Assembly: GCF_029338255.1 (NCBI RefSeq)
Contig: NZ_CP119787.1
Span: 1,302,001 to 1,366,000, forward strand
Direction of reading: 5' to 3'
Origin: Haloarcula halobia
GTDB lineage: Archaea > Halobacteriota > Halobacteria > Halobacteriales > Haloarculaceae
DNA length: 64,000 nucleotides
The first letter of the stretch is position 1; each line of letters opens with the position of its first letter. Positions 1 through 64,000 of the stretch are shown piece by piece. Below the pieces are notes generated by a model. The model saw nothing but the letters and a program-made list of their open reading frames with translations. It did not search any database and was not told the origin of the DNA. The position numbers and the translations under genes were made by a program.

Positions 1-20
1 GTGACTGGTCCGCCGTGTGA

Positions 21-39
21 CCGGTTCGCGCCGAACCGG
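21..39. repeat. Perfect inverted repeat before the first gene
   Basis: Two 8-base arms (CCGGTTCG and CGAACCGG) are separated by CGC. It lies about 55 bases before a TATA-like box. It could be the end of an upstream transcript or a regulator site. No T-run follows it, so a terminator role is not shown. Confidence 0.4.
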
Positions 40-92
40 CACCTGTGTGTCGCGCCCGACCTGTCAAAATATGTGTCAATGTCTGACGTAGG

Positions 93-98
93 TATAAG
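93..98 (+). promoter_or_regulatory. TATA-like box for the smc gene cluster
   Basis: The TATAAG stretch lies 25-31 bases before the ATG at 124, the spacing expected for a leaderless haloarchaeal transcript. It probably drives the small coiled-coil gene, smc and scpA together. Confidence 0.55.
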
Positions 99-123
99 TG
101 GCCGGACCGGTTGGTGTTCTCAT

Positions 124-432
124 ATGTGCGGCAACCGTGTCGAGGAACTCGAAGCGCACGTCAAGGAACTGGAAGCGTCCGTCGAGGGGCTCACAGACGA
201 ACTCGTCGAGTGCAAGGTCCGACTTCGCGAACTGGAAAACGCCGTCGACGAGGACCTCGGGTTCGGCGACGACGGCACGGTGAGCCACCAGCGGGCCGAT
301 ACACCTAACACGGAGGACACCGACGGGGCTGACAACAGGGAGGGAGTCGCGGCCGGGTCCGATGGCGACGCCGAGGCCGACGCAGAGTCCGGGTCCACAG
401 AGGACTCGGAGTCGGACATCATCGTCGCGTAG
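124..432 (+). CDS. Small acidic coiled-coil protein upstream of smc
   Basis: This 102-residue protein begins with a Cys-containing MCGN start. Residues 5-42 form a heptad-like Glu/Leu/Val segment predicted to be a coiled coil, and the tail is Asp/Glu/Ser-rich and probably disordered. The ATG at 124 is preferred over the upstream GTG because a TATA-like box sits about 28 bases before it. It ends 20 bases before smc and is probably cotranscribed with smc and scpA. That suggests, but does not prove, a link to chromosome organisation. I recognise it only as a conserved haloarchaeal small protein of unknown function. Confidence 0.75.
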   Translation: MCGNRVEELEAHVKELEASVEGLTDELVECKVRLRELENAVDEDLGFGDDGTVSHQRADTPNTEDTDGADNREGVAAGSDGDAEADAESGSTEDSESDIIVA

Positions 433-452
433 GGAGACGGTCCGCCCACCGT

Positions 453-3400
453 ATGCACATCAAAGAGCTCGTCCTTGACAACTTCAAGAGCTTCGGTCGC
501 AAGACTCGAATCCCCTTCTACGAGGATTTCACCACCATCAGCGGCCCGAACGGCTCGGGCAAGTCCAACATCATCGACGCCGTCCTCTTCGCACTCGGCC
601 TGGCCCGTACGTCGGGCATCCGCGCAGAGAAGCTGACCGACCTCATCTACAACCCCGGGCACGCCGACGAGGACGCCGAGTACAGCGGCGAGCGCCAGGC
701 CAGCGTCGAGGTCATCCTCGCCAACGAGGATCGGACGCTCGAGCGCTCGCAGGTGGTCAACGCCGCCGGCACCGAGGACATCGGCGACGTCGACGAGATC
801 GCCATCAAGCGCCGCGTCAAGGAGACCGAGGACAACTACTACTCCTACTACTACATCAACGGTCGCTCGGTCAACCTCGGGGACATCCAGGACCTGCTGG
901 CCCAGGCCGGCGTCACGCCCGAGGGCTACAACGTCGTCATGCAGGGCGACGTCACCGAGATCATCAACATGACCGCCGGGTCTCGTCGGGAGATAATCGA
1001 CGAGATCGCCGGCGTCGCCCAGTTCGACCAGAAGAAGGCCGACGCCTTCGAGGAACTCGAGGTGGTCCAAGACCGCATCGACGAGGCCGAACTGCGCATC
1101 GAGGAGAAGCAGGGCCGCCTCGACCAGCTCGAGGACGAACGCGAGACGGCCCTGGAGTACCAGTCGCTCCGCGAGGAGAAAGAGGAGTACGAGGGCTACC
1201 GGAAGGCCGCCGAACTCGAGGACAAGCGCGAGGAACTCGCGGCGGTCACCGAGGCCATCGACGACCTCGAGTCGGAACTGACCGACCTCCAGGCCGAACT
1301 CGACGAGCGCCAGGGGAAGGTCATCCGCCTGGAGGACGAGCTCCACGAGCTCAACAACGAGATCGAGCGCAAGGGCGAGGACGAACAGCTCGCCATCAAG
1401 CGGGAGATAGAGGAGATAAAGGGCGATATCTCGCGGCTCGAGGACAAGATCGCGACCGCCGAGGCGGCCGTCGAGGACGCCGAGAACGAGCGCCGCCAGG
1501 CGTTCGTCAAGATCGACCGCAAGCAGGAGACGGTCGACGACCTGGAGAGCGACATCCGCGAGACCAAGGTCGCGAAATCCAACGTCAAGGCCGACATCGC
1601 CGACAAGGAGAGCGAGCTCGCCGACGTCCAGTCCCGCATCGACGCCGTCGGCGAGGAGTTCGAGGAGGTCAAGGAGGAACTCGAAGCGAAACGCGAGCGC
1701 TTAGAGACGCTCAAAAGCGAGCGCAACGACCTCCAGCGCGAGCAGGACCGCCTGCTGGACGAGGCCCGTCGCCGCTCGAACGAGGAAGACGAGAAGCGAG
1801 ACGCCATCGAGGACCTGGAGGCCGAGATCCCGGACCTCGAAGCCGAGATCGCGGACCTCGAGACGGAACTCGAGAAGGCAGAGAAGAACAAGGCGACCAT
1901 CGGCGAAGTGGTCGACGACCTGCGCGAAGAGAAACGGGAACTGCAGTCGGACGTAGACGATCTCGAGGACGAGATCAGCGCGAAACAGCAGGAGTACGCC
2001 GAACTCGAGGCCAAGGCCGGCCAGGACGGCGACTCCTCGTACGGTCGGGCAGTCACGGCCATCCTGAACGCCGACCGGGCGGGCGTCCACGGGACCGTCG
2101 GCCAGCTGGGCGGGGTCGACCCCGAGTACGCCACCGCCTGCGAGACGGCCGCCGGCGGCCGACTCGCCCACGTCGTCGTGGACGACGACGGCGTCGGCCA
2201 GTCCTGCATCGAGTACCTGAAGTCGCGCAACGCCGGCCGGGCGACGTTCCTCCCCATCACGCAGATGCAGCCCCGAAGCCTGCCGTCCCTGCCCAGCGCA
2301 GACGGCGTCGTCGACTTCGCGTACAACCTCGTGGACTTCGACCCCGAGTACCAGGGCATCTTCTCGTACGTGCTCGGCGACACCGTCATCGTCGACGACA
2401 TGAGCACAGCGCGGGACCTGATGGGCGACTACCGGATGGTCACGCTGGACGGCGACCTCGTCGAGAAGAGCGGCGCGATGACCGGCGGGTCCTCCTCGGG
2501 GACGCGCTACTCGTTCTCGGGGGGCGCTGGGAAACTAGAGCGGGTCGCACAGCGCATCACCGAACTGGAGGACCAGCGCGCCGACGTGCGCGCCGACCTC
2601 CGGGACGTCGAGGAGCGCCTCGACGATGCCCGCGACCGCGAGACCGAGGCGACCGAGCAGGTCCGCGACATCCAGCACAGCATCGAGCAGACCGAACGCG
2701 AGGTCGAGGAGACCCGCGAGCGCATCGAGCAACTCGAGGCCGACCTCGAGGAGATCGCTGGCCAGCGCGAGGCCGTCGCCGAGGAGATGGACGAGCTGGA
2801 GGCCGACATCGAGGCCAAGAACGACGAGATCGCGACGCTCCAGGGCGACATCGACGATCTCGAAGCGGAGGTCGCTGACTCGGAACTCCCGGCGCTGACC
2901 GACGAGCGTGAGGCCATCGAGGACGAGATCGACGCCCTGGAGGACCGACTGGACGACCGGGACGCCGAACTCAACGAACTGCAACTGGAGAAACAGTACG
3001 CCGAGGACGCCATCGAGGACCTCCACGACGACATCGAGGCGGCCCAGAACCGCAAGGCTGAACACGAGGAGCGCATCGTCGAACTCGAAGCGAAAGTCGA
3101 GGAGAAGGAGGCCGAGAAAGCCGAGAAGGAGGCCGAGGTCGCGGACCTCGAGGACGAACTGGCCGACCTCAAAGCGGAACGCGAGGACCTGCGCGAGGAC
3201 CTCCAGGCGGCAAAGGAGGCCCGCGACGAGCAACAGGCCGCCGTCACCGAGGTCGAACGCGACCTCGAGGACGAACGCGAGACCGAGGACCGTCTCGAGT
3301 GGGAGATAGACGAGCTCGAGGGCCAGGTCGGCGACTACGACCCCGAGGACGTCCCGGACCACGACACGGTCGAGTCCGAGATCGAGCGCCTCGCCGGCGA

Positions 3401-4040
3401 GATGGAGGCCCTGGAACCGGTCAACATGCGCGCCATCGAAGAGTACGACCGCGTGGCCGACGACCTCGCTGATCTCGAGGACAAGCGCGAGACGCTCATC
3501 GAGGAGGCCGACGGCATCCGCGACCGCATCGAGACCTACGAGGCCCGCAAGAAGGAGACGTTCATGGCGTCGTTCGACGCCATCAACGAGCAGTTCGAGG
3601 ACATCTTCGAGCGCCTCTCGAACGGCACGGGCCACCTCCACCTCGAGGACGAGGCGGACCCCTTCGAGGGCGGACTGACGATGAAGGCCCAGCCCGGCGA
3701 CAAGCCCATCCAGCGGCTCAACGCCATGTCCGGCGGGGAGAAGTCCCTGACTGCGCTGGCCTTCATCTTCGCCATCCAGCGCCACAACCCCGCGCCGTTC
3801 TACGCGCTCGACGAGGTGGACGCCTTCCTCGACGCGAAGAATGCCGACCTCGTCGGCGAACTGGTCGACGAACTCGCGAGCGACGCCCAGTTCGTCGTCG
3901 TCTCGCACCGCTCGGCCCTGCTGGAACGCTCCGAGCGCGCCATCGGCGTGATGATGCAGGGCGACAACGTGAGTGCCGTGACCGGCATCGACCTCTCCGG
4001 CGACGGCCCGGAGGACGAGGAGGTGCCGGCGGATGACTAG
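453..4040 (+). CDS. smc: Chromosome segregation protein SMC
   Basis: This is the ATPase of the SMC-ScpA condensin that organises and separates chromosomes. Its 1195 residues match the family length. Walker A (GPNGSGKS) is at residues 31-38, followed by a long Glu/Arg-rich coiled coil. A globular hinge lies at about 527-680 and is followed by the returning coil. Near the C-terminus come the ABC signature (MSGGEK, about residue 1090) and Walker B (ALDEVDAFLD). It overlaps scpA by 8 bases, so the two products are likely translationally coupled. No domain is missing. Confidence 0.98.
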   Translation: MHIKELVLDNFKSFGRKTRIPFYEDFTTISGPNGSGKSNIIDAVLFALGLARTSGIRAEKLTDLIYNPGHADEDAEYSGERQASVEVILANEDRTLERSQVVNAAGTEDIGDVDEIAIKRRVKETEDNYYSYYYINGRSVNLGDIQDLLAQAGVTPEGYNVVMQGDVTEIINMTAGSRREIIDEIAGVAQFDQKKADAFEELEVVQDRIDEAELRIEEKQGRLDQLEDERETALEYQSLREEKEEYEGYRKAAELEDKREELAAVTEAIDDLESELTDLQAELDERQGKVIRLEDELHELNNEIERKGEDEQLAIKREIEEIKGDISRLEDKIATAEAAVEDAENERRQAFVKIDRKQETVDDLESDIRETKVAKSNVKADIADKESELADVQSRIDAVGEEFEEVKEELEAKRERLETLKSERNDLQREQDRLLDEARRRSNEEDEKRDAIEDLEAEIPDLEAEIADLETELEKAEKNKATIGEVVDDLREEKRELQSDVDDLEDEISAKQQEYAELEAKAGQDGDSSYGRAVTAILNADRAGVHGTVGQLGGVDPEYATACETAAGGRLAHVVVDDDGVGQSCIEYLKSRNAGRATFLPITQMQPRSLPSLPSADGVVDFAYNLVDFDPEYQGIFSYVLGDTVIVDDMSTARDLMGDYRMVTLDGDLVEKSGAMTGGSSSGTRYSFSGGAGKLERVAQRITELEDQRADVRADLRDVEERLDDARDRETEATEQVRDIQHSIEQTEREVEETRERIEQLEADLEEIAGQREAVAEEMDELEADIEAKNDEIATLQGDIDDLEAEVADSELPALTDEREAIEDEIDALEDRLDDRDAELNELQLEKQYAEDAIEDLHDDIEAAQNRKAEHEERIVELEAKVEEKEAEKAEKEAEVADLEDELADLKAEREDLREDLQAAKEARDEQQAAVTEVERDLEDERETEDRLEWEIDELEGQVGDYDPEDVPDHDTVESEIERLAGEMEALEPVNMRAIEEYDRVADDLADLEDKRETLIEEADGIRDRIETYEARKKETFMASFDAINEQFEDIFERLSNGTGHLHLEDEADPFEGGLTMKAQPGDKPIQRLNAMSGGEKSLTALAFIFAIQRHNPAPFYALDEVDAFLDAKNADLVGELVDELASDAQFVVVSHRSALLERSERAIGVMMQGDNVSAVTGIDLSGDGPEDEEVPADD

Positions 4041-5085
4041 CGAGGGGCCGACGGAGCGAAGCGACGGAGGGCCCTCGGAGAACTCGAGCGGGGAGCGAAG
4101 CGACCCGCGAGATGGCGAGAGGCCCGACGACGACATCCCCCTCGACATCACCGGACATGACGACCGCGAGCCGCCAGGCGAGTCCTCGTCAGCCGAATCG
4201 CTGTTCGGTGCCGACGAGGCCGGCGACGACGTGGACCCGACGACGAACGGGCACGTCGAGTCGCCGGGAGGCGGAGGCGACCCCGACAGCGAGGACGCCG
4301 ACGAGGACGACGGCGAACCGGTCGAGGTGCTCGTCCAGCTCGCCGACGACGGCGAGATCGACCCGTGGGACATCGACGTGGTCCGGGTCACCGACAAGTT
4401 CCTCGAACGCCTCGACGAGGGCGACCTGCGGACCGGCGGCCGGGCGCTGTTCTACGCATCGGTCCTCGTCCGGATGAAGAGTGACGCCATGCTCGGCGAG
4501 GACGAGGCGGAGGACGAACCGGCGGAACCGTGGGAGCAGGCGATGACCGAGGGTGCCCCCATCGACGAACCCGACCCCTTCGCCGCGCTGGAATCCGAGA
4601 TGGACCGGCGGCTCGAACGCCGGCGCGCCCGCGGGATGCCACAGACGCTGGACGAACTCGTCCGCGACCTGCGGGACGCCGAGCGCGACTCCTGGTGGAA
4701 GGAGTCCCGCGAGTACGACACCTCGGGGTCCCCGAAGGGCTTCGCCCGGGGGACACAGGAACTGGACTACCGCGGGGCCGACGACATGCGCCTCGACGAC
4801 GAACCGACGGCCGAAGACGTCACCGGTACCGCCCACGCCGAGCACATCGACGACATCATCGACGACGTGTTCGCGGCGGTCCGCGAGCAGTACGAGAAGG
4901 GCCGCACGGAGGTGCTGTACCGCGAAATCGAGACCGCAGGCGGGTCCCGGGTCGAGACGTTCCTCGGCCTCCTCTTTCTGGCCCACCGCGGCCGCGTGCG
5001 ACTCGAACAGGACGACCTCTTTGGCGACCTCTGGATCCAGGACCCGAGCGCGGCGACGGGGCCGGGCGAGGCCATCGCGGACTGA
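4033..5085 (+). CDS. scpA: Segregation and condensation protein A (kleisin)
   Basis: ScpA is the kleisin that bridges SMC heads. The conserved region starts near residue 95 with the ScpA-type sequence around VLVQLADDGEIDPWDIDVV. The C-terminal winged helix (about 270-350, with VETFLGLLFLAHRGRV) binds an SMC head. The first 90 residues are a low-complexity acidic extension, longer than in bacterial ScpA, and include two repeats of a 13-base motif. The ATG lies inside the end of smc. No scpB is visible in the window. Confidence 0.93.
   Translation: MTSEGPTERSDGGPSENSSGERSDPRDGERPDDDIPLDITGHDDREPPGESSSAESLFGADEAGDDVDPTTNGHVESPGGGGDPDSEDADEDDGEPVEVLVQLADDGEIDPWDIDVVRVTDKFLERLDEGDLRTGGRALFYASVLVRMKSDAMLGEDEAEDEPAEPWEQAMTEGAPIDEPDPFAALESEMDRRLERRRARGMPQTLDELVRDLRDAERDSWWKESREYDTSGSPKGFARGTQELDYRGADDMRLDDEPTAEDVTGTAHAEHIDDIIDDVFAAVREQYEKGRTEVLYREIETAGGSRVETFLGLLFLAHRGRVRLEQDDLFGDLWIQDPSAATGPGEAIAD
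4053..4104 (+). repeat. Two copies of a GAGCGAAGCGA-type motif inside scpA
   Basis: Identical 13-mers (GGAGCGAAGCGAC) occur at 4053-4065 and 4092-4104, 39 bases apart, so both are read in the same frame and encode similar ERSD-type residues. They sit in the poorly conserved N-terminal extension and look like a spread short element tolerated within a coding sequence. Confidence 0.6.
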
Positions 5086-5149
5086 CTCCGGTGCGAAGGC
5101 GCCACGCGGCGGAAACAGGTCTAAACCGCTCCAGCCCTAACGGTACGTA

Positions 5150-6250
5150 ATGGCAGAGCAGTCGTCGTCGACAGGGATCCCGGAACCCGAGCGACTGGCC
5201 GACACGTTCGTCGTCTACGAGGTGGACACCTCCCCCAGCGACGGCGTGCGCTACTACGGCGAACCGCTGACCGAGGCCGAGCAGGTCGTCCAGCGGGTCG
5301 CGCCGTGGTTCCGCAAACGGGGGTACCGGGTCTCACTGCGCCACGAGACCGGCGAGTACGTCCTGGTCGCCACCGAGCGGTCGCTCGGCGTCGACGGAAT
5401 CCCGTGGGTCAACGTCACGCTGGCACTGGTGACGCTCCTCTCGACGCTCTACGCGGGCACCCGGTGGTACGGGCTCTCGGTACCCGAGGACCCGACCGCA
5501 CTGGTGGCCGCCTGGCCTTTCGCCGTGTCCGTGCTGGGCGTCCTGGCCGTCCACGAGTTCGGCCACTACGCGCTGTCGCGCCGCCACGAGGTGCAAGCGA
5601 GCCTCCCGTACTTCATCCCGCTCCCGAACCTGCTGGGGACGCTCGGGGCGGTCATCCGCATGCGTGACAACATGCCCTCGCGGCGGGCCCTGTTCGACAT
5701 CGGCGTCGCCGGGCCGCTGGCCGGCCTGGCAGCGACGGTGGTCGTCACGGCGATCGGCGTCACGCTCCCGCCGGTCGAGGTCACGCGCGGCATCGCCACC
5801 CGCGTCGAACTCGGCTACCCCCTCCTGCTCCAGGGCGTCGCGGCGCTCATGGGCGAGCAACTCACCTACGCGGACCCGCGGCTCCTCCCGAACCCGGTCG
5901 TCATCGGCGGGTGGGTCGGTGCCTTCGTGACCTTCCTGAACCTCCTCCCCGTCGGACAGCTGGACGGCGCCCACGTCACCCGGGCGCTGGTCGGTGACCG
6001 GATGCGCCTCGTCCAGCGGGCCGTCCCCGTCGCCCTGTTCGGCCTGGCCGGCTACCTCTACGTCTTCGAGGGTGGCCGTGCCGCCGCGCTGTGGGCGTTC
6101 TGGGGCGTCCTGACGCTCGTGTTCAGCCGGGCCGGCTCGGTCACGCCGGTCGACGAGACGTCCCTCGGGACCAGGCGCAAGGCCGTGGGCCTCCTGACAC
6201 TCGTTCTCGGCGCGCTCTGTTTCGTCCCCATCCCGCTGGTGCTGGGCTGA
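5150..6250 (+). CDS. Site-2-protease-like membrane metalloprotease (M50)
   Basis: This 366-residue polytopic membrane protein probably cleaves substrates within the membrane using zinc. HEFGH (about residues 135-139) supplies the two zinc His and the catalytic Glu. A second motif, NLLPVGQLDG (about residue 263), supplies the third ligand, an Asp. The N-terminal 80 residues form a soluble domain. Membrane segments surround both motifs and continue to the C-terminus. It follows scpA by 64 bases with no sign of shared function. The substrate is unknown. Confidence 0.9.
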   Translation: MAEQSSSTGIPEPERLADTFVVYEVDTSPSDGVRYYGEPLTEAEQVVQRVAPWFRKRGYRVSLRHETGEYVLVATERSLGVDGIPWVNVTLALVTLLSTLYAGTRWYGLSVPEDPTALVAAWPFAVSVLGVLAVHEFGHYALSRRHEVQASLPYFIPLPNLLGTLGAVIRMRDNMPSRRALFDIGVAGPLAGLAATVVVTAIGVTLPPVEVTRGIATRVELGYPLLLQGVAALMGEQLTYADPRLLPNPVVIGGWVGAFVTFLNLLPVGQLDGAHVTRALVGDRMRLVQRAVPVALFGLAGYLYVFEGGRAAALWAFWGVLTLVFSRAGSVTPVDETSLGTRRKAVGLLTLVLGALCFVPIPLVLG

Positions 6251-6376
6251 CGGCGACGGGGCCGACGACGCTCAGCCGGCCGAACGGAGCCGCTCTGGGG
6301 CCACGGTCGACGCGTTCGAACTCCCTCGATGACCCGGGGTCCCGGTCTGGAAGACAGATCCCGTCCGGTGACGAAT

Positions 6377-6399
6377 CCACGGGGTCTTAATCCCCGTGG
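6377..6399. promoter_or_regulatory. Palindrome enclosing the promoter of the DMT transporter
   Basis: Eight-base arms CCACGGGG and CCCCGTGG flank the loop TCTTAAT. The loop is the only TATA-like sequence at the right distance (about 27 bases) from the transporter ATG at 6415. A protein bound to the arms would block transcription initiation, so this looks like an operator. Confidence 0.5.
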
Positions 6400-6414
6400 A
6401 CGGACAGTCGGTCG

Positions 6415-7305
6415 ATGGACCGCGAACGGATCCTGGCGACGGCGCCGCTTCTCGCGGCGGTCGTGTGGGGCGGCATGTACGTCGTCAGCAAGTGGGGGTT
6501 CAGCGAGATTCCGCCGCTCACGCTCGCCTTCCTCCGCGTCGCACTCGGTGCTGGTGTCCTCTACCTGGTCGTTCGGCTGACGACGCCGACCCGGTCGTTC
6601 TCCCCGACGGAGTGGCGACGGTTCGCCGCGCTCGCGGTCTGGCTCACGGCGGCGCTCACGACCCAGTTCGTCGGGACGGACCTGACGAACGCGAGTCAGG
6701 GCTCGTTGCTCACTATCCTGACGCCCGTCTTCATGGTCGGGCTCGGCGTGGTCGCGCTCGGTGAACGCCTCACCGGCGGGAAGCTGGCCGGCATCGGCCT
6801 CGCCTGTGTCGGCACGCTCGTCGTCCTCCTGGGGCAGTACGACGTCAGTGCGCTGGCGAGCGGGAGCGGCATCGGCGGCGGCCTCCTGCTGCTCTCGGCG
6901 TTCAGTTTCGCCGCGTTCTCCGTGTACGCGAAACCGCTCATCGAACGGTACTCAGCACTCGAGACGGCCACGTACGCCACCGTCCTGTCGGTGCCGCTGT
7001 TCGGGGCGCTGGTTCCGGTCGAACTGTATGTGCGCCCCAACGCCCTCAGCGCCGTCTCGGTGACGCTCCCCGTCGTCGGCGCCGTGCTCTATCTCGGCCT
7101 CCTGAGCACCGCGGCGGCCTGGTACTGGTGGTACAAGGGCATGGAGTACGCCGACGCCAGTACGGTCGCGGTGTACTTCTTCGCCCAGCCGGTCGTCGGC
7201 GTCGCCCTCGGGGCCGCCCTCCTCGGCGAGCGGACCGGACTCAGCGTGGTCGGTGGGGGTGCGCTACTCGTGCTTGGCGTCTTCCTCGTGAACAGGGCCG
7301 ACTAG
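6415..7305 (+). CDS. EamA/DMT-family small-molecule transporter
   Basis: The 296-residue protein is almost entirely hydrophobic, with about ten membrane helices arranged as two EamA repeats (about residues 10-140 and 155-295). EamA transporters usually export or exchange amino acids or other metabolites; the substrate cannot be read from sequence. The ATG lies about 27 bases from a TATA-like sequence held in the loop of a palindrome, so expression may be controlled by a local repressor. Confidence 0.9.
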   Translation: MDRERILATAPLLAAVVWGGMYVVSKWGFSEIPPLTLAFLRVALGAGVLYLVVRLTTPTRSFSPTEWRRFAALAVWLTAALTTQFVGTDLTNASQGSLLTILTPVFMVGLGVVALGERLTGGKLAGIGLACVGTLVVLLGQYDVSALASGSGIGGGLLLLSAFSFAAFSVYAKPLIERYSALETATYATVLSVPLFGALVPVELYVRPNALSAVSVTLPVVGAVLYLGLLSTAAAWYWWYKGMEYADASTVAVYFFAQPVVGVALGAALLGERTGLSVVGGGALLVLGVFLVNRAD

Positions 7306-7414
7306 CCCGGGCGTCGTTCGATGGCGGCTGTCCACACCTTCGGCCGCGGCCCCCCGCTTTACCACCGACCCGACAGGGGAAACAACGACGTACGTGGCCG
7401 ACGTACCGGCGTCT

Positions 7415-7690
7415 ATGAGCAACCGAGCGCCCCTGCTCGAACCCGACGCCGAGGAGATCCGTCTCGTCATCGAGCGACTGCTCGACGAGACGGTCGACCG
7501 GGACGAGTCCTTCGAACTGGAACTCGAGGACCTCGAGGTGGCGGTGCCCCTCCGGTTCGGCGAGGACGCGCCGACGGCCACGTGGGGGCTGAACGGCAGC
7601 GTCACGGTCACCGTCGACGGCGTCCGGGCCCCCCTGCGCGAGTGGATCGAACTCCACGAGGACCGCCTGGTCGAAGAGCGGGTCGACTGA
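7415..7690 (+). CDS. Small acidic protein of unknown function
   Basis: The 91-residue protein has a helical N-terminal half (around LVIERLLDETV) and a beta-rich half around ATWGLNGSVTVTVDG. I do not recognise the family with certainty. An in-frame GTG seven codons upstream is possible, but the ATG gives a more ordinary N-terminus. Codon use is strongly GC at third positions, which supports real coding. It faces the phosphoribosyltransferase gene tail to tail. Confidence 0.7.
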   Translation: MSNRAPLLEPDAEEIRLVIERLLDETVDRDESFELELEDLEVAVPLRFGEDAPTATWGLNGSVTVTVDGVRAPLREWIELHEDRLVEERVD

Positions 7691-7846
7691 GTCGGAAGCC
7701 CTCGACGTGTGGGCGGAGGTCGAGTGCCAGCGTCCGGACCGAGGCGGGGGCCGACGCCGTCGACGACTGCTGTCCTGGCTTGGCCCGACCACACGCGACG
7801 CCCGCACGAGACTACGGACGATGGTCGACGACCCGACCGGGGTCGC

Positions 7847-8539
7847 TCACTCGAGACGTCGCCAGCCGTCCCCGGTCGCGGTGACGATGTCTCGCCGCTC
7901 CATCTCGGTCAGGACCTCCCCCAGTCGCCCGGGCTGGGCGATCTCGAGTTCGGTGTGGCTGACGTCGTGGTACGACCGGAGCAACTCCCGGACGTCGTCC
8001 TCGTCGTGGACCGACGCCGCGCTCTTGTCCATGACGCCGGCGAGGAGTTCGCACATGTCCTCGACGAAGTTCCACGGGTAGACGACCCAGGTCCACTCCT
8101 CTAAGTACTCCCCGACGAAGTCCGGTTCGTGCTCGCTGGTGTCGAGCAGCTGCAGTGTCGCCGTCCGGACGCTGCTCGGGTCGCGCTCGCGGACCGTCTC
8201 CGCGGCCGTCTCGATCGACTTGCCCGTGTCGGCGATGTCGTCGACGATGAGCACGTCCTTGCCGGCGACGGCGCCGTCGGCGAGGGGGTACCGAACTTCG
8301 GCTTCCTCGCCGGTCTGGGCCGTCCCGACGTAGTGTTCGATCTTCAGGCTCGCCAGGTCGTCCAGGCCGAGGAAGTCACACAGGCAGCGGCCCCCGAACC
8401 AGCCGCCGCGGGCCAGCGCGACGACGACGTCGGGGTCGAACTCGGCGGCCCTGACGTCGTCGGCCACGTCGCGACAGAGACCGTAGATGTACTCCCAGTT
8501 GGTGATGGTACACGGGAACTCGTCCGGTAACTCGCCCAT
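7847..8539 (-). CDS. Phosphoribosyltransferase with C-terminal winged-helix-like tail
   Basis: Residues 1-170 are a type I phosphoribosyltransferase. The PRPP loop VLIVDDIADTGKS is at 96-108 and an ALARGG motif at 41-46. It would transfer a base or base-like acceptor to PRPP; hypoxanthine/guanine salvage is plausible but unproven. Residues 180-230 add a helix-rich segment resembling a winged helix, which could mean DNA binding or regulation. The ATG at 8539 is chosen because a TTAAGG box lies about 28 bases upstream. Confidence 0.85.
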   Translation of the reverse strand: MGELPDEFPCTITNWEYIYGLCRDVADDVRAAEFDPDVVVALARGGWFGGRCLCDFLGLDDLASLKIEHYVGTAQTGEEAEVRYPLADGAVAGKDVLIVDDIADTGKSIETAAETVRERDPSSVRTATLQLLDTSEHEPDFVGEYLEEWTWVVYPWNFVEDMCELLAGVMDKSAASVHDEDDVRELLRSYHDVSHTELEIAQPGRLGEVLTEMERRDIVTATGDGWRRLE

Positions 8540-8660
8540 GGGGGGAAGTCGGTCGGCGCGGCACCTTAACGGTTTCAGAACGGCCACGGCCCGCCCGAGC
8601 GGGCCGGTGTCGGTTGCGGCCACCAGCAGAACTAACCCGGGCGTGGTCCAACGGGGGGTC

Positions 8661-9566
8661 ATGGAGACGCGACAGGCGCTGCTCGTCGACGCGTTCGCTG
8701 ACGAACCCATGGCGGGCAACCCCGCCGGGGTGGTCCCGGACGCCGACGGGTTGGCCGACGACCAGCTGCAGGCCATCGCGAGCGAACTCGGCGCCAGCGA
8801 GACGGCGTTCGTCCTGCCGAGCGAGGCCGCCGACCGGCGCCTCCGCTTTTTCACGCCCGAGCAAGAGGTCGACAACTGCGGGCACGCGACGGTCGCCGCC
8901 CACGCCGCGCTGTTCGAGCGCGGCGTGCTCGAGGCCGGCGAGTACACGATGGAGACCGGGCGGGGGACCTACGACGTCGAGTGCAAGCTCGACGGGACGG
9001 TCTGGACCGACCAGGGCACGGCCGACGTCGAGCTCGTCGACTATCCGCTGGACGCCGTAGCCGACGCGCTCGGCGTCGACGACGCGACGCTGCGGGACGT
9101 CGGCGCGGACATGCCACTCGCCGTCGGCGACACCGGGTTCCCGTGGCTCCTGGTCCCGATAAACTACTTCGAGCACCTGAGCGGGGCCGACCCCGACATG
9201 CGAGCCATCGAATCGCTCTGTGAGGACGTCGGCGCGCAGGGGCTGTACGCGTTCACGTTCGACACCATCAGCGGCGAGGCGACCCTGCACGGGCGGGCGT
9301 TCGCACCGCTGGTCGGCATCGAGGAGGACCCGGTGACCGGGACGGCCGCGGGGGCCTGTGCCGCTCACGTCCGCCGGCAGGGCGCTCTCGACGACACCGT
9401 CGACCAGGTCGTCGTCGAACAGGGCCACTTCCTCGACCGGCCGGGTACCGTGAAGGTGGACACCGACGGCCACGCGGTGTGGATCGGCGGGCGGGCCGTG
9501 ACGACCCTCGACGGGTCGCTGGCGGTCCCGGCGGCGGACACGTCCGACGACATCATCGAGGTCTGA
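8661..9566 (+). CDS. PhzF-family isomerase-like protein
   Basis: This 301-residue protein has the two-lobed diaminopimelate-epimerase-like fold of the PhzF family. The GNPAGVV motif is at residues 19-25 and the family's catalytic Glu is E47 in GASETAF. DNCGHATVAA is near residue 73, and EDPVTGTAAGA closes the second lobe. Nothing suggests phenazine synthesis here: no phz neighbours are present. It probably acts on a small acidic or amino-acid-like compound. It is divergent from the phosphoribosyltransferase gene, and the two promoters lie within about 120 bases. Confidence 0.9.
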   Translation: METRQALLVDAFADEPMAGNPAGVVPDADGLADDQLQAIASELGASETAFVLPSEAADRRLRFFTPEQEVDNCGHATVAAHAALFERGVLEAGEYTMETGRGTYDVECKLDGTVWTDQGTADVELVDYPLDAVADALGVDDATLRDVGADMPLAVGDTGFPWLLVPINYFEHLSGADPDMRAIESLCEDVGAQGLYAFTFDTISGEATLHGRAFAPLVGIEEDPVTGTAAGACAAHVRRQGALDDTVDQVVVEQGHFLDRPGTVKVDTDGHAVWIGGRAVTTLDGSLAVPAADTSDDIIEV

Positions 9567-9652
9567 TTTGTTCGCCCCCGAGTAAACCACCGGCCTCGGA
9601 TGCCGTGACCGGAAGACCCATAGTTCATCTTCGTGACCTTCCAGACGAGTCA

Positions 9653-11953
9653 ATGCCTACATTGTGGCTCGACGACATCGGTGCCGACGACCTCGAGACG
9701 GTCGGTGGCAAGGCGGCGTCTCTCGGAGAACTGACTGCGGCGGGGCTCCCGGTCCCGTCGGCGTTCGTCGTCACCGCCGACACGTATCGGTCGTTCATCG
9801 AAGCAACTGGCATCGACGAACCGCTGTTCGAGGCGGTCGACGTCGACACCGACGATTCGCACGCGCTGGCCGAGGCGGCAGAGCGTGCCCAGGAACTGAT
9901 CCTCGAGACGGACCTGCCCGCGGCGGTCCGCGAGGACCTGCTGGCGGCCTACGACGAGATGGGTGACGCCGACGTCGCCGTCCGCTCCTCGGCGACCGCG
10001 GAGGATCTCCCGGACGCCTCGTTCGCCGGGCAACAGGACACCTACCTCAACGTCTCGCGGGCCGACCTGCTCCGGCGGGTCAAGGAGTGCTGGGCCTCGC
10101 TTTTCACCCAGCGGGCCATCTACTACCGCAAGGAGAACGGCTTCGACCACGACGTGGTCAACATCGCCGTCGTCGTCCAGCAGATGGTCGACGCCGAGAA
10201 GTCGGGCGTCATGTTCACGAGCCACCCCTCGACCGGCGCCCCGAAGGCCATCCTCGAGGCCGCCTGGGGCCTGGGCGAGGCCGTCGTCTCGGGGGCCGTC
10301 TCGCCCGACAACTACGTCGTCGACCGGACCTCCGGCGAGATCGAGGAGGTGACCGTCGCCGAAAAGCGGGTGATGTGCGTGCGGGGCGACGACGGCGAGA
10401 CAATCGAGCGCTCCGTCCCCGAGGAGAAACGCGAGGAGCGCGTCCTCTCGGCCGACGAGATACGCCGCCTCATCGAGGTCGGCGAGCGCGTCGAGGCGCA
10501 CTACGACACGCCACAGGACGTCGAGTGGGCCATCTTCGAAGACGAGGTGTACCTCCTGCAGTCCCGGCCCATCACGACCATCGACGAGGGCACGAGCGCC
10601 CCGGAGACAAGCGCCCAGCGGGCCGAACCGACGGAAGGTTCCGGCGCCGCCGACGGCGGGTCGATGCAGGCACAGAGCGACGACGTCCGTCTCTCCGGCC
10701 TCGGGTCCAGTCCCGGGCGGGTGACCGGCACCGTCAAGATCGTCGACAAACTCGACAACCTGGACAAGGTCGAGGAGGGCGACATCATCGTCACCGAGAT
10801 GACCACGCCGGACATGGTGCCGGCGATGAAGCGCGCGGCCGGCCTCGTCACCGACCAGGGCGGGATGACGAGCCACGCGGCCATCGTCTCGCGGGAACTC
10901 GGCGTCCCGGCTGTCGTCGGCGCCGACGACGCGACCGACCGCCTGCGCGACGGCCAGCGCGTCACGCTCGACGGCGACATGGGCACCGTCGAACAGGGTA
11001 CGGCCATCTCCGAGGACGCCGAGGAAGAGGACGTGCCGAGCGTCGAACCCCACTCGCCGGTCAAGCCGATGACCGGGACGGAGGTGAAGGTCAACGTCTC
11101 CATCCCCGAGGCGGCCGAGCGCGCGGCCGCGACGGGTGCCGACGGCGTCGGCCTGCTCCGCATCGAGCACATGATCCTCTCGACGAACAAGACGCCCGCG
11201 CGCTACGTCGAGGACCACGGCGAGCGCGCATACGTCGACGAGATCGTCGACGGCGTCCGGAGCGTCGCCGAGGCCTTCTACCCCCGGCCGGTACGGGTCC
11301 GGACGCTCGACGCCCCCTCCGACGAGTTCCGCCAGCTCCAGGGCGGCGAGGACGAACCAAGCGAGCACAACCCGATGCTGGGCTACCGGGGTATCCGGCG
11401 TTCGCTCGACCGGCCCGACGAGTTCAGACTCGAACTGCGCGCGTTCGAACGCCTCTTTGACCTGGGCTACGACAACGTCGAGCTGATGCTCCCGCTGGTG
11501 ACCGACGCGGAGGACGTCCTGCGGGCGAAGGCGCTGATGGAGGAGGTCGGCATCGACCCCGAGAAGCGCGACTGGGGCGTGATGATAGAGACGCCTGCCA
11601 GCGCGCTGGGCATCGAGCAACTGTGCGAGGCGGGCCTGGACTTCGTCTCCTTTGGCACGAACGACCTCACGCAGTACACGCTGGCGGTCGACCGGAACAA
11701 CAACAACGTCGCCGACCGCTTCGACGAGCTCCACCCCGCCGTGCTGGACCTGATGGGCCAGGTCATCGGGACCTGTCGCGAGTACGACGTTGCGACGAGT
11801 ATCTGCGGGCAGGCGGCCTCGAAGCCGCGGATGGTCCAGTTCCTCGTCGACGAGGGCGTCACCTCCATCTCGGCGAACATCGACGCCGTGCGCGACGTCC
11901 AACACGAGGTCAAGCGCGTCGAGCAGCGCCTCCTGCTCGAATCGGTTCGCTGA
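9653..11953 (+). CDS. ppsA: Phosphoenolpyruvate synthase
   Basis: The enzyme converts pyruvate and ATP to phosphoenolpyruvate, AMP and phosphate, the entry step of gluconeogenesis. At 766 residues it has the full three domains: an N-terminal ATP-grasp (from the GGKAASLGEL motif to QSRPITT near 305), a swivelling phosphohistidine domain with GGMTSHAA near residue 405, and a C-terminal TIM barrel with GTNDLTQYTLAVDRNN. A low-complexity linker (about 315-340) separates the first two. The ATG at 9653 starts the conserved N-terminus; longer in-frame versions run into phzF. Confidence 0.96.
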   Translation: MPTLWLDDIGADDLETVGGKAASLGELTAAGLPVPSAFVVTADTYRSFIEATGIDEPLFEAVDVDTDDSHALAEAAERAQELILETDLPAAVREDLLAAYDEMGDADVAVRSSATAEDLPDASFAGQQDTYLNVSRADLLRRVKECWASLFTQRAIYYRKENGFDHDVVNIAVVVQQMVDAEKSGVMFTSHPSTGAPKAILEAAWGLGEAVVSGAVSPDNYVVDRTSGEIEEVTVAEKRVMCVRGDDGETIERSVPEEKREERVLSADEIRRLIEVGERVEAHYDTPQDVEWAIFEDEVYLLQSRPITTIDEGTSAPETSAQRAEPTEGSGAADGGSMQAQSDDVRLSGLGSSPGRVTGTVKIVDKLDNLDKVEEGDIIVTEMTTPDMVPAMKRAAGLVTDQGGMTSHAAIVSRELGVPAVVGADDATDRLRDGQRVTLDGDMGTVEQGTAISEDAEEEDVPSVEPHSPVKPMTGTEVKVNVSIPEAAERAAATGADGVGLLRIEHMILSTNKTPARYVEDHGERAYVDEIVDGVRSVAEAFYPRPVRVRTLDAPSDEFRQLQGGEDEPSEHNPMLGYRGIRRSLDRPDEFRLELRAFERLFDLGYDNVELMLPLVTDAEDVLRAKALMEEVGIDPEKRDWGVMIETPASALGIEQLCEAGLDFVSFGTNDLTQYTLAVDRNNNNVADRFDELHPAVLDLMGQVIGTCREYDVATSICGQAASKPRMVQFLVDEGVTSISANIDAVRDVQHEVKRVEQRLLLESVR

Positions 11954-11959
11954 CCGGCC

Positions 11960-12964
11960 TTACAGTTCGCTGTCCGGAACCACGACCACTTTGCCGAACC
12001 CGTCTCGCTCCTCGATGAGCCGGTGGGCCTCCTGAATCTCGCTCATCGGCAGGGTCTCGCGGATGCGGGGCTCGACGGTCCCGTCCCACACGAGGTCCAG
12101 GGCCTCCTCGGCCTGTCCGTGGGTGGCCATCGTCGACCCGATGACCTGCAGCTGGTTCCAGAAGATGCGATTGAGGTCCGTCTCCGGACGGCCGCCGGTC
12201 GTCGCGCCGCAGGTGACCACGCGCCCGCCCTTCGCGAGGCTCTTCAGCGAGTCCTGCCAGGTGTCGGCCCCGACGTGGTCGACGACCATGTCGACGCCGC
12301 GGTAGTCCGTCAGGTCCCGAACCTCGTCGGCGAAGTCGTCCTCGGCGTAGGCCAGCTTCGCGTCGGTGCTCGCCGTCGCGAACACCTCCGCGCCGGCGTG
12401 GGCGGCCACCTGGACGGCGGCGTGGCCGACGCCGCCCGACGCCCCGAGGACGAGCACCGACTCGCCGACCTTGAGGTCGCCCCGGTCGCGGAGCATCCGC
12501 CACGCGGTCATGAACACGAGGGGGGCGGCCGCGGCCGTCTCCCAGTCGACGCCCTCTGGGACCGGCGCGAGGTTAGCCTCGGGAACCGCCGCGAACTCGC
12601 TGTGGACGCCCCGGACGTGCTCGCCGATGATGTGGAAGTCGGGTGCCAGCGTCGGATCGCCCTTGCGGCTGAACTCGTCGTCGCCGCCGCTCCTCCCGGC
12701 CAGCAACGCGACCCGGTCGCCGGGTTCGAACCGCGTGACGCCCTCGCCGACCTCCGTGACGACGCCCGCGCCGTCGCTGCCCGGGATGTGGGGCATGTCG
12801 AGGTCGACGCCCGGCAACCCCCGCCGGGTGTGGACGTCGAGGTGGTTCAACGAGGCGGCCTTGATGTCGACGAGGGCCTCCCCTCGCCCACACTCCGGGT
12901 CGGGGAACTCGTCGTAGGTGAGCACGTCTCTGTCGCCGTGGGTGTCGAACTGAACTGCCTGCAT
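11960..12964 (-). CDS. MDR-family zinc-type alcohol dehydrogenase/quinone reductase
   Basis: The 334-residue protein is a medium-chain dehydrogenase/reductase. It has an N-terminal GroES-like domain (with [15 protein letters not shown]) and a Rossmann domain with [18 protein letters not shown] (about residue 170) for NAD(P)H. The Cys residues of the structural zinc site seen in classical alcohol dehydrogenases are absent, so quinone-reductase-like or enoyl-reductase-like activity is possible. It converges on ppsA with six bases between the stops. A GTG three codons upstream is an alternative start. Confidence 0.88.
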
Positions 12965-13095
12965 CGTTTGCACGATGGTCGTGGGTGCTACTTAACCTCG
13001 TACGCCGGCGGCACCGACGGCGACACGGCGGCGGTCCGTCCATCGGGGTATCGAACAAAACCGATAAACCAGTTCCCCCCGTCACTGCCGACAGC

Positions 13096-14148
13096 ATGCT
13101 CCAGCGGGCCGAGCCACAGGATTTCGACCGGGTGCTCTCGTCGATGTGCACCGTCCCCCATCCTGCGGCCTACGAGGCGGCCAAGCGCTTTCTCGCGACC
13201 AACCCCGGCGACCCGGGCACCTACGAGACCATCGCGGACCTCGAGCGGGAGGCCGTCGACTACCTCGGCGAGCTCGCTGGACTCGCCGACCCCGCGGGAT
13301 ACGTCGCCTCCGGCGGGACGGAGGCCAACATCCAGGCGCTGCGGCTCGCCCGCAACCGGGCCGACACCGACGACCCGAACGTCGTCGCGCCGGTCCACGC
13401 GCACTTCTCCTTTACCAAGGCCGCCGACGTGCTCGGCGTCGAGTTGCGCACCGCACCGGCCAGGGACCACCGCGTCGACGTCGACGCGATGCAGCGCCTG
13501 GTCGACGAGGACACGGTCTGTGTCGTCGGCGTCGCCGGCTCCACCGAGTACGGCTTCGTCGACCCGATCCCCGCCGTCGCCGACCTCGCTGCCGACGCGG
13601 GGGCGCTCTGTCACGTCGACGCGGCCTGGGGCGGGTTCTACCTCCCGTTTACCGACCACGACTGGCACTTCGGGCACGCCGAGGTCGACACGATGACTAT
13701 CGACCCGCACAAGGTGGGCCAGGCCGTCGTCCCCGCCGGCGGCCTGCTGGCCCGGTCGCGCTCCCTGCTCGACGACCTCGCCGTCGAGACGCCCTATCTG
13801 GAGTCGACCGACCAGCTGACCATGACAGGGACACGGTCGGGAGCCGGCGTCGCCTCGGCCGTCGCCGCCATGGAGGCGCTGTGGCCCGACGGCTACCGCG
13901 AGCAGTACGAGCGCTCGATGGCCAACGCCGAGTGGCTGACCGAACAGCTCGACGCGCGCGGTCACGACGTCGTCGGGCCGGAACTCCCGCTGGTGGCGGC
14001 GGACCTCTCGGTGCCGATGACCGACGAACTGCGCGACCGGGGCTGGCGCGTCTCGAAGACCGGCTCCGGCGAGATGCGGGTCGTCTGCATGCCCCACGTC
14101 ACCCGGTCGATGCTGCGGTCCTTCGTCGCGGATCTGGACTGGTACTGA
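13096..14148 (+). CDS. mfnA: L-aspartate (or tyrosine) decarboxylase MfnA
   Basis: This PLP-dependent group II decarboxylase has 350 residues. [16 protein letters not shown] binds the cofactor phosphate, HVDAAWGGF carries the Asp that contacts the pyridine nitrogen, and the Schiff-base Lys lies in DPHKVGQAV (about residue 206). In archaea lacking methanofuran, MfnA homologues are thought to make beta-alanine from aspartate for CoA. That fits here, because phosphopantoate ligase and pantoate kinase occur near 41-42.7 kb. A GATAAAC box about 30 bases before the ATG suggests a leaderless message. Confidence 0.9.
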
Positions 14149-14267
14149 CGGCGTCGTGTCCGGCGAACGAAGTGGGCCGGTTTTCCCCCCGGTTCTGCGA
14201 CGAGCGGTTCGCGGAGCGCACCCGAGGAAGCAAAAGGTGGTTGGTCGCGGATCCGGACTGGTACCGA
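14125..14267 (+). repeat. Partial duplication of the mfnA 3' end
   Basis: The last 24 bases of mfnA (14125-14148, through the stop) recur at 14244-14267 with two mismatches. The copy sits in the otherwise geneless 14149-14369 stretch. It would encode the same VADPDWY-like ending, so it looks like the remnant of a local duplication or an exchanged gene end. Confidence 0.5.
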
Positions 14268-14369
14268 GCCGCCGGGGTCTCCGGCCCACGTCGAGTGAAT
14301 ACGTCACGTCGTGACGCAATTCGTCCGAGGGTGACCTAAAGCCGGTACACGCGATACTGAAGGGTGGGT

Positions 14370-15509
14370 ATGGGCCTGTTCAGTAGCGAACCGGCGGCTC
14401 GGGTGTGTGGAATCGCAATCGACGACTACGGCCTGCGGATTTCGACGATGTCCTGCGAGGACCGCACGCTGTCGAGTCCAGCGGACGGGGAGTTCGTCGG
14501 GATGCTGGACGGACCAGCCACGGCCCGGGCGAGGGGCATCGACGAGACGTTGACGGCGCTCGCGGGACGGACGGTGCCGCTTCTCGAGGCCGAAGACAGG
14601 GACGCTATGGGGCGCAGTGCGTCCGCCCGCGACGGCTATGCAGACCGCCTCGCGGAACTGTTCGACGAAATCGACGACGACGGCTGGGACGGGGAGACCG
14701 TCGTCGCGATGCCGCCGGACTACGCCGACAGCTCGGCACTCGAGCTCCAGGGGGTCGTCGAAGACAGCGGGTTCGACGTCCGGCAAGTCGTCACGCACGA
14801 TGCCGCATCGAGCGTACTGGGTGCGGTCGATCACGAGATCAACACCGACGCGAGCGGCAGCCACCCGATCGTCACCGTCGACCTCGGGCTACGGGCGGTC
14901 ACGGTGACCCTCGCGTCGGTGAACCTCGACGAAGGCCGCGTTCGAGTGCGCGCTCGCGACAGCGTCGACGCCGGCCTGGTCGACTTGCTCGGGCACACTG
15001 CGGTGAACGCGATCGAGGACTCCCGGCTGACACCCGACGAGGTGACCCTCGAGATGGAGACGGGACTGTATCCGGCCATCCGACAGATATTCGACCCGTA
15101 CACGGACTCCGCTCGCGGCGAAATCGAGGTCGGCGGCGAAACGATGCCGGTCACGGTGAGCACCGAGCACTTCATCGGCCTGTTCGCGGACGTCGCCTCG
15201 TTCGCGGAGATGGCTGCGACGGAGTTCGTCGTCGAGGCGGGGTACGTCCCGCGGGAAGTCGACCGCGTCCTCATCTCCGGCCTCGGCAGCGAGGGCGACT
15301 CCGGCGGCGACCTGACCGCACAGATCGCGGCCAGATTCACCAGCGAGGACTCGATGGCAGCCGAGGTCGGTGCCGGATACGCGCCCGAGAGCGTCTACTA
15401 CGGGAACGAGATGATGCCGGACGTCGGCGCCGCCGACGTCGCCCGTGAGGCCCACGCCCTCGGACGGGACCTCGATATGCTGGAGACGCTGGACGTGGAG
15501 GCGACGTGA
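14370..15509 (+). CDS. Divergent Hsp70/actin-fold ATPase-like protein without substrate domain
   Basis: Segment order matches an Hsp70 nucleotide-binding domain. A first beta-hairpin (CGIAIDDYGLRIS, residues 13-25) sits where GIDLGTTNS is expected. ETVVAMPPDYADSSAL and GFDVRQVVTHDAASSVLGAV follow the Hsp70 VITVPAYF and EPTAAALAYG regions. VTVDLGLRAVTVTL (168-181) replaces the phosphate-2 DLGGGTFDVS, and VDRVLISGLGSEGDSGGD (297-314) replaces IDxVVLVGGSTRIP. At 379 residues it stops at the domain end, with no substrate-binding part. Key Gly/Thr residues are altered, so ATP hydrolysis is uncertain. Its stop overlaps the next gene's start (TGATG), which suggests the two act together. The family call is by pattern, not search. 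Confidence 0.7.
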   Translation: MGLFSSEPAARVCGIAIDDYGLRISTMSCEDRTLSSPADGEFVGMLDGPATARARGIDETLTALAGRTVPLLEAEDRDAMGRSASARDGYADRLAELFDEIDDDGWDGETVVAMPPDYADSSALELQGVVEDSGFDVRQVVTHDAASSVLGAVDHEINTDASGSHPIVTVDLGLRAVTVTLASVNLDEGRVRVRARDSVDAGLVDLLGHTAVNAIEDSRLTPDEVTLEMETGLYPAIRQIFDPYTDSARGEIEVGGETMPVTVSTEHFIGLFADVASFAEMAATEFVVEAGYVPREVDRVLISGLGSEGDSGGDLTAQIAARFTSEDSMAAEVGAGYAPESVYYGNEMMPDVGAADVAREAHALGRDLDMLETLDVEAT

Positions 15510-16561
15510 TGTCTCGTGTGGACGACACCGACTCCGGCGCCCGCTCTGGGAGCGCCAGGAAGCCGACGGAGTTCACGGCCGACGACCTGCTCGAAGAGTA
15601 CGCCGAGACCTGGAGCGTCGCGAGCGACCTCGTCGAGGCGGCGACGGTGCAGCACGTCGAGCAGTGGGACGCGACGAAGGAGATCGAACGGACGCTCACC
15701 GTCACGGAGTCCCGGCGAACGATCTCCGTGGAACCGTCTGATGCGCCGTCTCGAGAGTCGGCCGTCCCGATCGACGAGCGCTACGAGCACGCACCGGATG
15801 GGTTCGAGGCTGCGACGGTGACGTTCGTGGACTTCGAGAACGCGTCGCTCGTGAGCTGTACGGACTGCGGGGGAAGCGGCCGAGAGGCCTGCAGCGAGTG
15901 CGACCGCCGGACGGTCGTCGAGTGCGAGGCGTGTGGCGGGGACGGCGCCGACGACTGCGGGGAGTGTGGCGGCGACGGCGCACGGACGTGTGGTTCCTGC
16001 AACGGCACGGGCGACCACGGGGACGCCAGGTGCAGTCGCTGCAACGGCACCGGCGAGACGACCTGCGAGACGTGCAACGCGACGGGGGAGCGTCGGTGCC
16101 CGACGTGCGACGGCGCTGGCGACGTGACCTGCCCGAACTGCTCGGGGAACGGCGACGTGCCGTGTGGCACCTGTTCGGGTACGGGTGAACTGTACGAAAC
16201 GACGCGGGGGACGCTGGAGTACGAACCGGCGTCGACGTTCTCCGTGGCGGACGCGAGCGGGGCCGACGAGTCGTGGTTCGAGGACGTCGAGGGCGACCGC
16301 CTCGACAGGACGGTTCGGGAGACGCCGGACCGTGCCGACGAGGGCGGCAGCGCGACGGTCAAACACGAGATCGAACAGCGCTCGGTCCCCGTAACGAAGG
16401 TCACCTACGAGTACGGCGACGACCAGTACGACCTGTTCGAGGTGGCGCGGGACCTCCACAGCCACTCGGCCCCGAAGTCGACCACGAGACGCCTCCTGCC
16501 GCTCGTCGCCGGGCTCGTCGTCGCCGCGGGCGCGGGGTACTACATCATGTTCGTCCTCTGA
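15509..16561 (+). CDS. Membrane-anchored DnaJ-type zinc-finger protein with ten CxxC motifs
   Basis: The 350-residue protein has three parts. Residues 1-115 are a soluble domain of unknown fold. Residues 117-222 hold ten CxxC motifs (positions 117, 128, 139, 150, 161, 175, 186, 197, 208, 219), mostly followed by GxG and spaced 11 residues apart, like an enlarged DnaJ cysteine-rich domain that could bind about five zinc ions. Residues about 328-349 are a C-terminal membrane helix, so the body probably faces the cytoplasm. There is no J-domain HPD motif. The start codon overlaps the stop of the Hsp70-like gene. I infer a membrane-tethered partner of that protein. Confidence 0.78.
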   Translation: MSRVDDTDSGARSGSARKPTEFTADDLLEEYAETWSVASDLVEAATVQHVEQWDATKEIERTLTVTESRRTISVEPSDAPSRESAVPIDERYEHAPDGFEAATVTFVDFENASLVSCTDCGGSGREACSECDRRTVVECEACGGDGADDCGECGGDGARTCGSCNGTGDHGDARCSRCNGTGETTCETCNATGERRCPTCDGAGDVTCPNCSGNGDVPCGTCSGTGELYETTRGTLEYEPASTFSVADASGADESWFEDVEGDRLDRTVRETPDRADEGGSATVKHEIEQRSVPVTKVTYEYGDDQYDLFEVARDLHSHSAPKSTTRRLLPLVAGLVVAAGAGYYIMFVL

Positions 16562-16671
16562 GTCGGGTCCGGACTCGCGGATCGGTATGCGTTCTCGGCC
16601 GTCGAGGATTCACTTCAACACACAGTTGGTACGACTCCCCCGTTCGTCACCACTGTTCACCCAAGGTGTGG

Positions 16672-17466
16672 TCACCGCGAGGTAAGCTCCGTCCCGGCGT
16701 CACCGTAGTACGCCGCCAGCGGCGTTCCACGGTCGCGGTGCGTTTCAAACAGTGAGCCGAGCCACTCGACCGCAGTGGCGTCGTCGTTGGCGGCGTAACC
16801 CACGAAGTTGTCGTGGGCACCGTGGATCATGAGGTACCCTCTCGTTCGGTCCCCACCGGTTCCGATGTACCACGCGAAGGGCAGGTCAGTGACGACAGAT
16901 ATCGTAATGTTCCCGCAGTCGAGCGCGTCACCGGTACGGGTCGGCATCTCGGCGGCGAGATAGTCGGCCACCACTTCGGTGACGACCAGTGACGCGTCGA
17001 GCGAACCTTCGACGACGGCTCGCCGGTGGACCGCCGACATGAACTCCTCGTCGTTCGGGGCGAATGCCCCTCCTCGGAGCTGGTCCGACTCCTCGACGAC
17101 CGCTCGGACGCGCTCCCACACGACCGCCGGCGGGAACTCGGACATCGTGACGACGTCCGCACCGGCGAAGAAACGGAACTCCCGTGGCCCTTCGGTGTCG
17201 AACTCGTTTATGACCTCGCCCCACTCCGTTGCCGTTTCCGCCACCGCAAGGGCCTCGTTTGCAGTCTCGAGCAGCAGCTCTCCGGTGTAGGTCGTCTCGT
17301 AGCCGTCCTCGGTCCGCTGGATCAGGTCGGCGTCTTCGAGCGCGTCCACCGCCCGATCGACCGTAGACCGGGAGTCGTCGAACTCGTCGACGAGGTCCCG
17401 CTTCCAGGCCGGCCGGGTGGACAGGCGATCGAGATACCGCCGGCGATCGAGAACGAGATCCAACAT
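16672..17466 (-). CDS. Winged-helix regulator, FilR1-like
   Basis: The 264-residue protein has an N-terminal winged helix (residues 8-70, around DEFDDSRSTVDRAVDALEDADLI). A larger domain of about 170 residues then follows, of the kind found in haloarchaeal and methanogen FilR1-like regulators, which probably senses a ligand or protein. The promoter side is a very AT-rich block at about 17470-17505. The target is unknown. It points toward, and ends 110 bases after, the CxxC protein gene. Confidence 0.8.
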   Translation of the reverse strand: MLDLVLDRRRYLDRLSTRPAWKRDLVDEFDDSRSTVDRAVDALEDADLIQRTEDGYETTYTGELLLETANEALAVAETATEWGEVINEFDTEGPREFRFFAGADVVTMSEFPPAVVWERVRAVVEESDQLRGGAFAPNDEEFMSAVHRRAVVEGSLDASLVVTEVVADYLAAEMPTRTGDALDCGNITISVVTDLPFAWYIGTGGDRTRGYLMIHGAHDNFVGYAANDDATAVEWLGSLFETHRDRGTPLAAYYGDAGTELTSR

Positions 17467-17939
17467 AGCCGGAGATTATTTTTATATTAATTAAGTATTA
17501 TTGTTTGGGGCCGGGTACCGAGTACGAGATCGGACCTCACCTCGTCCGGGTGGCTGTCGACGGCGGCTCCGCGAGAGGGACGGCGAGCGTCCGTCGCCGG
17601 TCGGGCGAAAAACCGGGGTAGAGCAGGGTTCCTCGAGGGTTCGTATTCAGCGCGGCGAGGGGGAGACACGGGTGATCCAGGACGCCCCCGCATCGAGAAT
17701 CAAGCGTCGGCGCACCACACTGTCTCCCGGGTTCTTCGACGAGCACGCCGGGAGCGACGCACGCCACTGCTGTCTGACCGCTGTCCGGGGCCGACCGGGG
17801 ACGACTGGCGCTGAAGCGGTCCGTCGTCACGGGGTGGCTTGGGTCCGATCGCTCCGGGGCCGCGCGAACCTGTCAGCGATATAGGGGTCTACTGAGAGCA
17901 CATACCAAGATTTAGAACCCATTGGTTGCAAGGGGGGGT
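17467..17939. other. Geneless stretch with AT-rich promoter block
   Basis: About 470 bases without a convincing gene. The first 40 bases are extremely AT-rich and contain TTAATTAA, and they serve as the promoter of the FilR1-like gene. The rest is GC-rich with open frames of up to 127 codons on both strands, but these are Arg/Gly/Pro-rich, lack known motifs and are best read as non-coding or decayed. A TTTAGA box at 17911-17916 belongs to the VTT gene. Confidence 0.6.
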
Positions 17940-18524
17940 GTGGACGTGACTGGCCCGGTCGTTCCGATGATCGCCTTTCTCGGTGAGTGTACGACACACG
18001 GCGGGGGACTCTCGCTGCTCGAGGAGGCCGTCTGTACCGCCACGGGGCCGACCGGGCTGGCCATCATCGCGGTGTACTCCTTTCTCATCGCGTTCATCTT
18101 ACCGCTGCCGAGCGAAGTCGTCCTCGTCCCGGCCGAGACGCTCCGTCTCGGCCTCTCGACGACGGGGAACCTCGTGATGATAATCGTCGCCAGCGCGACG
18201 GGCAAGGCGATGGGGAGCCTCGTAGCCTTCCACATCGGCCAGGAGGCCAAGGAGTACGGCCCGCTCGTCCGTCGCATCCGGAACTCGCGGTTCGACATCA
18301 TCGAGTGGTCCGAGCGCCAGACCGTCCAGCTGGCCAAGAAGTTCGGCTACGTCGGCCTGGCGCTTGCCCTCTGTGTGCCCTTCTTCCCCGACACGCTGTC
18401 CATCTACGCCTTCACGGTGCTCGAGGAGGACTACGTCAAGTTCGGCGCCGCGACGTGGGCGGGCAGCGCCGGCCGTCTGCTCGTGACCCTCGGGCTGGCG
18501 GGTGGCACCCTGGCGCTGCTGTGA
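17940..18524 (+). CDS. VTT-domain (DedA/SNARE-associated) membrane protein
   Basis: The 194-residue membrane protein contains a VTT domain. Re-entrant and membrane segments surround FILPLPSEVVLVPAE and the GKAMGSLVAFHIGQ helix, and two further helices close the C-terminus. VTT/DedA proteins are linked to lipid flipping and membrane homeostasis; the substrate here is unknown. The start is uncertain: GTG at 17940 lies 24-29 bases from a TTTAGA box, while GTG at 17946 or ATG at 17967 are alternatives. Confidence 0.82.
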   Translation: MDVTGPVVPMIAFLGECTTHGGGLSLLEEAVCTATGPTGLAIIAVYSFLIAFILPLPSEVVLVPAETLRLGLSTTGNLVMIIVASATGKAMGSLVAFHIGQEAKEYGPLVRRIRNSRFDIIEWSERQTVQLAKKFGYVGLALALCVPFFPDTLSIYAFTVLEEDYVKFGAATWAGSAGRLLVTLGLAGGTLALL

Positions 18525-18583
18525 GCCCGCCAGCAGGTCCGCCCGGGCACGTTGGTGTGTACTCTGGTTGAGTACTCTCGTGT

Positions 18584-18920
18584 ATGGCAATGTGCCGCCT
18601 CACCGCCCAGACCCTCCGCAGTGGCATCATCGTCCTCGTCGGCCTCGTTCTGCAACGCCGACCTGACGGCCACCTTCGGGGGTACCGAACTGGCCCTCCG
18701 GGACGCGACAATCGCCGACCTATCCGCCCACGTGCGTCCCACCGCCATCTTCGGCGGTGCCCGACTCGGCGTCTCCCGGGAGTGGAACGTCCGGATCGAC
18801 GTCCTGCCGCTGTCCGGCGCCACCGAGGACCGCCGTCCCCGGGCCGACGAACCCCACGAGGACGTGGACCTCGTCGTCACGGGGTTCGCTGCGTTCGGTG
18901 GCGTCGAGATACTGGACTGA
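18584..18920 (+). pseudogene. Broken LiaF-like membrane protein gene
   Basis: An ATG at 18584 opens a frame reading a typical N-terminal helix (RLTAQTLRSGIIVLVGLVL) that then degenerates. From about 18650 a different frame encodes the C-terminal beta domain with its repeated FGG motifs (TATFGGTEL, TAIFGGARL, FAAFGGVEI) and ends at 18920. The intervening helices and linker are missing. A deletion with a frameshift best explains this. Family assignment rests on recalled resemblance to haloarchaeal LiaF-like proteins. A 122-codon frame starting at 18552 covers the C-terminal part and could still be translated. Confidence 0.6.
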
Positions 18921-18973
18921 CCCGCTCGCGGAAACCAACCCCCTTTTGACCCACCGGCGGCACACGTTCTGGT

Positions 18974-21151
18974 ATGAGCCACGACGAGTTCCCGACCGAG
19001 GAGCCGGCGGTGGTGACCTGTGGACTGCCCTACGCCAACGGCGACCTGCACGTCGGCCACCTCCGTACCTACGTCGACGGGGACGCCCTCTCGCGTGCCC
19101 TGCGCCGCATCGGCCAGCAGACCGCCTTCGTCTGTGGGTCGGACATGCACGGGACGCCGGTCGCCGTCAACGCCGCCGAGGAGGGCGTCGAACCCGCCGA
19201 GTTCGCCCTGGAGTACCACGAGACCTACGCCGAGACGTTCCCGCAGTTCAACGTCGAGTTCGACAACTACGGCCACACCGACGACGAGACCAACACCGAG
19301 ATGACCCAGCGGTTCGTCCGCTCGTGGATCGACAACGGCCACGTCCACGAGAAGGAGATCGAGGTCGCCTGGGACACGGAGGAGGATCAGCCCCTGCCCG
19401 ACCGCTTCGTCGAGGGCACCTGTCCCTACTGTGGCGAGCACGCCCGCGGCGACGAGTGCGACGAGGGCTGTCAGCGCCACCTCGAACCCGGCGAGATCGA
19501 GGACCCCGTCAGCACCATCACGGGCAACCCCGCGGAGTACCGTACCCGCGAGCACAAGTTCCTCCGCCTGGCGGACTTCCAGGAGTACCTGCAGGGCCTC
19601 CTCGACCGCCTCGAGGGGACCGACAACGCACAGAACCAGCCCCGGGAGTGGATCGAGGGCGACCTGCAGGACCTCTGTATCACGCGGGACATGGACTGGG
19701 GTATCGACTACCCGGGGGGCAGCGTTGCTCCGGAGGAGCAACGTGAAGAAAGAAGCGGCAAAGCCGCAGACGCGGACGGCGACGGCGACGACCTGGTGCT
19801 GTACGTCTGGGTCGACGCCCCAATCGAGTACGTCTCCTCGACCAGGCAGTACTCCGAGCGGGTCGGCGCCGACGAGTACGACTGGGCGGACGTCTGGCTG
19901 GTCGACGGCGAGGAGCGCCACGGCACCGGGTGGGACGACGAGTGGACCGACGAGGGCGGCGAGATCATCCACGTCATCGGCCGCGACATCATCCAGCACC
20001 ACGCCGTCTTCTGGCCGGCGATGCTGCGCGGCGCGGGCTTCAACGAACCGCGGGCCATCCTCGCCACCGGTTTCGTCGGCATCGACGGCAAGGCCCTCTC
20101 TACCTCGCGGAACCGCGCCGTCTGGGCCGACGAGTACCTCGACGCGGGCTTCCACCCCGACCTGTTCCGGTACTACATCACGACCGGCGCCGGGCTCGAA
20201 TCCGACGTCGACTTCTCCTGGGACCGCTTCCAGGAGCGGGTCAACGGCGAACTGGTCGGCAACGTCGGGAACTTCATCTACCGCTCGCTGCTCTTTGCCG
20301 AGCGCAACTACGACGGGACGCCCGACGCCGACGTCAGCGGCGACGTCCGCGAGCGCATCGAGGACGCGCTCGACGAGTTCGAGCAGGCCGTGCGGGAGTA
20401 CGACGTCCGCTCGCTGGCCGAGGTCGCGATCGACCTCTCGAACTACGGCAACGAGTACATCCAGCGCAACGAGCCGTGGAACCTCGTCGGCGACGACCCC
20501 GACCGCGCCCGGCAGGTCATCCGCGACTGCGTGCAGCTGACGAAGGCCGTCGCCGTCGTGATGCAACCGGTCCTGCCGGGGAAGGCCGAACGGCTCTGGG
20601 GACAACTCGAGGAGGAAGGCTCCGTCGCCGACGTGTCCCTCGACACCGCTCTGGAGGCCCCGCCGGCCGAGTTCGGCGAGCCCGCAGAACTCTTCGAGAA
20701 GGTCGAGGACGACCACATCGAGGGCCTCAACGAGGAACTGGCCGAGCGCGTCGAGCGCGCGGCGTCGCCAGACGCCGCGAACGAAGACGGCGACGCCGAC
20801 GACGAGCCGGCCGACCTCCAGCCGCTCGTCGAGGAGCGCATCAGCTTCGAGGACTTCGAGGGCGTCGACATGCGCGTCGGCGAGATCCTCACCGCCGAGC
20901 CTGTCGAGGGTGCGGACAAGCTCCTCAAACTGGAGGTCGACATCGGCCACGAGGTCCGTCAGGTCGTCGCCGGCCTGCGCCAGCTCCACGACCACGAGGA
21001 CCTCCCCGGGACGCGGGTCATCCTGTTGGCCAACATGGAGCAAGCCGAGCTGTTCGGCGTCGAGTCCAACGGGATGGTGCTCGCCGCCGGCGAGGAGGCC
21101 GACCTGTTGACCACCCACGAGGACGCGCCCCTCGGGACGCGCGTCCGGTGA
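18974..21151 (+). CDS. metG: Methionyl-tRNA synthetase
   Basis: This class I synthetase of 725 residues charges tRNA-Met. The HIGH-like motif is HVGH in ANGDLHVGHLRTY. Zinc-knuckle cysteines lie near residue 155 (CPYCGEHARGDECDEGC), and the KMSKS loop is the variant GKALSTSR. A C-terminal OB-fold tRNA-binding domain covers about 615-725 (from ISFEDFEGVDMRVG). An acidic linker precedes it. Residues 251-265 come from an in-frame palindromic insert between the conserved GIDYPG and LVLYVWVDAP segments. The insert does not interrupt a catalytic motif. Confidence 0.97.
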   Translation: MSHDEFPTEEPAVVTCGLPYANGDLHVGHLRTYVDGDALSRALRRIGQQTAFVCGSDMHGTPVAVNAAEEGVEPAEFALEYHETYAETFPQFNVEFDNYGHTDDETNTEMTQRFVRSWIDNGHVHEKEIEVAWDTEEDQPLPDRFVEGTCPYCGEHARGDECDEGCQRHLEPGEIEDPVSTITGNPAEYRTREHKFLRLADFQEYLQGLLDRLEGTDNAQNQPREWIEGDLQDLCITRDMDWGIDYPGGSVAPEEQREERSGKAADADGDGDDLVLYVWVDAPIEYVSSTRQYSERVGADEYDWADVWLVDGEERHGTGWDDEWTDEGGEIIHVIGRDIIQHHAVFWPAMLRGAGFNEPRAILATGFVGIDGKALSTSRNRAVWADEYLDAGFHPDLFRYYITTGAGLESDVDFSWDRFQERVNGELVGNVGNFIYRSLLFAERNYDGTPDADVSGDVRERIEDALDEFEQAVREYDVRSLAEVAIDLSNYGNEYIQRNEPWNLVGDDPDRARQVIRDCVQLTKAVAVVMQPVLPGKAERLWGQLEEEGSVADVSLDTALEAPPAEFGEPAELFEKVEDDHIEGLNEELAERVERAASPDAANEDGDADDEPADLQPLVEERISFEDFEGVDMRVGEILTAEPVEGADKLLKLEVDIGHEVRQVVAGLRQLHDHEDLPGTRVILLANMEQAELFGVESNGMVLAAGEEADLLTTHEDAPLGTRVR
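19724..19767 (+). repeat. In-frame palindromic insert in metG: two adjacent hairpins
   Basis: GTTGCTCC-GGA-GGAGCAAC (19724-19742) is followed by GCGGC-AAA-GCCGC (19755-19767). Both are perfect hairpins with 3-base loops. Together they encode a hydrophilic VAPEEQREERSGKAA segment in a variable loop of the enzyme. This has the form of a small mobile palindromic element captured in a gene. Confidence 0.6.
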
Positions 21152-21192
21152 GGTCACGAGGCCTTTTGTAGCCACGACACGTATCGCCGTGC

Positions 21193-21612
21193 ATGCCAGA
21201 CGACGGCGGGTGGCGACAGTCAGAGGAGGAACGCGACGTCGTCCAGCACGAGCACCGCCAGTCCGTCCGCGAGGAGTCAGACGGCGGTTCCGAGCCCGGA
21301 GCCGGCGCGCTCGACGCCGAGACACTGGTCGACGCCGTGCCGGACCAGATGGTCCAGGAGACCGAGGACGACGACGAGGGCGCGGTCGCCGGGTCGTTCG
21401 CGCCGGACCTCGAGGTCCGCCCGGGGACGCCCCGTTTCGAGAACGTCGTCTTCGTCGCGCTGGGCGTCTACGTCGCCATCCTCGCCGTCGGACGGATGTT
21501 CGTCGGCGCGTCGATGTACACCCCCGAGACGCTGGGCGCGCTCACGGTCGGCGTCATCGCCGGTACCGCACTCCTCTATGGCCTTTTCACCCGGACCAAC
21601 CCGGACACTTAA
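21193..21612 (+). CDS. Small two-helix membrane protein, acidic N-terminus
   Basis: The 139-residue protein has an acidic cytoplasmic-type first 75 residues and two membrane helices (about 85-103 and 115-133). It belongs to a group of conserved haloarchaeal membrane proteins of unknown role. It lies 41 bases after metG and just before the NfeD gene, whose TTAAT box overlaps this stop codon, so the two are probably transcribed separately. Confidence 0.72.
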   Translation: MPDDGGWRQSEEERDVVQHEHRQSVREESDGGSEPGAGALDAETLVDAVPDQMVQETEDDDEGAVAGSFAPDLEVRPGTPRFENVVFVALGVYVAILAVGRMFVGASMYTPETLGALTVGVIAGTALLYGLFTRTNPDT

Positions 21613-21636
21613 TCCCGTGCCGACACTACAGTAGGT

Positions 21637-22233
21637 ATGGTCGACCCGCTGACCGTCGCGCCCCTCGCCCCTCTCCAGGCAGAATCACTGTTCAGTCTCT
21701 CGCTTTCCCTGCTGCTGTTCCTGGCCGGGTCGGGGCTCATCGTGGCGGAGGCGTTCGCCCCGGGGACGCACTTCTTCGTCCTCGGGGTGGCCCTGCTGAC
21801 CGCGGGGCTGGTCGGGCTGTTCATCCCGGCCGGACTCGGCATCTTCGCCCCCCTGATCCTCGCTGCCGTCGTTCTGCTCTCGACGGGCGCCACGCTGTGG
21901 GGCTATCGGAAACTCGACTTCGCCGGCGGCGAGCGGGGCGTGACACTCTCGTCGAGTTCCCTCCGGGGTCAGTTCGGCACCGTCACCGAACGGGTCACGA
22001 CGACGGACGGCGAGGTCAAACTGGAAGACGGGGGCTTCAACCCCTACTATCAGGCCCGGAGCGTCGACGGCGTCATCGAGGTCGGCACCGAGGTGATGGT
22101 GGTCGACCCCGGTGGCGGCAACGTGCTCGAGGTCGAGTCGGTCGAGGGGACCGACGACATCGACCGGGAACTCGAGCGGGACCGTCAGCGGACCGACGAC
22201 CGGGAGTCCGAATTCGAATCCGAGACGACCTGA
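21637..22233 (+). CDS. NfeD-family membrane protein
   Basis: The 198-residue protein has three or four membrane helices in the first 95 residues and a C-terminal OB-like NfeD domain (about 105-170, around GQFGTVTERV and GTEVMVVDPGG). NfeD proteins are typically encoded next to SPFH/stomatin proteins and partner with them at the membrane. The next gene is exactly such a partner. No N-terminal ClpP-like protease domain is present, so this is the short form. The ATG is 25-30 bases from a TTAAT box. Confidence 0.88.
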   Translation: MVDPLTVAPLAPLQAESLFSLSLSLLLFLAGSGLIVAEAFAPGTHFFVLGVALLTAGLVGLFIPAGLGIFAPLILAAVVLLSTGATLWGYRKLDFAGGERGVTLSSSSLRGQFGTVTERVTTTDGEVKLEDGGFNPYYQARSVDGVIEVGTEVMVVDPGGGNVLEVESVEGTDDIDRELERDRQRTDDRESEFESETT

Positions 22234-22306
22234 CCGGTTGCGAATCGCAGGTTCCTGTCACGGGTACCCAAGGTTTTTCTTTCACCGAGTCCGAGTCTTC
22301 GGTGTA

Positions 22307-23497
22307 ATGTTCCCCGCGTTAGTGCCGCTACAACTGTTAGGAGGCATCATCGGCTTCGTCACCGTCGTCCTCCTCATCATGGCCATCGCGCTGGTGTACT
22401 CCAGCGTCGTCATCATCCGCCCGTACCAGAAAGGCGCGTACACCGTCCTCGGGACGTACCGTGGCATCCTCGATCAGGGGATCCACTTCATCTACCCGTT
22501 CGTCTCGGACGTCACCCGCTTCGACATGCGGACCCAGACGCTCGACGTCCCGCGACAGGAAGCCATCACCCGCGACAACTCGCCGGTCACCGCCGACGCC
22601 GTCGTCTACATCAAGGTGATGGACCCCAAGAAGGCGTTCCTCGAGGTCGACAACTACGAGCGCGCCGTCTCCAACCTCGCACAGACCACCCTCCGTGCCG
22701 TCCTGGGTGACATGGAACTCGACGACACCCTCAACAAACGAGGGGAGATCAACGCCCGCATCCGCAAAGAACTCGACGAACCCACCGACGAGTGGGGGGT
22801 CCGCGTCGAGAGCGTGGAGGTCCGCGAGGTCAACCCCTCGAAGGACGTCCAGCAGGCCATGGAGCAACAGACCTCCGCCGAGCGGAAACGCCGTGCCATG
22901 ATCCTGGAAGCCCAGGGTGAACGGCGCTCCGCCATCGAGACGGCGGAAGGTGACAAGCAGTCCAACATCATCCGCGCACAGGGTGAAAAGCAGAGTCAGA
23001 TCCTCGAAGCGCAGGGTGACGCCATCTCGACGGTCCTCAGAGCGAAGTCTGCCGAGTCGATGGGCGAGCGCGCCATCATCGACAAGGGCATGGAGACGCT
23101 CTCGGAGATCGGTCAGGGCGAATCGACGACGTTCGTCCTGCCCCAGGAACTCACGTCGCTGGTCGGCCGCTACGGCAAGCACCTCTCGGGGTCCGACGTC
23201 AAGGAGAACGGTCACGTCCTCGAGGGCCTGGAGTTCGACGAGGAGGCCCGGGAGATGCTCGGTCTCGACGACATCGAAGAGATTCTCGGGCAGATCGACC
23301 AGGAAGCGCAGGTCGACGTCGAGGCCATGGAACAGGAGGCCCAGAAGATCAAACACGGCGAGGACGCCGGCGTCGACAGCGCCGACGAAGTCATCGAAGA
23401 GATGGACGCCGAGATCGACGACGACCCGGCCGCGACCGACGTCGCTGGCGGCCCCGACGACACGACGCGAACGTCGGAGGTCGACAAGGACAACTAA
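22307..23497 (+). CDS. SPFH/stomatin-like membrane scaffold protein
   Basis: The 396-residue protein has one N-terminal membrane helix (about 8-32). It is followed by an SPFH/band-7 domain with RPYQKGAYTVLGTYRGIL and the DVPRQEAITRDNSPVTADAVVYIKV core. An Ala/Glu-rich helical region with repeated EAQGE-type motifs (about 195-245) drives oligomerisation, and an acidic tail ends the protein. Such proteins form large membrane rings that organise lipids and proteases. The upstream NfeD gene supports this. The acidic tail is longer than in bacterial stomatins. Confidence 0.93.
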   Translation: MFPALVPLQLLGGIIGFVTVVLLIMAIALVYSSVVIIRPYQKGAYTVLGTYRGILDQGIHFIYPFVSDVTRFDMRTQTLDVPRQEAITRDNSPVTADAVVYIKVMDPKKAFLEVDNYERAVSNLAQTTLRAVLGDMELDDTLNKRGEINARIRKELDEPTDEWGVRVESVEVREVNPSKDVQQAMEQQTSAERKRRAMILEAQGERRSAIETAEGDKQSNIIRAQGEKQSQILEAQGDAISTVLRAKSAESMGERAIIDKGMETLSEIGQGESTTFVLPQELTSLVGRYGKHLSGSDVKENGHVLEGLEFDEEAREMLGLDDIEEILGQIDQEAQVDVEAMEQEAQKIKHGEDAGVDSADEVIEEMDAEIDDDPAATDVAGGPDDTTRTSEVDKDN

Positions 23498-23547
23498 CGA
23501 CTAGCCAGGCGAAGACGTTTTATTACCCAGCCACCTTTTCGGTAGCA

Positions 23548-24153
23548 ATGACACGTGAGGGCGACGTGGACGAGGACAAGCGAGCCACGCTCCGTCGCTT
23601 TGCCGCCCTCGGTGCAGCGAGCCCGTTTGCCCGGTTCGCCGACAGCGGGAGCGACAGCGACGCCCCTGACGCTATCGCCGGCTACGTCTCCGCCAATCCG
23701 GGCACCCACTTCTCGAAACTCCGCGACGACCTCAAACTGGGCACCGGCGAGGCCCAGCACCACCTCCACCGCCTGGAGAACGAACGTGTCGTCGCTTCCC
23801 GGAAAGACGGCGATTACCGGCGGTACTTCCCCGCCGGCCAGTTCTCGGAGACCGAACAGGTGACACTGGGGTACCTCCGCCGGGAGACGCCCCGCGGGAT
23901 GCTCGTGGCGCTCCTCCGGAACCCCGCAGTGACGGCCTCCGAACTGGCGAGCGAACTGGGCGTCTCGCGGCCCACCATCAGCAACTACGCGGGTGAACTC
24001 GAGGCCGCGGGCCTGCTCTCACGAGACGACGGCTACGCCGTCACCGAACCGGAGACGATTCTGCTGCTCTTGGTCCGGTACGCCGACTCCTTTGGCGACG
24101 ACGCCGCGGCACTCGCGAGCGAGGCGGGCTCGCTCGTCCGGTACGACCCGTAG
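23548..24153 (+). CDS. Double winged-helix transcription regulator
   Basis: The 201-residue protein has two winged-helix domains. The first is at about 42-98 (HFSKLRDDLKLGTGEAQHHL). The second is at about 112-165, where the recognition helix reads SELASELGVSRPTISNYAGEL. The first 40 residues contain an RRFAALGAA stretch but no good membrane segment. A TTTATTA box 23-29 bases before the ATG indicates a leaderless transcript of its own, although it follows the SPFH gene by only 50 bases. Its targets are unknown. Confidence 0.85.
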   Translation: MTREGDVDEDKRATLRRFAALGAASPFARFADSGSDSDAPDAIAGYVSANPGTHFSKLRDDLKLGTGEAQHHLHRLENERVVASRKDGDYRRYFPAGQFSETEQVTLGYLRRETPRGMLVALLRNPAVTASELASELGVSRPTISNYAGELEAAGLLSRDDGYAVTEPETILLLLVRYADSFGDDAAALASEAGSLVRYDP

Positions 24154-24317
24154 CGACGCGCTCGTGGGCCCGGAGCGACCTGATCGTTTCGTGCGTAGCG
24201 TCGCGACCGGACGGCCCGCGTCGGTCCAGCATTTCGCGAGCGGTAATGGACTGTTACCGCCGACCAGCTGCCGGCCGTGAGGAGCTAACTAATACTGATT
24301 CGCAAGTATCTGATGGC

Positions 24318-25541
24318 GTGAGTTATAAAAAATCCGACACTGTTGGCCGGCGAACGTTCGTAAAGACACTCGGCGCAATCGGCGTGGCGGGCGCGTTCGC
24401 GTCGTCTGCGAGTGCCTCGAGTCACACCGTCCAGAACATGGTCGACGACGCGTCGGCGGGCGATACTGTCTCGGTGCCCGCCGGGACCTACCCGGAGACG
24501 GTCACCGTCGACAAGGCCCTGACGCTCGTGGGTCCGAACGCCGGTCTCCACCCGGAGTACGACTCGCGCGGGCCCGAGGCGACCCTCGAGGGGTTCCGAA
24601 TCGGGGCCGACGATGTCTCTCTCGACGGCTTCCGCGTCGCCGACGGGACGAAAGGCGTCGCGAGCGTCGGGAGCGGTTCGACTTGGAGTTCGATCAGCGT
24701 CACCCACACCGACTTCGACTCGCTCTCCGAGTGGCCGGTCCTCCACGGGTTTGGCTCCGGTGGCGGCGTCGGAACCAAGGACTGGACCGTCTCCCAGAGC
24801 CGCATCGCGAACATCACCGGCGACAACATCACCGGTATCGTCCTGTTCAACGTCGACGGCGTGACGCTGGAGCGCAACCACGTCGAACACGCCACCTCCG
24901 GCGTGAGCGGCCGGCGGGGTCACAACCTCGATGGGTGCAGCGACGTGACGATGACCGACTGTCACGTCGACATGGGGCTCCGGTCGCCGTCGAACTCCCT
25001 CGCCAGTTTCAACGCGGCCCGCTACTCGCTCCAGCTGTCCATGAGCGACCAGTCCGTCTCGGACGTCCACGTGTGTAACAACACGTTCATGGGCGGCTAC
25101 GACTGCGTCGTCACGCTCGGGAACGGCGACATCAGCGATGTCGAACTCGTCAACAACACGCTCACGGACAACGTCATCGGCGTTCGTCCGCAGGCGGGGA
25201 CGAACTCCTCCACCGGGAGCGTCTCTCGCTTCACGATTCAGCGCAACGATATCGCCGACCAGGTGTACGGTATCTTCGTCGACGACGGCGGCAGCAGCGG
25301 CGACCCCTACACGGACTTCGCTGCAAACCTGAACGACCTGTCCGGGAACGACCTCGGCCTGCTGGTGCAGTCCGGGGCGAACGTCACGGACGGCATCGAC
25401 GCCGAGCGCAACTGGTGGGGTGACCGGAGCGGGGCGGACGGGAACGTCGCTGACCCGGATGAACTGGCGAGCACGAAGCCGTGGCTACGCAACGAGCAGG
25501 CGGCGGGCACCGTCCCCGGCAAGGGCTGTCTCGACGACTGA
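24318..25541 (+). CDS. Tat-exported right-handed beta-helix protein
   Basis: A twin-arginine signal (GRRTFVKTLGAIGVAGAFA) near the start sends this 407-residue protein folded across the membrane, with likely cleavage after ASA. The mature part begins with a periplasmic-copper-binding-like VPAGTYPETVTVDKALTLVGPNAG segment. It continues as repeated short beta coils with Asn ladders (parallel beta-helix) and closes with IDAERNWWGD. Pectate-lyase-like proteins share the fold, but no catalytic set is recognisable. The GTG start is preferred because a TAATAC box lies about 27 bases before it; ATG at 24246 is the alternative. Confidence 0.83.
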   Translation: MSYKKSDTVGRRTFVKTLGAIGVAGAFASSASASSHTVQNMVDDASAGDTVSVPAGTYPETVTVDKALTLVGPNAGLHPEYDSRGPEATLEGFRIGADDVSLDGFRVADGTKGVASVGSGSTWSSISVTHTDFDSLSEWPVLHGFGSGGGVGTKDWTVSQSRIANITGDNITGIVLFNVDGVTLERNHVEHATSGVSGRRGHNLDGCSDVTMTDCHVDMGLRSPSNSLASFNAARYSLQLSMSDQSVSDVHVCNNTFMGGYDCVVTLGNGDISDVELVNNTLTDNVIGVRPQAGTNSSTGSVSRFTIQRNDIADQVYGIFVDDGGSSGDPYTDFAANLNDLSGNDLGLLVQSGANVTDGIDAERNWWGDRSGADGNVADPDELASTKPWLRNEQAAGTVPGKGCLDD

Positions 25542-25720
25542 GTTTCTCCCCGGGACTCCATCCGTGGTGGCGTCCGGAAAATGAGTACGCGACCCCCGCG
25601 AAAGCGCGGTCCGACAGGGCGTGGCGGAGTTCCCGACTCATAGTGACTGCTGTGAGTCATTTCGGTACCAACCGCACGACTACGTGCGGTCGTACCGGTA
25701 AACAGTCACAGCAATCACTA

Positions 25721-25963
25721 TCAGGCCTCGACCATCCACGTCGTCGAAGAGGAGTAGCCCCACTTCTCGACGTCGAGGCCGTGCTCGCCCTCGGCGATGG
25801 CGGACATGTTCGTCCCCACCTCTTTGGCCGACAGGCCGAGTTCCTCGCCGATGAGCCGGGACTTGAAGTACGTCTGCTCGCCGGCGTGGGTCCGCAGGTA
25901 CTCGAGGATTCGGCGCTGTTTCTCCGAGAGTCGCGTGTCGGCCGCCTGTGCTGTCGCGCTCAT
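25721..25963 (-). CDS. Small winged-helix-like haloarchaeal protein
   Basis: The 80-residue protein contains a helix-turn-helix-like segment (QRRILEYLRTHAGEQTYFKSR and LGLSAKEVGTNMSAI) and ends in a wing-like WGYSSSTTWMV strand. It resembles a widespread haloarchaeal small-protein family (DUF7123-type, from memory). DNA binding is likely but unproven. The region between it and the TRAM gene (25964-26180) is a divergent promoter without a further gene. Confidence 0.75.
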   Translation of the reverse strand: MSATAQAADTRLSEKQRRILEYLRTHAGEQTYFKSRLIGEELGLSAKEVGTNMSAIAEGEHGLDVEKWGYSSSTTWMVEA

Positions 25964-26180
25964 TGTACACCTCTTGCTACACACGAAGCCCCCTTAGCAG
26001 ATTTGGTACGAACGGTTAACGCCGCGCCCTCGTGCGGTTTTCCGACCGGGTTCCGCTCCGGGCGGGTCGCCCGGGGTCGTTTCCACCCCGGGTTGGTACA
26101 GGTGGTTAACACGCGCCTGTCGGGCGTCGGCAGTTCTTTTATACTGGCCACACATTACGGCGAACAGAGGTCTATCACGT

Positions 26181-26585
26181 ATGGAAATCTCGGATCAACT
26201 CCTGTGTCTGTTCAGTGCTGACGTCACCGACGAGGGTGACCGCTACGTCGTCGAGGTACCGCGCCGCGAGATCGAGACCGGGTCCGTCGAGGCCGGCGGG
26301 ACGTACCGCGTCGCGCTAATCTCGGCCGAGGCGGGGACCGAGGCCAGCGACGAGGACGGCACGCCCGAGACGCCACCGGACCAGCCCCAGCCCCCGGTCG
26401 AACCCGGCGAGACGCGCTACGTCGAGATCGAGGACATCGGCAAGCAGGGCGACGGCATCGCCCGCGTCGAGCGTGGCTACGTCATCATCGTCCCCGGCGC
26501 CGACATCGGCGAGCGCGTGAAAATAGAGGTGACGGAAGTGAAGTCGAACTTCGCGGTCGGCGAAATCATCGACGACGGCGTCTAG
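26181..26585 (+). CDS. TRAM-domain protein, probable RNA binder
   Basis: The 134-residue protein has a variable acidic, Pro-rich first half and a C-terminal TRAM domain (about 72-132) with the signature IEDIGKQGDGIARVERGYVIIVPGA and a final VGEIID. TRAM domains form small beta barrels that bind RNA, and in archaea stand-alone versions have been proposed as RNA chaperones. The N-terminal extension distinguishes it from minimal TRAM proteins. A TTTATA box lies about 40 bases before the ATG, implying a short 5' leader. Confidence 0.9.
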   Translation: MEISDQLLCLFSADVTDEGDRYVVEVPRREIETGSVEAGGTYRVALISAEAGTEASDEDGTPETPPDQPQPPVEPGETRYVEIEDIGKQGDGIARVERGYVIIVPGADIGERVKIEVTEVKSNFAVGEIIDDGV

Positions 26586-26653
26586 TCGGACTCTCTCGTT
26601 TTCGACGTCGATGGACTCCAGCCCCGTAGCGGCCGCCACTCCCCGTCTCGCGG

Positions 26654-27373
26654 TCACTCCTCGTAGGCGGTCCCGTCGGGTCGTTTCGCGCCCTCCGAGT
26701 CGTGGACGACGACCTCGCTCTCCGGGTTCGCCGGGGCGTAGTTGTCGCGGACCCCGATGGCCTCCTCGAGTTCCCGCACGGCGCGCTCCTTGAGCGCAGT
26801 CGCCAGTTCTTCGGCGTGGTCCCTGTCGATGTCGCGGCCCAGCCCCTCACACTCGTGGGCGTTGAGCGTCACCTCGTCGTCGTCGCCCGCGTCTCGTGGG
26901 TCCAGCGAGACACTGTCGACGGCCTCACCCATGGGCTGACTGGTGCCCCCGAGCGCCACGCTGAACGGATACGTCTGGCAGATGAGCGGGCGGTCCTCGT
27001 GGACCGTACACGCTCCCACGCCACCCTCGTCTTCGGTGTAGAAGGTACAGTCCCCGCAGTCGTCGGTCTGGAGGGCCCACTCGAACGTCTCGCCCTCGGG
27101 ACCGTCCGGCCCGTCCTGCAGGCCGTAGGGCATCGGTCGTGCGACGTCCCGGAAGTCGTAGTCGCCGGCGGCCTGCAGGTCGCGAATCTCGTCGGGGAAC
27201 ACCGTAGCGGTGTGTGGCTCCGGGTCGTCGCTGTCCCCGCCACAGGCCGTCTCGCCGGCCCTACAGCAGGCCCCACAGCGCGTACACTCGAACCCGATGG
27301 TCTCGATGGCGTCGGCCAGCGCCGCCACCTCCAGGTCCCGTGCGCGTTCGAGCTCCGCTTCGAGCGATTCCAC
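26654..27373 (-). CDS. YkgJ-family cysteine-cluster protein
   Basis: The 239-residue protein has the cysteine arrangement of the YkgJ/CxxCxxCC family: CTRCGACC near residue 32, CGDCTFY in the middle, and CTVHEDRPLICQTYPF after it. Such proteins probably bind zinc or an Fe-S cluster; their reaction is unknown. The GTG start is placed at the beginning of the conserved coiled helix ESLEAELERARDLEV, since longer in-frame versions run into the next gene on this strand. It is the downstream gene of the MBL-fold gene. Confidence 0.8.
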   Translation of the reverse strand: MESLEAELERARDLEVAALADAIETIGFECTRCGACCRAGETACGGDSDDPEPHTATVFPDEIRDLQAAGDYDFRDVARPMPYGLQDGPDGPEGETFEWALQTDDCGDCTFYTEDEGGVGACTVHEDRPLICQTYPFSVALGGTSQPMGEAVDSVSLDPRDAGDDDEVTLNAHECEGLGRDIDRDHAEELATALKERAVRELEEAIGVRDNYAPANPESEVVVHDSEGAKRPDGTAYEE

Positions 27374-27422
27374 ACGCTCTCTACCGTCGGGACGGACAAA
27401 AGGGGCCCGACCTCGGCGGCGC

Positions 27423-28199
27423 TCAGGCGGGCGTCGCTCGCTCGCCGTCCCACGCCAGGTCGCCCTCGACGGCGAGTTTCTCGAGGTGGGCGACCACCGT
27501 CGCGCGGGCGAGGGCACGGACGCCGCGCAGGTCCTTGTCGTAGGCCGCCGCGAGTATCTCGTCGGGCGTGGCGGCCCCCGCCTCGACGGCCGCCCGGACG
27601 CGTCGTTCCCGGTCGAGTCGGTGGGCGACGAGGCGACGGCAGGTCACCCGCGGCGAGTCGATCGGCGGGCCGTGACTGGGTGCCAGTCGGGCCGGAGCGA
27701 GCGCGTGCAGGCGGCGCAACGAGGTCAGGTACGCCCGCAGGTCGCCCTCGGGCGCGCCCACGGCGACGCTCCCCTCGGCGACGGCCAGGTCGCCGCTCAC
27801 GACGGTGTCGCCGGCCACGAAGGCGACGTGTTCGGGTGCGTGCCCGGGTGTCTCGAGGGCCCGTACGGGACCGTCGCCGGTCGGCATCGCGGTGGCGACG
27901 GTGAACGTCCGGTCGGGCGTCACGCCGGTCGCTCGCTCGAAGGCGTCGGCTCGTCCCCGCCTGGCCCAGACGGTGGCGTCGTGGGCGTCGGCGTAGTGGG
28001 CGACGGCGTCGACGTGGTCCGGGTGGTGGTGGGTGACGGCGACGTGGGCGACAGACCGGTCGGCGAGCGCCGCGTCGAGGGCGTCGGTGCGTGCCGCCGG
28101 GTCGACGAGCACCGCGTCGCTGCCCCCGAGCACGTACGCGGCGGTCTGGCCGGTCGGTGCCCGCGTAGACACCGGCAGGTCGACTCTCGTCACGTCCAT
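27423..28199 (-). CDS. Metallo-beta-lactamase-fold hydrolase
   Basis: The 258-residue protein carries the metal motif THHHPDHVD (about residues 55-64). Further conserved His residues follow (ETPGHAPEHVAF and APSHGPP), so a two-metal hydrolase site is complete. The last 50 residues form a winged-helix-like extension, as in LACTB2/glyoxalase-II-like members. The substrate could be an RNA or a thioester. It is on the same strand as the YkgJ gene and 50 bases upstream of it. Confidence 0.88.
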   Translation of the reverse strand: MDVTRVDLPVSTRAPTGQTAAYVLGGSDAVLVDPAARTDALDAALADRSVAHVAVTHHHPDHVDAVAHYADAHDATVWARRGRADAFERATGVTPDRTFTVATAMPTGDGPVRALETPGHAPEHVAFVAGDTVVSGDLAVAEGSVAVGAPEGDLRAYLTSLRRLHALAPARLAPSHGPPIDSPRVTCRRLVAHRLDRERRVRAAVEAGAATPDEILAAAYDKDLRGVRALARATVVAHLEKLAVEGDLAWDGERATPA

Positions 28200-28251
28200 C
28201 GGATAGACGCAGGGCGTCGAGGATGAAGAACGAGGCGGTCTGTGGACGCGC

Positions 28252-28521
28252 TCAGGCCGACAGGTAGTACACCTGCTTGCGCGCGTCCGTGAAACTGTAC
28301 CGCGAGTCGACCAGGCCCGTGTCCTGCAGGCGGTTCAGCGCGTAGCGGACCGTCCGGTCCGGGAGCAGCGAGGCCTCGGCCAGCTGCCCCTGTGACAGCG
28401 GGGCCTCGTCATCCAGTACTTTCGCGACGAGCTTCGCGCTCGGCGGGAGCTCGCGCAGGCGGTCCCGGAAGTCCGCTTCGGCGAACGGCGTGGTCGGCGC
28501 ATCTTCGACGGTAGTGCTCAT
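28252..28521 (-). CDS. MarR-like winged-helix regulator, small
   Basis: The 89-residue protein is essentially one winged helix. SAKLVAKVLDDEAPLSQGQLAEASLLPDRTVRYALNRLQDTGLV contains helices 1-4, and YSFTDARKQVYYLSA is the wing. It resembles stand-alone haloarchaeal regulators. The divergent AT-rich spacer (28522-28704) also holds the methyltransferase promoter, so autoregulation or control of that gene is possible. Confidence 0.82.
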   Translation of the reverse strand: MSTTVEDAPTTPFAEADFRDRLRELPPSAKLVAKVLDDEAPLSQGQLAEASLLPDRTVRYALNRLQDTGLVDSRYSFTDARKQVYYLSA

Positions 28522-28674
28522 ATCCGGTGATACTCCAACGGTACTGGTAAAAGTTGGCTATATGTATGACCAAACAATACGAATACCTTGATGTGTATAA
28601 TGTCTCCTTATATTCCGTGACGGTCCGGTCGTTCGAGGGCGGTGGGGGAGTGGGGAACGTGGATTCCAGTATCG

Positions 28675-28681
28675 TTTTATC
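28675..28681 (+). promoter_or_regulatory. TATA-like box of the methyltransferase gene
   Basis: TTTTATC lies 24-30 bases before the GTG at 28705 and decides that start. The spacer between 28540 and 28620 is much more AT-rich than the surroundings. Confidence 0.5.
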
Positions 28682-28704
28682 CCCCGGGAAGCCACAATCG
28701 TAGC

Positions 28705-29409
28705 GTGAAAGGGCAGGAGTGGTACCAGGCCGACACCGTGGCCGAAGAGTACGAGGCCAAGCGGTTCTCCCGCGGCGGACGGCTCATCGACCGCCGGGAG
28801 AAAGCGGCCGTGCTGGAGGCCATCAGTCCCGTCGAGGACAAGAGCGTCCTCGAGGTCGCCTGTGGGACCGGGCGGTTCACCGTCATGCTCGCCGAACGCG
28901 GCGCCGACATCACCGGGCTGGACATCTCCGGACCGATGCTCCAGCAGGGCCGCGAGAAGGCACGGGCCGCCGACGTCGACGACCACGTCGAGTTCATGCG
29001 CGGCGACGCCGCCCGCCTCCCGTTCCCCGACGACCACTTCGACACCGTCATCGCGATGCGTTTTTTCCACCTCGCGGACACCCCCGCGGCGTTCCTCGCA
29101 GAGATGCGCCGGGTGGCCAAAGAGCAGGTCGTCTTCGACACGTTCAACCGGTTCTCGACGCGCTCTATCTACAACTGGGCGCTCCCGATGGGGTCGCGGC
29201 TCTACTCGCGGTGGGAGGTCGACCGCCTGCTCGACGGTGCGGGTCTGGAACTGGTCGGCGAGGACCACGACTGGATCCTCCCTTACGGATTCTACCGGAA
29301 GATCCCGAACGAACTGGCCGCCTCGCTGCGCTCGCTCGACACCGCCATCGGCGAGACGCCGGTCGGCGAGGCGCTCGCGTCCGTCTCCTACTGGAACACC
29401 CACGTGTAG
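28705..29409 (+). CDS. Class I SAM-dependent methyltransferase
   Basis: The 234-residue protein binds S-adenosylmethionine through VLEVACGTGRFTVMLAE (motif I) and GLDISGPML (motif II). DAARLPFPDDHFDTVIAMRFFH is the Ubie/Methyltransf_11-type motif IV region. The C-terminal half contains aromatic, basic segments that may shape the acceptor site. The substrate is unknown. GTG at 28705 is chosen because of the TATA-like box. The glycosyltransferase follows after 49 bases on the same strand, so the two could act on one surface or lipid product. Confidence 0.88.
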   Translation: MKGQEWYQADTVAEEYEAKRFSRGGRLIDRREKAAVLEAISPVEDKSVLEVACGTGRFTVMLAERGADITGLDISGPMLQQGREKARAADVDDHVEFMRGDAARLPFPDDHFDTVIAMRFFHLADTPAAFLAEMRRVAKEQVVFDTFNRFSTRSIYNWALPMGSRLYSRWEVDRLLDGAGLELVGEDHDWILPYGFYRKIPNELAASLRSLDTAIGETPVGEALASVSYWNTHV

Positions 29410-29458
29410 TCGTGCCGGCCCGCGAGTTTTATGCGCTTCCGGAAACGTAGCCGGAGGT

Positions 29459-30364
29459 ATGGAACTCTCGGTAGTGGTCCCGACGCTCAACGGCCGCGAG
29501 GAGCTGGCCGGGTGTCTGGACACACTCGCCGAGCAGGTGCCCACAGCGGAGATCGTCGTCGTCAACGGCCCCTCCGCCGACGGCACGACCGGGATGGTCA
29601 GGGACCGGGACGACGTCTCCGTCCTGGTCGAGATCGCGGACCGGTCGGTCAACGTCGCCCGCAACGCAGGGATCGACCGGGCGACGGGCGACGTCGTCGC
29701 GATGGTCAACCAGGGCCTCTCCGTCGAGGACGGCTGGGTCGGTGCGATTCGCGACGCCTTCGTCGACGGCTGTAACGTCCTGACCGGGCCGACCCACCAC
29801 CAGTTGCGCGCCGGGATGACCACCGAGACAAAGGAGTCACGGACCATCGCGGGTCGCGAGGTGACGTACTTCAACCCCGGCAACGTCGCCATCGAGGCCG
29901 ACGTCCTCGCGGCGCTCGACGGGTTCGACGAGTACCTGGACGTCGGCGGCGCACGGGACTTCGCCCACCGTCTGGCCGGCGCCGGGTACGACGTCACGTG
30001 GGACACCGACATGAGCGTCAGCCGCGAGTTCGAGGCCGACGGGGGCATCACGGAGACGGACTGGCGGTGGAAGTACCGCTCGCTGTCGTACCGGCTGTTG
30101 AAAAACTACGGCGTCCGGCCGACCGTCGCTCGCCGGATCACGAGTCACGCGGTCCGCGACGGCGTCGAGGCGCTGAAAGACGTCGCTCGCGGCGACACGG
30201 TCCCCTCGGAGTGGTTCGCGAACGGCCGGGACGTGGTCGACGGCATCACGACCGGCGGGCGGGACGGAGTCACCGCCCGGGTCCGGGACCGGTCTACTCG
30301 CCGCAACCCCAACGGGCGGTCGAAGCGGGCCGACCGGGCCGTCGCGGTCTACGACTGGCGGTAG
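29459..30364 (+). CDS. Family 2 glycosyltransferase
   Basis: The 301-residue protein begins with the GT2 strand MELSVVVPTLNGREELAGCL. The expected acidic nucleotide-sugar motif is represented by NGPSADGTTG and VNVARNAGIDRATGDVVAMVNQG, without a clear DxD. Residues 120-200 include a plausible acceptor region with a W-rich segment (TDWRWKYRSLSYRLL). No membrane helix is evident, so it would act at the cytoplasmic face. A GGAGG sequence directly precedes the ATG. It abuts the convergent amidohydrolase gene with no base between stops. Confidence 0.87.
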   Translation: MELSVVVPTLNGREELAGCLDTLAEQVPTAEIVVVNGPSADGTTGMVRDRDDVSVLVEIADRSVNVARNAGIDRATGDVVAMVNQGLSVEDGWVGAIRDAFVDGCNVLTGPTHHQLRAGMTTETKESRTIAGREVTYFNPGNVAIEADVLAALDGFDEYLDVGGARDFAHRLAGAGYDVTWDTDMSVSREFEADGGITETDWRWKYRSLSYRLLKNYGVRPTVARRITSHAVRDGVEALKDVARGDTVPSEWFANGRDVVDGITTGGRDGVTARVRDRSTRRNPNGRSKRADRAVAVYDWR

Positions 30365-31174
30365 TCAGGGCGCGAGCTCGTCGACGACGCGCCCGGGATT
30401 GTTCGAGAACACCTTCTTCATCGCGTCTTCTGGCACGTCCAGGGTGAGAATCTCCATCACTGCCACGTTCGGGTGGACCGCCGGGGCGCCGCTCCCGAAG
30501 AGGACGCGGTCGGGGTGTTCGAGCACCGCTCGCTCGAGCTGTCCCCTGTAGCGGACGGCGCTCGTGTCGAGGTACAACTGGTCGTGGCTGTCGAGCAGGT
30601 CGATGGCGTCGTCCATCAGATCGCGCCGGAGCGGGTGGCCGCCGAAGTGCGCGAGGATCACGGGGAAGTCGTAGCCGAGCAGCGCCTCGGCGACCCGGGA
30701 TGGGGGGAACGACTCGCCGCCGTGGACGAGGACGGGGAGCGACACCGACGCGAGTTCCGCCAGCACCTCCTCGTCCGGGAGGCCGTCGGTCGCCGGGTCG
30801 AGCTTGAACCCGAAAAAGCGGTCGTCGTAGGCGTACTGCTCGACGTCGGCCGGCGAGGTGTGTGACTCGCCGCGACGGCTCGTGAGGTTCCGCAGCGTCG
30901 TCCCCGGGCCGGTGTCGAGACCGCGAATCCCGTTGATGCGCGCGAACGCGACCATCGGCCGGCCGACGGTCATCCTGGCGACGCCGTTGTTCGCCTTCAG
31001 GTACGAATCGTCGCGTGGCCCCGGGTAGACGACGGCCCTGACGACCCCAGCCTGGTGCATCTCGCGCTCGAGTTGCTCGGGGTTGCCCACCCCGTCGCGA
31101 GGCCGCCGTTCCTCGTCGGGTTCGAGACGGGCGTGGACGTCGACCACCCGGAACTCGTGCTCCAGCTCCAGCAT
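30365..31174 (-). CDS. Amidohydrolase-family protein with altered metal site
   Basis: The 269-residue protein follows the TIM-barrel amidohydrolase-2 layout: VVDVHARLEPD at the start, GFKLDPATD, VLVHGGESFPPS, VILAHFGGHP and VLFGSGAPAV. The second His of the usual HxH pair is Arg (HAR), and the metal Asp expected in FGSDxP is Gly (FGSGAP). The other His residues remain. It may have changed chemistry or have lost catalysis. It is the only minus-strand gene between the glycosyltransferase and thermosome genes. Confidence 0.8.
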   Translation of the reverse strand: MLELEHEFRVVDVHARLEPDEERRPRDGVGNPEQLEREMHQAGVVRAVVYPGPRDDSYLKANNGVARMTVGRPMVAFARINGIRGLDTGPGTTLRNLTSRRGESHTSPADVEQYAYDDRFFGFKLDPATDGLPDEEVLAELASVSLPVLVHGGESFPPSRVAEALLGYDFPVILAHFGGHPLRRDLMDDAIDLLDSHDQLYLDTSAVRYRGQLERAVLEHPDRVLFGSGAPAVHPNVAVMEILTLDVPEDAMKKVFSNNPGRVVDELAP

Positions 31175-31304
31175 TCTACCCGACTGTGGACCCTTCGCTG
31201 TATTAATTCATCGGACGCCCGACCGTCGCTGGCACTGCACGGCGGCCGTTCCCACACTCATCTGACAGACGGCGGGGGGTTCAGGGCTCGGCCGTTCGGA
31301 AAGG

Positions 31305-31312
31305 TTTATATA
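31305..31312 (+). promoter_or_regulatory. Strong TATA box of the thermosome gene
   Basis: TTTATATA lies about 40 bases before the ATG at 31350, giving a short leader of about 15 bases. It is one of the best TATA matches in the window, consistent with a highly expressed, heat-inducible gene. Confidence 0.65.
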
Positions 31313-31349
31313 GAACCGCTTACGATGGTTTAGGTGAGGTTACACACAC

Positions 31350-32930
31350 ATGTCATCTGGCCAGCGACGCATGGGCGGCCAGCCTCTTTTCATCCTCAGT
31401 GAGGACGCCCAGCGTACACACGGGAAGGACGCACAGTCGTCGAACATCTCGGCCGGCAAGGCCGTCAGCGAGTCGGTACGGACCACGCTCGGTCCCCGCG
31501 GCATGGACAAGATGCTCGTCTCCGACAGCGGCGACGTCGTCATCACGAACGACGGCGCGACGATTCTCGGAGAGATGGACATCGAGCACCCCGCCGCGCA
31601 GATGATCGTCGAGGTCGCCGAGACCCAGGAGGACGAGGTCGGCGACGGCACGACGACGGCGTCCGTGCTCGCGGGCCAGCTGCTCGCGAAGGCCGAGGAC
31701 CTGCTGGACGACGACGTCCACCCGACGACCATCGTCGAGGGGTACCACGCGGCGGCCCAGCTGGCAAACGATGCCATCGAGGAGGTCGTCCTCGACGCCG
31801 ACCTGGACGACGACACGCTCGTCGAGGTCGCCGAGTCCGCCATGACCGGCAAGGGTACTGGCGACGTCAAGGCCCACCGCCTCGCCGAAGTCGTCGTCGA
31901 GGCCGTCAGCCACGCGAAATCCGATGCCGGCGTCAACCGCGACAACATCGAGATCCACACCCAGACGGGCGCGGCCTCCTCGGCCACGGAGCTCGTCGAG
32001 GGCGTCATCCTCGACGAGACGCCCGTCCACGACAACATGCCACAGTCCGTCGAGGACGCCTCCATCGCCGTCCTCGACTTCGAGCTCGACGTCCGCGAGA
32101 GCAACATCGACGCCGAGTACAACGTCTCCAGCGTCGACGATCTCACCGCCGCACTGGACGCCGAAGAGCAGGAACTCCAGGGCTACGCGCAGGCCATCGT
32201 CGACGCCGGCGTCGACGTCGTCTTCACGACCGAGGACGTCGCCGACCGCGTCGCATCCAGCCTCGCGAAGGCGGGCGTCCTCGTCGAGGAGGGCCTCCCG
32301 ATGAAACAGACCAAGAAGGTCGTCAACGCGACCGGCGCCAAGCGCATCGGCTCCATCGACGACCTCTCCGAGGAGGTGCTTGGCCACGCCGACAGCGTCA
32401 CCGTCCAGAAGCACGGCGACGAGGAGTCGACGGTCATCACCGGGGGAGCGACCGCCGAGGCCGTCACCATCTTCGCCCGCGGGTCGACCGACCACGTCGT
32501 CGACGAGATCGAGCGCGCGCTCGAGGACGCCCTGGGGGTCACCGTCGCCGCGCTGGACGCCGGTGGCGTCGTCCCCGGTGCTGGCGCGACCGAGATTGCC
32601 ATCGCGGACCACATCCGCTCCGAGGCGGCGTCCATCGAGGGCCGCAAACAGCTCGCCGTCGACGCGTTCGCCGACGCCATCGACGTGCTGCCCCGCACGC
32701 TCGCCGAGAACACCGGCCTCGACGCCATCGACGCGCTCGTCGACCTGCGCGCCCGCCACGAGAACGAGGGCATCGCCGGCATCATCAGCGAGGGCCAGAC
32801 CGGCATCATCGGTGACCCCGTCGAGCACGGCATCCTCGACCCCGCCGCCGTCAAGCACGAGGCCATCGACTCCGCCACCGAGGCGGCGACGATGATCGTC
32901 CGCATCGACGACGTCATCTCGTCGTCGTAA
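31350..32930 (+). CDS. ths: Thermosome subunit (group II chaperonin)
   Basis: Thermosome rings fold proteins in an ATP-driven cycle. This subunit has the full set: TLGPRGMDKMLV, DGATIL and EVGDGTTT in the first equatorial part, the apical domain, and GAGATEIAIADHI before the C-terminal equatorial part. At 526 residues it ends VRIDDVISSS and lacks the Gly-Gly-Met tail found in the main haloarchaeal subunits. In length it resembles the third paralogue (Cct3 type) of Haloferax volcanii. Which subunit it is cannot be settled without the paralogues. Confidence 0.95.
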   Translation: MSSGQRRMGGQPLFILSEDAQRTHGKDAQSSNISAGKAVSESVRTTLGPRGMDKMLVSDSGDVVITNDGATILGEMDIEHPAAQMIVEVAETQEDEVGDGTTTASVLAGQLLAKAEDLLDDDVHPTTIVEGYHAAAQLANDAIEEVVLDADLDDDTLVEVAESAMTGKGTGDVKAHRLAEVVVEAVSHAKSDAGVNRDNIEIHTQTGAASSATELVEGVILDETPVHDNMPQSVEDASIAVLDFELDVRESNIDAEYNVSSVDDLTAALDAEEQELQGYAQAIVDAGVDVVFTTEDVADRVASSLAKAGVLVEEGLPMKQTKKVVNATGAKRIGSIDDLSEEVLGHADSVTVQKHGDEESTVITGGATAEAVTIFARGSTDHVVDEIERALEDALGVTVAALDAGGVVPGAGATEIAIADHIRSEAASIEGRKQLAVDAFADAIDVLPRTLAENTGLDAIDALVDLRARHENEGIAGIISEGQTGIIGDPVEHGILDPAAVKHEAIDSATEAATMIVRIDDVISSS

Positions 32931-33032
32931 GCCGCTCATCGCACCGGATCGTCGCACTCCCCTTTCTTTCGCCGCGAAAACACGCTTCGGGTAGTCACTC
33001 ACGCGTCGGCGACCGACCCGGTTTCCGTCCGC

Positions 33033-33224
33033 CTACTCGAGGACCGATAGCGTCCCGGTTCGGCACTTCGAACAGTGCACGCGCCTCGACTCGATGAAGA
33101 CGGTCTCGCAGTCAGAACATTCGTACAGGCGCGCTTCCGGCGCCGACAGCGTCGTCTCCACGGCCTCCGGCACGTCCTCGCGTCGTCCGAAGGCCCCACC
33201 GATGTAACTCTTCAGGCTGAGCAT
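33033..33224 (-). CDS. Small zinc-ribbon protein
   Basis: The 63-residue protein has two CxxC pairs (CSDC and CSKC, 15 residues apart), a complete zinc ribbon, after a helical N-terminus (MLSLKSYIGGAFG). It belongs to the haloarchaeal small CPxCG/CxxC-type proteins, many of which affect stress or biofilm traits. Its role here is unknown. An ATATC sequence about 30 bases upstream may be its promoter. Confidence 0.75.
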   Translation of the reverse strand: MLSLKSYIGGAFGRREDVPEAVETTLSAPEARLYECSDCETVFIESRRVHCSKCRTGTLSVLE

Positions 33225-33317
33225 GACTCAGGTACGACCGACAGGAGCATCAAGATATCGACTGGTACAAATATCGGACGTACGCGGCCGTGAACCGGCA
33301 AGGTCGCGCCGGGCGGG

Positions 33318-34010
33318 TCAGGCGGCCGACGCGTAGTCGTCGAAGGCGTCGATATCGACGCCGTCGGCGGTGATCTCGGCGACGACGACGCCGTTGCCCG
33401 ACCCGGTGTCGCGCTCGGCGGCCGCGGTGACCGCACGGATGGCGAGCGCGCGGGCGTCCTCGATGCTCATCTCGGGGTCGTACTCGCCCTCGATGGTCCC
33501 CGTGGCCACCATCGTCCCGGAGCCGGTGACGGTGTAGTCGTCCTGCAGGACGCCGCCGGCGGGGTCGATGCTGTAGACGTGGCTGCCCTCCTCGTCGACG
33601 CCGCCGATGATGGGGTTGATGGCGAAGTACGGGCCGCCACGGGCGAAGTTCCCGGCCAGGGTCGCCAGGCCGTGGATCGACATCGTCTCGTCCCGGCGGA
33701 CCTCGTAGAGGTTCGCCTCGGCGCGAATCGAGCGGATGAACGACTGTGCGCCGCCGACGCTCCCGACGAGGGTCATCGCCGCCGTCGGGTGGATCTGCTC
33801 GACCTTGGTGACCTGCTTGTTCGAGACGAAACGGCCGCCCAGCGAGGCGCGCCGGTCCGTCGCGACGACGACGCCCTCCTCGGTGCTGATGCCGACGGTG
33901 GTCGTCCCCGTCTTGACGACGGCCTCGTCGTCCTCGGTCCCTTCGTCGGCCGGGATGGACCCGACCTCGGGATCGTAGGCGTCGGTCAGTCGGTCGTCGG
34001 GGTCGTACAT
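33318..34010 (-). CDS. psmB: Proteasome beta subunit
   Basis: This is the catalytic subunit of the 20S proteasome. The first 35 residues are a removable propeptide ending in Gly. Cleavage at TG|TTTVG exposes catalytic Thr36, and the later DRRASLGGRFVSNK segment carries the conserved Asp and Lys. It totals 230 residues. The ATG at 34010 shares one base with the psmA stop (TGATG), so beta is translated by coupling to alpha; GTG at 34013 is an alternative. Confidence 0.96.
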   Translation of the reverse strand: MYDPDDRLTDAYDPEVGSIPADEGTEDDEAVVKTGTTTVGISTEEGVVVATDRRASLGGRFVSNKQVTKVEQIHPTAAMTLVGSVGGAQSFIRSIRAEANLYEVRRDETMSIHGLATLAGNFARGGPYFAINPIIGGVDEEGSHVYSIDPAGGVLQDDYTVTGSGTMVATGTIEGEYDPEMSIEDARALAIRAVTAAAERDTGSGNGVVVAEITADGVDIDAFDDYASAA

Positions 34011-34744
34011 CACTCCTCACCTCCGAGTTCGAACTCGGCCAGCCGGTCCGAGACGTCGTTTTCGGGGAGCGTGCTGAACTGCTCGCTCTCGACGTCGATG
34101 GTCGCGATGTCGACGCCCGTCGGGTCGAGGCCGTCGTCGTTGATGGAGGCGAGCGCCCGGAGCGCGAGTTCGATGCCGCCCTCGAGGTCCAGGCCCTCCG
34201 CGTACTCGTCCTCGAGGAATCGCTGGATGTCCTCGCGCGACCCGCCGATGGCGACGGCCTGCCACTCGTAGGGCGTCCCCGAGGGATCCGTCTCGAAGAG
34301 GCGGGGTTCGCCGTCCTCGATGCCGCCGACCAGCAGGGCGACCCCGAACGGGCGTGCGCCGCCGGTCTGGGTGTACTGCTGGATGTAGTCGGTGACCTCC
34401 TTCGTGAGCGCCTCGACGGAGGCCGGTTCGTCGTAGCGCAGGCGGTTGACCTGGGCCTGGCGTCGGGCCACGTCGATGAGCTGTCTGGCGTCGGCGACGT
34501 GACCGGCGCTGGCGACGCCGACGTGGTCGTCTATCTCGTGTATCTTCTCGATGCTGTCGCGTTCGATGAGCGGCGACCGGGCGTGTCGGTCGGCGGCCAG
34601 CACCACGCCGTCCGCCGTTCGGATGCCGACGCTGGGTGTGCCGCGCTTGACCGCTTCACGGGCGTACTCGACCTGGTAGAGGCGGCCGTCCGGGGAGAAG
34701 ATGGTTATCCCGCGGTCGTAGGCCTGTTGTTCGTTTCCTTGCAT
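34010..34744 (-). CDS. psmA: Proteasome alpha subunit
   Basis: Alpha subunits form the outer rings and gate of the 20S proteasome and dock its ATPases. The 244-residue sequence begins with the gate region YDRGITIFSPDGRLYQVEYA, the family signature. It also has AVKRGTPSVGIRTADGVVLAADR and the later GVALLVGGIEDG. It leads the psmA-psmB operon; having them adjacent is notable because many haloarchaea keep them apart. A second alpha gene is not visible in the window. Confidence 0.97.
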   Translation of the reverse strand: MQGNEQQAYDRGITIFSPDGRLYQVEYAREAVKRGTPSVGIRTADGVVLAADRHARSPLIERDSIEKIHEIDDHVGVASAGHVADARQLIDVARRQAQVNRLRYDEPASVEALTKEVTDYIQQYTQTGGARPFGVALLVGGIEDGEPRLFETDPSGTPYEWQAVAIGGSREDIQRFLEDEYAEGLDLEGGIELALRALASINDDGLDPTGVDIATIDVESEQFSTLPENDVSDRLAEFELGGEE

Positions 34745-34781
34745 TGTGTGTACTCAGTGTTCACCCGAGGTTAGGGCTTCA

Positions 34782-34790
34782 GTTATATAA
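34782..34790 (-). promoter_or_regulatory. TATA box of the psmA-psmB operon
   Basis: On the minus strand TTATATAAC lies about 42 bases before the psmA ATG, giving a leader of about 16 bases. It is a near-ideal archaeal TATA box. Confidence 0.6.
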
Positions 34791-34817
34791 GCCACCTTAC
34801 GCTGGCAATTCTCGCCG

Positions 34818-35156
34818 TCAGTACAGCGAGAGATCGCCGGTGACCCGGTCGACGAGGTCGTCCTCGGCCGGGCCGACGGCGAGCGCCGTCACGGTGCCGG
34901 GTTCCAGCTGGGTGTGGCCCGCGTCCCTGACTATCGCATGGGGCAGACCCTCGCGCTCCGCGCGGTCGGCGAGTTCGAACAGCTCGGACTCGCCCGTCGC
35001 CTTGAGGACGACCTTCTTCTGACCCTCGCCCTTCCAGGCGTTGCGGGCCTGCCGTCCGGTGTCCTCGTAGGCCGACAGGGACGCGTGTGCGACCTGGGCG
35101 GCGAGTTTCCCCTCGCCCATGCCGATGTCGGCCCGTGCGACGATGGCCTGCTTCAT
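34818..35156 (-). CDS. pth2: Peptidyl-tRNA hydrolase, Pth2 type
   Basis: Pth2 releases tRNA from stalled peptidyl-tRNA. The 112-residue protein has the family core: [24 protein letters not shown] (active-site Lys and the Q-AHAS motif), [10 protein letters not shown] and [17 protein letters not shown]. Length and motifs are complete. It lies on the same strand as, and just downstream of, the psmA promoter side, and diverges from the membrane protein gene at 35264. Confidence 0.95.
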
Positions 35157-35263
35157 ACCCGCCCCTAGACTGCCGCCCTTAAGCCCCCGTCGGAGCACCG
35201 ACCCAGTTGCACGTACCACAGGGTACATACGGTGTCGGTGTGGACCCACCGAGAACAGACCCG

Positions 35264-35965
35264 ATGCTCCGTACACTGCTGGTTCGCCCCGCCGAGTTCT
35301 TCGAGGGGCGACGCGACGACCTCAACGGCGTGACCGGCGGCCTCGTGATGCTGGGGTTCGCCGTGGCCACCACCGCCGTGGCCGCCGTCGTCCTCTTTGC
35401 GCTGACGCGAGCTGTCGAAGGGACCACGACGATTCCGAACCCCGACCGACCCGCCGAGTCGGTCTGCTCGGGCGAGTCCCCGCCGGCGGCCTGTAGCGAA
35501 CCCGCCGCGGTCACCGTCGACGTCGGTGCGCTCGTCTGGGGGAACGCCGTCGACGCGCTGCCGCTGCTGTTTTTCGGCCTCCTGGCCGGCGCGCTCCTCC
35601 TGGCGGTCGCCCTCCACTTCGGCGCGAAACTGGCCCGGGGGAGCGGTGGGTTCGGGGCGACGGTGGAGATTACCGCCTGGGGACTGCTTCCGACGCTCGT
35701 CGCCGTCGTCGTGGGCGGTGCTCTGCTCGTCGGCTTCGCCGTCCGGACCGACCTCTCCGTCGCCGACCCGGACCGGGTGGCCGCCGCGTTCCGGCCGATA
35801 CAGACCGGCGTGCAGGGACTGACACTGCTGCTCGTGCAGGTCGCGGGCGCGGCCTGGCAGGCGTTCGTCTGGGCGGCCGGACTCCGGGTGGCCCATCGGC
35901 TCCACCGCATCGGGGCCATCGCGCTGGCCGTCATCGTCGCGACGCTCCCGGTGGTGTTGCTCTAA
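35264..35965 (+). CDS. Yip1-like multi-pass membrane protein
   Basis: The 233-residue protein has five predicted membrane helices (about 25-48, 100-125, 140-165, 185-208, 212-233). It begins with a Yip1-type [18 protein letters not shown] segment. A Cys/Pro-rich loop after the first helix would be outside. Function is unknown. The start is uncertain: ATG at 35264 gives the typical N-terminus, while GTG at 35240 is possible. Confidence 0.78.
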
Positions 35966-35982
35966 CCCCGGCAGGGCGACGC

Positions 35983-36732
35983 TCAGTCGACCTCGCCCGG
36001 CACCTCGGTGAGCGTCGTCCCGTCGTGACGGACAGCGACCTCGAAGGTGGTGTTGTCCTCGACGGCGGTGAAGTCCATCGTCACGGCGAAGGTCCCGTCG
36101 TCCCGGACGACGGCGGGCTTCTGTCGCAGGAAGGGGCTGGCCGAATCGGTGCTGCGCACCCGTACCGTCAGTTCGCTGCCGGCCCCGACGTCGGTCGTCC
36201 CCCGAATCGTCTGGTCGGGGGCCGCGCCGACGGTGAGCCGGTCGCCCTCGTGAACGATGTGCGTCCCCGGTGCCGGCGTGGGCTCGGGGGTCGGTTCCGC
36301 GCTGACCGAGGCGTCGATGTGGGCGGTGCGGGTCGCCACGACGCCGGTGTCGTTCCGGACGACGACGGTGGCGGTGGCGTTCTCCTCGACGCCCCGGAGG
36401 TCGAAGCTCGCCGCGAACGTCCCGTTCTCGCGGACCGTCGCCAACTCCGTGTAGAGGAACGGCGACGCGCTGTCGGTGCTCTCGATACGGACCGTCAGGT
36501 CGGTCCCCGCCGCGACGCCGGTCGTGCCACGGACGGTCTCGTTCGCGGTTGCCTGGAGGACCAGCGACTCGGTGCCCGGCTGGATTGCCGTCCCGCGCGG
36601 CGTCTCGGCCGGCGCTGACTGGCCGCCGTCGACCCCGTCGTTCGTGACGAGCGGGACGCCGACGGCGGCGCCGGCGAGGACCAGCGCCACGAGCCCCAGG
36701 CCCGCGACGAGGGCGACCCGGTGGCTGTTCAT
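35983..36732 (-). CDS. Secreted or anchored surface protein with two tandem BGTF-like domains
   Basis: The 249-residue protein starts with an N-terminal membrane helix (VALVAGLGLVALVLAGAAVGV) that acts as a signal or anchor. Two homologous beta domains follow. The first covers about 55-135 and the second about 160-245, each with T(V/I)RGTT, LTVR(I/V)xSTDSASPFL, an NGTF/DGTF turn, and EE/ED-NxTxxVxVR. The repeats resemble the domain found in haloarchaeal surface glycoproteins. A Pro/Glu/Thr linker joins them. It probably sits on the outer cell surface. N-glycosylation sequons (NAT, NTT, NGT) are present. Confidence 0.82.
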   Translation of the reverse strand: MNSHRVALVAGLGLVALVLAGAAVGVPLVTNDGVDGGQSAPAETPRGTAIQPGTESLVLQATANETVRGTTGVAAGTDLTVRIESTDSASPFLYTELATVRENGTFAASFDLRGVEENATATVVVRNDTGVVATRTAHIDASVSAEPTPEPTPAPGTHIVHEGDRLTVGAAPDQTIRGTTDVGAGSELTVRVRSTDSASPFLRQKPAVVRDDGTFAVTMDFTAVEDNTTFEVAVRHDGTTLTEVPGEVD

Positions 36733-36909
36733 CGACGCACCCCCCGTTGTCGCTGTCCGTGGTCCGCTGTCCGGTACGACTGGTCGTCCGCTGGAGGGGA
36801 TGGGCGGCTGGGCCGCATACACGGTAGACTTGACGCGTGTCGGACATAACCCTCCTCGTGGCTCAAAGCCGAGTTGAAGCAACCGGTGATGCCACGCCGA
36901 GGCGGGAGG

Positions 36910-36915
36910 TTTAGG
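36910..36915 (+). promoter_or_regulatory. TATA-like box of dcd
   Basis: TTTAGG lies 25-30 bases before the ATG at 36940 and supports that start over upstream in-frame ATGs. Confidence 0.5.
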
Positions 36916-36939
36916 TACCGCGTGGCGCTACCTCGGGTA

Positions 36940-37527
36940 ATGATACTCTCGGACGCCGACATCCTCCGCCGCCTGGAGGCGGGCGACCTGGTCGTCGAAC
37001 CGCTCGACGACCCGGACATCCAGATCCAGCCCGCGAGCATCGACCTCCGGCTCGGCAGCCAGTTCCTCGAGTTCCAGCACGCGAACATCCCGTGTATCCA
37101 CCCCAACTCCGAGTCGGAGGTCGGCGAGTACGTCGAGGAGACAGAGATCGACGAGGGCGGGGAGTACATCCTCCACCCCGGCGACTTCGTGCTGGGGACG
37201 ACCTACGAGCGCGTCGAGATCCCCGACGACCTCATCGCCCACGTCGAGGGGCGGTCGTCGCTTGGCCGCCTGGCGATCGTCGTCCACGCGACTGCCGGCC
37301 TCTGTGATCCCGGCTACGAGGGCCAAATAACGCTCGAGCTGTCCAACCTCGGCACGGCGCCCGTCGCGCTCACGCCGGGGATGCGCATCTCCCAGCTTAC
37401 CTTCACGGAACTGAAGACCCCCGCCGACCGCCCCTACGGGGAGGAACGGGGCTCGAAGTACCAGGGCCAGCGGGGGCCACAGGCGAGCAAGATACAGGGA
37501 GACCGGGAATTCGGTGGCGACCAATGA
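36940..37527 (+). CDS. dcd: dCTP deaminase
   Basis: The enzyme converts dCTP to dUTP (or directly to dUMP in bifunctional archaeal forms), supplying thymidylate synthesis. The 195-residue protein contains the active-site GRSSLGRLA motif and the catalytic Glu in [10 protein letters not shown], plus the lid-type [12 protein letters not shown] near the end. All are intact. The dcd stop region recurs 17 bases later as an imperfect 16-base repeat before the ThiR-type gene. Confidence 0.95.
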
Positions 37528-37560
37528 CCGACGAGCGCCAGACCGGTGGGGACCACTGAC

Positions 37561-38457
37561 ATGCGCTTCATCGAGGAGATCGTCGTCGACGACTTCCTTC
37601 CGACGTTCCGCTCGCTGCTGGCCGACGCGCTCCGGGAGCGCGGGTTGACACAGTCCGAGGTGGCGGACCTGCTGGGCATCAGTCAGAGCGCCGTCTCGAA
37701 GTACGTCCACGGCGAGGTCGAGCGGAACCCGGCGCTGCTTGACCACCGCGGCCTGGCCGACCTGGTCGAGCGCCTCGCCGACGGCCTCGCGAGCGGCGAG
37801 ATGACGCCCGTCCAGGCGCTCGTCGAGACGGAGGTGTTCGTCCGCGAACTCGAACAGGGCGGCCTGCTCGCGACGCTCCACGAGGACGCCGTACCGGAAC
37901 TGGCCGACTACGACACCGAGTTCTCGGTCCACGACCCGGACTCGGAACTGCGCGCCGCCGAGCGGACGCTGTCGTCGGTCCGGCGGGGGCTCTCCATCCT
38001 CGAGAACACGAGCGGGTTCGCCTCGCTCATCCCGGCCGTGGGGTCGAACCTCGTCGAGGTGCTGCCCGGCGGGGACGGCATCGACGACGTGGCGGCCGTT
38101 CCGGGCCGGATTCTGGACGTGAAGGGGCGGGCGACGATTCCCGCCGACCCCGAGTTCGGCGTCAGCGAACACGTCGCGACGGTCGTGCTGGCCGCCCGCG
38201 CGGCCGACAGCGGCGCGCGCGCCGCGCTCAACGTCAGGTACGACCCCGACATCGTCGCGGCGCTGGCGGCGGCGGGCCACGGGACCGTCGAGTTCGACGC
38301 CGAGGCAGACCTGGAGACGGCAGTCGCGGGGGCACTCGCGGAGAACCCGGACGCGGACGTACTCTACCAGACTGGCGGGATGGGCGTCGAACCCGTCGTC
38401 TACCTGCTCGGTCCGGACGCCCCGACCGTCGCCGCGTGGGCGCGGGACCTCCTGTGA
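37561..38457 (+). CDS. thiR: ThiR-type thiamine regulator (HTH plus ThiN domain)
   Basis: The 298-residue protein has an N-terminal Cro/XRE helix-turn-helix (about 20-50, QSEVADLLGISQSAVSKYVHG) and a middle helical linker. The C-terminal ThiN domain (about 125-298) resembles archaeal thiamine-phosphate synthases but is here a sensor of thiamine phosphate. This architecture is known for ThiR repressors of archaeal thiamine genes. thi4 lies 1.3 kb downstream on the other strand, and a methyltransferase gene overlaps its end. Binding sites were not identified. Confidence 0.88.
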   Translation: MRFIEEIVVDDFLPTFRSLLADALRERGLTQSEVADLLGISQSAVSKYVHGEVERNPALLDHRGLADLVERLADGLASGEMTPVQALVETEVFVRELEQGGLLATLHEDAVPELADYDTEFSVHDPDSELRAAERTLSSVRRGLSILENTSGFASLIPAVGSNLVEVLPGGDGIDDVAAVPGRILDVKGRATIPADPEFGVSEHVATVVLAARAADSGARAALNVRYDPDIVAALAAAGHGTVEFDAEADLETAVAGALAENPDADVLYQTGGMGVEPVVYLLGPDAPTVAAWARDLL

Positions 38458-39104
38458 CCGACGCCCGGGCGTTCTACGGGCGCTGGGCGTCCGTCTACGA
38501 CCACCTGGCGAGCGCGCCGCTCGTGGGCGACTGGCGCGACCGGGCTGCCGACGCGCTCGACGCCGAGGCGGGCGACACCGTCGTCGAGATGGGGTGTGGG
38601 ACCGGCGCGAACGTGCCCGTCCTCCGTGGACGCGTCGGTCCGGCGGGCCACGTCGTGGGGCTCGACCTGACCCGCGAGATGCTCCTGCGCGCGCGGCGTC
38701 ACCCCGACCGGGTGGACGGTCGCGTCGACTACGTCCAGGCCGACGGCGCCCGGCCACCGGTCGCGAACGCCGACGCCGTCCTCGCGACGTTCGTCGCGGG
38801 CGTCTTCGCCGACCCGGCGGCCGCCGTCGACGCCTGGTGTGACTGCGTGCGACCCGGTGGTCGCGTCGCGCTACTGAACTTCCAGCGCAGCGACCGCGCC
38901 CTCGCGGCGCCGCTGAACGTCGCCTTCGAGGGGTTCGTCCGCCTCTCCGCACCGGGGACGCGCCTCTCGTGGCGGTCACACGCCAGTGTCTTCGAGCGGC
39001 GCGTCGCCCGCGCTCGCGAGCGCCTCACCGAGCGGACGGTGGCCCGCCGCTACGAGACGTTCGCCGGGGGGTTCCTGGGGCTGGTCTCCGGCCGGGTCCC
39101 GTAG
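38454..39104 (+). CDS. Class I SAM-dependent methyltransferase overlapping thiR
   Basis: The 216-residue protein has motif I VVEMGCGTGANVPVL, then GLDLTREMLLRA and a Pro-rich RPPVANADAVLATFVAGVF segment, typical of UbiE-like enzymes. The last third contains basic and hydrophobic helices that could bind a lipid or prenyl quinone substrate. The GTG start overlaps the ThiR stop by four bases (GTGA), so translation is coupled. Whether its substrate relates to thiamine is unknown. Confidence 0.85.
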   Translation: MTDARAFYGRWASVYDHLASAPLVGDWRDRAADALDAEAGDTVVEMGCGTGANVPVLRGRVGPAGHVVGLDLTREMLLRARRHPDRVDGRVDYVQADGARPPVANADAVLATFVAGVFADPAAAVDAWCDCVRPGGRVALLNFQRSDRALAAPLNVAFEGFVRLSAPGTRLSWRSHASVFERRVARARERLTERTVARRYETFAGGFLGLVSGRVP

Positions 39105-39107
39105 GGC

Positions 39108-39629
39108 TCAGTTCGTTCCCGACTCAGTGGGCGGGAGGGCGGCCGCCCTCGCCAGCGGTTCGGCCCCGTCACCGGGCGCTTCGAGCACGTCCAGCAGGTC
39201 CGGTATCGTCCACGTCCGCGACCCGTCGGTACAGGGATAGATGCCGACGATGTCGCCGTCCTCGTAGGCGGCGGCCAGCAGCATCGGGGTCGTCAGCACC
39301 GTCTCGCTCCCACCCACCAGGAGCGAGGCGGTGCGCGTCTCGAAGGGCGGCCGGAGGCTCAGCTGGTGGTCCTCGGCCCATCGCTCGAAGGTTTCGATGG
39401 TTTCGAGCAGCTCGCTCTGTCGGTTCCGCCCACCGACGACGATCTCCTCGGGCCAGGTCGTCACGGTGAAGTCCGCGAGCACGCCGGTCGACCGGAGGCG
39501 ACTCAGGCGGTCGATGACGGTCGCCCGGGGGCCACACACCGGCCGGCGCGTCCAGAGCGCGACCTCCAGACCGCTCGCGCGCCCGTCGACTTCGACGGTG
39601 GACTCAGTTCGGGTTGCGTCGTTCGACAT
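39108..39629 (-). CDS. Conserved haloarchaeal protein of unknown function
   Basis: The 173-residue protein has an alpha/beta pattern: VALWTRRPVCGPRATVIDRL at the start, FTVTTWPEEIVVGG, then TIETFERWAEDHQLSL and a Pro-rich FETR motif, ending GSRTWTIPDLLDVL. It matches a family common in haloarchaea, sometimes labelled as HTH-containing, whose function I do not know. A perfect GTACCGGTAC palindrome lies 65 bases upstream. Confidence 0.68.
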   Translation of the reverse strand: MSNDATRTESTVEVDGRASGLEVALWTRRPVCGPRATVIDRLSRLRSTGVLADFTVTTWPEEIVVGGRNRQSELLETIETFERWAEDHQLSLRPPFETRTASLLVGGSETVLTTPMLLAAAYEDGDIVGIYPCTDGSRTWTIPDLLDVLEAPGDGAEPLARAAALPPTESGTN

Positions 39630-39693
39630 CGATTGTCAATCGTACACGTATATCTCGCACAAGTAGTTAATCATTTGGGTATTCTCGGTATTA

Positions 39694-39703
39694 GTACCGG
39701 TAC
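39694..39703. promoter_or_regulatory. Perfect GTACCGGTAC palindrome
   Basis: A 10-base palindrome lies in AT-rich DNA between thi4 and the gene ending at 39108. It may be an operator for that gene or an element at the end of thi4. Confidence 0.35.
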
Positions 39704-39737
39704 ACGAACTAATATAGCGAAAAACTGGCCTCTACAG

Positions 39738-40661
39738 TTAGTCGTCGGCAGGGGCCGGCGTCGTCTGTGAGAGTTCGATCGGGTCGGCGTCGACGCCCAG
39801 TTCGTCGAGGGCGACCTCTGCGGCCTTCTTGCCCGAGACGAGCATCGCGCCGAAGGTGGGACCCATCCGCGGGAGGCCGTGGGTCGTCGCCGTCGCCATT
39901 CCCGTCGCTATCAACCCGTCGTGGACGAGGCCGGTCTGCTCGACGACGGCGTCCTCGCTCTCGCCGACCCACATCGAGTCGTGACCGGGCGAGTCGTGAC
40001 CGGGCGCGCCGTAGGTGTCGGCGTCGGTCTGGTCCATCCCTGCGTCGCCCTCCTCGACGTCGATCCCCTCGAGGACCCCGCGCTCGTCGAGTTTCTTCAC
40101 CGCCATCGCGTCGTGCCCGGTGGCGTCGAGGACCAGGTCCGACTCGACGGCGATCGGGTCGACGCAGGTGATCTCCCGGGGGAGCGCGTGGACCGGCGTC
40201 CAGTTCATCACGATGCCGCCGACGCGGTGGTTCTCGCGGACGACCACGTCGGTGAACTCCGTCATGTTCTGCATCTTCGCCCCCGCGTCACAGGCCGCCT
40301 TGATGAGGCCCGAACAGGCTTGCGGGCCGTCCGCGAGGTACAGGCCCTCGGTGTCGCGGGCCGGGTCGTAGTCGACCCCGAGGTCAGCGAGTATCTCCTG
40401 GGCCGGGTCCCGCACGGTCACCTTGTTCATGAGGAACCCACCGAGCCAGAACCCGCCGCCGAGGTAGTTGTTCTTCTCGACGACCATCGTCTCGACGCCG
40501 CGCTCGGCGAGTTCCTTCGCCGCCATCAACCCGGACGGTCCCCCGCCGACGACGACGACTTCGGTGTCGGAGAACTCGAGGAATTCCTCGCTCCACTCCT
40601 GGCCGATCGCGCGCGTGACGTCTGCTTCGTCCACGTCGCTGAACTTGTCGAACTGACGCAT
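39738..40661 (-). CDS. thi4: Thiamine thiazole synthase Thi4
   Basis: Thi4 makes the thiazole half of thiamine from NAD, glycine and sulfur. The 307-residue protein has the NAD-binding [21 protein letters not shown] (35-55) and the [15 protein letters not shown] segment. The Cys in [10 protein letters not shown] is residue 166. In the eukaryote-like enzymes this Cys donates its sulfur (suicide type), and archaeal His versions use sulfide, so this protein is predicted to be the Cys type. An exact 15-base tandem duplication gives the repeated PGHDS near residue 222. Confidence 0.95.
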
Positions 40662-40797
40662 ACCACTAAGTAGTATCGCTGGGTAGTACATAGGCGTTCT
40701 GGTGCCAGGATCCTGGATACGCCGGGAGCGCGAAATTTCACGAAAAAGGCCACGCTACCCGATGGTTTCAGGACCATCGGTCCGATCCGAGTGGCGT

Positions 40798-41067
40798 GTG
40801 GCAACGTCTACCGGGACCGGGACCACGGACACAGGCTACGCAGAACCGACTGGCAGGCGCATCGCGGAGGGAGACCGCCACGGGGTCGACCCGTGCCCGT
40901 CTCGAAGTTCGCCGTCGCCGGCGGCGTCCTGACGACGGCCGCGATGCTCAACGACGGGGAGACGGCGGGCTACGACCTCTCGTACTTCGCGACGTCGACC
41001 GGGTATGACGCCCGTTGCCGGGGGACCGCTCGTCGAGCGCGTCCGCGAAGCCGTCGACCTGGAGTGA
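40798..41067 (+). pseudogene. Frameshifted gene remnant between thi4 and the CoA genes
   Basis: A continuous protein-like text is read only by changing frame twice. From 40798 one frame gives a GTTDTGYAEPTGRRIAEGD segment. A second frame continues VPVSKFAVAGGVLTTAAMLN to about 41010. A third frame reads PVAGGPLVERVREAVDLE and ends at a stop at 41065-41067. The GC-third-position signal follows the same switches. The N-terminal part of the gene seems to be missing. I do not recognise the family. Confidence 0.55.
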
Positions 41068-41091
41068 CCATCGCCCCGCCGCCCCCGCCTC

Positions 41092-41841
41092 TCACTCACC
41101 GTCGCGTGTCCGAATCGCTCGCTCGGCGTCGGCGAGCGCGTCCTCGGCGTCGAACGCCTCGATGGCCGCTTGCTGGGCCTCGGGGTCGTCGAGCAGGTCC
41201 CGTGCGTGGGCGGTGATTCCGGGGATCGCCCGGACGATGTTGTCGATTATCGGGACTGTCGCGACCTGTGCCGACCGGCTGAGCGGGTTCAGGTCGACGA
41301 CGAGCTCGGTCTTCCCCATCGCACCCAGCGCCTCGGCCCGGTCGCCGTCCTCCAGGGGGACGAGCACGACGTCGGCCGCGCCGATGCCGTCGGCGTCCAC
41401 CTTCGCGCGCTCGTGGTCGAGTCCCGGGATAGTGCCGTCGGCGGTCAGCCCCTTCACTGCGGTCGCGCCGTGTTCCCGCAGGTACTCGGCGATGGCTTCG
41501 ATGCGCTCTTCGGTCCGGTTGAACAGGTTCACCTCCAGGTCGGCGCCGGTGACCTCGGCCAGTTCGACCAGTTCGCCGGGGACCAGGGCCGCCGCGTTGC
41601 CGTTGACCGAGATCACGGCGTGGTCGGCCTGCAGGAGGTGGGCGGCGGCCGCCCGCTCGGCACGGTCGGCGCTCGCCAGGGTCTGTTCCCCCAGCAAGTA
41701 GTCGTAGGCCTCCCCCCGGCCCTGTGCGATGAGCCCCTGACGGGAGGTGATGCCGCGGTCGACGCCGGCCTCGATGCGGTGGCGTGTCAGCAGCGACTCG
41801 TAACGCGGGTGGCTCTCGGGGACCTCGACCTCGTCGCTCAT
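41092..41841 (-). CDS. 4-phosphopantoate--beta-alanine ligase
   Basis: The archaeal CoA pathway joins 4-phosphopantoate to beta-alanine with this ATP-dependent enzyme. The 249-residue protein has the family's SHPRYESLLTRHRIEAGVDRG start, ISVNGNAAALVP, EVNLFNRTEERIEAI and VVDLNPLSRSAQVA segments. Pantoate kinase, the preceding step, is immediately upstream on the same strand. MfnA elsewhere in the window could supply beta-alanine. Confidence 0.94.
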   Translation of the reverse strand: MSDEVEVPESHPRYESLLTRHRIEAGVDRGITSRQGLIAQGRGEAYDYLLGEQTLASADRAERAAAAHLLQADHAVISVNGNAAALVPGELVELAEVTGADLEVNLFNRTEERIEAIAEYLREHGATAVKGLTADGTIPGLDHERAKVDADGIGAADVVLVPLEDGDRAEALGAMGKTELVVDLNPLSRSAQVATVPIIDNIVRAIPGITAHARDLLDDPEAQQAAIEAFDAEDALADAERAIRTRDGE

Positions 41842-41879
41842 ACGCGCCGTTCTCGCGCGGACGGTAGAAAGCCCGTCGG

Positions 41880-42716
41880 TCAGCGGTCGGGGTCGACGGC
41901 GGCGCCCGCCGGGGCGACCGCACAGACGTTCGCGTCGTAGCCGGCGTCGGTGAGCCCGGTCCCGAGCGCGAAGACGGTCTCGCCGAGCATCGCCATCGCG
42001 GCGTCCCCGCCCGCTTCGTTGACCTCGGTGACGACGTCCCGAACCGCCGGCGTGAGCAGGTCGGCCTCCCGTGAGAACTGCCGCGAGGCGCGCATGAACG
42101 TCCCGAGCGTCGGCTCTTTGACGACCTGCGAGAGCGCCCGTTCGCCCGCTCCGGTCAGCGCGTCGGTCTCGCCGTCGACCACCTCGGCCGTCGACAGCTC
42201 GCCGAGCGTGTGGTACTCCACGCGGGTCCGGGCCGGAATCGCGTCGACGTAGTTGTGAGCGGGCGCGCCGGGCTCGAGCCGGAGCGGGACGCCGCCCCGG
42301 GCCTGGGCGACGACGTCGCCAAGGCCCGTCCCGGCCTGCACCTCGGCACCGTGCGCGATGGTCACCAGCTCGTTGTACGAGAGCCGCCGGTCGAAGACCG
42401 CGTTCCCGGCCAGCGCGGCCCCGAGCGCCATCGCGCCGGAGACGCCGAACCCGGCCCCCAGCGGCAGCGGCGTGGTCCCCGTCACGCGGGCGGTGGCGTC
42501 CAGCGCGGCGAGGACCCGCTCGACCGCGCCCATCTCCATCTCCCTGCCATCGAGCTCGACCTGCGTCTCCTCGGCCGGACTGACGGTCACGTACACCCCG
42601 TCCGAGAGCGCCAGTCCCCCACCGCGCGACCCCGTTTCGGTCGGGTTCGACCCCCGGTCGACGGTGAAAAAGCCGGTCACGTGGCCCGGGACGAAGGCCT
42701 CGGCTGCCGTTGTCAT
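41880..42716 (-). CDS. Pantoate kinase (GHMP family)
   Basis: Archaeal pantoate kinase phosphorylates pantoate for CoA synthesis. The 278-residue protein contains FVPGHVTGFFTV at the start. The GHMP ATP motif is present as PLPLGAGFGVSGAMALGAAL, and GTGLGDVVAQARGGVPLR is the second conserved block. The ATG at 42716 is chosen; a GTG seven codons upstream is possible. It is the first gene of a two-gene unit with phosphopantoate ligase (38-base gap). Confidence 0.93.
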   Translation of the reverse strand: MTTAAEAFVPGHVTGFFTVDRGSNPTETGSRGGGLALSDGVYVTVSPAEETQVELDGREMEMGAVERVLAALDATARVTGTTPLPLGAGFGVSGAMALGAALAGNAVFDRRLSYNELVTIAHGAEVQAGTGLGDVVAQARGGVPLRLEPGAPAHNYVDAIPARTRVEYHTLGELSTAEVVDGETDALTGAGERALSQVVKEPTLGTFMRASRQFSREADLLTPAVRDVVTEVNEAGGDAAMAMLGETVFALGTGLTDAGYDANVCAVAPAGAAVDPDR

Positions 42717-42807
42717 CGTCTGCCCTCGTGTGTCCACCGGGTTAATCGTTGGCGTGTCGGGTCGACCCGTAGATTCAAGTGAGTTTGCATTGTACTACAA
42801 CGCATAC

Positions 42808-43110
42808 ATGCCGACAATCAGTGCTCGACTCCCCAGCGAGGAGAAGGCGGAACTCGACGACGTGGCGGCGCTGCTCGCAGAGGACCGGTCGACGACCATC
42901 CGGAAGGCGCTGGCGGAGGGGCTCGAGACGCTGCGCATCCGGGTGGCCGTCGAGCGCTACCAGTCCGGGGACGTCTCGGCCGCGGAGGCCGCACACATCG
43001 CTGACCTCTCGGTCGCGGAGTGGCTGGACGTGGCCCGCGAGCGCAACCTCACCACGCAGCTGACGCTCTCGGACCTCGAGCTGGACGCCGACACGGCGGC
43101 GGAGCTGTGA
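42808..43110 (+). CDS. UPF0175-family antitoxin-like protein
   Basis: The 100-residue protein begins with a ribbon-helix-helix-like N-terminus (PTISARLPSEEKAELDDVA). The UPF0175 core VERYQSGDVSAAEAAHIADLSVAEWLDVA follows. UPF0175 proteins are commonly antitoxins beside PIN-type toxins. Its last codons overlap the next gene (GTGA), the usual arrangement of toxin-antitoxin pairs. Confidence 0.85.
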   Translation: MPTISARLPSEEKAELDDVAALLAEDRSTTIRKALAEGLETLRIRVAVERYQSGDVSAAEAAHIADLSVAEWLDVARERNLTTQLTLSDLELDADTAAEL

Positions 43111-43622
43111 CCCGCATCTACGTCGGCCCGACCTCGCTGTACAAGCTCGGCCAGGTCGGCGAGCTGGCGCTGCTGGGTGCGTTCGACGGCGACGTCGTCG
43201 TTCCCGCGCCGGTCATCGACGAGGTGGCCATCGAACCGACGGCGACGAACCTCGCGGAGTTCCTCGAGAGCGAATCCGTCGCGACGGCCGTCGACGAGGC
43301 GTACCTCGAACAGGCCCGGTCCCTGCTGGGCGAGAAACAGCTCGGCCCGGCCGCCACCGTGCTTGCGGGGGTGCTGGCCCACCGCGACCCGGCGGATCGG
43401 TCGGCCGTCGCCGTCGTCTCCGAGGACCGCACCGTCCGTCGCGTGGCCCAGGGTCTGGGGTCGGCGATCACCAGTAGCTTCGGCGTCGTCGTCAGAGCCG
43501 CCGTCGAGGACGACACACTCTCCCCGTCGGCGGCAAAGCGCATCATCCGGCGGATGGACCAGCACGGGATGCACCTGACGGGGGAGTTGCGCGAGCGTGC
43601 GGTCGGGGAGGTCTCCGGGTAG
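43107..43622 (+). CDS. PIN-fold (DUF3368-like) protein with missing acidic residues
   Basis: The 171-residue protein matches the DUF3368-type PIN fold: [20 protein letters not shown] at the start, [29 protein letters not shown], and [17 protein letters not shown]. Active PIN RNases need several acidic residues. Here motif 1 has Gly instead of Asp (VGPTS for VDTSA) and motif 3 has GPAA instead of GExE. It may be an inactive or regulatory derivative. The overlap with the UPF0175 gene suggests a toxin-antitoxin origin. Confidence 0.8.
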
Positions 43623-43696
43623 GATCCAACGGTCGGCGGACGTGCCTGGGTAGCACGGCCGCGAGCGGAGGGGAACGGCGGCACCGAAAGCGTGGG

Positions 43697-43702
43697 TTTA
43701 AC
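43697..43702 (+). promoter_or_regulatory. TATA-like box of prefoldin beta
   Basis: TTTAAC is 25-30 bases before the ATG at 43727, which indicates a leaderless transcript. Confidence 0.5.
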
Positions 43703-43726
43703 AGTCCGGACCCCGACCCTCGGAGT

Positions 43727-44101
43727 ATGCAGGGTAACCTTCCGCCGGAAGCACAGGAGAAACTCGAGGAACTGCAGGACCTCCAAGAGACCGCACAGCA
43801 GGTCGCGACACAGAAACAGCAGGCCGAGTCGCAGCTGAAAGAGTCCGAGACGGCGCTCGAGGAGCTCGACGACATCGACGAGGACACGACGATGTATCGC
43901 GAGGTCGGCGAGCTGCTCGTCAAGACCGACTTCGACGAGGCCCGCGACGACCTCGAGGAGAAAGTCGGCAACCTCGAGGTCCGCGTCGAGACCCTCGAGA
44001 AGCAGGAGCAGCGCGTCCAGGAGCAGTTCGAGGACCTCCAGAGCGAGCTCCAGCAGATGCTCGGTGGCGGCCCCGCTGGCGGCCCCGGCGCCGGCGCGTA
44101 A
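43727..44101 (+). CDS. pfdB: Prefoldin beta subunit
   Basis: Prefoldin holds unfolded proteins and passes them to the thermosome. The 124-residue protein has the two-helix coiled-coil layout of the beta subunit: QAEEQLKE-like heptads (about 12-45), the short beta hairpin [13 protein letters not shown], and a second coil to about 110, then a Gly/Ala tail. A DUF3194 gene follows after 4 bases, an arrangement seen repeatedly in archaea. Confidence 0.95.
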
Positions 44102-44105
44102 GGCG

Positions 44106-44351
44106 ATGCCGTCAGACGACGAGGTCGTCCAGGCGGCCGCCGAGGCCGCCGAGTCCGTCGTCTTCTCCCGGTTCGGCGTGAGCGAGGTCGACGACCTCGA
44201 CGTGACCGTCTCCTTCGAGGACGGCGTCCTCGAGGTCGAGGTCTACGTCAACGCCCCGGAGAGTCGACTCGACGAGACCCAGGTCGCAGACGACGCGGCG
44301 CTGGCGGCCCGATCGGCCGTCGACGACCTCTTCGCCGACGAGTCCGAGTGA
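44106..44351 (+). CDS. DUF3194 protein
   Basis: The 81-residue protein has a helix, a three-stranded beta segment (LDVTVSFEDGVLEVEVYVNAP) and a final helix. It is a small conserved archaeal family of unknown role, often next to pfdB. It is cotranscribed with pfdB here, so involvement in protein folding is possible. Confidence 0.85.
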   Translation: MPSDDEVVQAAAEAAESVVFSRFGVSEVDDLDVTVSFEDGVLEVEVYVNAPESRLDETQVADDAALAARSAVDDLFADESE

Positions 44352-44428
44352 CTGCCGGGCGGATTCTCGTCCGGTTGCGACCCGTCAATCACCGACGAGC
44401 CACGGCGCTCGCGACCTCGCGGCCCCGC

Positions 44429-44731
44429 TCAGGTCCGGTCGCTCGCGAACCCGGTCCGGAACGCGATCCAGGCCAGCACCGAGACGAACAGGATGGGCGG
44501 GAGAATCATGAAGCCCCACAGCGGGTCCAGTCCCCACCCGAGCAACAACACCAGGTCGAACAGTCCGATGAACAGGAAGGGCGTGACGTACTTCGCGGCC
44601 TGCCACCGGTCCATCCCGTCGCCGTCGAGGAGTGATCTCGAATCGTCGTCACCCGCGAGGAGGTCCTCCGTGGTCCGGTCTGTCGACCCGGTGTCGTCCG
44701 GGCGGACGCCTGACTCGACGGTATCGTCCAT
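44429..44731 (-). CDS. Small two-helix membrane protein
   Basis: The 100-residue protein has an acidic soluble N-terminus (1-45) and two membrane helices (about 47-67 and 72-92). No family is recognised. It is separated from the secreted protein gene upstream on the same strand by 82 bases. Confidence 0.7.
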   Translation of the reverse strand: MDDTVESGVRPDDTGSTDRTTEDLLAGDDDSRSLLDGDGMDRWQAAKYVTPFLFIGLFDLVLLLGWGLDPLWGFMILPPILFVSVLAWIAFRTGFASDRT

Positions 44732-44813
44732 ACCACCACTCGGGAACGGACGGCAAAAAGTACCGCGCTTGCGTCGTCGGGGGACGCGCGCCGCGGTGGC
44801 CGGGTGTGCCGCG

Positions 44814-45272
44814 TTACTGCTCGGTGGCGTTGGACGCGTCGGCGGTCTCACTGGCGGCGTCCTGTGCCGTCGCGTCCTCGTCGTCCGACCCGTCACCCGG
44901 CGTCAGGTCGCTGATGTGCCGGCCGAGGTCACCCTCGAGCGTGCCGGCGACGTGGTCGTTGATCGTCTCGTGGACGTCGCTGACGAAATCCGGTACCGGG
45001 GCGGGCATCGAGGTCGGCGGGCCGCGTTGGCCGGCCGCGCCGACGTCCGCGGGCGGCCCGCGTCGGTCAGCGTCGGCTTCCTCTGTGTCGTCGGCCTCGG
45101 CGGCATCGACTGCGGTCTCGTCCACGTTCGCGTCCGCCTGTGCGGTCGTCGCGTTCTCGTTAGCGGCAGCGTTGTCAGAAGCCTGTGCGCCAGCGGCCGC
45201 AGGCAGCGCCGCTGCCGAGCCCGTAACGAGGAACACGGCGAGCAGCGCGCCGGTCAGTTTCGTGAGTTGCAT
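44814..45272 (-). CDS. Secreted acidic low-complexity protein
   Basis: The 152-residue protein begins with a Sec-type signal peptide (LTKLTGALLAVFLVTGSAAALPAAAGAQA, cleaved about residue 30). The mature part is Asp/Glu/Ala-rich with a short structured centre (PDFVSDVHETINDHVAGTLEGDLGRHISDL). It is predicted to be exported and disordered outside the cell. No relatives are recognised. Confidence 0.72.
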   Translation of the reverse strand: MQLTKLTGALLAVFLVTGSAAALPAAAGAQASDNAAANENATTAQADANVDETAVDAAEADDTEEADADRRGPPADVGAAGQRGPPTSMPAPVPDFVSDVHETINDHVAGTLEGDLGRHISDLTPGDGSDDEDATAQDAASETADASNATEQ

Positions 45273-45411
45273 CGTGCGTTGACTCCACTCGACCCTGTGG
45301 ACCGACGGTACATGAAGGGGGTAAGCGCGGAAGGCGAGTCAATGCGGATTTAGTCGATTTGAACGCTCTACGTGCCGATTTAATCCGGATTAACTGGGAT
45401 TGACCGGCGGC

Positions 45412-45699
45412 TCACCCATCGTTCTCGCCCAGCGTCCGCTGGCGGCGGTCCGTCCCGGTCCGCGCGCGCTGTCGGGACCGGCCCACGAGGTAGCCGTCGG
45501 CCTCGTCGTCGGCCCAGGACGGGGCGTCCTGGAGCCAGACCGGTGCCCTCGGCCCGCGACACTCCCGCGCCCACGCCCGGGCCAGCGCCTTCGTCTCGAA
45601 GGTCCGACGCGGGCCGTGGCGGTTCACCCACCGGCCCGCGGGCGCGCTGACCTTCCGCGCAGAGGGCTTCACGATGACGCGGTAGCCGTCGTCGCTCAC
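45412..45699 (-). CDS. Small basic protein of unknown function
   Basis: The 95-residue protein is basic, unusual in a haloarchaeon, with GYRVIVKPSARKVSAPAGRWV and FETKALARAWARECRG. It resembles small haloarchaeal conserved proteins with nucleic-acid-like charge but no known domain. A GTG start is used, with a TTTACG sequence about 28 bases upstream on the minus strand. Confidence 0.7.
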   Translation of the reverse strand: MSDDGYRVIVKPSARKVSAPAGRWVNRHGPRRTFETKALARAWARECRGPRAPVWLQDAPSWADDEADGYLVGRSRQRARTGTDRRQRTLGENDG

Positions 45700-45774
45700 G
45701 GGTGGGCCTACGGGGCCGACCCGTAAACCGCTCCCGGGCTAGGTTTTCATACCCGCGCACCCAACGTTTCGGTC

Positions 45775-46230
45775 ATGGAACACGAGGCCACGGTGGAGGG
45801 TGTCGGTGTCGGCGTCAGCGACGAGGGGACGGGGACGCCGGTCGTCCTCCTGCGCGTCCGCGAGGAGATCGTCCCCATCTTCGTCAGTTCCGACCAGGCC
45901 CAGTCGATGCAACTGGCCATCGACGGCGAACCGTTCGAGCGGCCGCTGACACACGACCTGCTCGTGGACATGGTCGCGGAGTTCGGCGGCGCCATCGACC
46001 GGGTCCGCATCGACGACCTCGCCGACGGGACCTTCTACGCGAAGATCGACACCGAACAGTATCTCGAGTCGGGCCGCAAGGACCTGGTCTTCGACGCGCG
46101 CCCGTCCGACGGCATCGCCATCGGCCTCCGGGTGGACTGCCCGATCGTCGTCTCCGACGAGGTCATCGACGCCGCGGGGCGGTCGCCGGACCAGTTCGAG
46201 ACGGGCGGTGGCGGGGAGTTCGGGGGCTGA
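45775..46230 (+). CDS. Bifunctional nuclease (DUF151)
   Basis: The 151-residue protein has the DUF151 fold of the bifunctional nuclease family: LREEIVPIFVSSDQAQSMQLAIDG, PLTHDLLVDMVAEFGG, and RPSDGIAIGLRVDCPIVVSDEV. Family members cleave DNA and RNA; activity here is inferred. It ends with a Gly-rich tail. It is 51 bases upstream of the HAD phosphatase gene on the same strand. Confidence 0.9.
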   Translation: MEHEATVEGVGVGVSDEGTGTPVVLLRVREEIVPIFVSSDQAQSMQLAIDGEPFERPLTHDLLVDMVAEFGGAIDRVRIDDLADGTFYAKIDTEQYLESGRKDLVFDARPSDGIAIGLRVDCPIVVSDEVIDAAGRSPDQFETGGGGEFGG

Positions 46231-46281
46231 CCTCGCGCCGATGAGAAAGACTCTCGATTGTCCGTCCCCGACAGGCCCCCG

Positions 46282-46938
46282 ATGAGCTACGACTCGGTCA
46301 TCTTCGACAACGACGGCGTCCTCCTGACCCTGACCGGCATGGATGCTCACCGGGAGGGGGCCCGCGAGGCGTTCGCGCGCGTCGGCGTCGACGACCCAGA
46401 CCCGGACCACATCGAGGCGATGAGCATCGGCGTGTCGGTCCCCCGACTCGAGTCGGTGTGTGCCCACTACGACCTCGACCCCGCGCGGTTCTGGGCGGCC
46501 CGGGACGCGGCCATTTCGGCGGCCCAGCGCACGGCGATGCGGGCCGGCGAGAAACGGCCCTACGACGACGTCGACGTCCTCGAGGACCTGACGGTCCCCC
46601 TCGGGGTCGTCTCCTCGAACCAGCAGGCCACAGTCGAGTTCGCGTTCGACCACTTCGGTCTCGCCTCGCGGTTCGAGACGGTCCGCGCCCGCGAACCGAC
46701 CGTCGAGAGCCTCCGCCTCAAAAAGCCCCATCCTCACTACCTCGAGGCGGCGCTGGAGGACCTGGACGTCGACGACTCGCTGTTCGTCGGCGACAACGAG
46801 TCCGACGTGGAGGCGGCCCACCGCGCCGGCATCGACGCCGCGTTCATCCGGCGACCCCACCGCGTCGACGCCGACCTGGAGGTCGACCCGGAGTACGACG
46901 TCCGGGGCCTCGAGGATGTGGTTCGCATCGCCGAGTGA
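46282..46938 (+). CDS. HAD-superfamily hydrolase
   Basis: The 218-residue protein is a class I HAD phosphatase. The nucleophile motif is FDNDGVLL (Asp9 with Asp11). Motif II is VVSSNQQA, the Lys motif is in LRLKKPHP, and motif IV is FVGDNESDV. A cap domain lies at about 20-85. The substrate is a small phosphorylated metabolite of unknown identity. Confidence 0.9.
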   Translation: MSYDSVIFDNDGVLLTLTGMDAHREGAREAFARVGVDDPDPDHIEAMSIGVSVPRLESVCAHYDLDPARFWAARDAAISAAQRTAMRAGEKRPYDDVDVLEDLTVPLGVVSSNQQATVEFAFDHFGLASRFETVRAREPTVESLRLKKPHPHYLEAALEDLDVDDSLFVGDNESDVEAAHRAGIDAAFIRRPHRVDADLEVDPEYDVRGLEDVVRIAE

Positions 46939-47054
46939 CAGGACGAATCCGACGCGAATACGGGGCCATCCGGAATGTCCCCGGGTCGCGACTGGGTGCT
47001 ATCTGGTAAGTAAACTGAAGTCAGGCTTTCCCCCTCGACGGCGAGACTCGATGT

Positions 47055-49532
47055 ATGGAGAAGTCGGCCGGGGGGCCACGACAGGACGGGGACAGCGGCA
47101 CGGATGGCAGTGATCGAGCGGCGGCGGACGCACAACAGTCACCACCGGCCCTGCTGGAGACGCTCGCGGCCCGGGTACCGGAACCGGTCGTCGTCGTCGG
47201 CCCGGACCTCGACATCGTGGTCGCGAACGAGAGTCTGACCGACCTGGTCGGGCTCTCGTCGTCGGTGGTCGTCGGCGAACCGGTGACGTGGCTCTTCCCC
47301 TCGCTCTCTCGGGCTGCCATCGAGGAGAACTGCCGTGCGGACACCGGCGAGTACCTCCGCTCGCCCAGCGACGGGGCCAGCGGCGACGGGTGGGTCGAAC
47401 TCGCCTTCGACGAGCACCGCTGGGACGACCGGACGTACTACGTCGGCGTCGTCCACGACGTGACCGACCGCCACGAGCGCGAGCAGATGCTCGAGCAGTA
47501 CGAGCGCATCGTCGAGACCATCGAGGACGGCGTCTACACGCTCGACGAGACGTTCACCATCCAGACGGTCAACAGCGCCGTCGAATCGATGACCGGCCAC
47601 GCCGCCGAGGACCTCGTCGGCGAGAGCGCGATGGTCCTCGCCGACGAGTCGACCCTGGAGGAGGCGGCGAGACTGGCCGCACAGATGCAGTTCGGCGACC
47701 AGGAGGTCGGGACGCTGACGACGGAACTGACGACGGCGGACGGCGGGACGCTCCCGGTCGAGACGCGGTTCACGACCTACGACCTCGACGACGACCGGTT
47801 CAGACAGGTGGGCGTGGTCCGTGACATCTCCGAGCGCCGCCAGCTGGAAGCGACCCTCGCGGCGCTCCACGACGCGACGCGGTACCTGTTGCACGCAGAG
47901 ACCAAATCGGAGGTCGCAGACCACATCGTCGCCACGGCGACGGACGTGCTCGACCTGCCCGAGGCCTCGATGTTCCTCTTTCACCCCGAGGAGAACGTCC
48001 TGAAACAGACCGCAGTCTCCGGCCACGATGGCGAGCACGCGACGACTCGCCCCGTCACGCCCGACAGCGGCCTCATCTGGGATACGTTCGTCGACAACGA
48101 ACAGGTCTCGTTCGGCCCGGACAGCGACCTGGAACTGGGCGGGGGACTGACCGGCACCGAGTGGACGGGCATCGCCTTCCCGCTCGACGACCACGGTGTG
48201 TTCTTCGTTCGGACCGACGGGGAGGTAGACTCGCGGGTCCGCGAGCTGATCGAGCTGCTCGCTGCCAGCGCCCAGGCCGCGCTGGCCAGGGTCGACCGCG
48301 AGCTGACGCTCCGCCAGCGCGAGTCGGAACGCCGTTCCCAGAACCGTGAACTGCGCCAGCTCGAGGAGGTCAACGCCATCATCAGGCGCATCGACAGGGT
48401 GCTGGTGGAGGCCGAGACGGTCGAGGCCATCGAACAGGCCGTCTGTAACCAGCTGGCGGCGTCGGAACTGTTCTCGCTGGCCTGGATCGGCCGTCAGGAC
48501 GGGACGGATTTGGTCCCCCGCTCCTGGGCCGGCGACTCCGCGCGGTACCTCGACAGCATCGACCGCTCGGTCCAGCCCGAGGGTGGCCCCCCGTCGGTCC
48601 GGACGAGCCGGTCGGAGCGGATGACTGTCGTGTCCGCCATCGGCGACGGTCTGCGCGACGATGCCTGGCGGACGGCGGCCATCTCACAGAACTACCAGTC
48701 CGTCATCAGCGTGCCGCTCCAGTACGACGAGTTCGTCTACGGTGTCCTGACGGTCTACTCCGATCGCTCGGACGCGTTCGGCGAGATGCTCCAGTCGGTG
48801 TTCGCCGAACTGGGCGAGAGCATCGCGAACGCGATACGCGACGTCGAGGCCCGTCAGCGAGGGGCCGCCGACACGGTGCTCGAACTCGACCTCTCGCTGG
48901 GTGCCACCGACACCCTGCTCGTCCAGCTGGCAGACGCCCTCGGGACCACGGTCACCTGCGACGGGGCGGTGCCCCACGAGGACGAGACGACGCGGCTGTT
49001 CATCGAGGTCGAGGGGGATCCGGACGTCGACGTGGCCGAGACCATCGCGTCCATCGTCAGCGTCGAGGCCGTCACCGATCTCTCAGTGGACGACGACGTC
49101 GACCGCTACGAACTCATCGTCGACGGTCCGACCGTCGCGGGGACCCTGACCGAACTCACGGCGAACCTCTCGTCCCTGACGGCGACGGCGCGCGGCATCG
49201 AGGTCACGCTGCACCTGACGACCGACGTCGACGTCCGGGAGTTCGTCGAGCGAATCCAGCGACGCTACCCCGAGACGCACCTCGCCGCCCGCCGGGAGAA
49301 GACGGTCCCCCACCGGACCCACGACGGTATCCGCGCGGCGCTCGAGGAGCGTCTCACCGACCGGCAGCTCGAGGTGCTGAAGACGTCGTACCTGAGCGGC
49401 TTCTTCGACTGGCCGCGCAAGAGCACCGGCCAGGACGTCGCAGAGATGCTCGACGTCTCCCAGCCGACGGTCAACCGGCACCTGCGCGTGAGCGAGCGCA
49501 AACTCATCGAGCTCCTCTTCGACGACGTCTGA
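47055..49532 (+). CDS. Bat-like PAS/GAF sensor regulator with HTH
   Basis: The 825-residue protein has, in order, a PAS domain (about 30-140), a second PAS-PAC unit (about 150-265), a GAF-like region (about 275-400) and a second GAF (about 425-590). The C-terminal bacterioopsin-activator domain ends in an HTH (LTDRQLEVLKTSYLSGFFDWPRKSTGQDVAEMLDVS and QPTVNRHLRVSERKL). Such proteins probably sense light, redox or small molecules and activate genes directly. A HalOD1 gene follows after 113 bases. Confidence 0.88.
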   Translation: MEKSAGGPRQDGDSGTDGSDRAAADAQQSPPALLETLAARVPEPVVVVGPDLDIVVANESLTDLVGLSSSVVVGEPVTWLFPSLSRAAIEENCRADTGEYLRSPSDGASGDGWVELAFDEHRWDDRTYYVGVVHDVTDRHEREQMLEQYERIVETIEDGVYTLDETFTIQTVNSAVESMTGHAAEDLVGESAMVLADESTLEEAARLAAQMQFGDQEVGTLTTELTTADGGTLPVETRFTTYDLDDDRFRQVGVVRDISERRQLEATLAALHDATRYLLHAETKSEVADHIVATATDVLDLPEASMFLFHPEENVLKQTAVSGHDGEHATTRPVTPDSGLIWDTFVDNEQVSFGPDSDLELGGGLTGTEWTGIAFPLDDHGVFFVRTDGEVDSRVRELIELLAASAQAALARVDRELTLRQRESERRSQNRELRQLEEVNAIIRRIDRVLVEAETVEAIEQAVCNQLAASELFSLAWIGRQDGTDLVPRSWAGDSARYLDSIDRSVQPEGGPPSVRTSRSERMTVVSAIGDGLRDDAWRTAAISQNYQSVISVPLQYDEFVYGVLTVYSDRSDAFGEMLQSVFAELGESIANAIRDVEARQRGAADTVLELDLSLGATDTLLVQLADALGTTVTCDGAVPHEDETTRLFIEVEGDPDVDVAETIASIVSVEAVTDLSVDDDVDRYELIVDGPTVAGTLTELTANLSSLTATARGIEVTLHLTTDVDVREFVERIQRRYPETHLAARREKTVPHRTHDGIRAALEERLTDRQLEVLKTSYLSGFFDWPRKSTGQDVAEMLDVSQPTVNRHLRVSERKLIELLFDDV

Positions 49533-49557
49533 GACGGCCCCTGACCGGGGAGCTATA

Positions 49558-49567
49558 CACATATGTG
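49558..49567. promoter_or_regulatory. CACATATGTG palindrome before the HalOD1 gene
   Basis: The perfect 10-base palindrome lies in AT-rich DNA between the Bat-like gene and the HalOD1 gene, 79 bases before the latter's ATG. It could be a binding site. Confidence 0.35.
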
Positions 49568-49645
49568 CCCCGCTGGGGGCGGTGAATCTGATTAGCCGGA
49601 ATCTGTTTTTCGGTATCCCCGGTACGGTACGCCGGCGACTCACGA

Positions 49646-49942
49646 ATGACCGAAACAACACTCGTCTACCGACCCGCGCCGAACGAAACGCTCTCTGACA
49701 CCGTCGTCCGTGCCGTCGCTGACGCGAAGGGCGTCGACCCGCTGGACCTGGACGCTCGCGTCTACGACGCCGTCGACCCAGACGCCCTCGACAGGCTGTT
49801 TACCCCCACAGGCGACGGGTCGGCCCGCCAGGGGATGGTCGCCTTCCCGATGGCGGGCTGTCGCGTCGAGGTCCAGAGCGACCACGCCGTCCGCGTGACC
49901 CCGCCCCGCTCGGCGGAACCCGCCGCCGAGGTCCGCGCCTGA
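49646..49942 (+). CDS. HalOD1 output-domain protein
   Basis: The 98-residue protein has the HalOD1 pattern: TLVYRPAPNETLSDTVVRAVADAKGVDPLDLDARVYDAVDPDALDRLF followed by two beta strands (GMVAFPMAGCRVEVQSDHAVRV). HalOD1 is a haloarchaeal output domain often paired with phosphorelay or regulatory proteins; its mechanism is unknown. Being next to the Bat-like gene suggests a shared pathway. Confidence 0.9.
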   Translation: MTETTLVYRPAPNETLSDTVVRAVADAKGVDPLDLDARVYDAVDPDALDRLFTPTGDGSARQGMVAFPMAGCRVEVQSDHAVRVTPPRSAEPAAEVRA

Positions 49943-50348
49943 ACTCGCCAGCGCCAGCTGACGCCTTCTCCCTGCCGAGTAATAGTCCGTTACCGGTCGC
50001 GATGCCCCTCCGCCGCGTCATCCGGCCTGCAGTCGACGACGGCAGCCGTGTTCGATCGTCGGTATGGGAACCCTACCCCGTTGGTAACTGGTACGTACAA
50101 TACCGATTACTGGGTCGATCTGGTACGTATCTGTCTGTTATAAACTTCCTTGTCGTAAGAATATCCTTACGTGGGTGTCCGACACGTGGTGATATGGGAT
50201 GTGCAAGCGACGTCGCGGGGCGCCTGCCGGTCGTGACGCTCGACGGCGGACCGCCTCGAAGTAATACCGTGTTACCCCCTCTCACGCGGACGGTACAGAC
50301 AGGTTATCGGCCCTCGCCGGGCCGACTCGAAGCGCGGGGGTGTGAGCG
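49943..50348. other. Structured leader region before the terpene-cyclase-like gene
   Basis: About 400 bases contain no large gene. Features seen: CTGGTACGTA twice (50089-50098 and 50120-50129), a TTATAAAC promoter-like box (50139-50146), and the inverted repeat CGTAAG/CTTACG (50154-50171). A short open frame runs through the end to the cyclase start. It looks like a regulated promoter with a long leader. Confidence 0.5.
50154..50171. repeat. Inverted repeat CGTAAG-N6-CTTACG
   Basis: Six-base arms with an AT-rich spacer lie near the predicted transcript start. This could be an operator or a hairpin in the leader. Confidence 0.45.
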
Positions 50349-50352
50349 ATGA
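50194..50352 (+). CDS. Possible short leader peptide, 52 residues
   Basis: An ATG at 50194 opens a 52-codon frame (MGCASDVAGRLPVVTLDGG... start) whose stop overlaps the ATG of the cyclase gene (ATGA). Codon third positions are only moderately GC, and no relatives are recognised, so it may not be a protein. If translated, it would couple translation to the next gene. Confidence 0.3.
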   Translation: MGCASDVAGRLPVVTLDGGPPRSNTVLPPLTRTVQTGYRPSPGRLEARGCER

Positions 50353-51320
50353 GCACCGATAGCCAGCAGGTACAGTCCCCGGACTTCTTCGACCGGATTC
50401 AGCGCGTGACACTCCCCGACCGCGTCACCGAACTGGTCGACGAGTACGAGCAGGTCTGTGGTGAGCGCGACCGGTTCCTCTGGCGGTGGATCTACTCGCT
50501 CTTTCCGGAGTTTACCCTCTCGTCGGTCGACCCCGCCCACGCCGACCACGTGCGCACGCAGAAGACGATACTGACGATGTACGTCACCGTCCTCGACGAC
50601 CTGGTCGAGAACCACGGGGACAGGGCGACGTTCGACGAGGCGCGGCGCCTCGTCCGCGCGCCCGCCACCGTCGACCCCGACCGGGCGGCCGTCGACGAAG
50701 CGTACTTCGCGTTCATCGACCGTCTCTGGACGGAGTTCACGAGCGGTCTCGAGGACGCTCCCCGCCGTGGGGAGTTCGAGGACGTCTTCGACTACGACAT
50801 CACCCAGACGCTGAACGCGATGGACTACAGCGCCGTCGTCAACGAGAACCCGCGCATCGCGAACCTCAACGGGGCCGAGCGCTACGACGCGCACAACATG
50901 GTCATGTTCCCCTACGCCGACGTCGACCTGATGTACTCCTCGACCTTCGACCTCGCGGACTACGGGACACTGCGGGACCTCCTGTGGGACCTCCAGGAGA
51001 TGGCCCGAATCGGCAACTGGCTGACGACGTGGGAGCGGGAGGTCCACGAGGACGATTTCACCGCCGGCATCGTCGTCCTCGCCCTCCAGGAGGGTATCGT
51101 CTCGCCCGACGAGCTGGCGGGCACCGACGAGCAAAAGGAAGCGGTCATCGAGCGCATCAAGGGCCAGAACCTCGAACAGGTCTTCCGGGACCGCTGGGCG
51201 GACCGCTACCGCGCGGTCAGGGACCGGCAGTCCGACGCCGACAGCGTGGACCTCCAGGCCCTCGTCTCCGGGATGGAGACGGTCTTCGAGTACCACGTCG
51301 CGAGTCGCGGCCACAAGTAA
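50349..51320 (+). CDS. Class I terpene-cyclase-like protein
   Basis: The 323-residue protein is predicted to be all-alpha. It contains an aspartate-rich motif DDLVE at residues 83-87 and an NSE-type motif N223-xxx-T227-xxx-E231 (in GNWLTTWERE), 139 residues apart. An Arg at 178 lies about 45 residues before the NSE motif, where class I cyclases place a diphosphate-sensing Arg. Together these would bind Mg-diphosphate and ionise a prenyl diphosphate. The substrate and product are unknown. I know the motifs from bacterial and fungal enzymes; assignment is by pattern only. Confidence 0.65.
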   Translation: MSTDSQQVQSPDFFDRIQRVTLPDRVTELVDEYEQVCGERDRFLWRWIYSLFPEFTLSSVDPAHADHVRTQKTILTMYVTVLDDLVENHGDRATFDEARRLVRAPATVDPDRAAVDEAYFAFIDRLWTEFTSGLEDAPRRGEFEDVFDYDITQTLNAMDYSAVVNENPRIANLNGAERYDAHNMVMFPYADVDLMYSSTFDLADYGTLRDLLWDLQEMARIGNWLTTWEREVHEDDFTAGIVVLALQEGIVSPDELAGTDEQKEAVIERIKGQNLEQVFRDRWADRYRAVRDRQSDADSVDLQALVSGMETVFEYHVASRGHK

Positions 51321-51398
51321 TCCGGCGTCTCGACCGGTCCGGGGTCGGGTTCGCGGCGCCGTCGGCACCTGCAGCACGTTTTATTGTCGACTGATGTG

Positions 51399-51406
51399 AA
51401 TTATAG
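51399..51406 (+). promoter_or_regulatory. TATA-like box of the EF1A gene
   Basis: AATTATAG lies about 40 bases before the ATG at 51444, and TTTTATT 20 bases further upstream may be a second box. Both point to a short leader. Confidence 0.45.
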
Positions 51407-51443
51407 ATGTGGTAACGTTCGCGCGAGCGAGCGACTGATACCT

Positions 51444-52712
51444 ATGTCCGAGACCAAGCCACACCAGAACCTGGCCATCATCGGCCACGTAGACCACGGC
51501 AAGAGCACGCTCGTCGGCCGGTTGCTCTTCGAGACCGGGAGCGTCCCCGAACACATCATCGAACAGCACCGCGAGGAGGCCGAAGAGAAGGGCAAGGGCG
51601 GCTTCGAGTTCGCCTACGTCATGGACAACCTCGCCGAGGAGCGCGAGCGGGGCCTGACGATCGACATCGCCCACCAGAAGTTCGACACCGACACGTACTT
51701 TTTCACCATCGTGGACACGCCCGGCCACCGCGACTTCGTGAAGAACATGATCACCGGCGCGAGCCAGGCCGACCACGCCGTCCTCGTCGTCGCGGCCGAC
51801 GACGGCGTCCAGCCACAGACCCGCGAGCACGTCTTCCTCTCGCGGACGCTGGGCATCGAGGAACTCGTCGTCGCCGTCAACAAGATGGACATGGTCGAGT
51901 ACGACGAGGACCGGTTCCGCGAGGTGGTCGCGGAGGTAGAGGAGTTGCTCAATCAGGTCCGCTTTGCCACCGAGGACGCCTCGTTCCTGCCCATCTCGGC
52001 GTTCGAGGGCGACAACGTCGCCGAACCGTCCGAGAACACGCCGTGGTACGACGGGAAGACGCTCCTGGAGACGCTCAACACCCTGCCCGAGCCACAGCCG
52101 CCGACGGACGCGCCGCTGCGCCTGCCCATCCAGGACGTCTACACGATCTCGGGTATCGGGACCGTCCCGGTCGGCCGCGTCGAGACCGGCATCCTCAACA
52201 CCGGCGACAGGGTCTCCTTCCAGCCGTCGGACGTCGCCGGCGAGGTCAAGACAATCGAGATGCACCACGAGGAGGTCCCGAAGGCGGGCCCCGGCGACAA
52301 CGTCGGGTTCAACGTCCGCGGGATCGGCAAGGACGACATCCGGCGTGGCGACGTCTGTGGCCCGGCCGACGACCCGCCGACGGTCGCCGAGACCTTCCAG
52401 GCCCAGATCGTCGTGATGCAACATCCCTCGGTCATCACCGAGGGCTACACGCCGGTCTTCCACGCTCACACGGCACAGGTCGCCTGTACGTTCGAGTCGC
52501 TGGACCAGACACTCGACCCCTCCTCCGGCGAGGTCGCCGAAGAGAATCCGGACTTCATCGAGAACGGCGACGCCGCCGTGGTCACCATCCGTCCGCAGAA
52601 GCCGCTGAGCATCGAGCCCTCGTCGGAGATTCCGGAACTGGGTTCCTTTGCCATCCGCGACATGGGCCAGACTATCGCAGCGGGGAAGGTGCTGTCGGTC
52701 ACCGAGCGCTGA
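51444..52712 (+). CDS. tuf: Translation elongation factor 1-alpha (possible paralogue)
   Basis: EF1A carries aminoacyl-tRNA to the ribosome. The 422-residue protein has G1 GHVDHGKS, G3 DTPGHRD, G4 NKMD, G5 SAF, and complete domains 2 and 3. Compared with the usual haloarchaeal copy it has DTPGH instead of DCPGH and GLTID instead of GVTID. It is not followed by rpsJ, which normally accompanies tuf. It may be a second EF1A gene; the main copy would lie outside the window. Confidence 0.93.
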
Positions 52713-52811
52713 CTTCCTCGGTCCCGCAGTGGCAGGGTCGGCGACGACGCGAGTCCGACGCTCGTGTGGCCCCGGGGCGCCGGCGCCTTCGTGCTGTCGC
52801 CGAGCGCGCCC

Positions 52812-53030
52812 TCAGAGCAGGACGGAGACGACGGCGAGCACGATGAAGATGATGACGAGCCACTTCGCTATCGCCATGCTGAGTCCCGCGACGCCACGCG
52901 CGCCGAGGAGTGCCGCGACGAGCGCGAGAATCAGGAAGAGGATAGCGAGCTCGACGAATCCACCGCCGAACTGGAGTACCGGCACGTGCCCGGCCGAAAC
53001 GGCGCTCTGGACCGCGTGGTCGAATCCCAT
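52812..53030 (-). CDS. DUF1328-type small membrane protein
   Basis: The 72-residue protein has two membrane helices ([18 protein letters not shown] and [19 protein letters not shown]) around a short GVAG loop, the pattern of DUF1328/YtjA. Function is unknown. The ATG at 53030 is preferred over the GTG four codons upstream. Confidence 0.82.
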
Positions 53031-53107
53031 GCGTGGTGCCACGAGGCGAACCTTCTTGACACTTTGCCAATAATTTGGGGTTACTGGGGGGAGTCGTCGG
53101 CCGGCGC

Positions 53108-54652
53108 TCAGTCGTCGGCGACCAGCGGTTCGCCCTCGTCGGCCATCAGGCGGTCCATGGCGTCTACCATCGCGCGCACGGACGCGCGTGTTATGTCAGA
53201 GTCGCTCGCGGAGACGGCCACGTGATCGTCGCCGCGGGACATCTCTATCTCGACGGTGACGACGGCGTCGGTGCCGCCGGTGATGGCGTCGACGTGGTAG
53301 TCCTCGAGCGTCGCGTCCGCGGCGTGGGACAGCGCCGTCTCGGTGGCGTTCATCGCGGCGTCGACCGGGCCCGAGCCAACCGAGGCCTCCTTGCGCTCCT
53401 CGCCGTCGACCGAGAGACGGACGCTCGCCGTCGGGGTGTCGGACCCGGAGACCGCCGTGAGCCCCAGGAGCTCGACGCGGCGGTCCGTGGCCTGGCCGGT
53501 GACGTCGTCGGCGATGGTAAGCAGGTCCGCGTCGGTGACGCGCTTGCCCCGGTCGCCGATCTCCTTGACCCGGGCGACGATCTGGGCCAGCTGGTCGTCT
53601 GTGACCTCGACGTCGTGTTCGTCGAGCGCGGCCTTCACGCCGGCCCGCCCGGCGTGCTTGCCCAGGGCGAGCCGTCGCTCGCGGCCCACCTTCTCCGGCG
53701 GGTACGGCTCGTACATCGAGTCGTCTTTCAGCGTGCCGTCGGTGTGGATGCCCGACTCGTGGGTGAAAGCGTTCTGACCGACGACGGCCTTGTTCGGGGC
53801 CAGCGGGATGCCCGTGCGGTTGGCGATGAGTTCGGCGAGGTCGTACACCTCGGTCAGTTCCATCGTCTCGACGCCGTAGCCATGCGAGAGCGCGATGGCG
53901 ACCTCTTCGAGGGCGACGTTGCCCGCGCGTTCGCCGATGCCGTTGATGGTGCCGTGGACCATGTCCGCGCCCGCGGCCACCGACGTGAGGGCGTTCATCA
54001 CGGCCAGCCCCAGGTCGTCGTGGGTGTGGGTGCTGACCGGACCCAGCTCGGAGAGCCGGGAGACGCTCTCGAGCGCGCGGTCCGGCGTGGCGTGGCCGAC
54101 GGTGTCGGCCCAGCAGATGCGGTCCGCGCCGGCGTCGAGCGCCGAGCCGAGCAGTTCCTCGAGGTAGTCGAGGTCGGCACGGGAGCCGTCCTCGCCGATG
54201 ACCTCGACCCACAGGCCGTGGTCCTTCGCGTACTCGACGAGGTCGACCGTGTTGTGGACGTTGTCCTGCTTCGAGGTGCCGACCTTCTGCTCGACGTGCT
54301 TGTCGCTGGCAGGGACGACGAGAGCGACGCCGTCGACGCCACATTCCAGGGCGAGGTCGATGTCGTTTCGGATGCCGCGAGAGAAACTCGTCACGGCCGC
54401 GTCCAGGTCGAGTTCGGCGACCCGCGAGATGGTCTCGCGCTCGCCGGGCCCGGTACACGCGCTGCCGGCCTCGATGACGTCGACGCCGGCCTCGTCGAGT
54501 TTGCGGGCGATGCGGGCCTTGTCGTCGGGCGTCAGCGAGACGCCGGGGGCCTGCTCGCCGTCGCGCAGGGTCGTATCCAGAAACTGTACCTCGCCGACGT
54601 CTTCGAGGGGACGCGTCGCTGGGTGGTCCCCGAACAGTGTGTGCTGACTCAC
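53108..54652 (-). CDS. cimA: (R)-citramalate synthase
   Basis: The enzyme condenses pyruvate with acetyl-CoA to citramalate, the first step of a threonine-independent isoleucine route. The 514-residue protein has the HMGL-like TIM barrel ([40 protein letters not shown]) and a C-terminal LeuA-type allosteric domain (about 380-510). Homoisocitrate or 2-isopropylmalate synthases share this layout; the overall sequence fits haloarchaeal CimA better. A minus-strand TATA-like box lies about 120 bases upstream, leaving a leader with a GC hairpin. Confidence 0.85.
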
Positions 54653-54797
54653 AGAAAGGTCACTTCCGTCACTCTTGGGGGCGAATTTCGCGCCCAGCCG
54701 CCTCGCGGCGACTTCCTCTATCCTCCGTCGGGTGTCCCGACATTGTACTCTGACGTGACACGCTCACACTATAAAAAGTGACGGATACGCGCCGCGG
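54653..54797. other. Upstream region of cimA
   Basis: It contains a minus-strand CTTTTTATAG box (about 54770-54780) and, between it and the start, a GC-rich segment able to pair (CGCCGCGAGGCGG). The leader of about 90 bases is longer than usual in this window and could host regulation. No riboswitch was recognised. Confidence 0.35.
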
Positions 54798-55151
54798 TCA
54801 GGACTCGACGACGACGGTGTCCCCGACCGCCACGTCCTCGGCCGCCCCGGCGGGCAGTTCCAGGACCGTGTCGGCTTTCGCCCACCCGAACGAGCGCCAG
54901 GGGTGCATCGTCCTGACCGCTGTGACCTCGTCGTCGGCGACCCACACCACGTCGATGGGAAACCGGACGAACAGCATGTGAATAGAGCGCCGGCCGACCC
55001 GGTCGAAGGGGAACACGAGACCGTAGTCGTCGGGTATCGACCGGCGGAGCATCAGCCCGCGGCCCTGCTGGAACAGCGAGTCGGCCCGCTCGACGTCGGT
55101 AGCCAGTGGCCGGGCCGCTCCCGCCGGGTCGTGGACGATGCGCATACCCAT
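54798..55151 (-). CDS. DUF192 protein
   Basis: The 117-residue protein matches DUF192: DSLFQQGRGLMLRRSIPDDYGLVFPFDRVGRRSIHMLFVRFPIDVVWV and the final VLELPAGAAEDVAVGDTV. DUF192 proteins are small beta-rich proteins of unknown function. The ATG at 55151 is used; one at 55145 is possible. It shares its divergent upstream region with the sensor kinase. Confidence 0.87.
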   Translation of the reverse strand: MGMRIVHDPAGAARPLATDVERADSLFQQGRGLMLRRSIPDDYGLVFPFDRVGRRSIHMLFVRFPIDVVWVADDEVTAVRTMHPWRSFGWAKADTVLELPAGAAEDVAVGDTVVVES

Positions 55152-55262
55152 CGCCTGGAGCGAGGCGGAGTTAGGTGTTCTGCCCGCGGCGGTGACTGGT
55201 GGATTCTTATCGCGTGGGAATCCGTCCCCGTTTTAATCACACTGGGCGTGTCAATTCCACTG

Positions 55263-56786
55263 ATGGCTCGGCTGTTCGGTGTACGGGGTGAGAGGCTATC
55301 CCGCTCGACGGGGGTGACGGGAAAGCGCTGGCGATGGCTCGGTGGCCTGGTGTTGCTCGTCCCCGGTATCGCGGTCGGTATCGCAACTGTCGTACAGCTG
55401 TTCAACTCCGAGGCCCCGGCGCGCTGGCGACTCGTGACCGGGGCCGCGCTCTTCTGTCTCAGTCTCCCGCTCGTCGTCGGCGCCGCCTGGCTCGCCACGA
55501 GTGACTACGAGCCGGCAGACGTCAAGCGCGTCGTCTCCTGGTCGCTGGCCGGTTCGCTCCCCATTACGGCCCTGGCGCTGGTGGTCGTCGGCTACCAGCA
55601 GGCACACGGCGTCTCGGTGGCCCAACCGCTGCTGGTCACCGCGTGGGTCGCGGGGACGGGAGCGGTCGGCGGGTTGCTCACCGGCGTCTACGACGTCAGC
55701 CGGGAACGCGAGCGGGTCCGCAGTACCCGCGCCGAGAACCGACTCAGCGCCATCGTCGAAGCCTCGCCCGTTGCCGTCATCGCCATCGACAGCGACGGCA
55801 TCGTCCAGACGTGGTCGAGCGGGGCCGAGCGGCTGTTTGGCTGGACGGCCGGGGAGGTGCTGGGCGAACCGTATCCGCTCGTCCCGGAGGACCGCCGCGA
55901 GGAGTTCCGCCGGCACAAACAGCGCGTCGACAAGGGGTACGTCATCGACGGCATCGAAACGCAGCGACAGCGCAAGGACGGGGCGCTCGTCGACGTGAGC
56001 CTCTGGTCGGCCCCCATCAACGACCCCGACGAGTCGGTGTCCGGACACATGATCGCCATCGCGGACGTGACCGACCGGAAACAGCGCGAACAGCAACTCG
56101 CGGTGCTCGAGCGCGTCCTCCGCCACGACATCCGGAACACGGTCAACGTCATCGAGGGGCGGGGCGACCTTCTCCTACGGGAACTCGACGACGAGGCGAA
56201 CCTGTCGGCGGCCAGCCGCATCGTCGAGCGGGCCCGGCGGCTCGAACGGCTCAGCGAGAAGGCCCGCGACGTGACCAACGTGCTCCGGGGCGGCGAGAAC
56301 GCCGGCGTCGTCGACGTCGTCGACCTGGTCCGGGAACAGCGCCGGCGCATCGGCCGGGAGTACCCCGACTGTGACATCCGTCTGGACGCGCCGTCGTCGG
56401 CCACCGTCTCCGGCGACCAGCGCCTGGGCATCGCCATCCGCGAGGCCGTCGAGAACGCCGTCGTCCACGGCTACCGGGAGACGCCGGACGGGGAGCCGGC
56501 CTACGTCAGTCTCGAGGTGCGACACGAGGACGAGTACGTCGTCGTCACCGTCACCGACACCGGGCCGGGGATTCCCGAGCGGGAACGCAAACCGCTGTCC
56601 GCCGAGACGGAGACGAGCCTCCAGCACGGTAGCGGCATCGGCCTCTGGTCGATTCACTGGCTGGTCCGCAGCATCGGCGGCGAGGTGACCATCTCCGACC
56701 GCGATCCCCACGGTGCGGTCGTGACCCTCCAGCTTCCGGAAGCGCCCGAGTCGCTCCTGATCCCCGATAGCCGGCGGACAGATTGA
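55263..56786 (+). CDS. Membrane PAS sensor histidine kinase
   Basis: The 507-residue protein has four membrane helices in residues 18-150 and a PAS domain (about 165-280, around SGAERLFGWTAGEVLG). The H-box is VLRHDIRN with His288. The ATPase domain has IREAVENAVVHG (N box), DTGPGIP (G1) and GSGIGLWS (G2). No receiver domain or response regulator is nearby. The ATG at 55263 is chosen because a TTTTAAT box lies 26-32 bases upstream; the longer frame would overlap the divergent DUF192 gene. Confidence 0.88.
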   Translation: MARLFGVRGERLSRSTGVTGKRWRWLGGLVLLVPGIAVGIATVVQLFNSEAPARWRLVTGAALFCLSLPLVVGAAWLATSDYEPADVKRVVSWSLAGSLPITALALVVVGYQQAHGVSVAQPLLVTAWVAGTGAVGGLLTGVYDVSRERERVRSTRAENRLSAIVEASPVAVIAIDSDGIVQTWSSGAERLFGWTAGEVLGEPYPLVPEDRREEFRRHKQRVDKGYVIDGIETQRQRKDGALVDVSLWSAPINDPDESVSGHMIAIADVTDRKQREQQLAVLERVLRHDIRNTVNVIEGRGDLLLRELDDEANLSAASRIVERARRLERLSEKARDVTNVLRGGENAGVVDVVDLVREQRRRIGREYPDCDIRLDAPSSATVSGDQRLGIAIREAVENAVVHGYRETPDGEPAYVSLEVRHEDEYVVVTVTDTGPGIPERERKPLSAETETSLQHGSGIGLWSIHWLVRSIGGEVTISDRDPHGAVVTLQLPEAPESLLIPDSRRTD

Positions 56787-56812
56787 TTACCGTCGCTCCC
56801 GGACCGACGGGC

Positions 56813-57391
56813 GTGGAGAAAGCGCCCGGCGGCACCTCGGTCGGGGTCGACGACCCGTACGCACACGTCGACCGGTGTGACTTCGTGACCGACGAGGGGA
56901 AGTGCCGCTGGGCACGCGAACACGGCCACCACGACCCGGCGTTCGCGAACGCGCGCAGCGCCGACGGCTTCCGCTGTCCCGCCGCCCTCGGCAGGGCCGA
57001 GGACGCCGACGGGACGGCCACTGACACCGGACGGGCTGAGCCCGAGTGGAAGTGGGCCGACTGCCCGCACTTCCGCTGTCGCAACCACGAGCGGGCCTGC
57101 GTCCGGTGTGGACTCGAGGAGCGCCGGATGGCCCACGCCGACGAGCGACCGCTCCTCGAGGAACACCACCTCTCGTACCGGGACGGGGCGAGCGACGACG
57201 ACCTGGACCACGAGATAACCGTCTACCTCTGTCGGTGGTGTCACGCCAAGGTCCACGGCTCGTGGGCGCGCGTCGACGACGACGCGGCACCGGATCCCGA
57301 GGCCATCGCCGAACAGGAGGGCCGGCGTGCCAGAGAACAGTCCGAACTCGGGTTCGAGTCGGCCGCCGACCGCTATACTGATGACAACTGA
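56813..57391 (+). CDS. Zinc-binding protein, HNH-like (haloarchaeal DUF7097 type)
   Basis: The 192-residue protein has many Cys/His: CDFVTDEGKCRWAREHGHH, CPHFRCRNHERACVRCGLEERRM, and HHLSYRD with CRWCHAKVHG, the latter like an HNH/zinc module. It is a conserved haloarchaeal family of unknown function; nuclease activity is possible. The GTG start has a GATTGATTA box about 27 bases upstream. Confidence 0.82.
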   Translation: MEKAPGGTSVGVDDPYAHVDRCDFVTDEGKCRWAREHGHHDPAFANARSADGFRCPAALGRAEDADGTATDTGRAEPEWKWADCPHFRCRNHERACVRCGLEERRMAHADERPLLEEHHLSYRDGASDDDLDHEITVYLCRWCHAKVHGSWARVDDDAAPDPEAIAEQEGRRAREQSELGFESAADRYTDDN

Positions 57392-57494
57392 CAGGCTCCT
57401 GTCGGCATCGCTACGTGTGTCCCCCGGCGAGTATCACATCTGATAGCGAGGACTGTAACGATTAAGTCCCCGCTCGGGAAATACGTCGCCACTC

Positions 57495-58583
57495 GTGAAG
57501 GCTCCGGAGGTATCGAAGCGGTCCCTGGGGATGGGATACGTGGTGGGCACGGGCGTCGTGCTCTCGATCGCGCTCGTGCTCCACGCTATCACCGCGATGC
57601 AGGTCGGCCTCTATGCCCTCCTGGTCGTCTGTTCGGGACTGGTCCCGGCGCTCTCGCTCGTCGGAGCGAACTACTGGCTCCCCCGGAGCGGCCTCGACGG
57701 CGAGGAGGTGTGGACAGTCGCCGAGTGGGGCGGGTTCGGCATCGCCATCCTCACGCTCGCGAACGTCGCAGTCCTCCTCGCCGACGTCGAACTCGTCCGG
57801 TACACCCCGGGACTCCTCGCCAGCAGCATCGCCGTGGGCGGGTTCGTCGGCATCCTCGTGGGTGCCCTGCTCGAACTCCGCCGCTCGGCCCGTCGCCTCT
57901 CACAGAGCAACGACGTGCTCAACCGCGTCCTCCGTCACGACATGCGAAACGACCTCAACGTGGCGCTCGGCCACCTGAGCCAGCTCGAACGGACGGCCGA
58001 CGGCGAGGCCGCCGAACACGCCGACCGTCTCCGGGAGACCATCGACGACATGGCGACGACGACCGAAAAGGCCCGGCAGATAGACGTGGCGCTCGCGGCC
58101 GACCGGCGGTCACAGCGTCCCGTCGACGTGGTGCCGTACGTCCGCGACCGCGTGGCGGCGGTCCGGCGAGCCTACCCCGAGGCCACCGTCGAACTGGACT
58201 GCCCCGACGAACTCGTGGTCCACGCGGACTGGTTGCTCGGGACGGTGCTCGACAACCTCGTCGAGAACGCGGTGGTCCACAGCGAGGGGACCCCCTCGCT
58301 CAGCGTCGTCGTCGAGCGCCGTGGCACCACCGCACACGTCCAGGTCCGCGACGACTGTCCCGCCATCCCGGACGCGGAGCTCGACGTCTTCTCCGCCGGC
58401 GGCGAGACGCCCCTGCACCACTCGAAAGGTGTCGGGCTCTGGCTGGTCACCTGGGTCGTCGAGAGCTACGGGGGCGACGTCTCCTTCCGGAACACCGAGT
58501 CCGACGGCAACGTCGTCGAACTCGAGCTCCGGACCGCCAGCTGGGTCGAGCGCAGCCGATGGCACGGCCTCCTTGACCGCTGA
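57495..58583 (+). CDS. Membrane histidine kinase, short form
   Basis: The 362-residue protein has four membrane helices in residues 12-125 and no PAS domain. The H-box VLRHDMRNDLNVALGHL contains His148, and the ATPase domain has LDNLVENAVVHSEG (N box), DDCPAIP (G1, with D-C-P in place of the usual D-x-G) and GVGLWLVTW (G2). The altered G1 suggests weakened ATP binding. It resembles the kinase 700 bases upstream in helix layout and H-box. Confidence 0.87.
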   Translation: MKAPEVSKRSLGMGYVVGTGVVLSIALVLHAITAMQVGLYALLVVCSGLVPALSLVGANYWLPRSGLDGEEVWTVAEWGGFGIAILTLANVAVLLADVELVRYTPGLLASSIAVGGFVGILVGALLELRRSARRLSQSNDVLNRVLRHDMRNDLNVALGHLSQLERTADGEAAEHADRLRETIDDMATTTEKARQIDVALAADRRSQRPVDVVPYVRDRVAAVRRAYPEATVELDCPDELVVHADWLLGTVLDNLVENAVVHSEGTPSLSVVVERRGTTAHVQVRDDCPAIPDAELDVFSAGGETPLHHSKGVGLWLVTWVVESYGGDVSFRNTESDGNVVELELRTASWVERSRWHGLLDR

Positions 58584-58602
58584 GCCCGACCCGGTATCAG
58601 GA

Positions 58603-58610
58603 AATATATA
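58603..58610 (+). promoter_or_regulatory. TATA box of the GMP synthase subunit
   Basis: AATATATA lies 26-33 bases before the ATG at 58636 and favours that start over the in-frame ATG at 58618. Confidence 0.6.
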
Positions 58611-58635
58611 CGCGGCGATGGCATTGCCGAGTGTA

Positions 58636-59205
58636 ATGACCCGAATCGCCGTCATCGACAACCACGGGCAGTTCACGCACCTCGAACAGCGTGCGCTGCG
58701 TGACATGGGCGTCGACGTGGACCTGCTTGACAACACGACGCCGGCCGACGAGATCGCCGCCGACGGCGTCGTCCTCTCGGGCGGCCCGGACATCGAGGAC
58801 ATCGGCAACTGTCCCGACTACCTGGACCTCGAGGTGCCGATATTCGGCATCTGTCTCGGGATGCAACTCATCGCCCAGGAGCTGGGCGGCCGGGTCGGCG
58901 GCGGCGACTACGGCGGCTACGCCGACGTCACCGTCGAGATCCTGGACGAGTCGGACCCGCTCGTGGGGTCGCTGTACCCCGAAACGCGCGTGTGGGCCAG
59001 CCACGCCGACGAAGTCAAGGAGGTCCCCGACGGCTTCGACCGGACCGCCACCTCCGACATCTGCGGCGTCGAGGCGATGAGCAACACCGACGAGGACATC
59101 TACGGCGTCCAGTGGCACCCGGAGGTGGTCCACACTGAGGAGGGCGAGGCCGTCTTCGAGAACTTTGTCGCGGTCTGTGACCAGCGGTCGGTCGCTCGTC
59201 AGTGA
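58636..59205 (+). CDS. guaA: GMP synthase, glutamine amidotransferase subunit A
   Basis: In archaea GMP synthase is split; this 189-residue subunit releases ammonia from glutamine. It has the oxyanion/nucleophile motif GICLGMQ (Cys near 76), and QWHPEVVHTEEGE supplies the His and Glu of the triad. The synthetase subunit is not in the window. The N-terminus TRIAVIDNHGQFTHLEQRAL is typical of the family. Confidence 0.95.
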   Translation: MTRIAVIDNHGQFTHLEQRALRDMGVDVDLLDNTTPADEIAADGVVLSGGPDIEDIGNCPDYLDLEVPIFGICLGMQLIAQELGGRVGGGDYGGYADVTVEILDESDPLVGSLYPETRVWASHADEVKEVPDGFDRTATSDICGVEAMSNTDEDIYGVQWHPEVVHTEEGEAVFENFVAVCDQRSVARQ

Positions 59206-59254
59206 ACCGCGTCAGACGCAGGCTATTTATCGGCACACGAGGTTTGGTTGACAC

Positions 59255-61117
59255 ATGACGGCCACACAGGGGAACCTCGCCAGTCTCTCCCGCTTTATCT
59301 TCCGGGCCCCGAACTGGTACTCGAGCCTCGCGTTTGCCCTGTTGCTCGCCGCCTTTACCGGCATCGCGGCCTTCGACTCCCGGTTCGTCCTCGACGACGC
59401 CTGGCAGGGCGTGTTCTATATCGGCCTCCCGACGGCCATCGCCGGCGCCGTCACCCCCTGGGTCGACCGCCAGTTCGGCGGCCAGCTGACCCCGAACCGT
59501 GCGTCGCTGCTCGCGCTCATCTGTGAGCTCGTCACCATCGCCTTCCTCACCGTCGCGGGCGTCATCGCCCTGATCAGTCCCCGCTTCGGGCAGAACTTCG
59601 TCTTCGACACCCTGCTGGTGGCGCTGGCCTCCATCTTCGCGTTCCGCCTGCTCATCCTGATGGCCGTCTCCAGGCACTCGCTGCTGGCGGCGGTGGTCCC
59701 CGCGAGCGTCCAGACGGTGGCTGCTGCCGCCCTGCTGGCCATCTACAGCGGGGCCACGGCGTTCATCCTTGATAACCCGATGCTGCGCGAGATGCTGGCC
59801 CGCGCCGAGAAGGCCCCGCCCGAGATACAGGGCCTGATCCCGGCCGACTTCGCCCTGCTGGCGGTCATCTGTGCCTTCTACGCGCTTGCGGTCTGGGCGT
59901 TCCTCGTCGTCATCGACCAGCCCTGGCGCTCCTCGCTGGGCGTCTCCGCGCTCGATTTCCTCCGGGGCTTCATCGGCCACATCGCCGAGGGGTCGGACGA
60001 ACTCGAGGCGTTCTTCGAGGACATCGGCGAGGAGGCGCTGGTCCCGGTGACCGTCCTCTCGGTCCGCCGACCCGGCGGCGAGGAGAAGGCCCGCTTCGTC
60101 CTGCCGATGATTCACCCAGGTCCCATGGGCGAGATCGGCGGCGGGAACCTCCCCAAGCGGGTCGCTGACGCCGCCGACGGCCTCGCCTTCCCGCCCCACG
60201 CCACCGCCGGTCACGACTTCAACCTCGTCACCGAGCGCGAGGTCGACACCATCCTCGAGACGGCGGCGACGGCCCACGACCGAATCGAGTACACCGACGC
60301 GGCGACGGCCGGCCACCGCCTGACCGAGGGCGAGGCGACGCTTACGGGCCAGGCCTTCGGCGACGACGCATTCGTCGTCACCACCTACGCCCCCGGCTTC
60401 GCCGACGACGTGGAGTACGCCGTCGGCCTCTCGGCGATGTCCGAGGCACGCTCGGGCGGCCTGGACGACGTCATGCTCGTCGACGCCCACAACAGCAACG
60501 ACGGGCTGGAGGGCGACGATCTTGGCCACGTCGTCCCGGGCAGCCAGCGCTCGTTCGACATGATATACGGCGCTGGGGAACTGGGCGACCTGCTCGCCGA
60601 CGCCGAGACGGGGTCGCTCCGCTGTGGCGTCGCCTGGGACGAGACCCCCTGGGATCCCGCGGAGGGCATCGGCCCGCTGGGCATCCGGGTCTGTGTCTTC
60701 GCGGTCGACGGCCAGACGACGGCCTACGTCCTGATCGACGGCAACAACATGGAACCGGGGCTGCGCGACAGTATCCTCGACACCGTCGACGCCGTCGACA
60801 TGCTCGAGGTGATGACCAGCGACACCCACATCGTCAACACCGTCGAGGCCGAGAACCAGGTCGGCCAGGCCATCCCGCCCGCAGAGATCGTCGCCCTCAT
60901 CGACGACCTGATCGATCGGGCCGTCGCGGACCTCGAACCCGTCGAAGCGGGGATGGAGAGCGAGACCGCCGAGGTCACGGTCTTCGGCAACGACCGCACC
61001 GAGACGCTGGCCTCGACGGCGAACGCGATGGTCTCGCTGGGCGGGGCCCTCGCCGCGGCGTTCATCCTCGCGGTGATGGCCGTCAGCGTCCTCATCTTCT
61101 CGCTGACCGGCTTCTAG
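59255..61117 (+). CDS. DUF2070 membrane protein
   Basis: The 620-residue protein has about six N-terminal membrane helices (residues 20-230). A large cytosolic part (240-590) follows, containing MIHPGPMGEIGGGNLP and AHNSNDGLEGDD, which look like metal or phosphate binding motifs. One last helix closes the protein (GGALAAAFILAVMAVSVLIF). This is a wide-spread archaeal family of unknown function. A TATTTA box is about 30 bases upstream. Confidence 0.93.
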   Translation: MTATQGNLASLSRFIFRAPNWYSSLAFALLLAAFTGIAAFDSRFVLDDAWQGVFYIGLPTAIAGAVTPWVDRQFGGQLTPNRASLLALICELVTIAFLTVAGVIALISPRFGQNFVFDTLLVALASIFAFRLLILMAVSRHSLLAAVVPASVQTVAAAALLAIYSGATAFILDNPMLREMLARAEKAPPEIQGLIPADFALLAVICAFYALAVWAFLVVIDQPWRSSLGVSALDFLRGFIGHIAEGSDELEAFFEDIGEEALVPVTVLSVRRPGGEEKARFVLPMIHPGPMGEIGGGNLPKRVADAADGLAFPPHATAGHDFNLVTEREVDTILETAATAHDRIEYTDAATAGHRLTEGEATLTGQAFGDDAFVVTTYAPGFADDVEYAVGLSAMSEARSGGLDDVMLVDAHNSNDGLEGDDLGHVVPGSQRSFDMIYGAGELGDLLADAETGSLRCGVAWDETPWDPAEGIGPLGIRVCVFAVDGQTTAYVLIDGNNMEPGLRDSILDTVDAVDMLEVMTSDTHIVNTVEAENQVGQAIPPAEIVALIDDLIDRAVADLEPVEAGMESETAEVTVFGNDRTETLASTANAMVSLGGALAAAFILAVMAVSVLIFSLTGF

Positions 61118-61159
61118 CGGGTTCAAGAGATAAGGGACCCCCGGTCGTTGGATTGGCAC

Positions 61160-61822
61160 ATGACGCTCACGGACGCCGTCAAGAACAGCTTCGTCTCCGG
61201 ACTCATCCTGTTGACGCCGCTCGTGGTGACCCTCTTTGTCCTCCGGATTCTCGTCAACTGGTCGCTCCAGTTCGTCGACCCCGTGGTGCAGGGCACGCGC
61301 CTGACACTGTACACGGGCAACGAGATCGCCGCCCAGCTGGTCGCGGCGGTTCTCATCCTCGCCGGCGTCACCCTCGTGGGCTATCTCGCCCAGAAGAGCA
61401 TCGGCCAGCACCTCTTTGGCAACATCGGCCGCGCCGTGAACTTCATCCCGCTGGTCAACACCCTCTATGCCAGCGTCCGCCAGGTCGCGTCGTCGCTCGT
61501 CGAGCGTAACACCGGCTACGAGGGGGTCGCACTCGTCGAGTACCCTCGTGAGGGGGTCTACGCCATCGGCCTGGTCACCGGCGACGGCCCGCCCGAGATG
61601 GAGGCCGTCGCCGACGAGGAACTGTACGCCGTCTTCCTGCCCCACAGCCCCAACCCGACGGCCGGCCGACTCCTCTATCTCCCCGGCGACCAGGTCCACG
61701 AGATCGACATGAGCGTGCGCCGCGGGATGCGACTCGTCGTGACGACAGGGATGGGCGCCGAGTCCGAGTCGAAGCTCCTGCCGGAGCTCGCGAGGGAGAA
61801 CGGCCTCGAACCGAAGAACTGA
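61160..61822 (+). CDS. DUF502 membrane protein
   Basis: The 220-residue protein has two membrane helices (about 13-35 and 52-80) followed by the DUF502 soluble part with GNIGRAVNFIPLVNTLYASVRQV, FLPHSPNPTAGRLLYLPGDQV and RRGMRLVVTTGMG. Family members occur in bacteria and archaea; function is unknown. It follows DUF2070 on the same strand. Confidence 0.92.
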   Translation: MTLTDAVKNSFVSGLILLTPLVVTLFVLRILVNWSLQFVDPVVQGTRLTLYTGNEIAAQLVAAVLILAGVTLVGYLAQKSIGQHLFGNIGRAVNFIPLVNTLYASVRQVASSLVERNTGYEGVALVEYPREGVYAIGLVTGDGPPEMEAVADEELYAVFLPHSPNPTAGRLLYLPGDQVHEIDMSVRRGMRLVVTTGMGAESESKLLPELARENGLEPKN

Positions 61823-61857
61823 CCCCGCAGTTGCGTCGCCTGTCGTCGTGGCCGCGA

Positions 61858-61959
61858 GAAACGCCGTCGAGATTTGAGCCGACGAGTCGCAGCCCCGGAA
61901 CGGCGCGAAGCGCCGCACGCCCGGAACGTCTCGGCCCGTTCAAATCTCGACGGCGTTTC
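61858..61959. repeat. 20-bp inverted repeat with inner hairpin beside tRNA-Ser
   Basis: Perfect 20-base arms at 61858-61877 and 61940-61959 enclose 62 bases that include CGGCGC-GAA-GCGCCG (61901-61915). Arm sequence (GAAACGCCG...GAGATTTGA) resembles the 3' end and flank of the tRNA-Ser that follows at 61986, which reads GAAAACGCCG...GAGATTTGA. It may be a strong terminator or a duplicated tRNA end. Confidence 0.65.
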
Positions 61960-61985
61960 CACTCAACGAAGTGGGTCGTGGAAAA

Positions 61986-62070
61986 CGCCGAGGAGGAGAT
62001 TTGAACTCCTGAGTCCGTGAGGACAGTTGCTCTCGAAGCAACCGCCTTGGCCAGGCTAGGCTACCTCGGC
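61986..62070 (-). tRNA. tRNA-Ser (anticodon CGA)
   Basis: Minus-strand folding gives a 7-bp acceptor stem (GCCGAGG/CCTCGGC) and discriminator G. The anticodon stem is GTTGC/GCAAC with loop TTCGAGA (anticodon CGA, reading UCG). A long variable arm (GTCC-TCAC-GGAC) and a T-arm with TTCAAAT complete a class II tRNA-Ser. It is 85 bases, with no intron visible. Confidence 0.95.
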
Positions 62071-62131
62071 TCACCCTATCGTTCCGCGCTGTCGTCTTTA
62101 GGGGTTTCGATTCGACGTCGGGCACCCCGAC

Positions 62132-63685
62132 TCACCGGTCGTCGTCGTCGTCCACGTCGCCGTACCCACCACCACCCGGCGTCTCGACCCGGAGTGCGGT
62201 CCCGGCCTCGACGTCCAGGGTAACCTTCGCGCCGACCGCCTCGCCGTCGACGAAGTTCCGGCCGGTCGCCCCGTCGTCGCCCCCTTCGAGGCCCCACGGA
62301 GCGTGGCGGCGGCGCTCGGTCAGCAGGGAGACGGTCGCGTCCGTCTCGACGGTGAGCTCGCGGACCAGTCCGTCGCCGCCGCGGTGCTCGCCCGCGCCGC
62401 CGCTGCCACGCCGGAGGCTGTACTCCTCGACCCGGAGCGGGTAGGCCGCCTCCAGTGCCTCGACGGGCGTGTTCAGCGTGTTTGTCATCCCGACCTGGAC
62501 GCCCGACGGGCCGTCGGCGTCGTCGGTCGCGCCCATCCCGCCGCCGATGGTCTCGTAGTAACTGAACGACGGGCCGCCGACGACGAGGTTGTTCATCGTC
62601 CCCTGGCCGGCCGCCGGGACGCGCTCGGGGGCGGCCTCGGCCAGCGCGCGGAAGACGACGTCGGTGACCCGCTGGCTCGTCTCGACGTTTCCACCGACCA
62701 CGGCGGCGGGTGGCGCCGGGTTCAGCAGCGACCCCGGCGGCGCGTGGACCGAGACGGGGTCGTAACAGCCCTGGTTCGGCGGCACGTCGGGGTCGGTCAC
62801 GCACCGCACCACGTAGTAGACGGCGCTCTTGGCGACCGACAGCGGGGCGTTGACGTTCCCGTCGACCTGCGGGGCGGTGCCGGCGAAGTCCACGTCCAGC
62901 TGCGCGCCCTCGACGGTCACCGTCACCTCGATGGGGATGTCCGCGTCCGTGACGCCGTCGCCCTCCATGACGTCGGTGGCGGTGTAGGTGCCGTCCGGTA
63001 TCTCACGGAGCTCGGCCTCGACCCGGTTCCGGGAGTACTCGCGGACGGCGTCGAAGGCCGCGAGCAGGCGGTCGCCGTGGTCGTCCAGCAGGTCCCCGAC
63101 CCGCTCGGCCCCGCGTTCGTTGGCGGCGACCTGGGCCTGCAGGTCGGCCTGGCGTTCGGCGGGGTCGCGGACGTTCGCCGCCAGCAGACTCCACACGTCC
63201 TCGCGGCGCTCGCCGTCGGCGACGAGGCGCAGCGGTGGAATCCGGACGCCCTCCTGGTGTATCTCGCGAGCGCCGGCGGGCATGCTCCCGGGGGCCATCC
63301 CGCCGACGTCGGCGTGGTGGGCCCGCGAGACGGCGTAGCCCACGACGTCGTCGTCGGGGGCGATGGGCGAGACGAGCGTCACGTCCGGGAGGTGGGTCCC
63401 GCCCTCGAAGGGGTCGTTGAGGATGAACACGTCGCCGGGCGCCGGGTCCTCGTCCCGGACCGCGTCGACGGCCTCGGGCATCGCCCCCAGGTGGACGGGG
63501 ATGTGCTCGGCCTGGGCGACCAGTCGACCCGCGTCGTCGAACAGCGCGGTCGAGCAGTCCCGGCGCTCGGTGATGTTCGGGGAGAATGCGCCGTGGACGA
63601 GCACTTCGCCCATCTCCTCGGCGACGCTCTCGAGCTGGTTGCGCAGAATCTCGAGCTCGACGGCGTCGAGATCCGGTGCGGTCAT
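62132..63685 (-). CDS. Hydantoinase B/oxoprolinase-family subunit
   Basis: The 517-residue protein is the B-type subunit of an ATP-dependent 5-oxoprolinase or N-methylhydantoinase. It contains [57 protein letters not shown] and GGGGYGD near the end. The substrate is unsettled: hydantoin, 5-oxoproline and acetone-carboxylase-like reactions share the family. Its ATG overlaps the stop of the A subunit (ATGA). Confidence 0.92.
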
Positions 63686-64000
63686 GCCTCGCCCTCCAGG
63701 TGGAGCGTTCCGCGGTCGTCGACGGCCAGCGACCACGCCGGCGGGACCACGACGGTGCTCTCGCCACCCTCGACGACGGCCGGGCCGGTTCGCTCGCGAC
63801 CGGGCGCCAGCCCCGCCCAGTCGAGCACCGGCGTCTCGTGCCACTCGCCGTCGAAGCGGACCTCGCGGCGGCCGGCGCCCGCGTCGGTCGTCGCCGCGTG
63901 CGACAGCGGCGGCATCTCGTGGTCGACCGTCGCCCGCGCCCGGAGCGTCACCACCTCGACCGGTTCCTCGGGCAAGCGGTAGCCGTGGGCGCGCTCGTGG
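63682..64000 (-). CDS. Hydantoinase A/oxoprolinase-family subunit, partial
   Basis: Only the last 105 or so codons are inside the window; the gene continues beyond the right edge. The visible part includes RTGPAVVEGGESTVVVPPAWS, the typical C-terminal beta region of the A subunit. It overlaps the B-subunit gene by four bases, so the two form an operon. Confidence 0.88.
   Translation of the reverse strand, partial: HERAHGYRLPEEPVEVVTLRARATVDHEMPPLSHAATTDAGAGRREVRFDGEWHETPVLDWAGLAPGRERTGPAVVEGGESTVVVPPAWSLAVDDRGTLHLEGEA

Follow-up and report, generated by a model that had tools for sequence, protein, structure and literature searches.

An overlapping gene pair in Haloarcula halobia encodes a divergent Hsp70-type nucleotide-binding domain and a multi-CxxC protein with a hydrophobic tail

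RESULTS

Overview of the locus

The window, a 64,000-nucleotide stretch of the Haloarcula halobia genome, contains two overlapping genes, here called P1 and P2, preceded by a conserved promoter element and followed by a convergent regulator gene (Table 1). Both open reading frames were present as claimed in an earlier note on this DNA, as were the two motifs quoted there for P1, DLGLRAVTVTL (residues 171 to 181) and DRVLISGLGS (residues 298 to 307). The same note had placed the start of the second gene in the stop of the first (TGATG), and this was seen at 15509, where the ATG of P2 lies in the P1 stop (GTGATG). P2 could also start at the GTG at 15506.

Table 1. Positions in the window of the gene pair, its motifs and the surrounding features
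Feature	Position	Strand	Description
Inserted segment	14278..17856		About 3.58 kb; contains P1, P2 and the HTH gene; site unoccupied in L112, the nearest relative
Promoter/operator element	14302..14339	+	CGTCAN5TGACGN5CGTCN5GTGASCTAA; conserved, 27 to 30 nt before the P1 start codon
P1	14370..15509	+	ATG at 14370, TGA ending at 15509; 379 aa; divergent free-standing Hsp70-type nucleotide-binding domain, without substrate-binding domain or membrane helix
Phosphate-1 position of P1	14403..14432	+	VCGIAIDDYG versus ILGIDLGTTN of Hsp70; by-eye alignment with orthologues, outside the hhalign region
Phosphate-2 segment of P1	14880..14912	+	DLGLRAVTVTL; hhalign against Hsp70 profile
Adenosine-motif position of P1	15261..15290	+	DRVLISGLGS versus DEVILVGGSTR of Hsp70
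P1/P2 junction	15505..15511	+	CGTGATG; one base common to P1 stop and P2 start
P2	15509..16561	+	350 aa; J-less, tail-anchored, multi-CxxC zinc protein (zinc binding predicted)
Ten CxxC motifs of P2	15857..16174	+	Residues 117 to 222; DnaJ-zinc-like 11-residue repeats
C-terminal transmembrane helix of P2	16496..16555	+	Residues about 330 to 349; hydropathy
HTH regulator gene	16672..17466	-	Convergent; HVO_A0261_N and FilR1_middle domains; inside the insertion

P1 is a free-standing relative of the Hsp70 nucleotide-binding domain

When P1 of the window was searched as a single sequence against Pfam, NCBIfam and PDB, nothing informative was found. A three-sequence profile of P1 and two orthologues from other genera (61 to 64% identical to P1) was needed to expose the relationship to Hsp70. 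The Pfam HSP70 family (PF00012) matched one orthologue with 20.1 bits (E = 2e-4, profile positions 135 to 213). The curated Pfam cut-off of 20.6 bits was reached neither by this best orthologue nor by P1 of the window, which gave no match. When nine haloarchaeal Hsp70s were combined into a profile and compared with P1 by hhalign, the score was 91% (E = 1.3e-6) over 183 columns, covering P1 residues 110 to 304, and the top match of a PDB profile search with P1 was an Hsp70 (E = 0.004, P1 residues 109 to 304). When 391 haloarchaeal genomes were scanned in six frames, the matches to the P1 profile that stayed below threshold fell mostly on query residues of about 109 to 160 and lay in frames of 570 to 700 aa; those that were examined were Hsp70s. 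With a reversed profile, Hsp70 appeared once among 11 weak matches (E = 8.6), a control that applies to composition only and to loci partly picked by the P1 profile. The likeness of P1 to Hsp70 is therefore statistically supported by the Pfam and hhalign E values and by this control. A Pfam match to DUF4320 (E = 0.01, below the cut-off) was dropped as an identity for P1, as the orthologues carried no such match.

The structural comparison pointed in the same direction. The AlphaFold2 model of P1, built on a shallow alignment of five rows, was of low confidence overall (pLDDT 46; about 55 to 80 for residues 143 to 303), and its order of strands and helices was that of the Hsp70 nucleotide-binding domain. 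All 50 matches listed by Foldseek for this model were Hsp70-family structures (best E = 4e-12). The best listed match was 5mb9, a ribosome-associated complex (RAC) entry with Ssz1, which was barely ahead of many other Hsp70s. VIA-align gave Z scores up to 13.2 with rmsd values of 6.8 to 8 Å, which means a common fold with poor domain placement. Actin- and MreB-type proteins were absent among the structural matches listed by Foldseek and VIA-align, although such absence is no proof. P1 stops at residue 379, the length of a nucleotide-binding domain alone, and the substrate-binding domain is absent. The Hsp70 segment order without a substrate domain, first noticed by eye, is thus backed by Pfam, hhalign, PDB, Foldseek and VIA-align, and no different fold was favored over Hsp70 by the profile and structure searches.

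The nucleotide site of P1 is largely replaced

The catalytic positions of P1 were compared in Hsc70 numbering, with the N-terminal 100 or so residues, including the phosphate-1 site, aligned by eye only. In that alignment, GIDLGTT of phosphate-1 corresponds to GIAIDDY, the catalytic D10 is replaced by A16 and the TT is lost. No candidate for the K71 equivalent was found in P1. The hhalign alignment placed THDAA of P1 against NEPTA (E175 to H143) and DLGLRAVT against DLGGGTFD (T204 to A or E at position 176 and D206 to T178). In the phosphate-2 segment, the first Asp (D171) and one Gly are kept, and the GGT of DLGGGT and the next Asp are lost. In the adenosine motif, the Gly is partly kept and the TR is lost, so that GGSTR is not retained, and neither is the adenosine-side K/R helix of Hsp70. 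Among the catalytic and phosphate positions D10, K71, E175, D199, T204 and D206, the D199-equivalent Asp is the sole one that survives. Because nearly all the catalytic positions of Hsp70 are replaced, with the GGGT sequence lost, hydrolysis is unlikely and the label "ATPase" given to the first protein by the earlier note is doubtful. Judged from its sequence, P1 looks like an atypical or pseudo-Hsp70 nucleotide-binding domain that probably does not hydrolyze ATP in the usual way. A distant P1 relative in another genome (G208) retains more of the site (VIGVDIGSS and VDMGATFID).

P2 combines a CxxC repeat with a hydrophobic tail and has no J domain

The ten CxxC motifs of P2 start at residues 117, 128, 139, 150, 161, 175, 186, 197, 208 and 219, mostly with an 11-residue period, and eight of them, read by eye, have the exact form CxxCxGxG. 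The Pfam profile DnaJ_CXXCXGXG gave 15.8 bits against P2 (E = 0.017), below its cut-off of 32.7, and the J domain (PF00226, HPD) had no Pfam match in P2. The best 19-residue hydrophobic window starts at residue 332 (Kyte-Doolittle value of 2.15). Motif count, hydropathy and Pfam thus agree with the initial description of a second protein with ten CxxC motifs, a C-terminal membrane helix and no J domain. Because the basic sequence KSTTRR directly precedes the helix, the positive-inside rule predicts that the putative zinc region probably faces the cytoplasm, where P1 is. The C-terminal region of P2 is kept in orthologues and in distant homologues. When a P2-family profile was compared with haloarchaeal DnaJ, the two aligned over one 11-column zinc repeat only, and the C-terminal peptide-binding domains of DnaJ were unmatched by the flanking domains of P2. 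Since only the zinc repeat aligns, the flanking N- and C-terminal domains appear to be P2's own. The AlphaFold2 model of P2 (pLDDT 30) was not used as evidence.

P1 and P2 occur side by side

Strict orthologues of P1 and P2 (over 60% identity) were found in the same 3 of 391 genomes of the haloarchaeal class and were always adjacent. A fourth genome, that of Halolamina pelagica, carries an intact P2 and a P1 that is frameshifted in the assembly. The strict pair was present in 1 of 32 congeners, 2 of 7 Halolamina genomes and 1 of 26 genomes in a third family, and its neighborhoods differed between genomes. Both proteins are kept at 61 to 71% identity in other genera, with the differences between orthologues concentrated at third codon positions, and the GTGATG junction is invariant in all four pair genomes; on these three grounds, the arrangement is more than chance. 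The expectation that the two genes travel together, and are not usually apart in other genomes, was borne out for the strict orthologues. A survey of haloarchaeal neighborhoods had also been expected to find both genes together; it did so for the strict pair, but the pair is rare and patchy, and the wider P2 family is usually without an adjacent P1. The locus search with P1 alone returned no related loci, and no P1 was found in viral contigs and plasmids. Apparent P1 matches at two loci (L003 and L004, in G016 and G169) were unrelated 413-aa lipoprotein-like genes.

The core of the promoter element was found without mismatch only ahead of the pair, in three genomes (G000, G296 and G333); every other match in five genomes had 3 mismatches. 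The CTAA at about -30 would fit the TATA box of a leaderless transcript. Ordinary DnaK is encoded in each of the three pair genomes checked, as are several J proteins.

Comparison with related loci delimited the inserted segment. In the nearest relative (L112, with an mfnA gene 97% identical), no equivalent of 14278 to 17856 exists, and the VTT-domain gene comes next after mfnA. The other congeners compared show this mfnA-VTT adjacency as well. At nearly all of their loci, sequence matching the right flank of the insertion follows mfnA directly, and the pair is missing from every one. The insertion ends showed no convincing terminal or target-site repeats. Neither a TRAFAC GTPase nor GAP1 is encoded in the 3.58-kb insertion or among its immediate neighbors. 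In another pair genome (G333), one neighbor of the pair is an HTH-STAND NTPase-TPR gene. Its HTH domain and that of the window's HTH gene share 49% identity over 67 residues, although HTH domains of this family could just be widespread among haloarchaea. The best reading of these data is that P1 and P2 form a mobile, horizontally moving two-gene module.

P2 belongs to a wider family near Hsp70 and J-like genes

The N- and C-terminal domains of P2 recur in a haloarchaeal family whose members are mostly without P1. By HMM, J-domain-like genes were found within about 9 kb of P2-family genes at 7 of 17 loci (L038, L042, L043, L045, L048, L050 and L057), whereas 23 J domains in 14 Mb would give about 0.5 by expectation; some of the 17 loci are not independent of one another. 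Short Hsp70s of the 510- to 522-aa class were near P2-family genes at three of the loci (L038, L043 and L048). The P2 homologues of these three loci are 31 to 35% identical to P2, and L038 also has a P1 homologue. The P2-type region at L042 carries a fused J-like domain, and the neighboring genes, as read from sequence, are of vWA, PP2C-like, kinase and FHA types. The homologues in the L038, L043, L048 and L042 clusters share the N- and C-terminal regions and the membrane helix of P2; unlike the window pair, these clusters also contain a short Hsp70, a membrane J-like protein or both. In G208, four genes on one strand encode, in this order, a P2-like protein, a P1-like protein of 400 aa, a J-like membrane protein and a short Hsp70, and the P1-like protein is itself an Hsp70 nucleotide-binding domain.

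The genome of the window has a cluster (L105) of genes for a short Hsp70, a degenerate Hsp70-GrpE-like fusion, a J-TM protein, a GTPase-like protein and a vWA protein. The 634-aa degenerate Hsp70 of this cluster was considered as a P1 homologue and rejected, as no homology was detectable (probability of 0.2%).

DISCUSSION

Each part of the pair has precedents. Ssz1, a truncated Hsp70, binds ATP but hydrolyzes it hardly or not at all; it forms a stable complex with the Hsp40 Zuo1 and receives a working Hsp70 (PMC8476630). The ribosome-associated complex of Ssz1 and Zuo1 may resemble the present pair as an obligate partnership of an atypical, truncated Hsp70 with an Hsp40-class protein (PMC8476630, PMC9197937); what is seen here is the gene pairing and the atypical nucleotide-binding domain. 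Zuo1, however, is a ribosome-binding protein with a J domain, whereas P2 has zinc repeats, a membrane anchor and no J domain, and Ssz1 keeps a part resembling the beta subdomain of the substrate-binding domain (SBD) and binds ATP, whereas P1 lacks that domain and has a more degraded nucleotide site. For P2, the closest likeness is to plant DnaJE1-type proteins (ORANGE, ZnJ2, BSD2 and PSA2), which have a CxxCxGxG zinc domain without a J domain and of which several are membrane anchored. Holding activity is a property of these J-less zinc proteins, among them ORANGE and ZnJ2 (PMC12063368, PMC5818400). They differ from P2 in having four repeats rather than ten and no partner gene for an Hsp70 nucleotide-binding domain, and ORANGE has two membrane spans before its zinc domain. 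A third precedent is given by Kaur et al. (2020), where an Hsp70 is accompanied by a second gene for an Hsp70 domain lacking the peptide-binding part, together with DnaJ fusions, vWA, PP2C and kinase genes (PMC7159879). The earlier statement that no such arrangement is known therefore needs amending, as this SBD-less Hsp70 and the distant P1-P2 pair in the DnaK/J cluster of G208 are partial precedents. The combination of a probably dead, SBD-less Hsp70 nucleotide-binding domain with a tail-anchored multi-zinc protein nevertheless appears undescribed in the literature searched, which lay mostly outside subscription journals.

We tentatively favor the view that the pair is a co-translated, mobile module for a membrane-tethered complex of an atypical Hsp70 and a J-less, Hsp40-like protein, a reading to which we give slightly less than even weight. 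That P1 most likely binds P2 is suggested by their strict co-occurrence, by the single base that their genes share and by the distant pair in G208. Co-translation would yield matched amounts of the two proteins; the tail of P2 would hold it in the membrane, and P1 would dock on P2 as a pseudo-Hsp70, with the fold of the nucleotide-binding domain, no substrate domain and probably no hydrolysis. The complex may hold unfolded or assembling clients at the membrane and may give the ordinary DnaK and J proteins of the host a place to dock, in the way that non-hydrolyzing Ssz1 works for Zuo1 and Ssb on ribosomes. A working Hsp70 that could take over such clients is at hand, since the pair genomes checked encode ordinary DnaK along with several J proteins. 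The pair would probably be switched on under stress via the conserved promoter element. A bolder form of this idea, which we regard as doubtful, is that the pair is a mobile archaeal counterpart of RAC at the membrane, in which a dead Hsp70 nucleotide-binding domain is locked to a tail-anchored, J-less multi-zinc protein and recruits DnaK to clients; such a pseudo-Hsp70/Hsp40 heterodimer would have evolved independently, outside eukaryotes.

The main rival is a role in conflict. The pair might be the detached regulator or sensor of an NTP-dependent defense system of the kind treated by Kaur et al. (2020), sensing invasion or damage and triggering an effector, and we consider this unlikely, if less so than the other alternatives. 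In that study, Hsp70, SBD-less Hsp70, DnaJ fusions, GTPases, vWA proteins and kinases make up a membrane-proximal switch, and the GTPase-centered systems (GAP1-N2 theme) share with the present pair an SBD-less Hsp70 domain, placed beside Hsp70, as well as membrane proximity and mobility (PMC7159879). The vWA, PP2C-like, kinase and FHA genes at L042, the L105 cluster in the window's own genome, the mobile and patchy occurrence of the pair, and its position beside a STAND NTPase gene in G333 are all consistent with such a role. However, the insertion in the window has no effector, GTPase or vWA gene, the pair has no adjacent GTPase, GAP1, tubulin or effector, and a multi-CxxC membrane protein is not among the components in the text consulted. 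None of P1, P2 and five related proteins matched a PADLOC-DB profile, the GTPase-like and 516-aa neighbors in L105 had no Pfam match, and patchiness by itself is no proof of defense.

It is rather improbable that P2 acts largely by itself, a holdase at the membrane or an assembly factor serving one particular enzyme in or on the membrane, with P1 only a stabilizing subunit. P2 is built like the J-less DnaJ-zinc proteins with membrane anchors (ORANGE for phytoene synthase; ZnJ2 and BSD2 for RbcL), and its distant homologues often lack P1, but strict P2 orthologues are always accompanied by P1, which is about as well conserved as P2. That the pair is a neutral or selfish passenger without a chaperone role would agree with its rarity, its patchy distribution and the P1 frameshift in the H. 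pelagica assembly; the conserved promoter and junction and the third-position bias of the differences across three families, however, make this very unlikely. Least probable of all is the cytoskeletal module that the earlier note raised as one possibility, taken here with P1 as an actin-like (MreB/FtsA/PilM-type) filament or membrane-cytoskeleton protein and P2 as its membrane anchor, since the shared superfamily fold and an N-terminal MGLF and beta-strand that may recall PilM-type starts are outweighed by the first rank of Hsp70 throughout the sequence and structure searches, with no actin, MreB or FtsA type ahead of it among the matches listed, the lost nucleotide-site residues, and the lack of polymerization partner genes or of anything else that suggests filaments.

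Pseudo-Hsp70s that partner with an Hsp40-class protein or with another Hsp70 (Ssz1, Hsp110/Sse) are known mainly from eukaryotes. If P1 and P2 do form a membrane-tethered pseudo-Hsp70/Hsp40-like complex, this compact two-gene archaeal version would imply that such partnerships evolved more than once, and it would offer a small, tractable system for the role of an Hsp70 nucleotide domain without a substrate domain or ATPase activity. In addition, P2 points to a family of membrane zinc proteins in haloarchaea, seemingly not described before, with links to short Hsp70s and to J-like domains that often lack HPD. Distant members of this family, unaccompanied by P1, were also found on two Halobaculum plasmids.

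Promoter element and HTH genes next to the pair

A palindromic promoter element lies ahead of the pair formed by P1 (atypical Hsp70-type nucleotide-binding domain) and P2 (J-less zinc membrane protein) and is kept across three families; it is possibly the operator of a regulator in common. In genome G333, a 1,126-aa fusion gene is divergent from the pair on its upstream side, and its HTH part belongs to the same domain family (HVO_A0261_N, FilR1_middle) as the stand-alone HTH gene adjoining the pair in the window. In Halolamina pelagica, two frameshifts break P1 in the assembly, which may reflect sequencing error or decay, while P2 is intact.

Related modules and clusters

The HPD motif, read by eye, was absent from J-like domains near P2-family genes at four loci, which parallels the degraded nucleotide site of P1. 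A conserved haloarchaeal module at two loci combines a P2-like zinc membrane protein with a short Hsp70, an HPD-bearing membrane J protein, a small membrane protein and a 222-aa unknown protein. At L042, a J/zinc/TM fusion lies in a large cluster amid vWA, PP2C-like, kinase and FHA proteins and proteins with PQQ-like repeats; the cluster has the appearance of a system for membrane signalling or conflict. The window's own genome (G000) also carries, apart from the pair, a separate chaperone-type cluster (L105). No P2-like zinc gene was seen in this cluster, which may be a haloarchaeal relative of Hsp70/GTPase conflict systems.

Features at the pair and at the compared loci
Feature	Location	Strand
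Palindromic promoter element	window 14302-14339	
HTH-STAND NTPase-TPR repeat fusion (G333)	L040:4429-7809	-
Frameshifted P1, Halolamina pelagica	L059:8001-9132	
HPD-less J-like domains	L038:6065-7579; L042:7872-9935; L051:7794-8246; L057:9908-10360	
Conserved module	L043:8518-13579; L048:4108-9330	
Large cluster	L042:1120-18556	
L105 cluster: J-domain membrane protein; HEAT-HNH protein; short Hsp70 (510 aa); degenerate Hsp70 NBD (634 aa, C-terminus weakly GrpE-like); GTPase-like gene; 516-aa unknown; vWA gene	G000:C1:2668000-2687000
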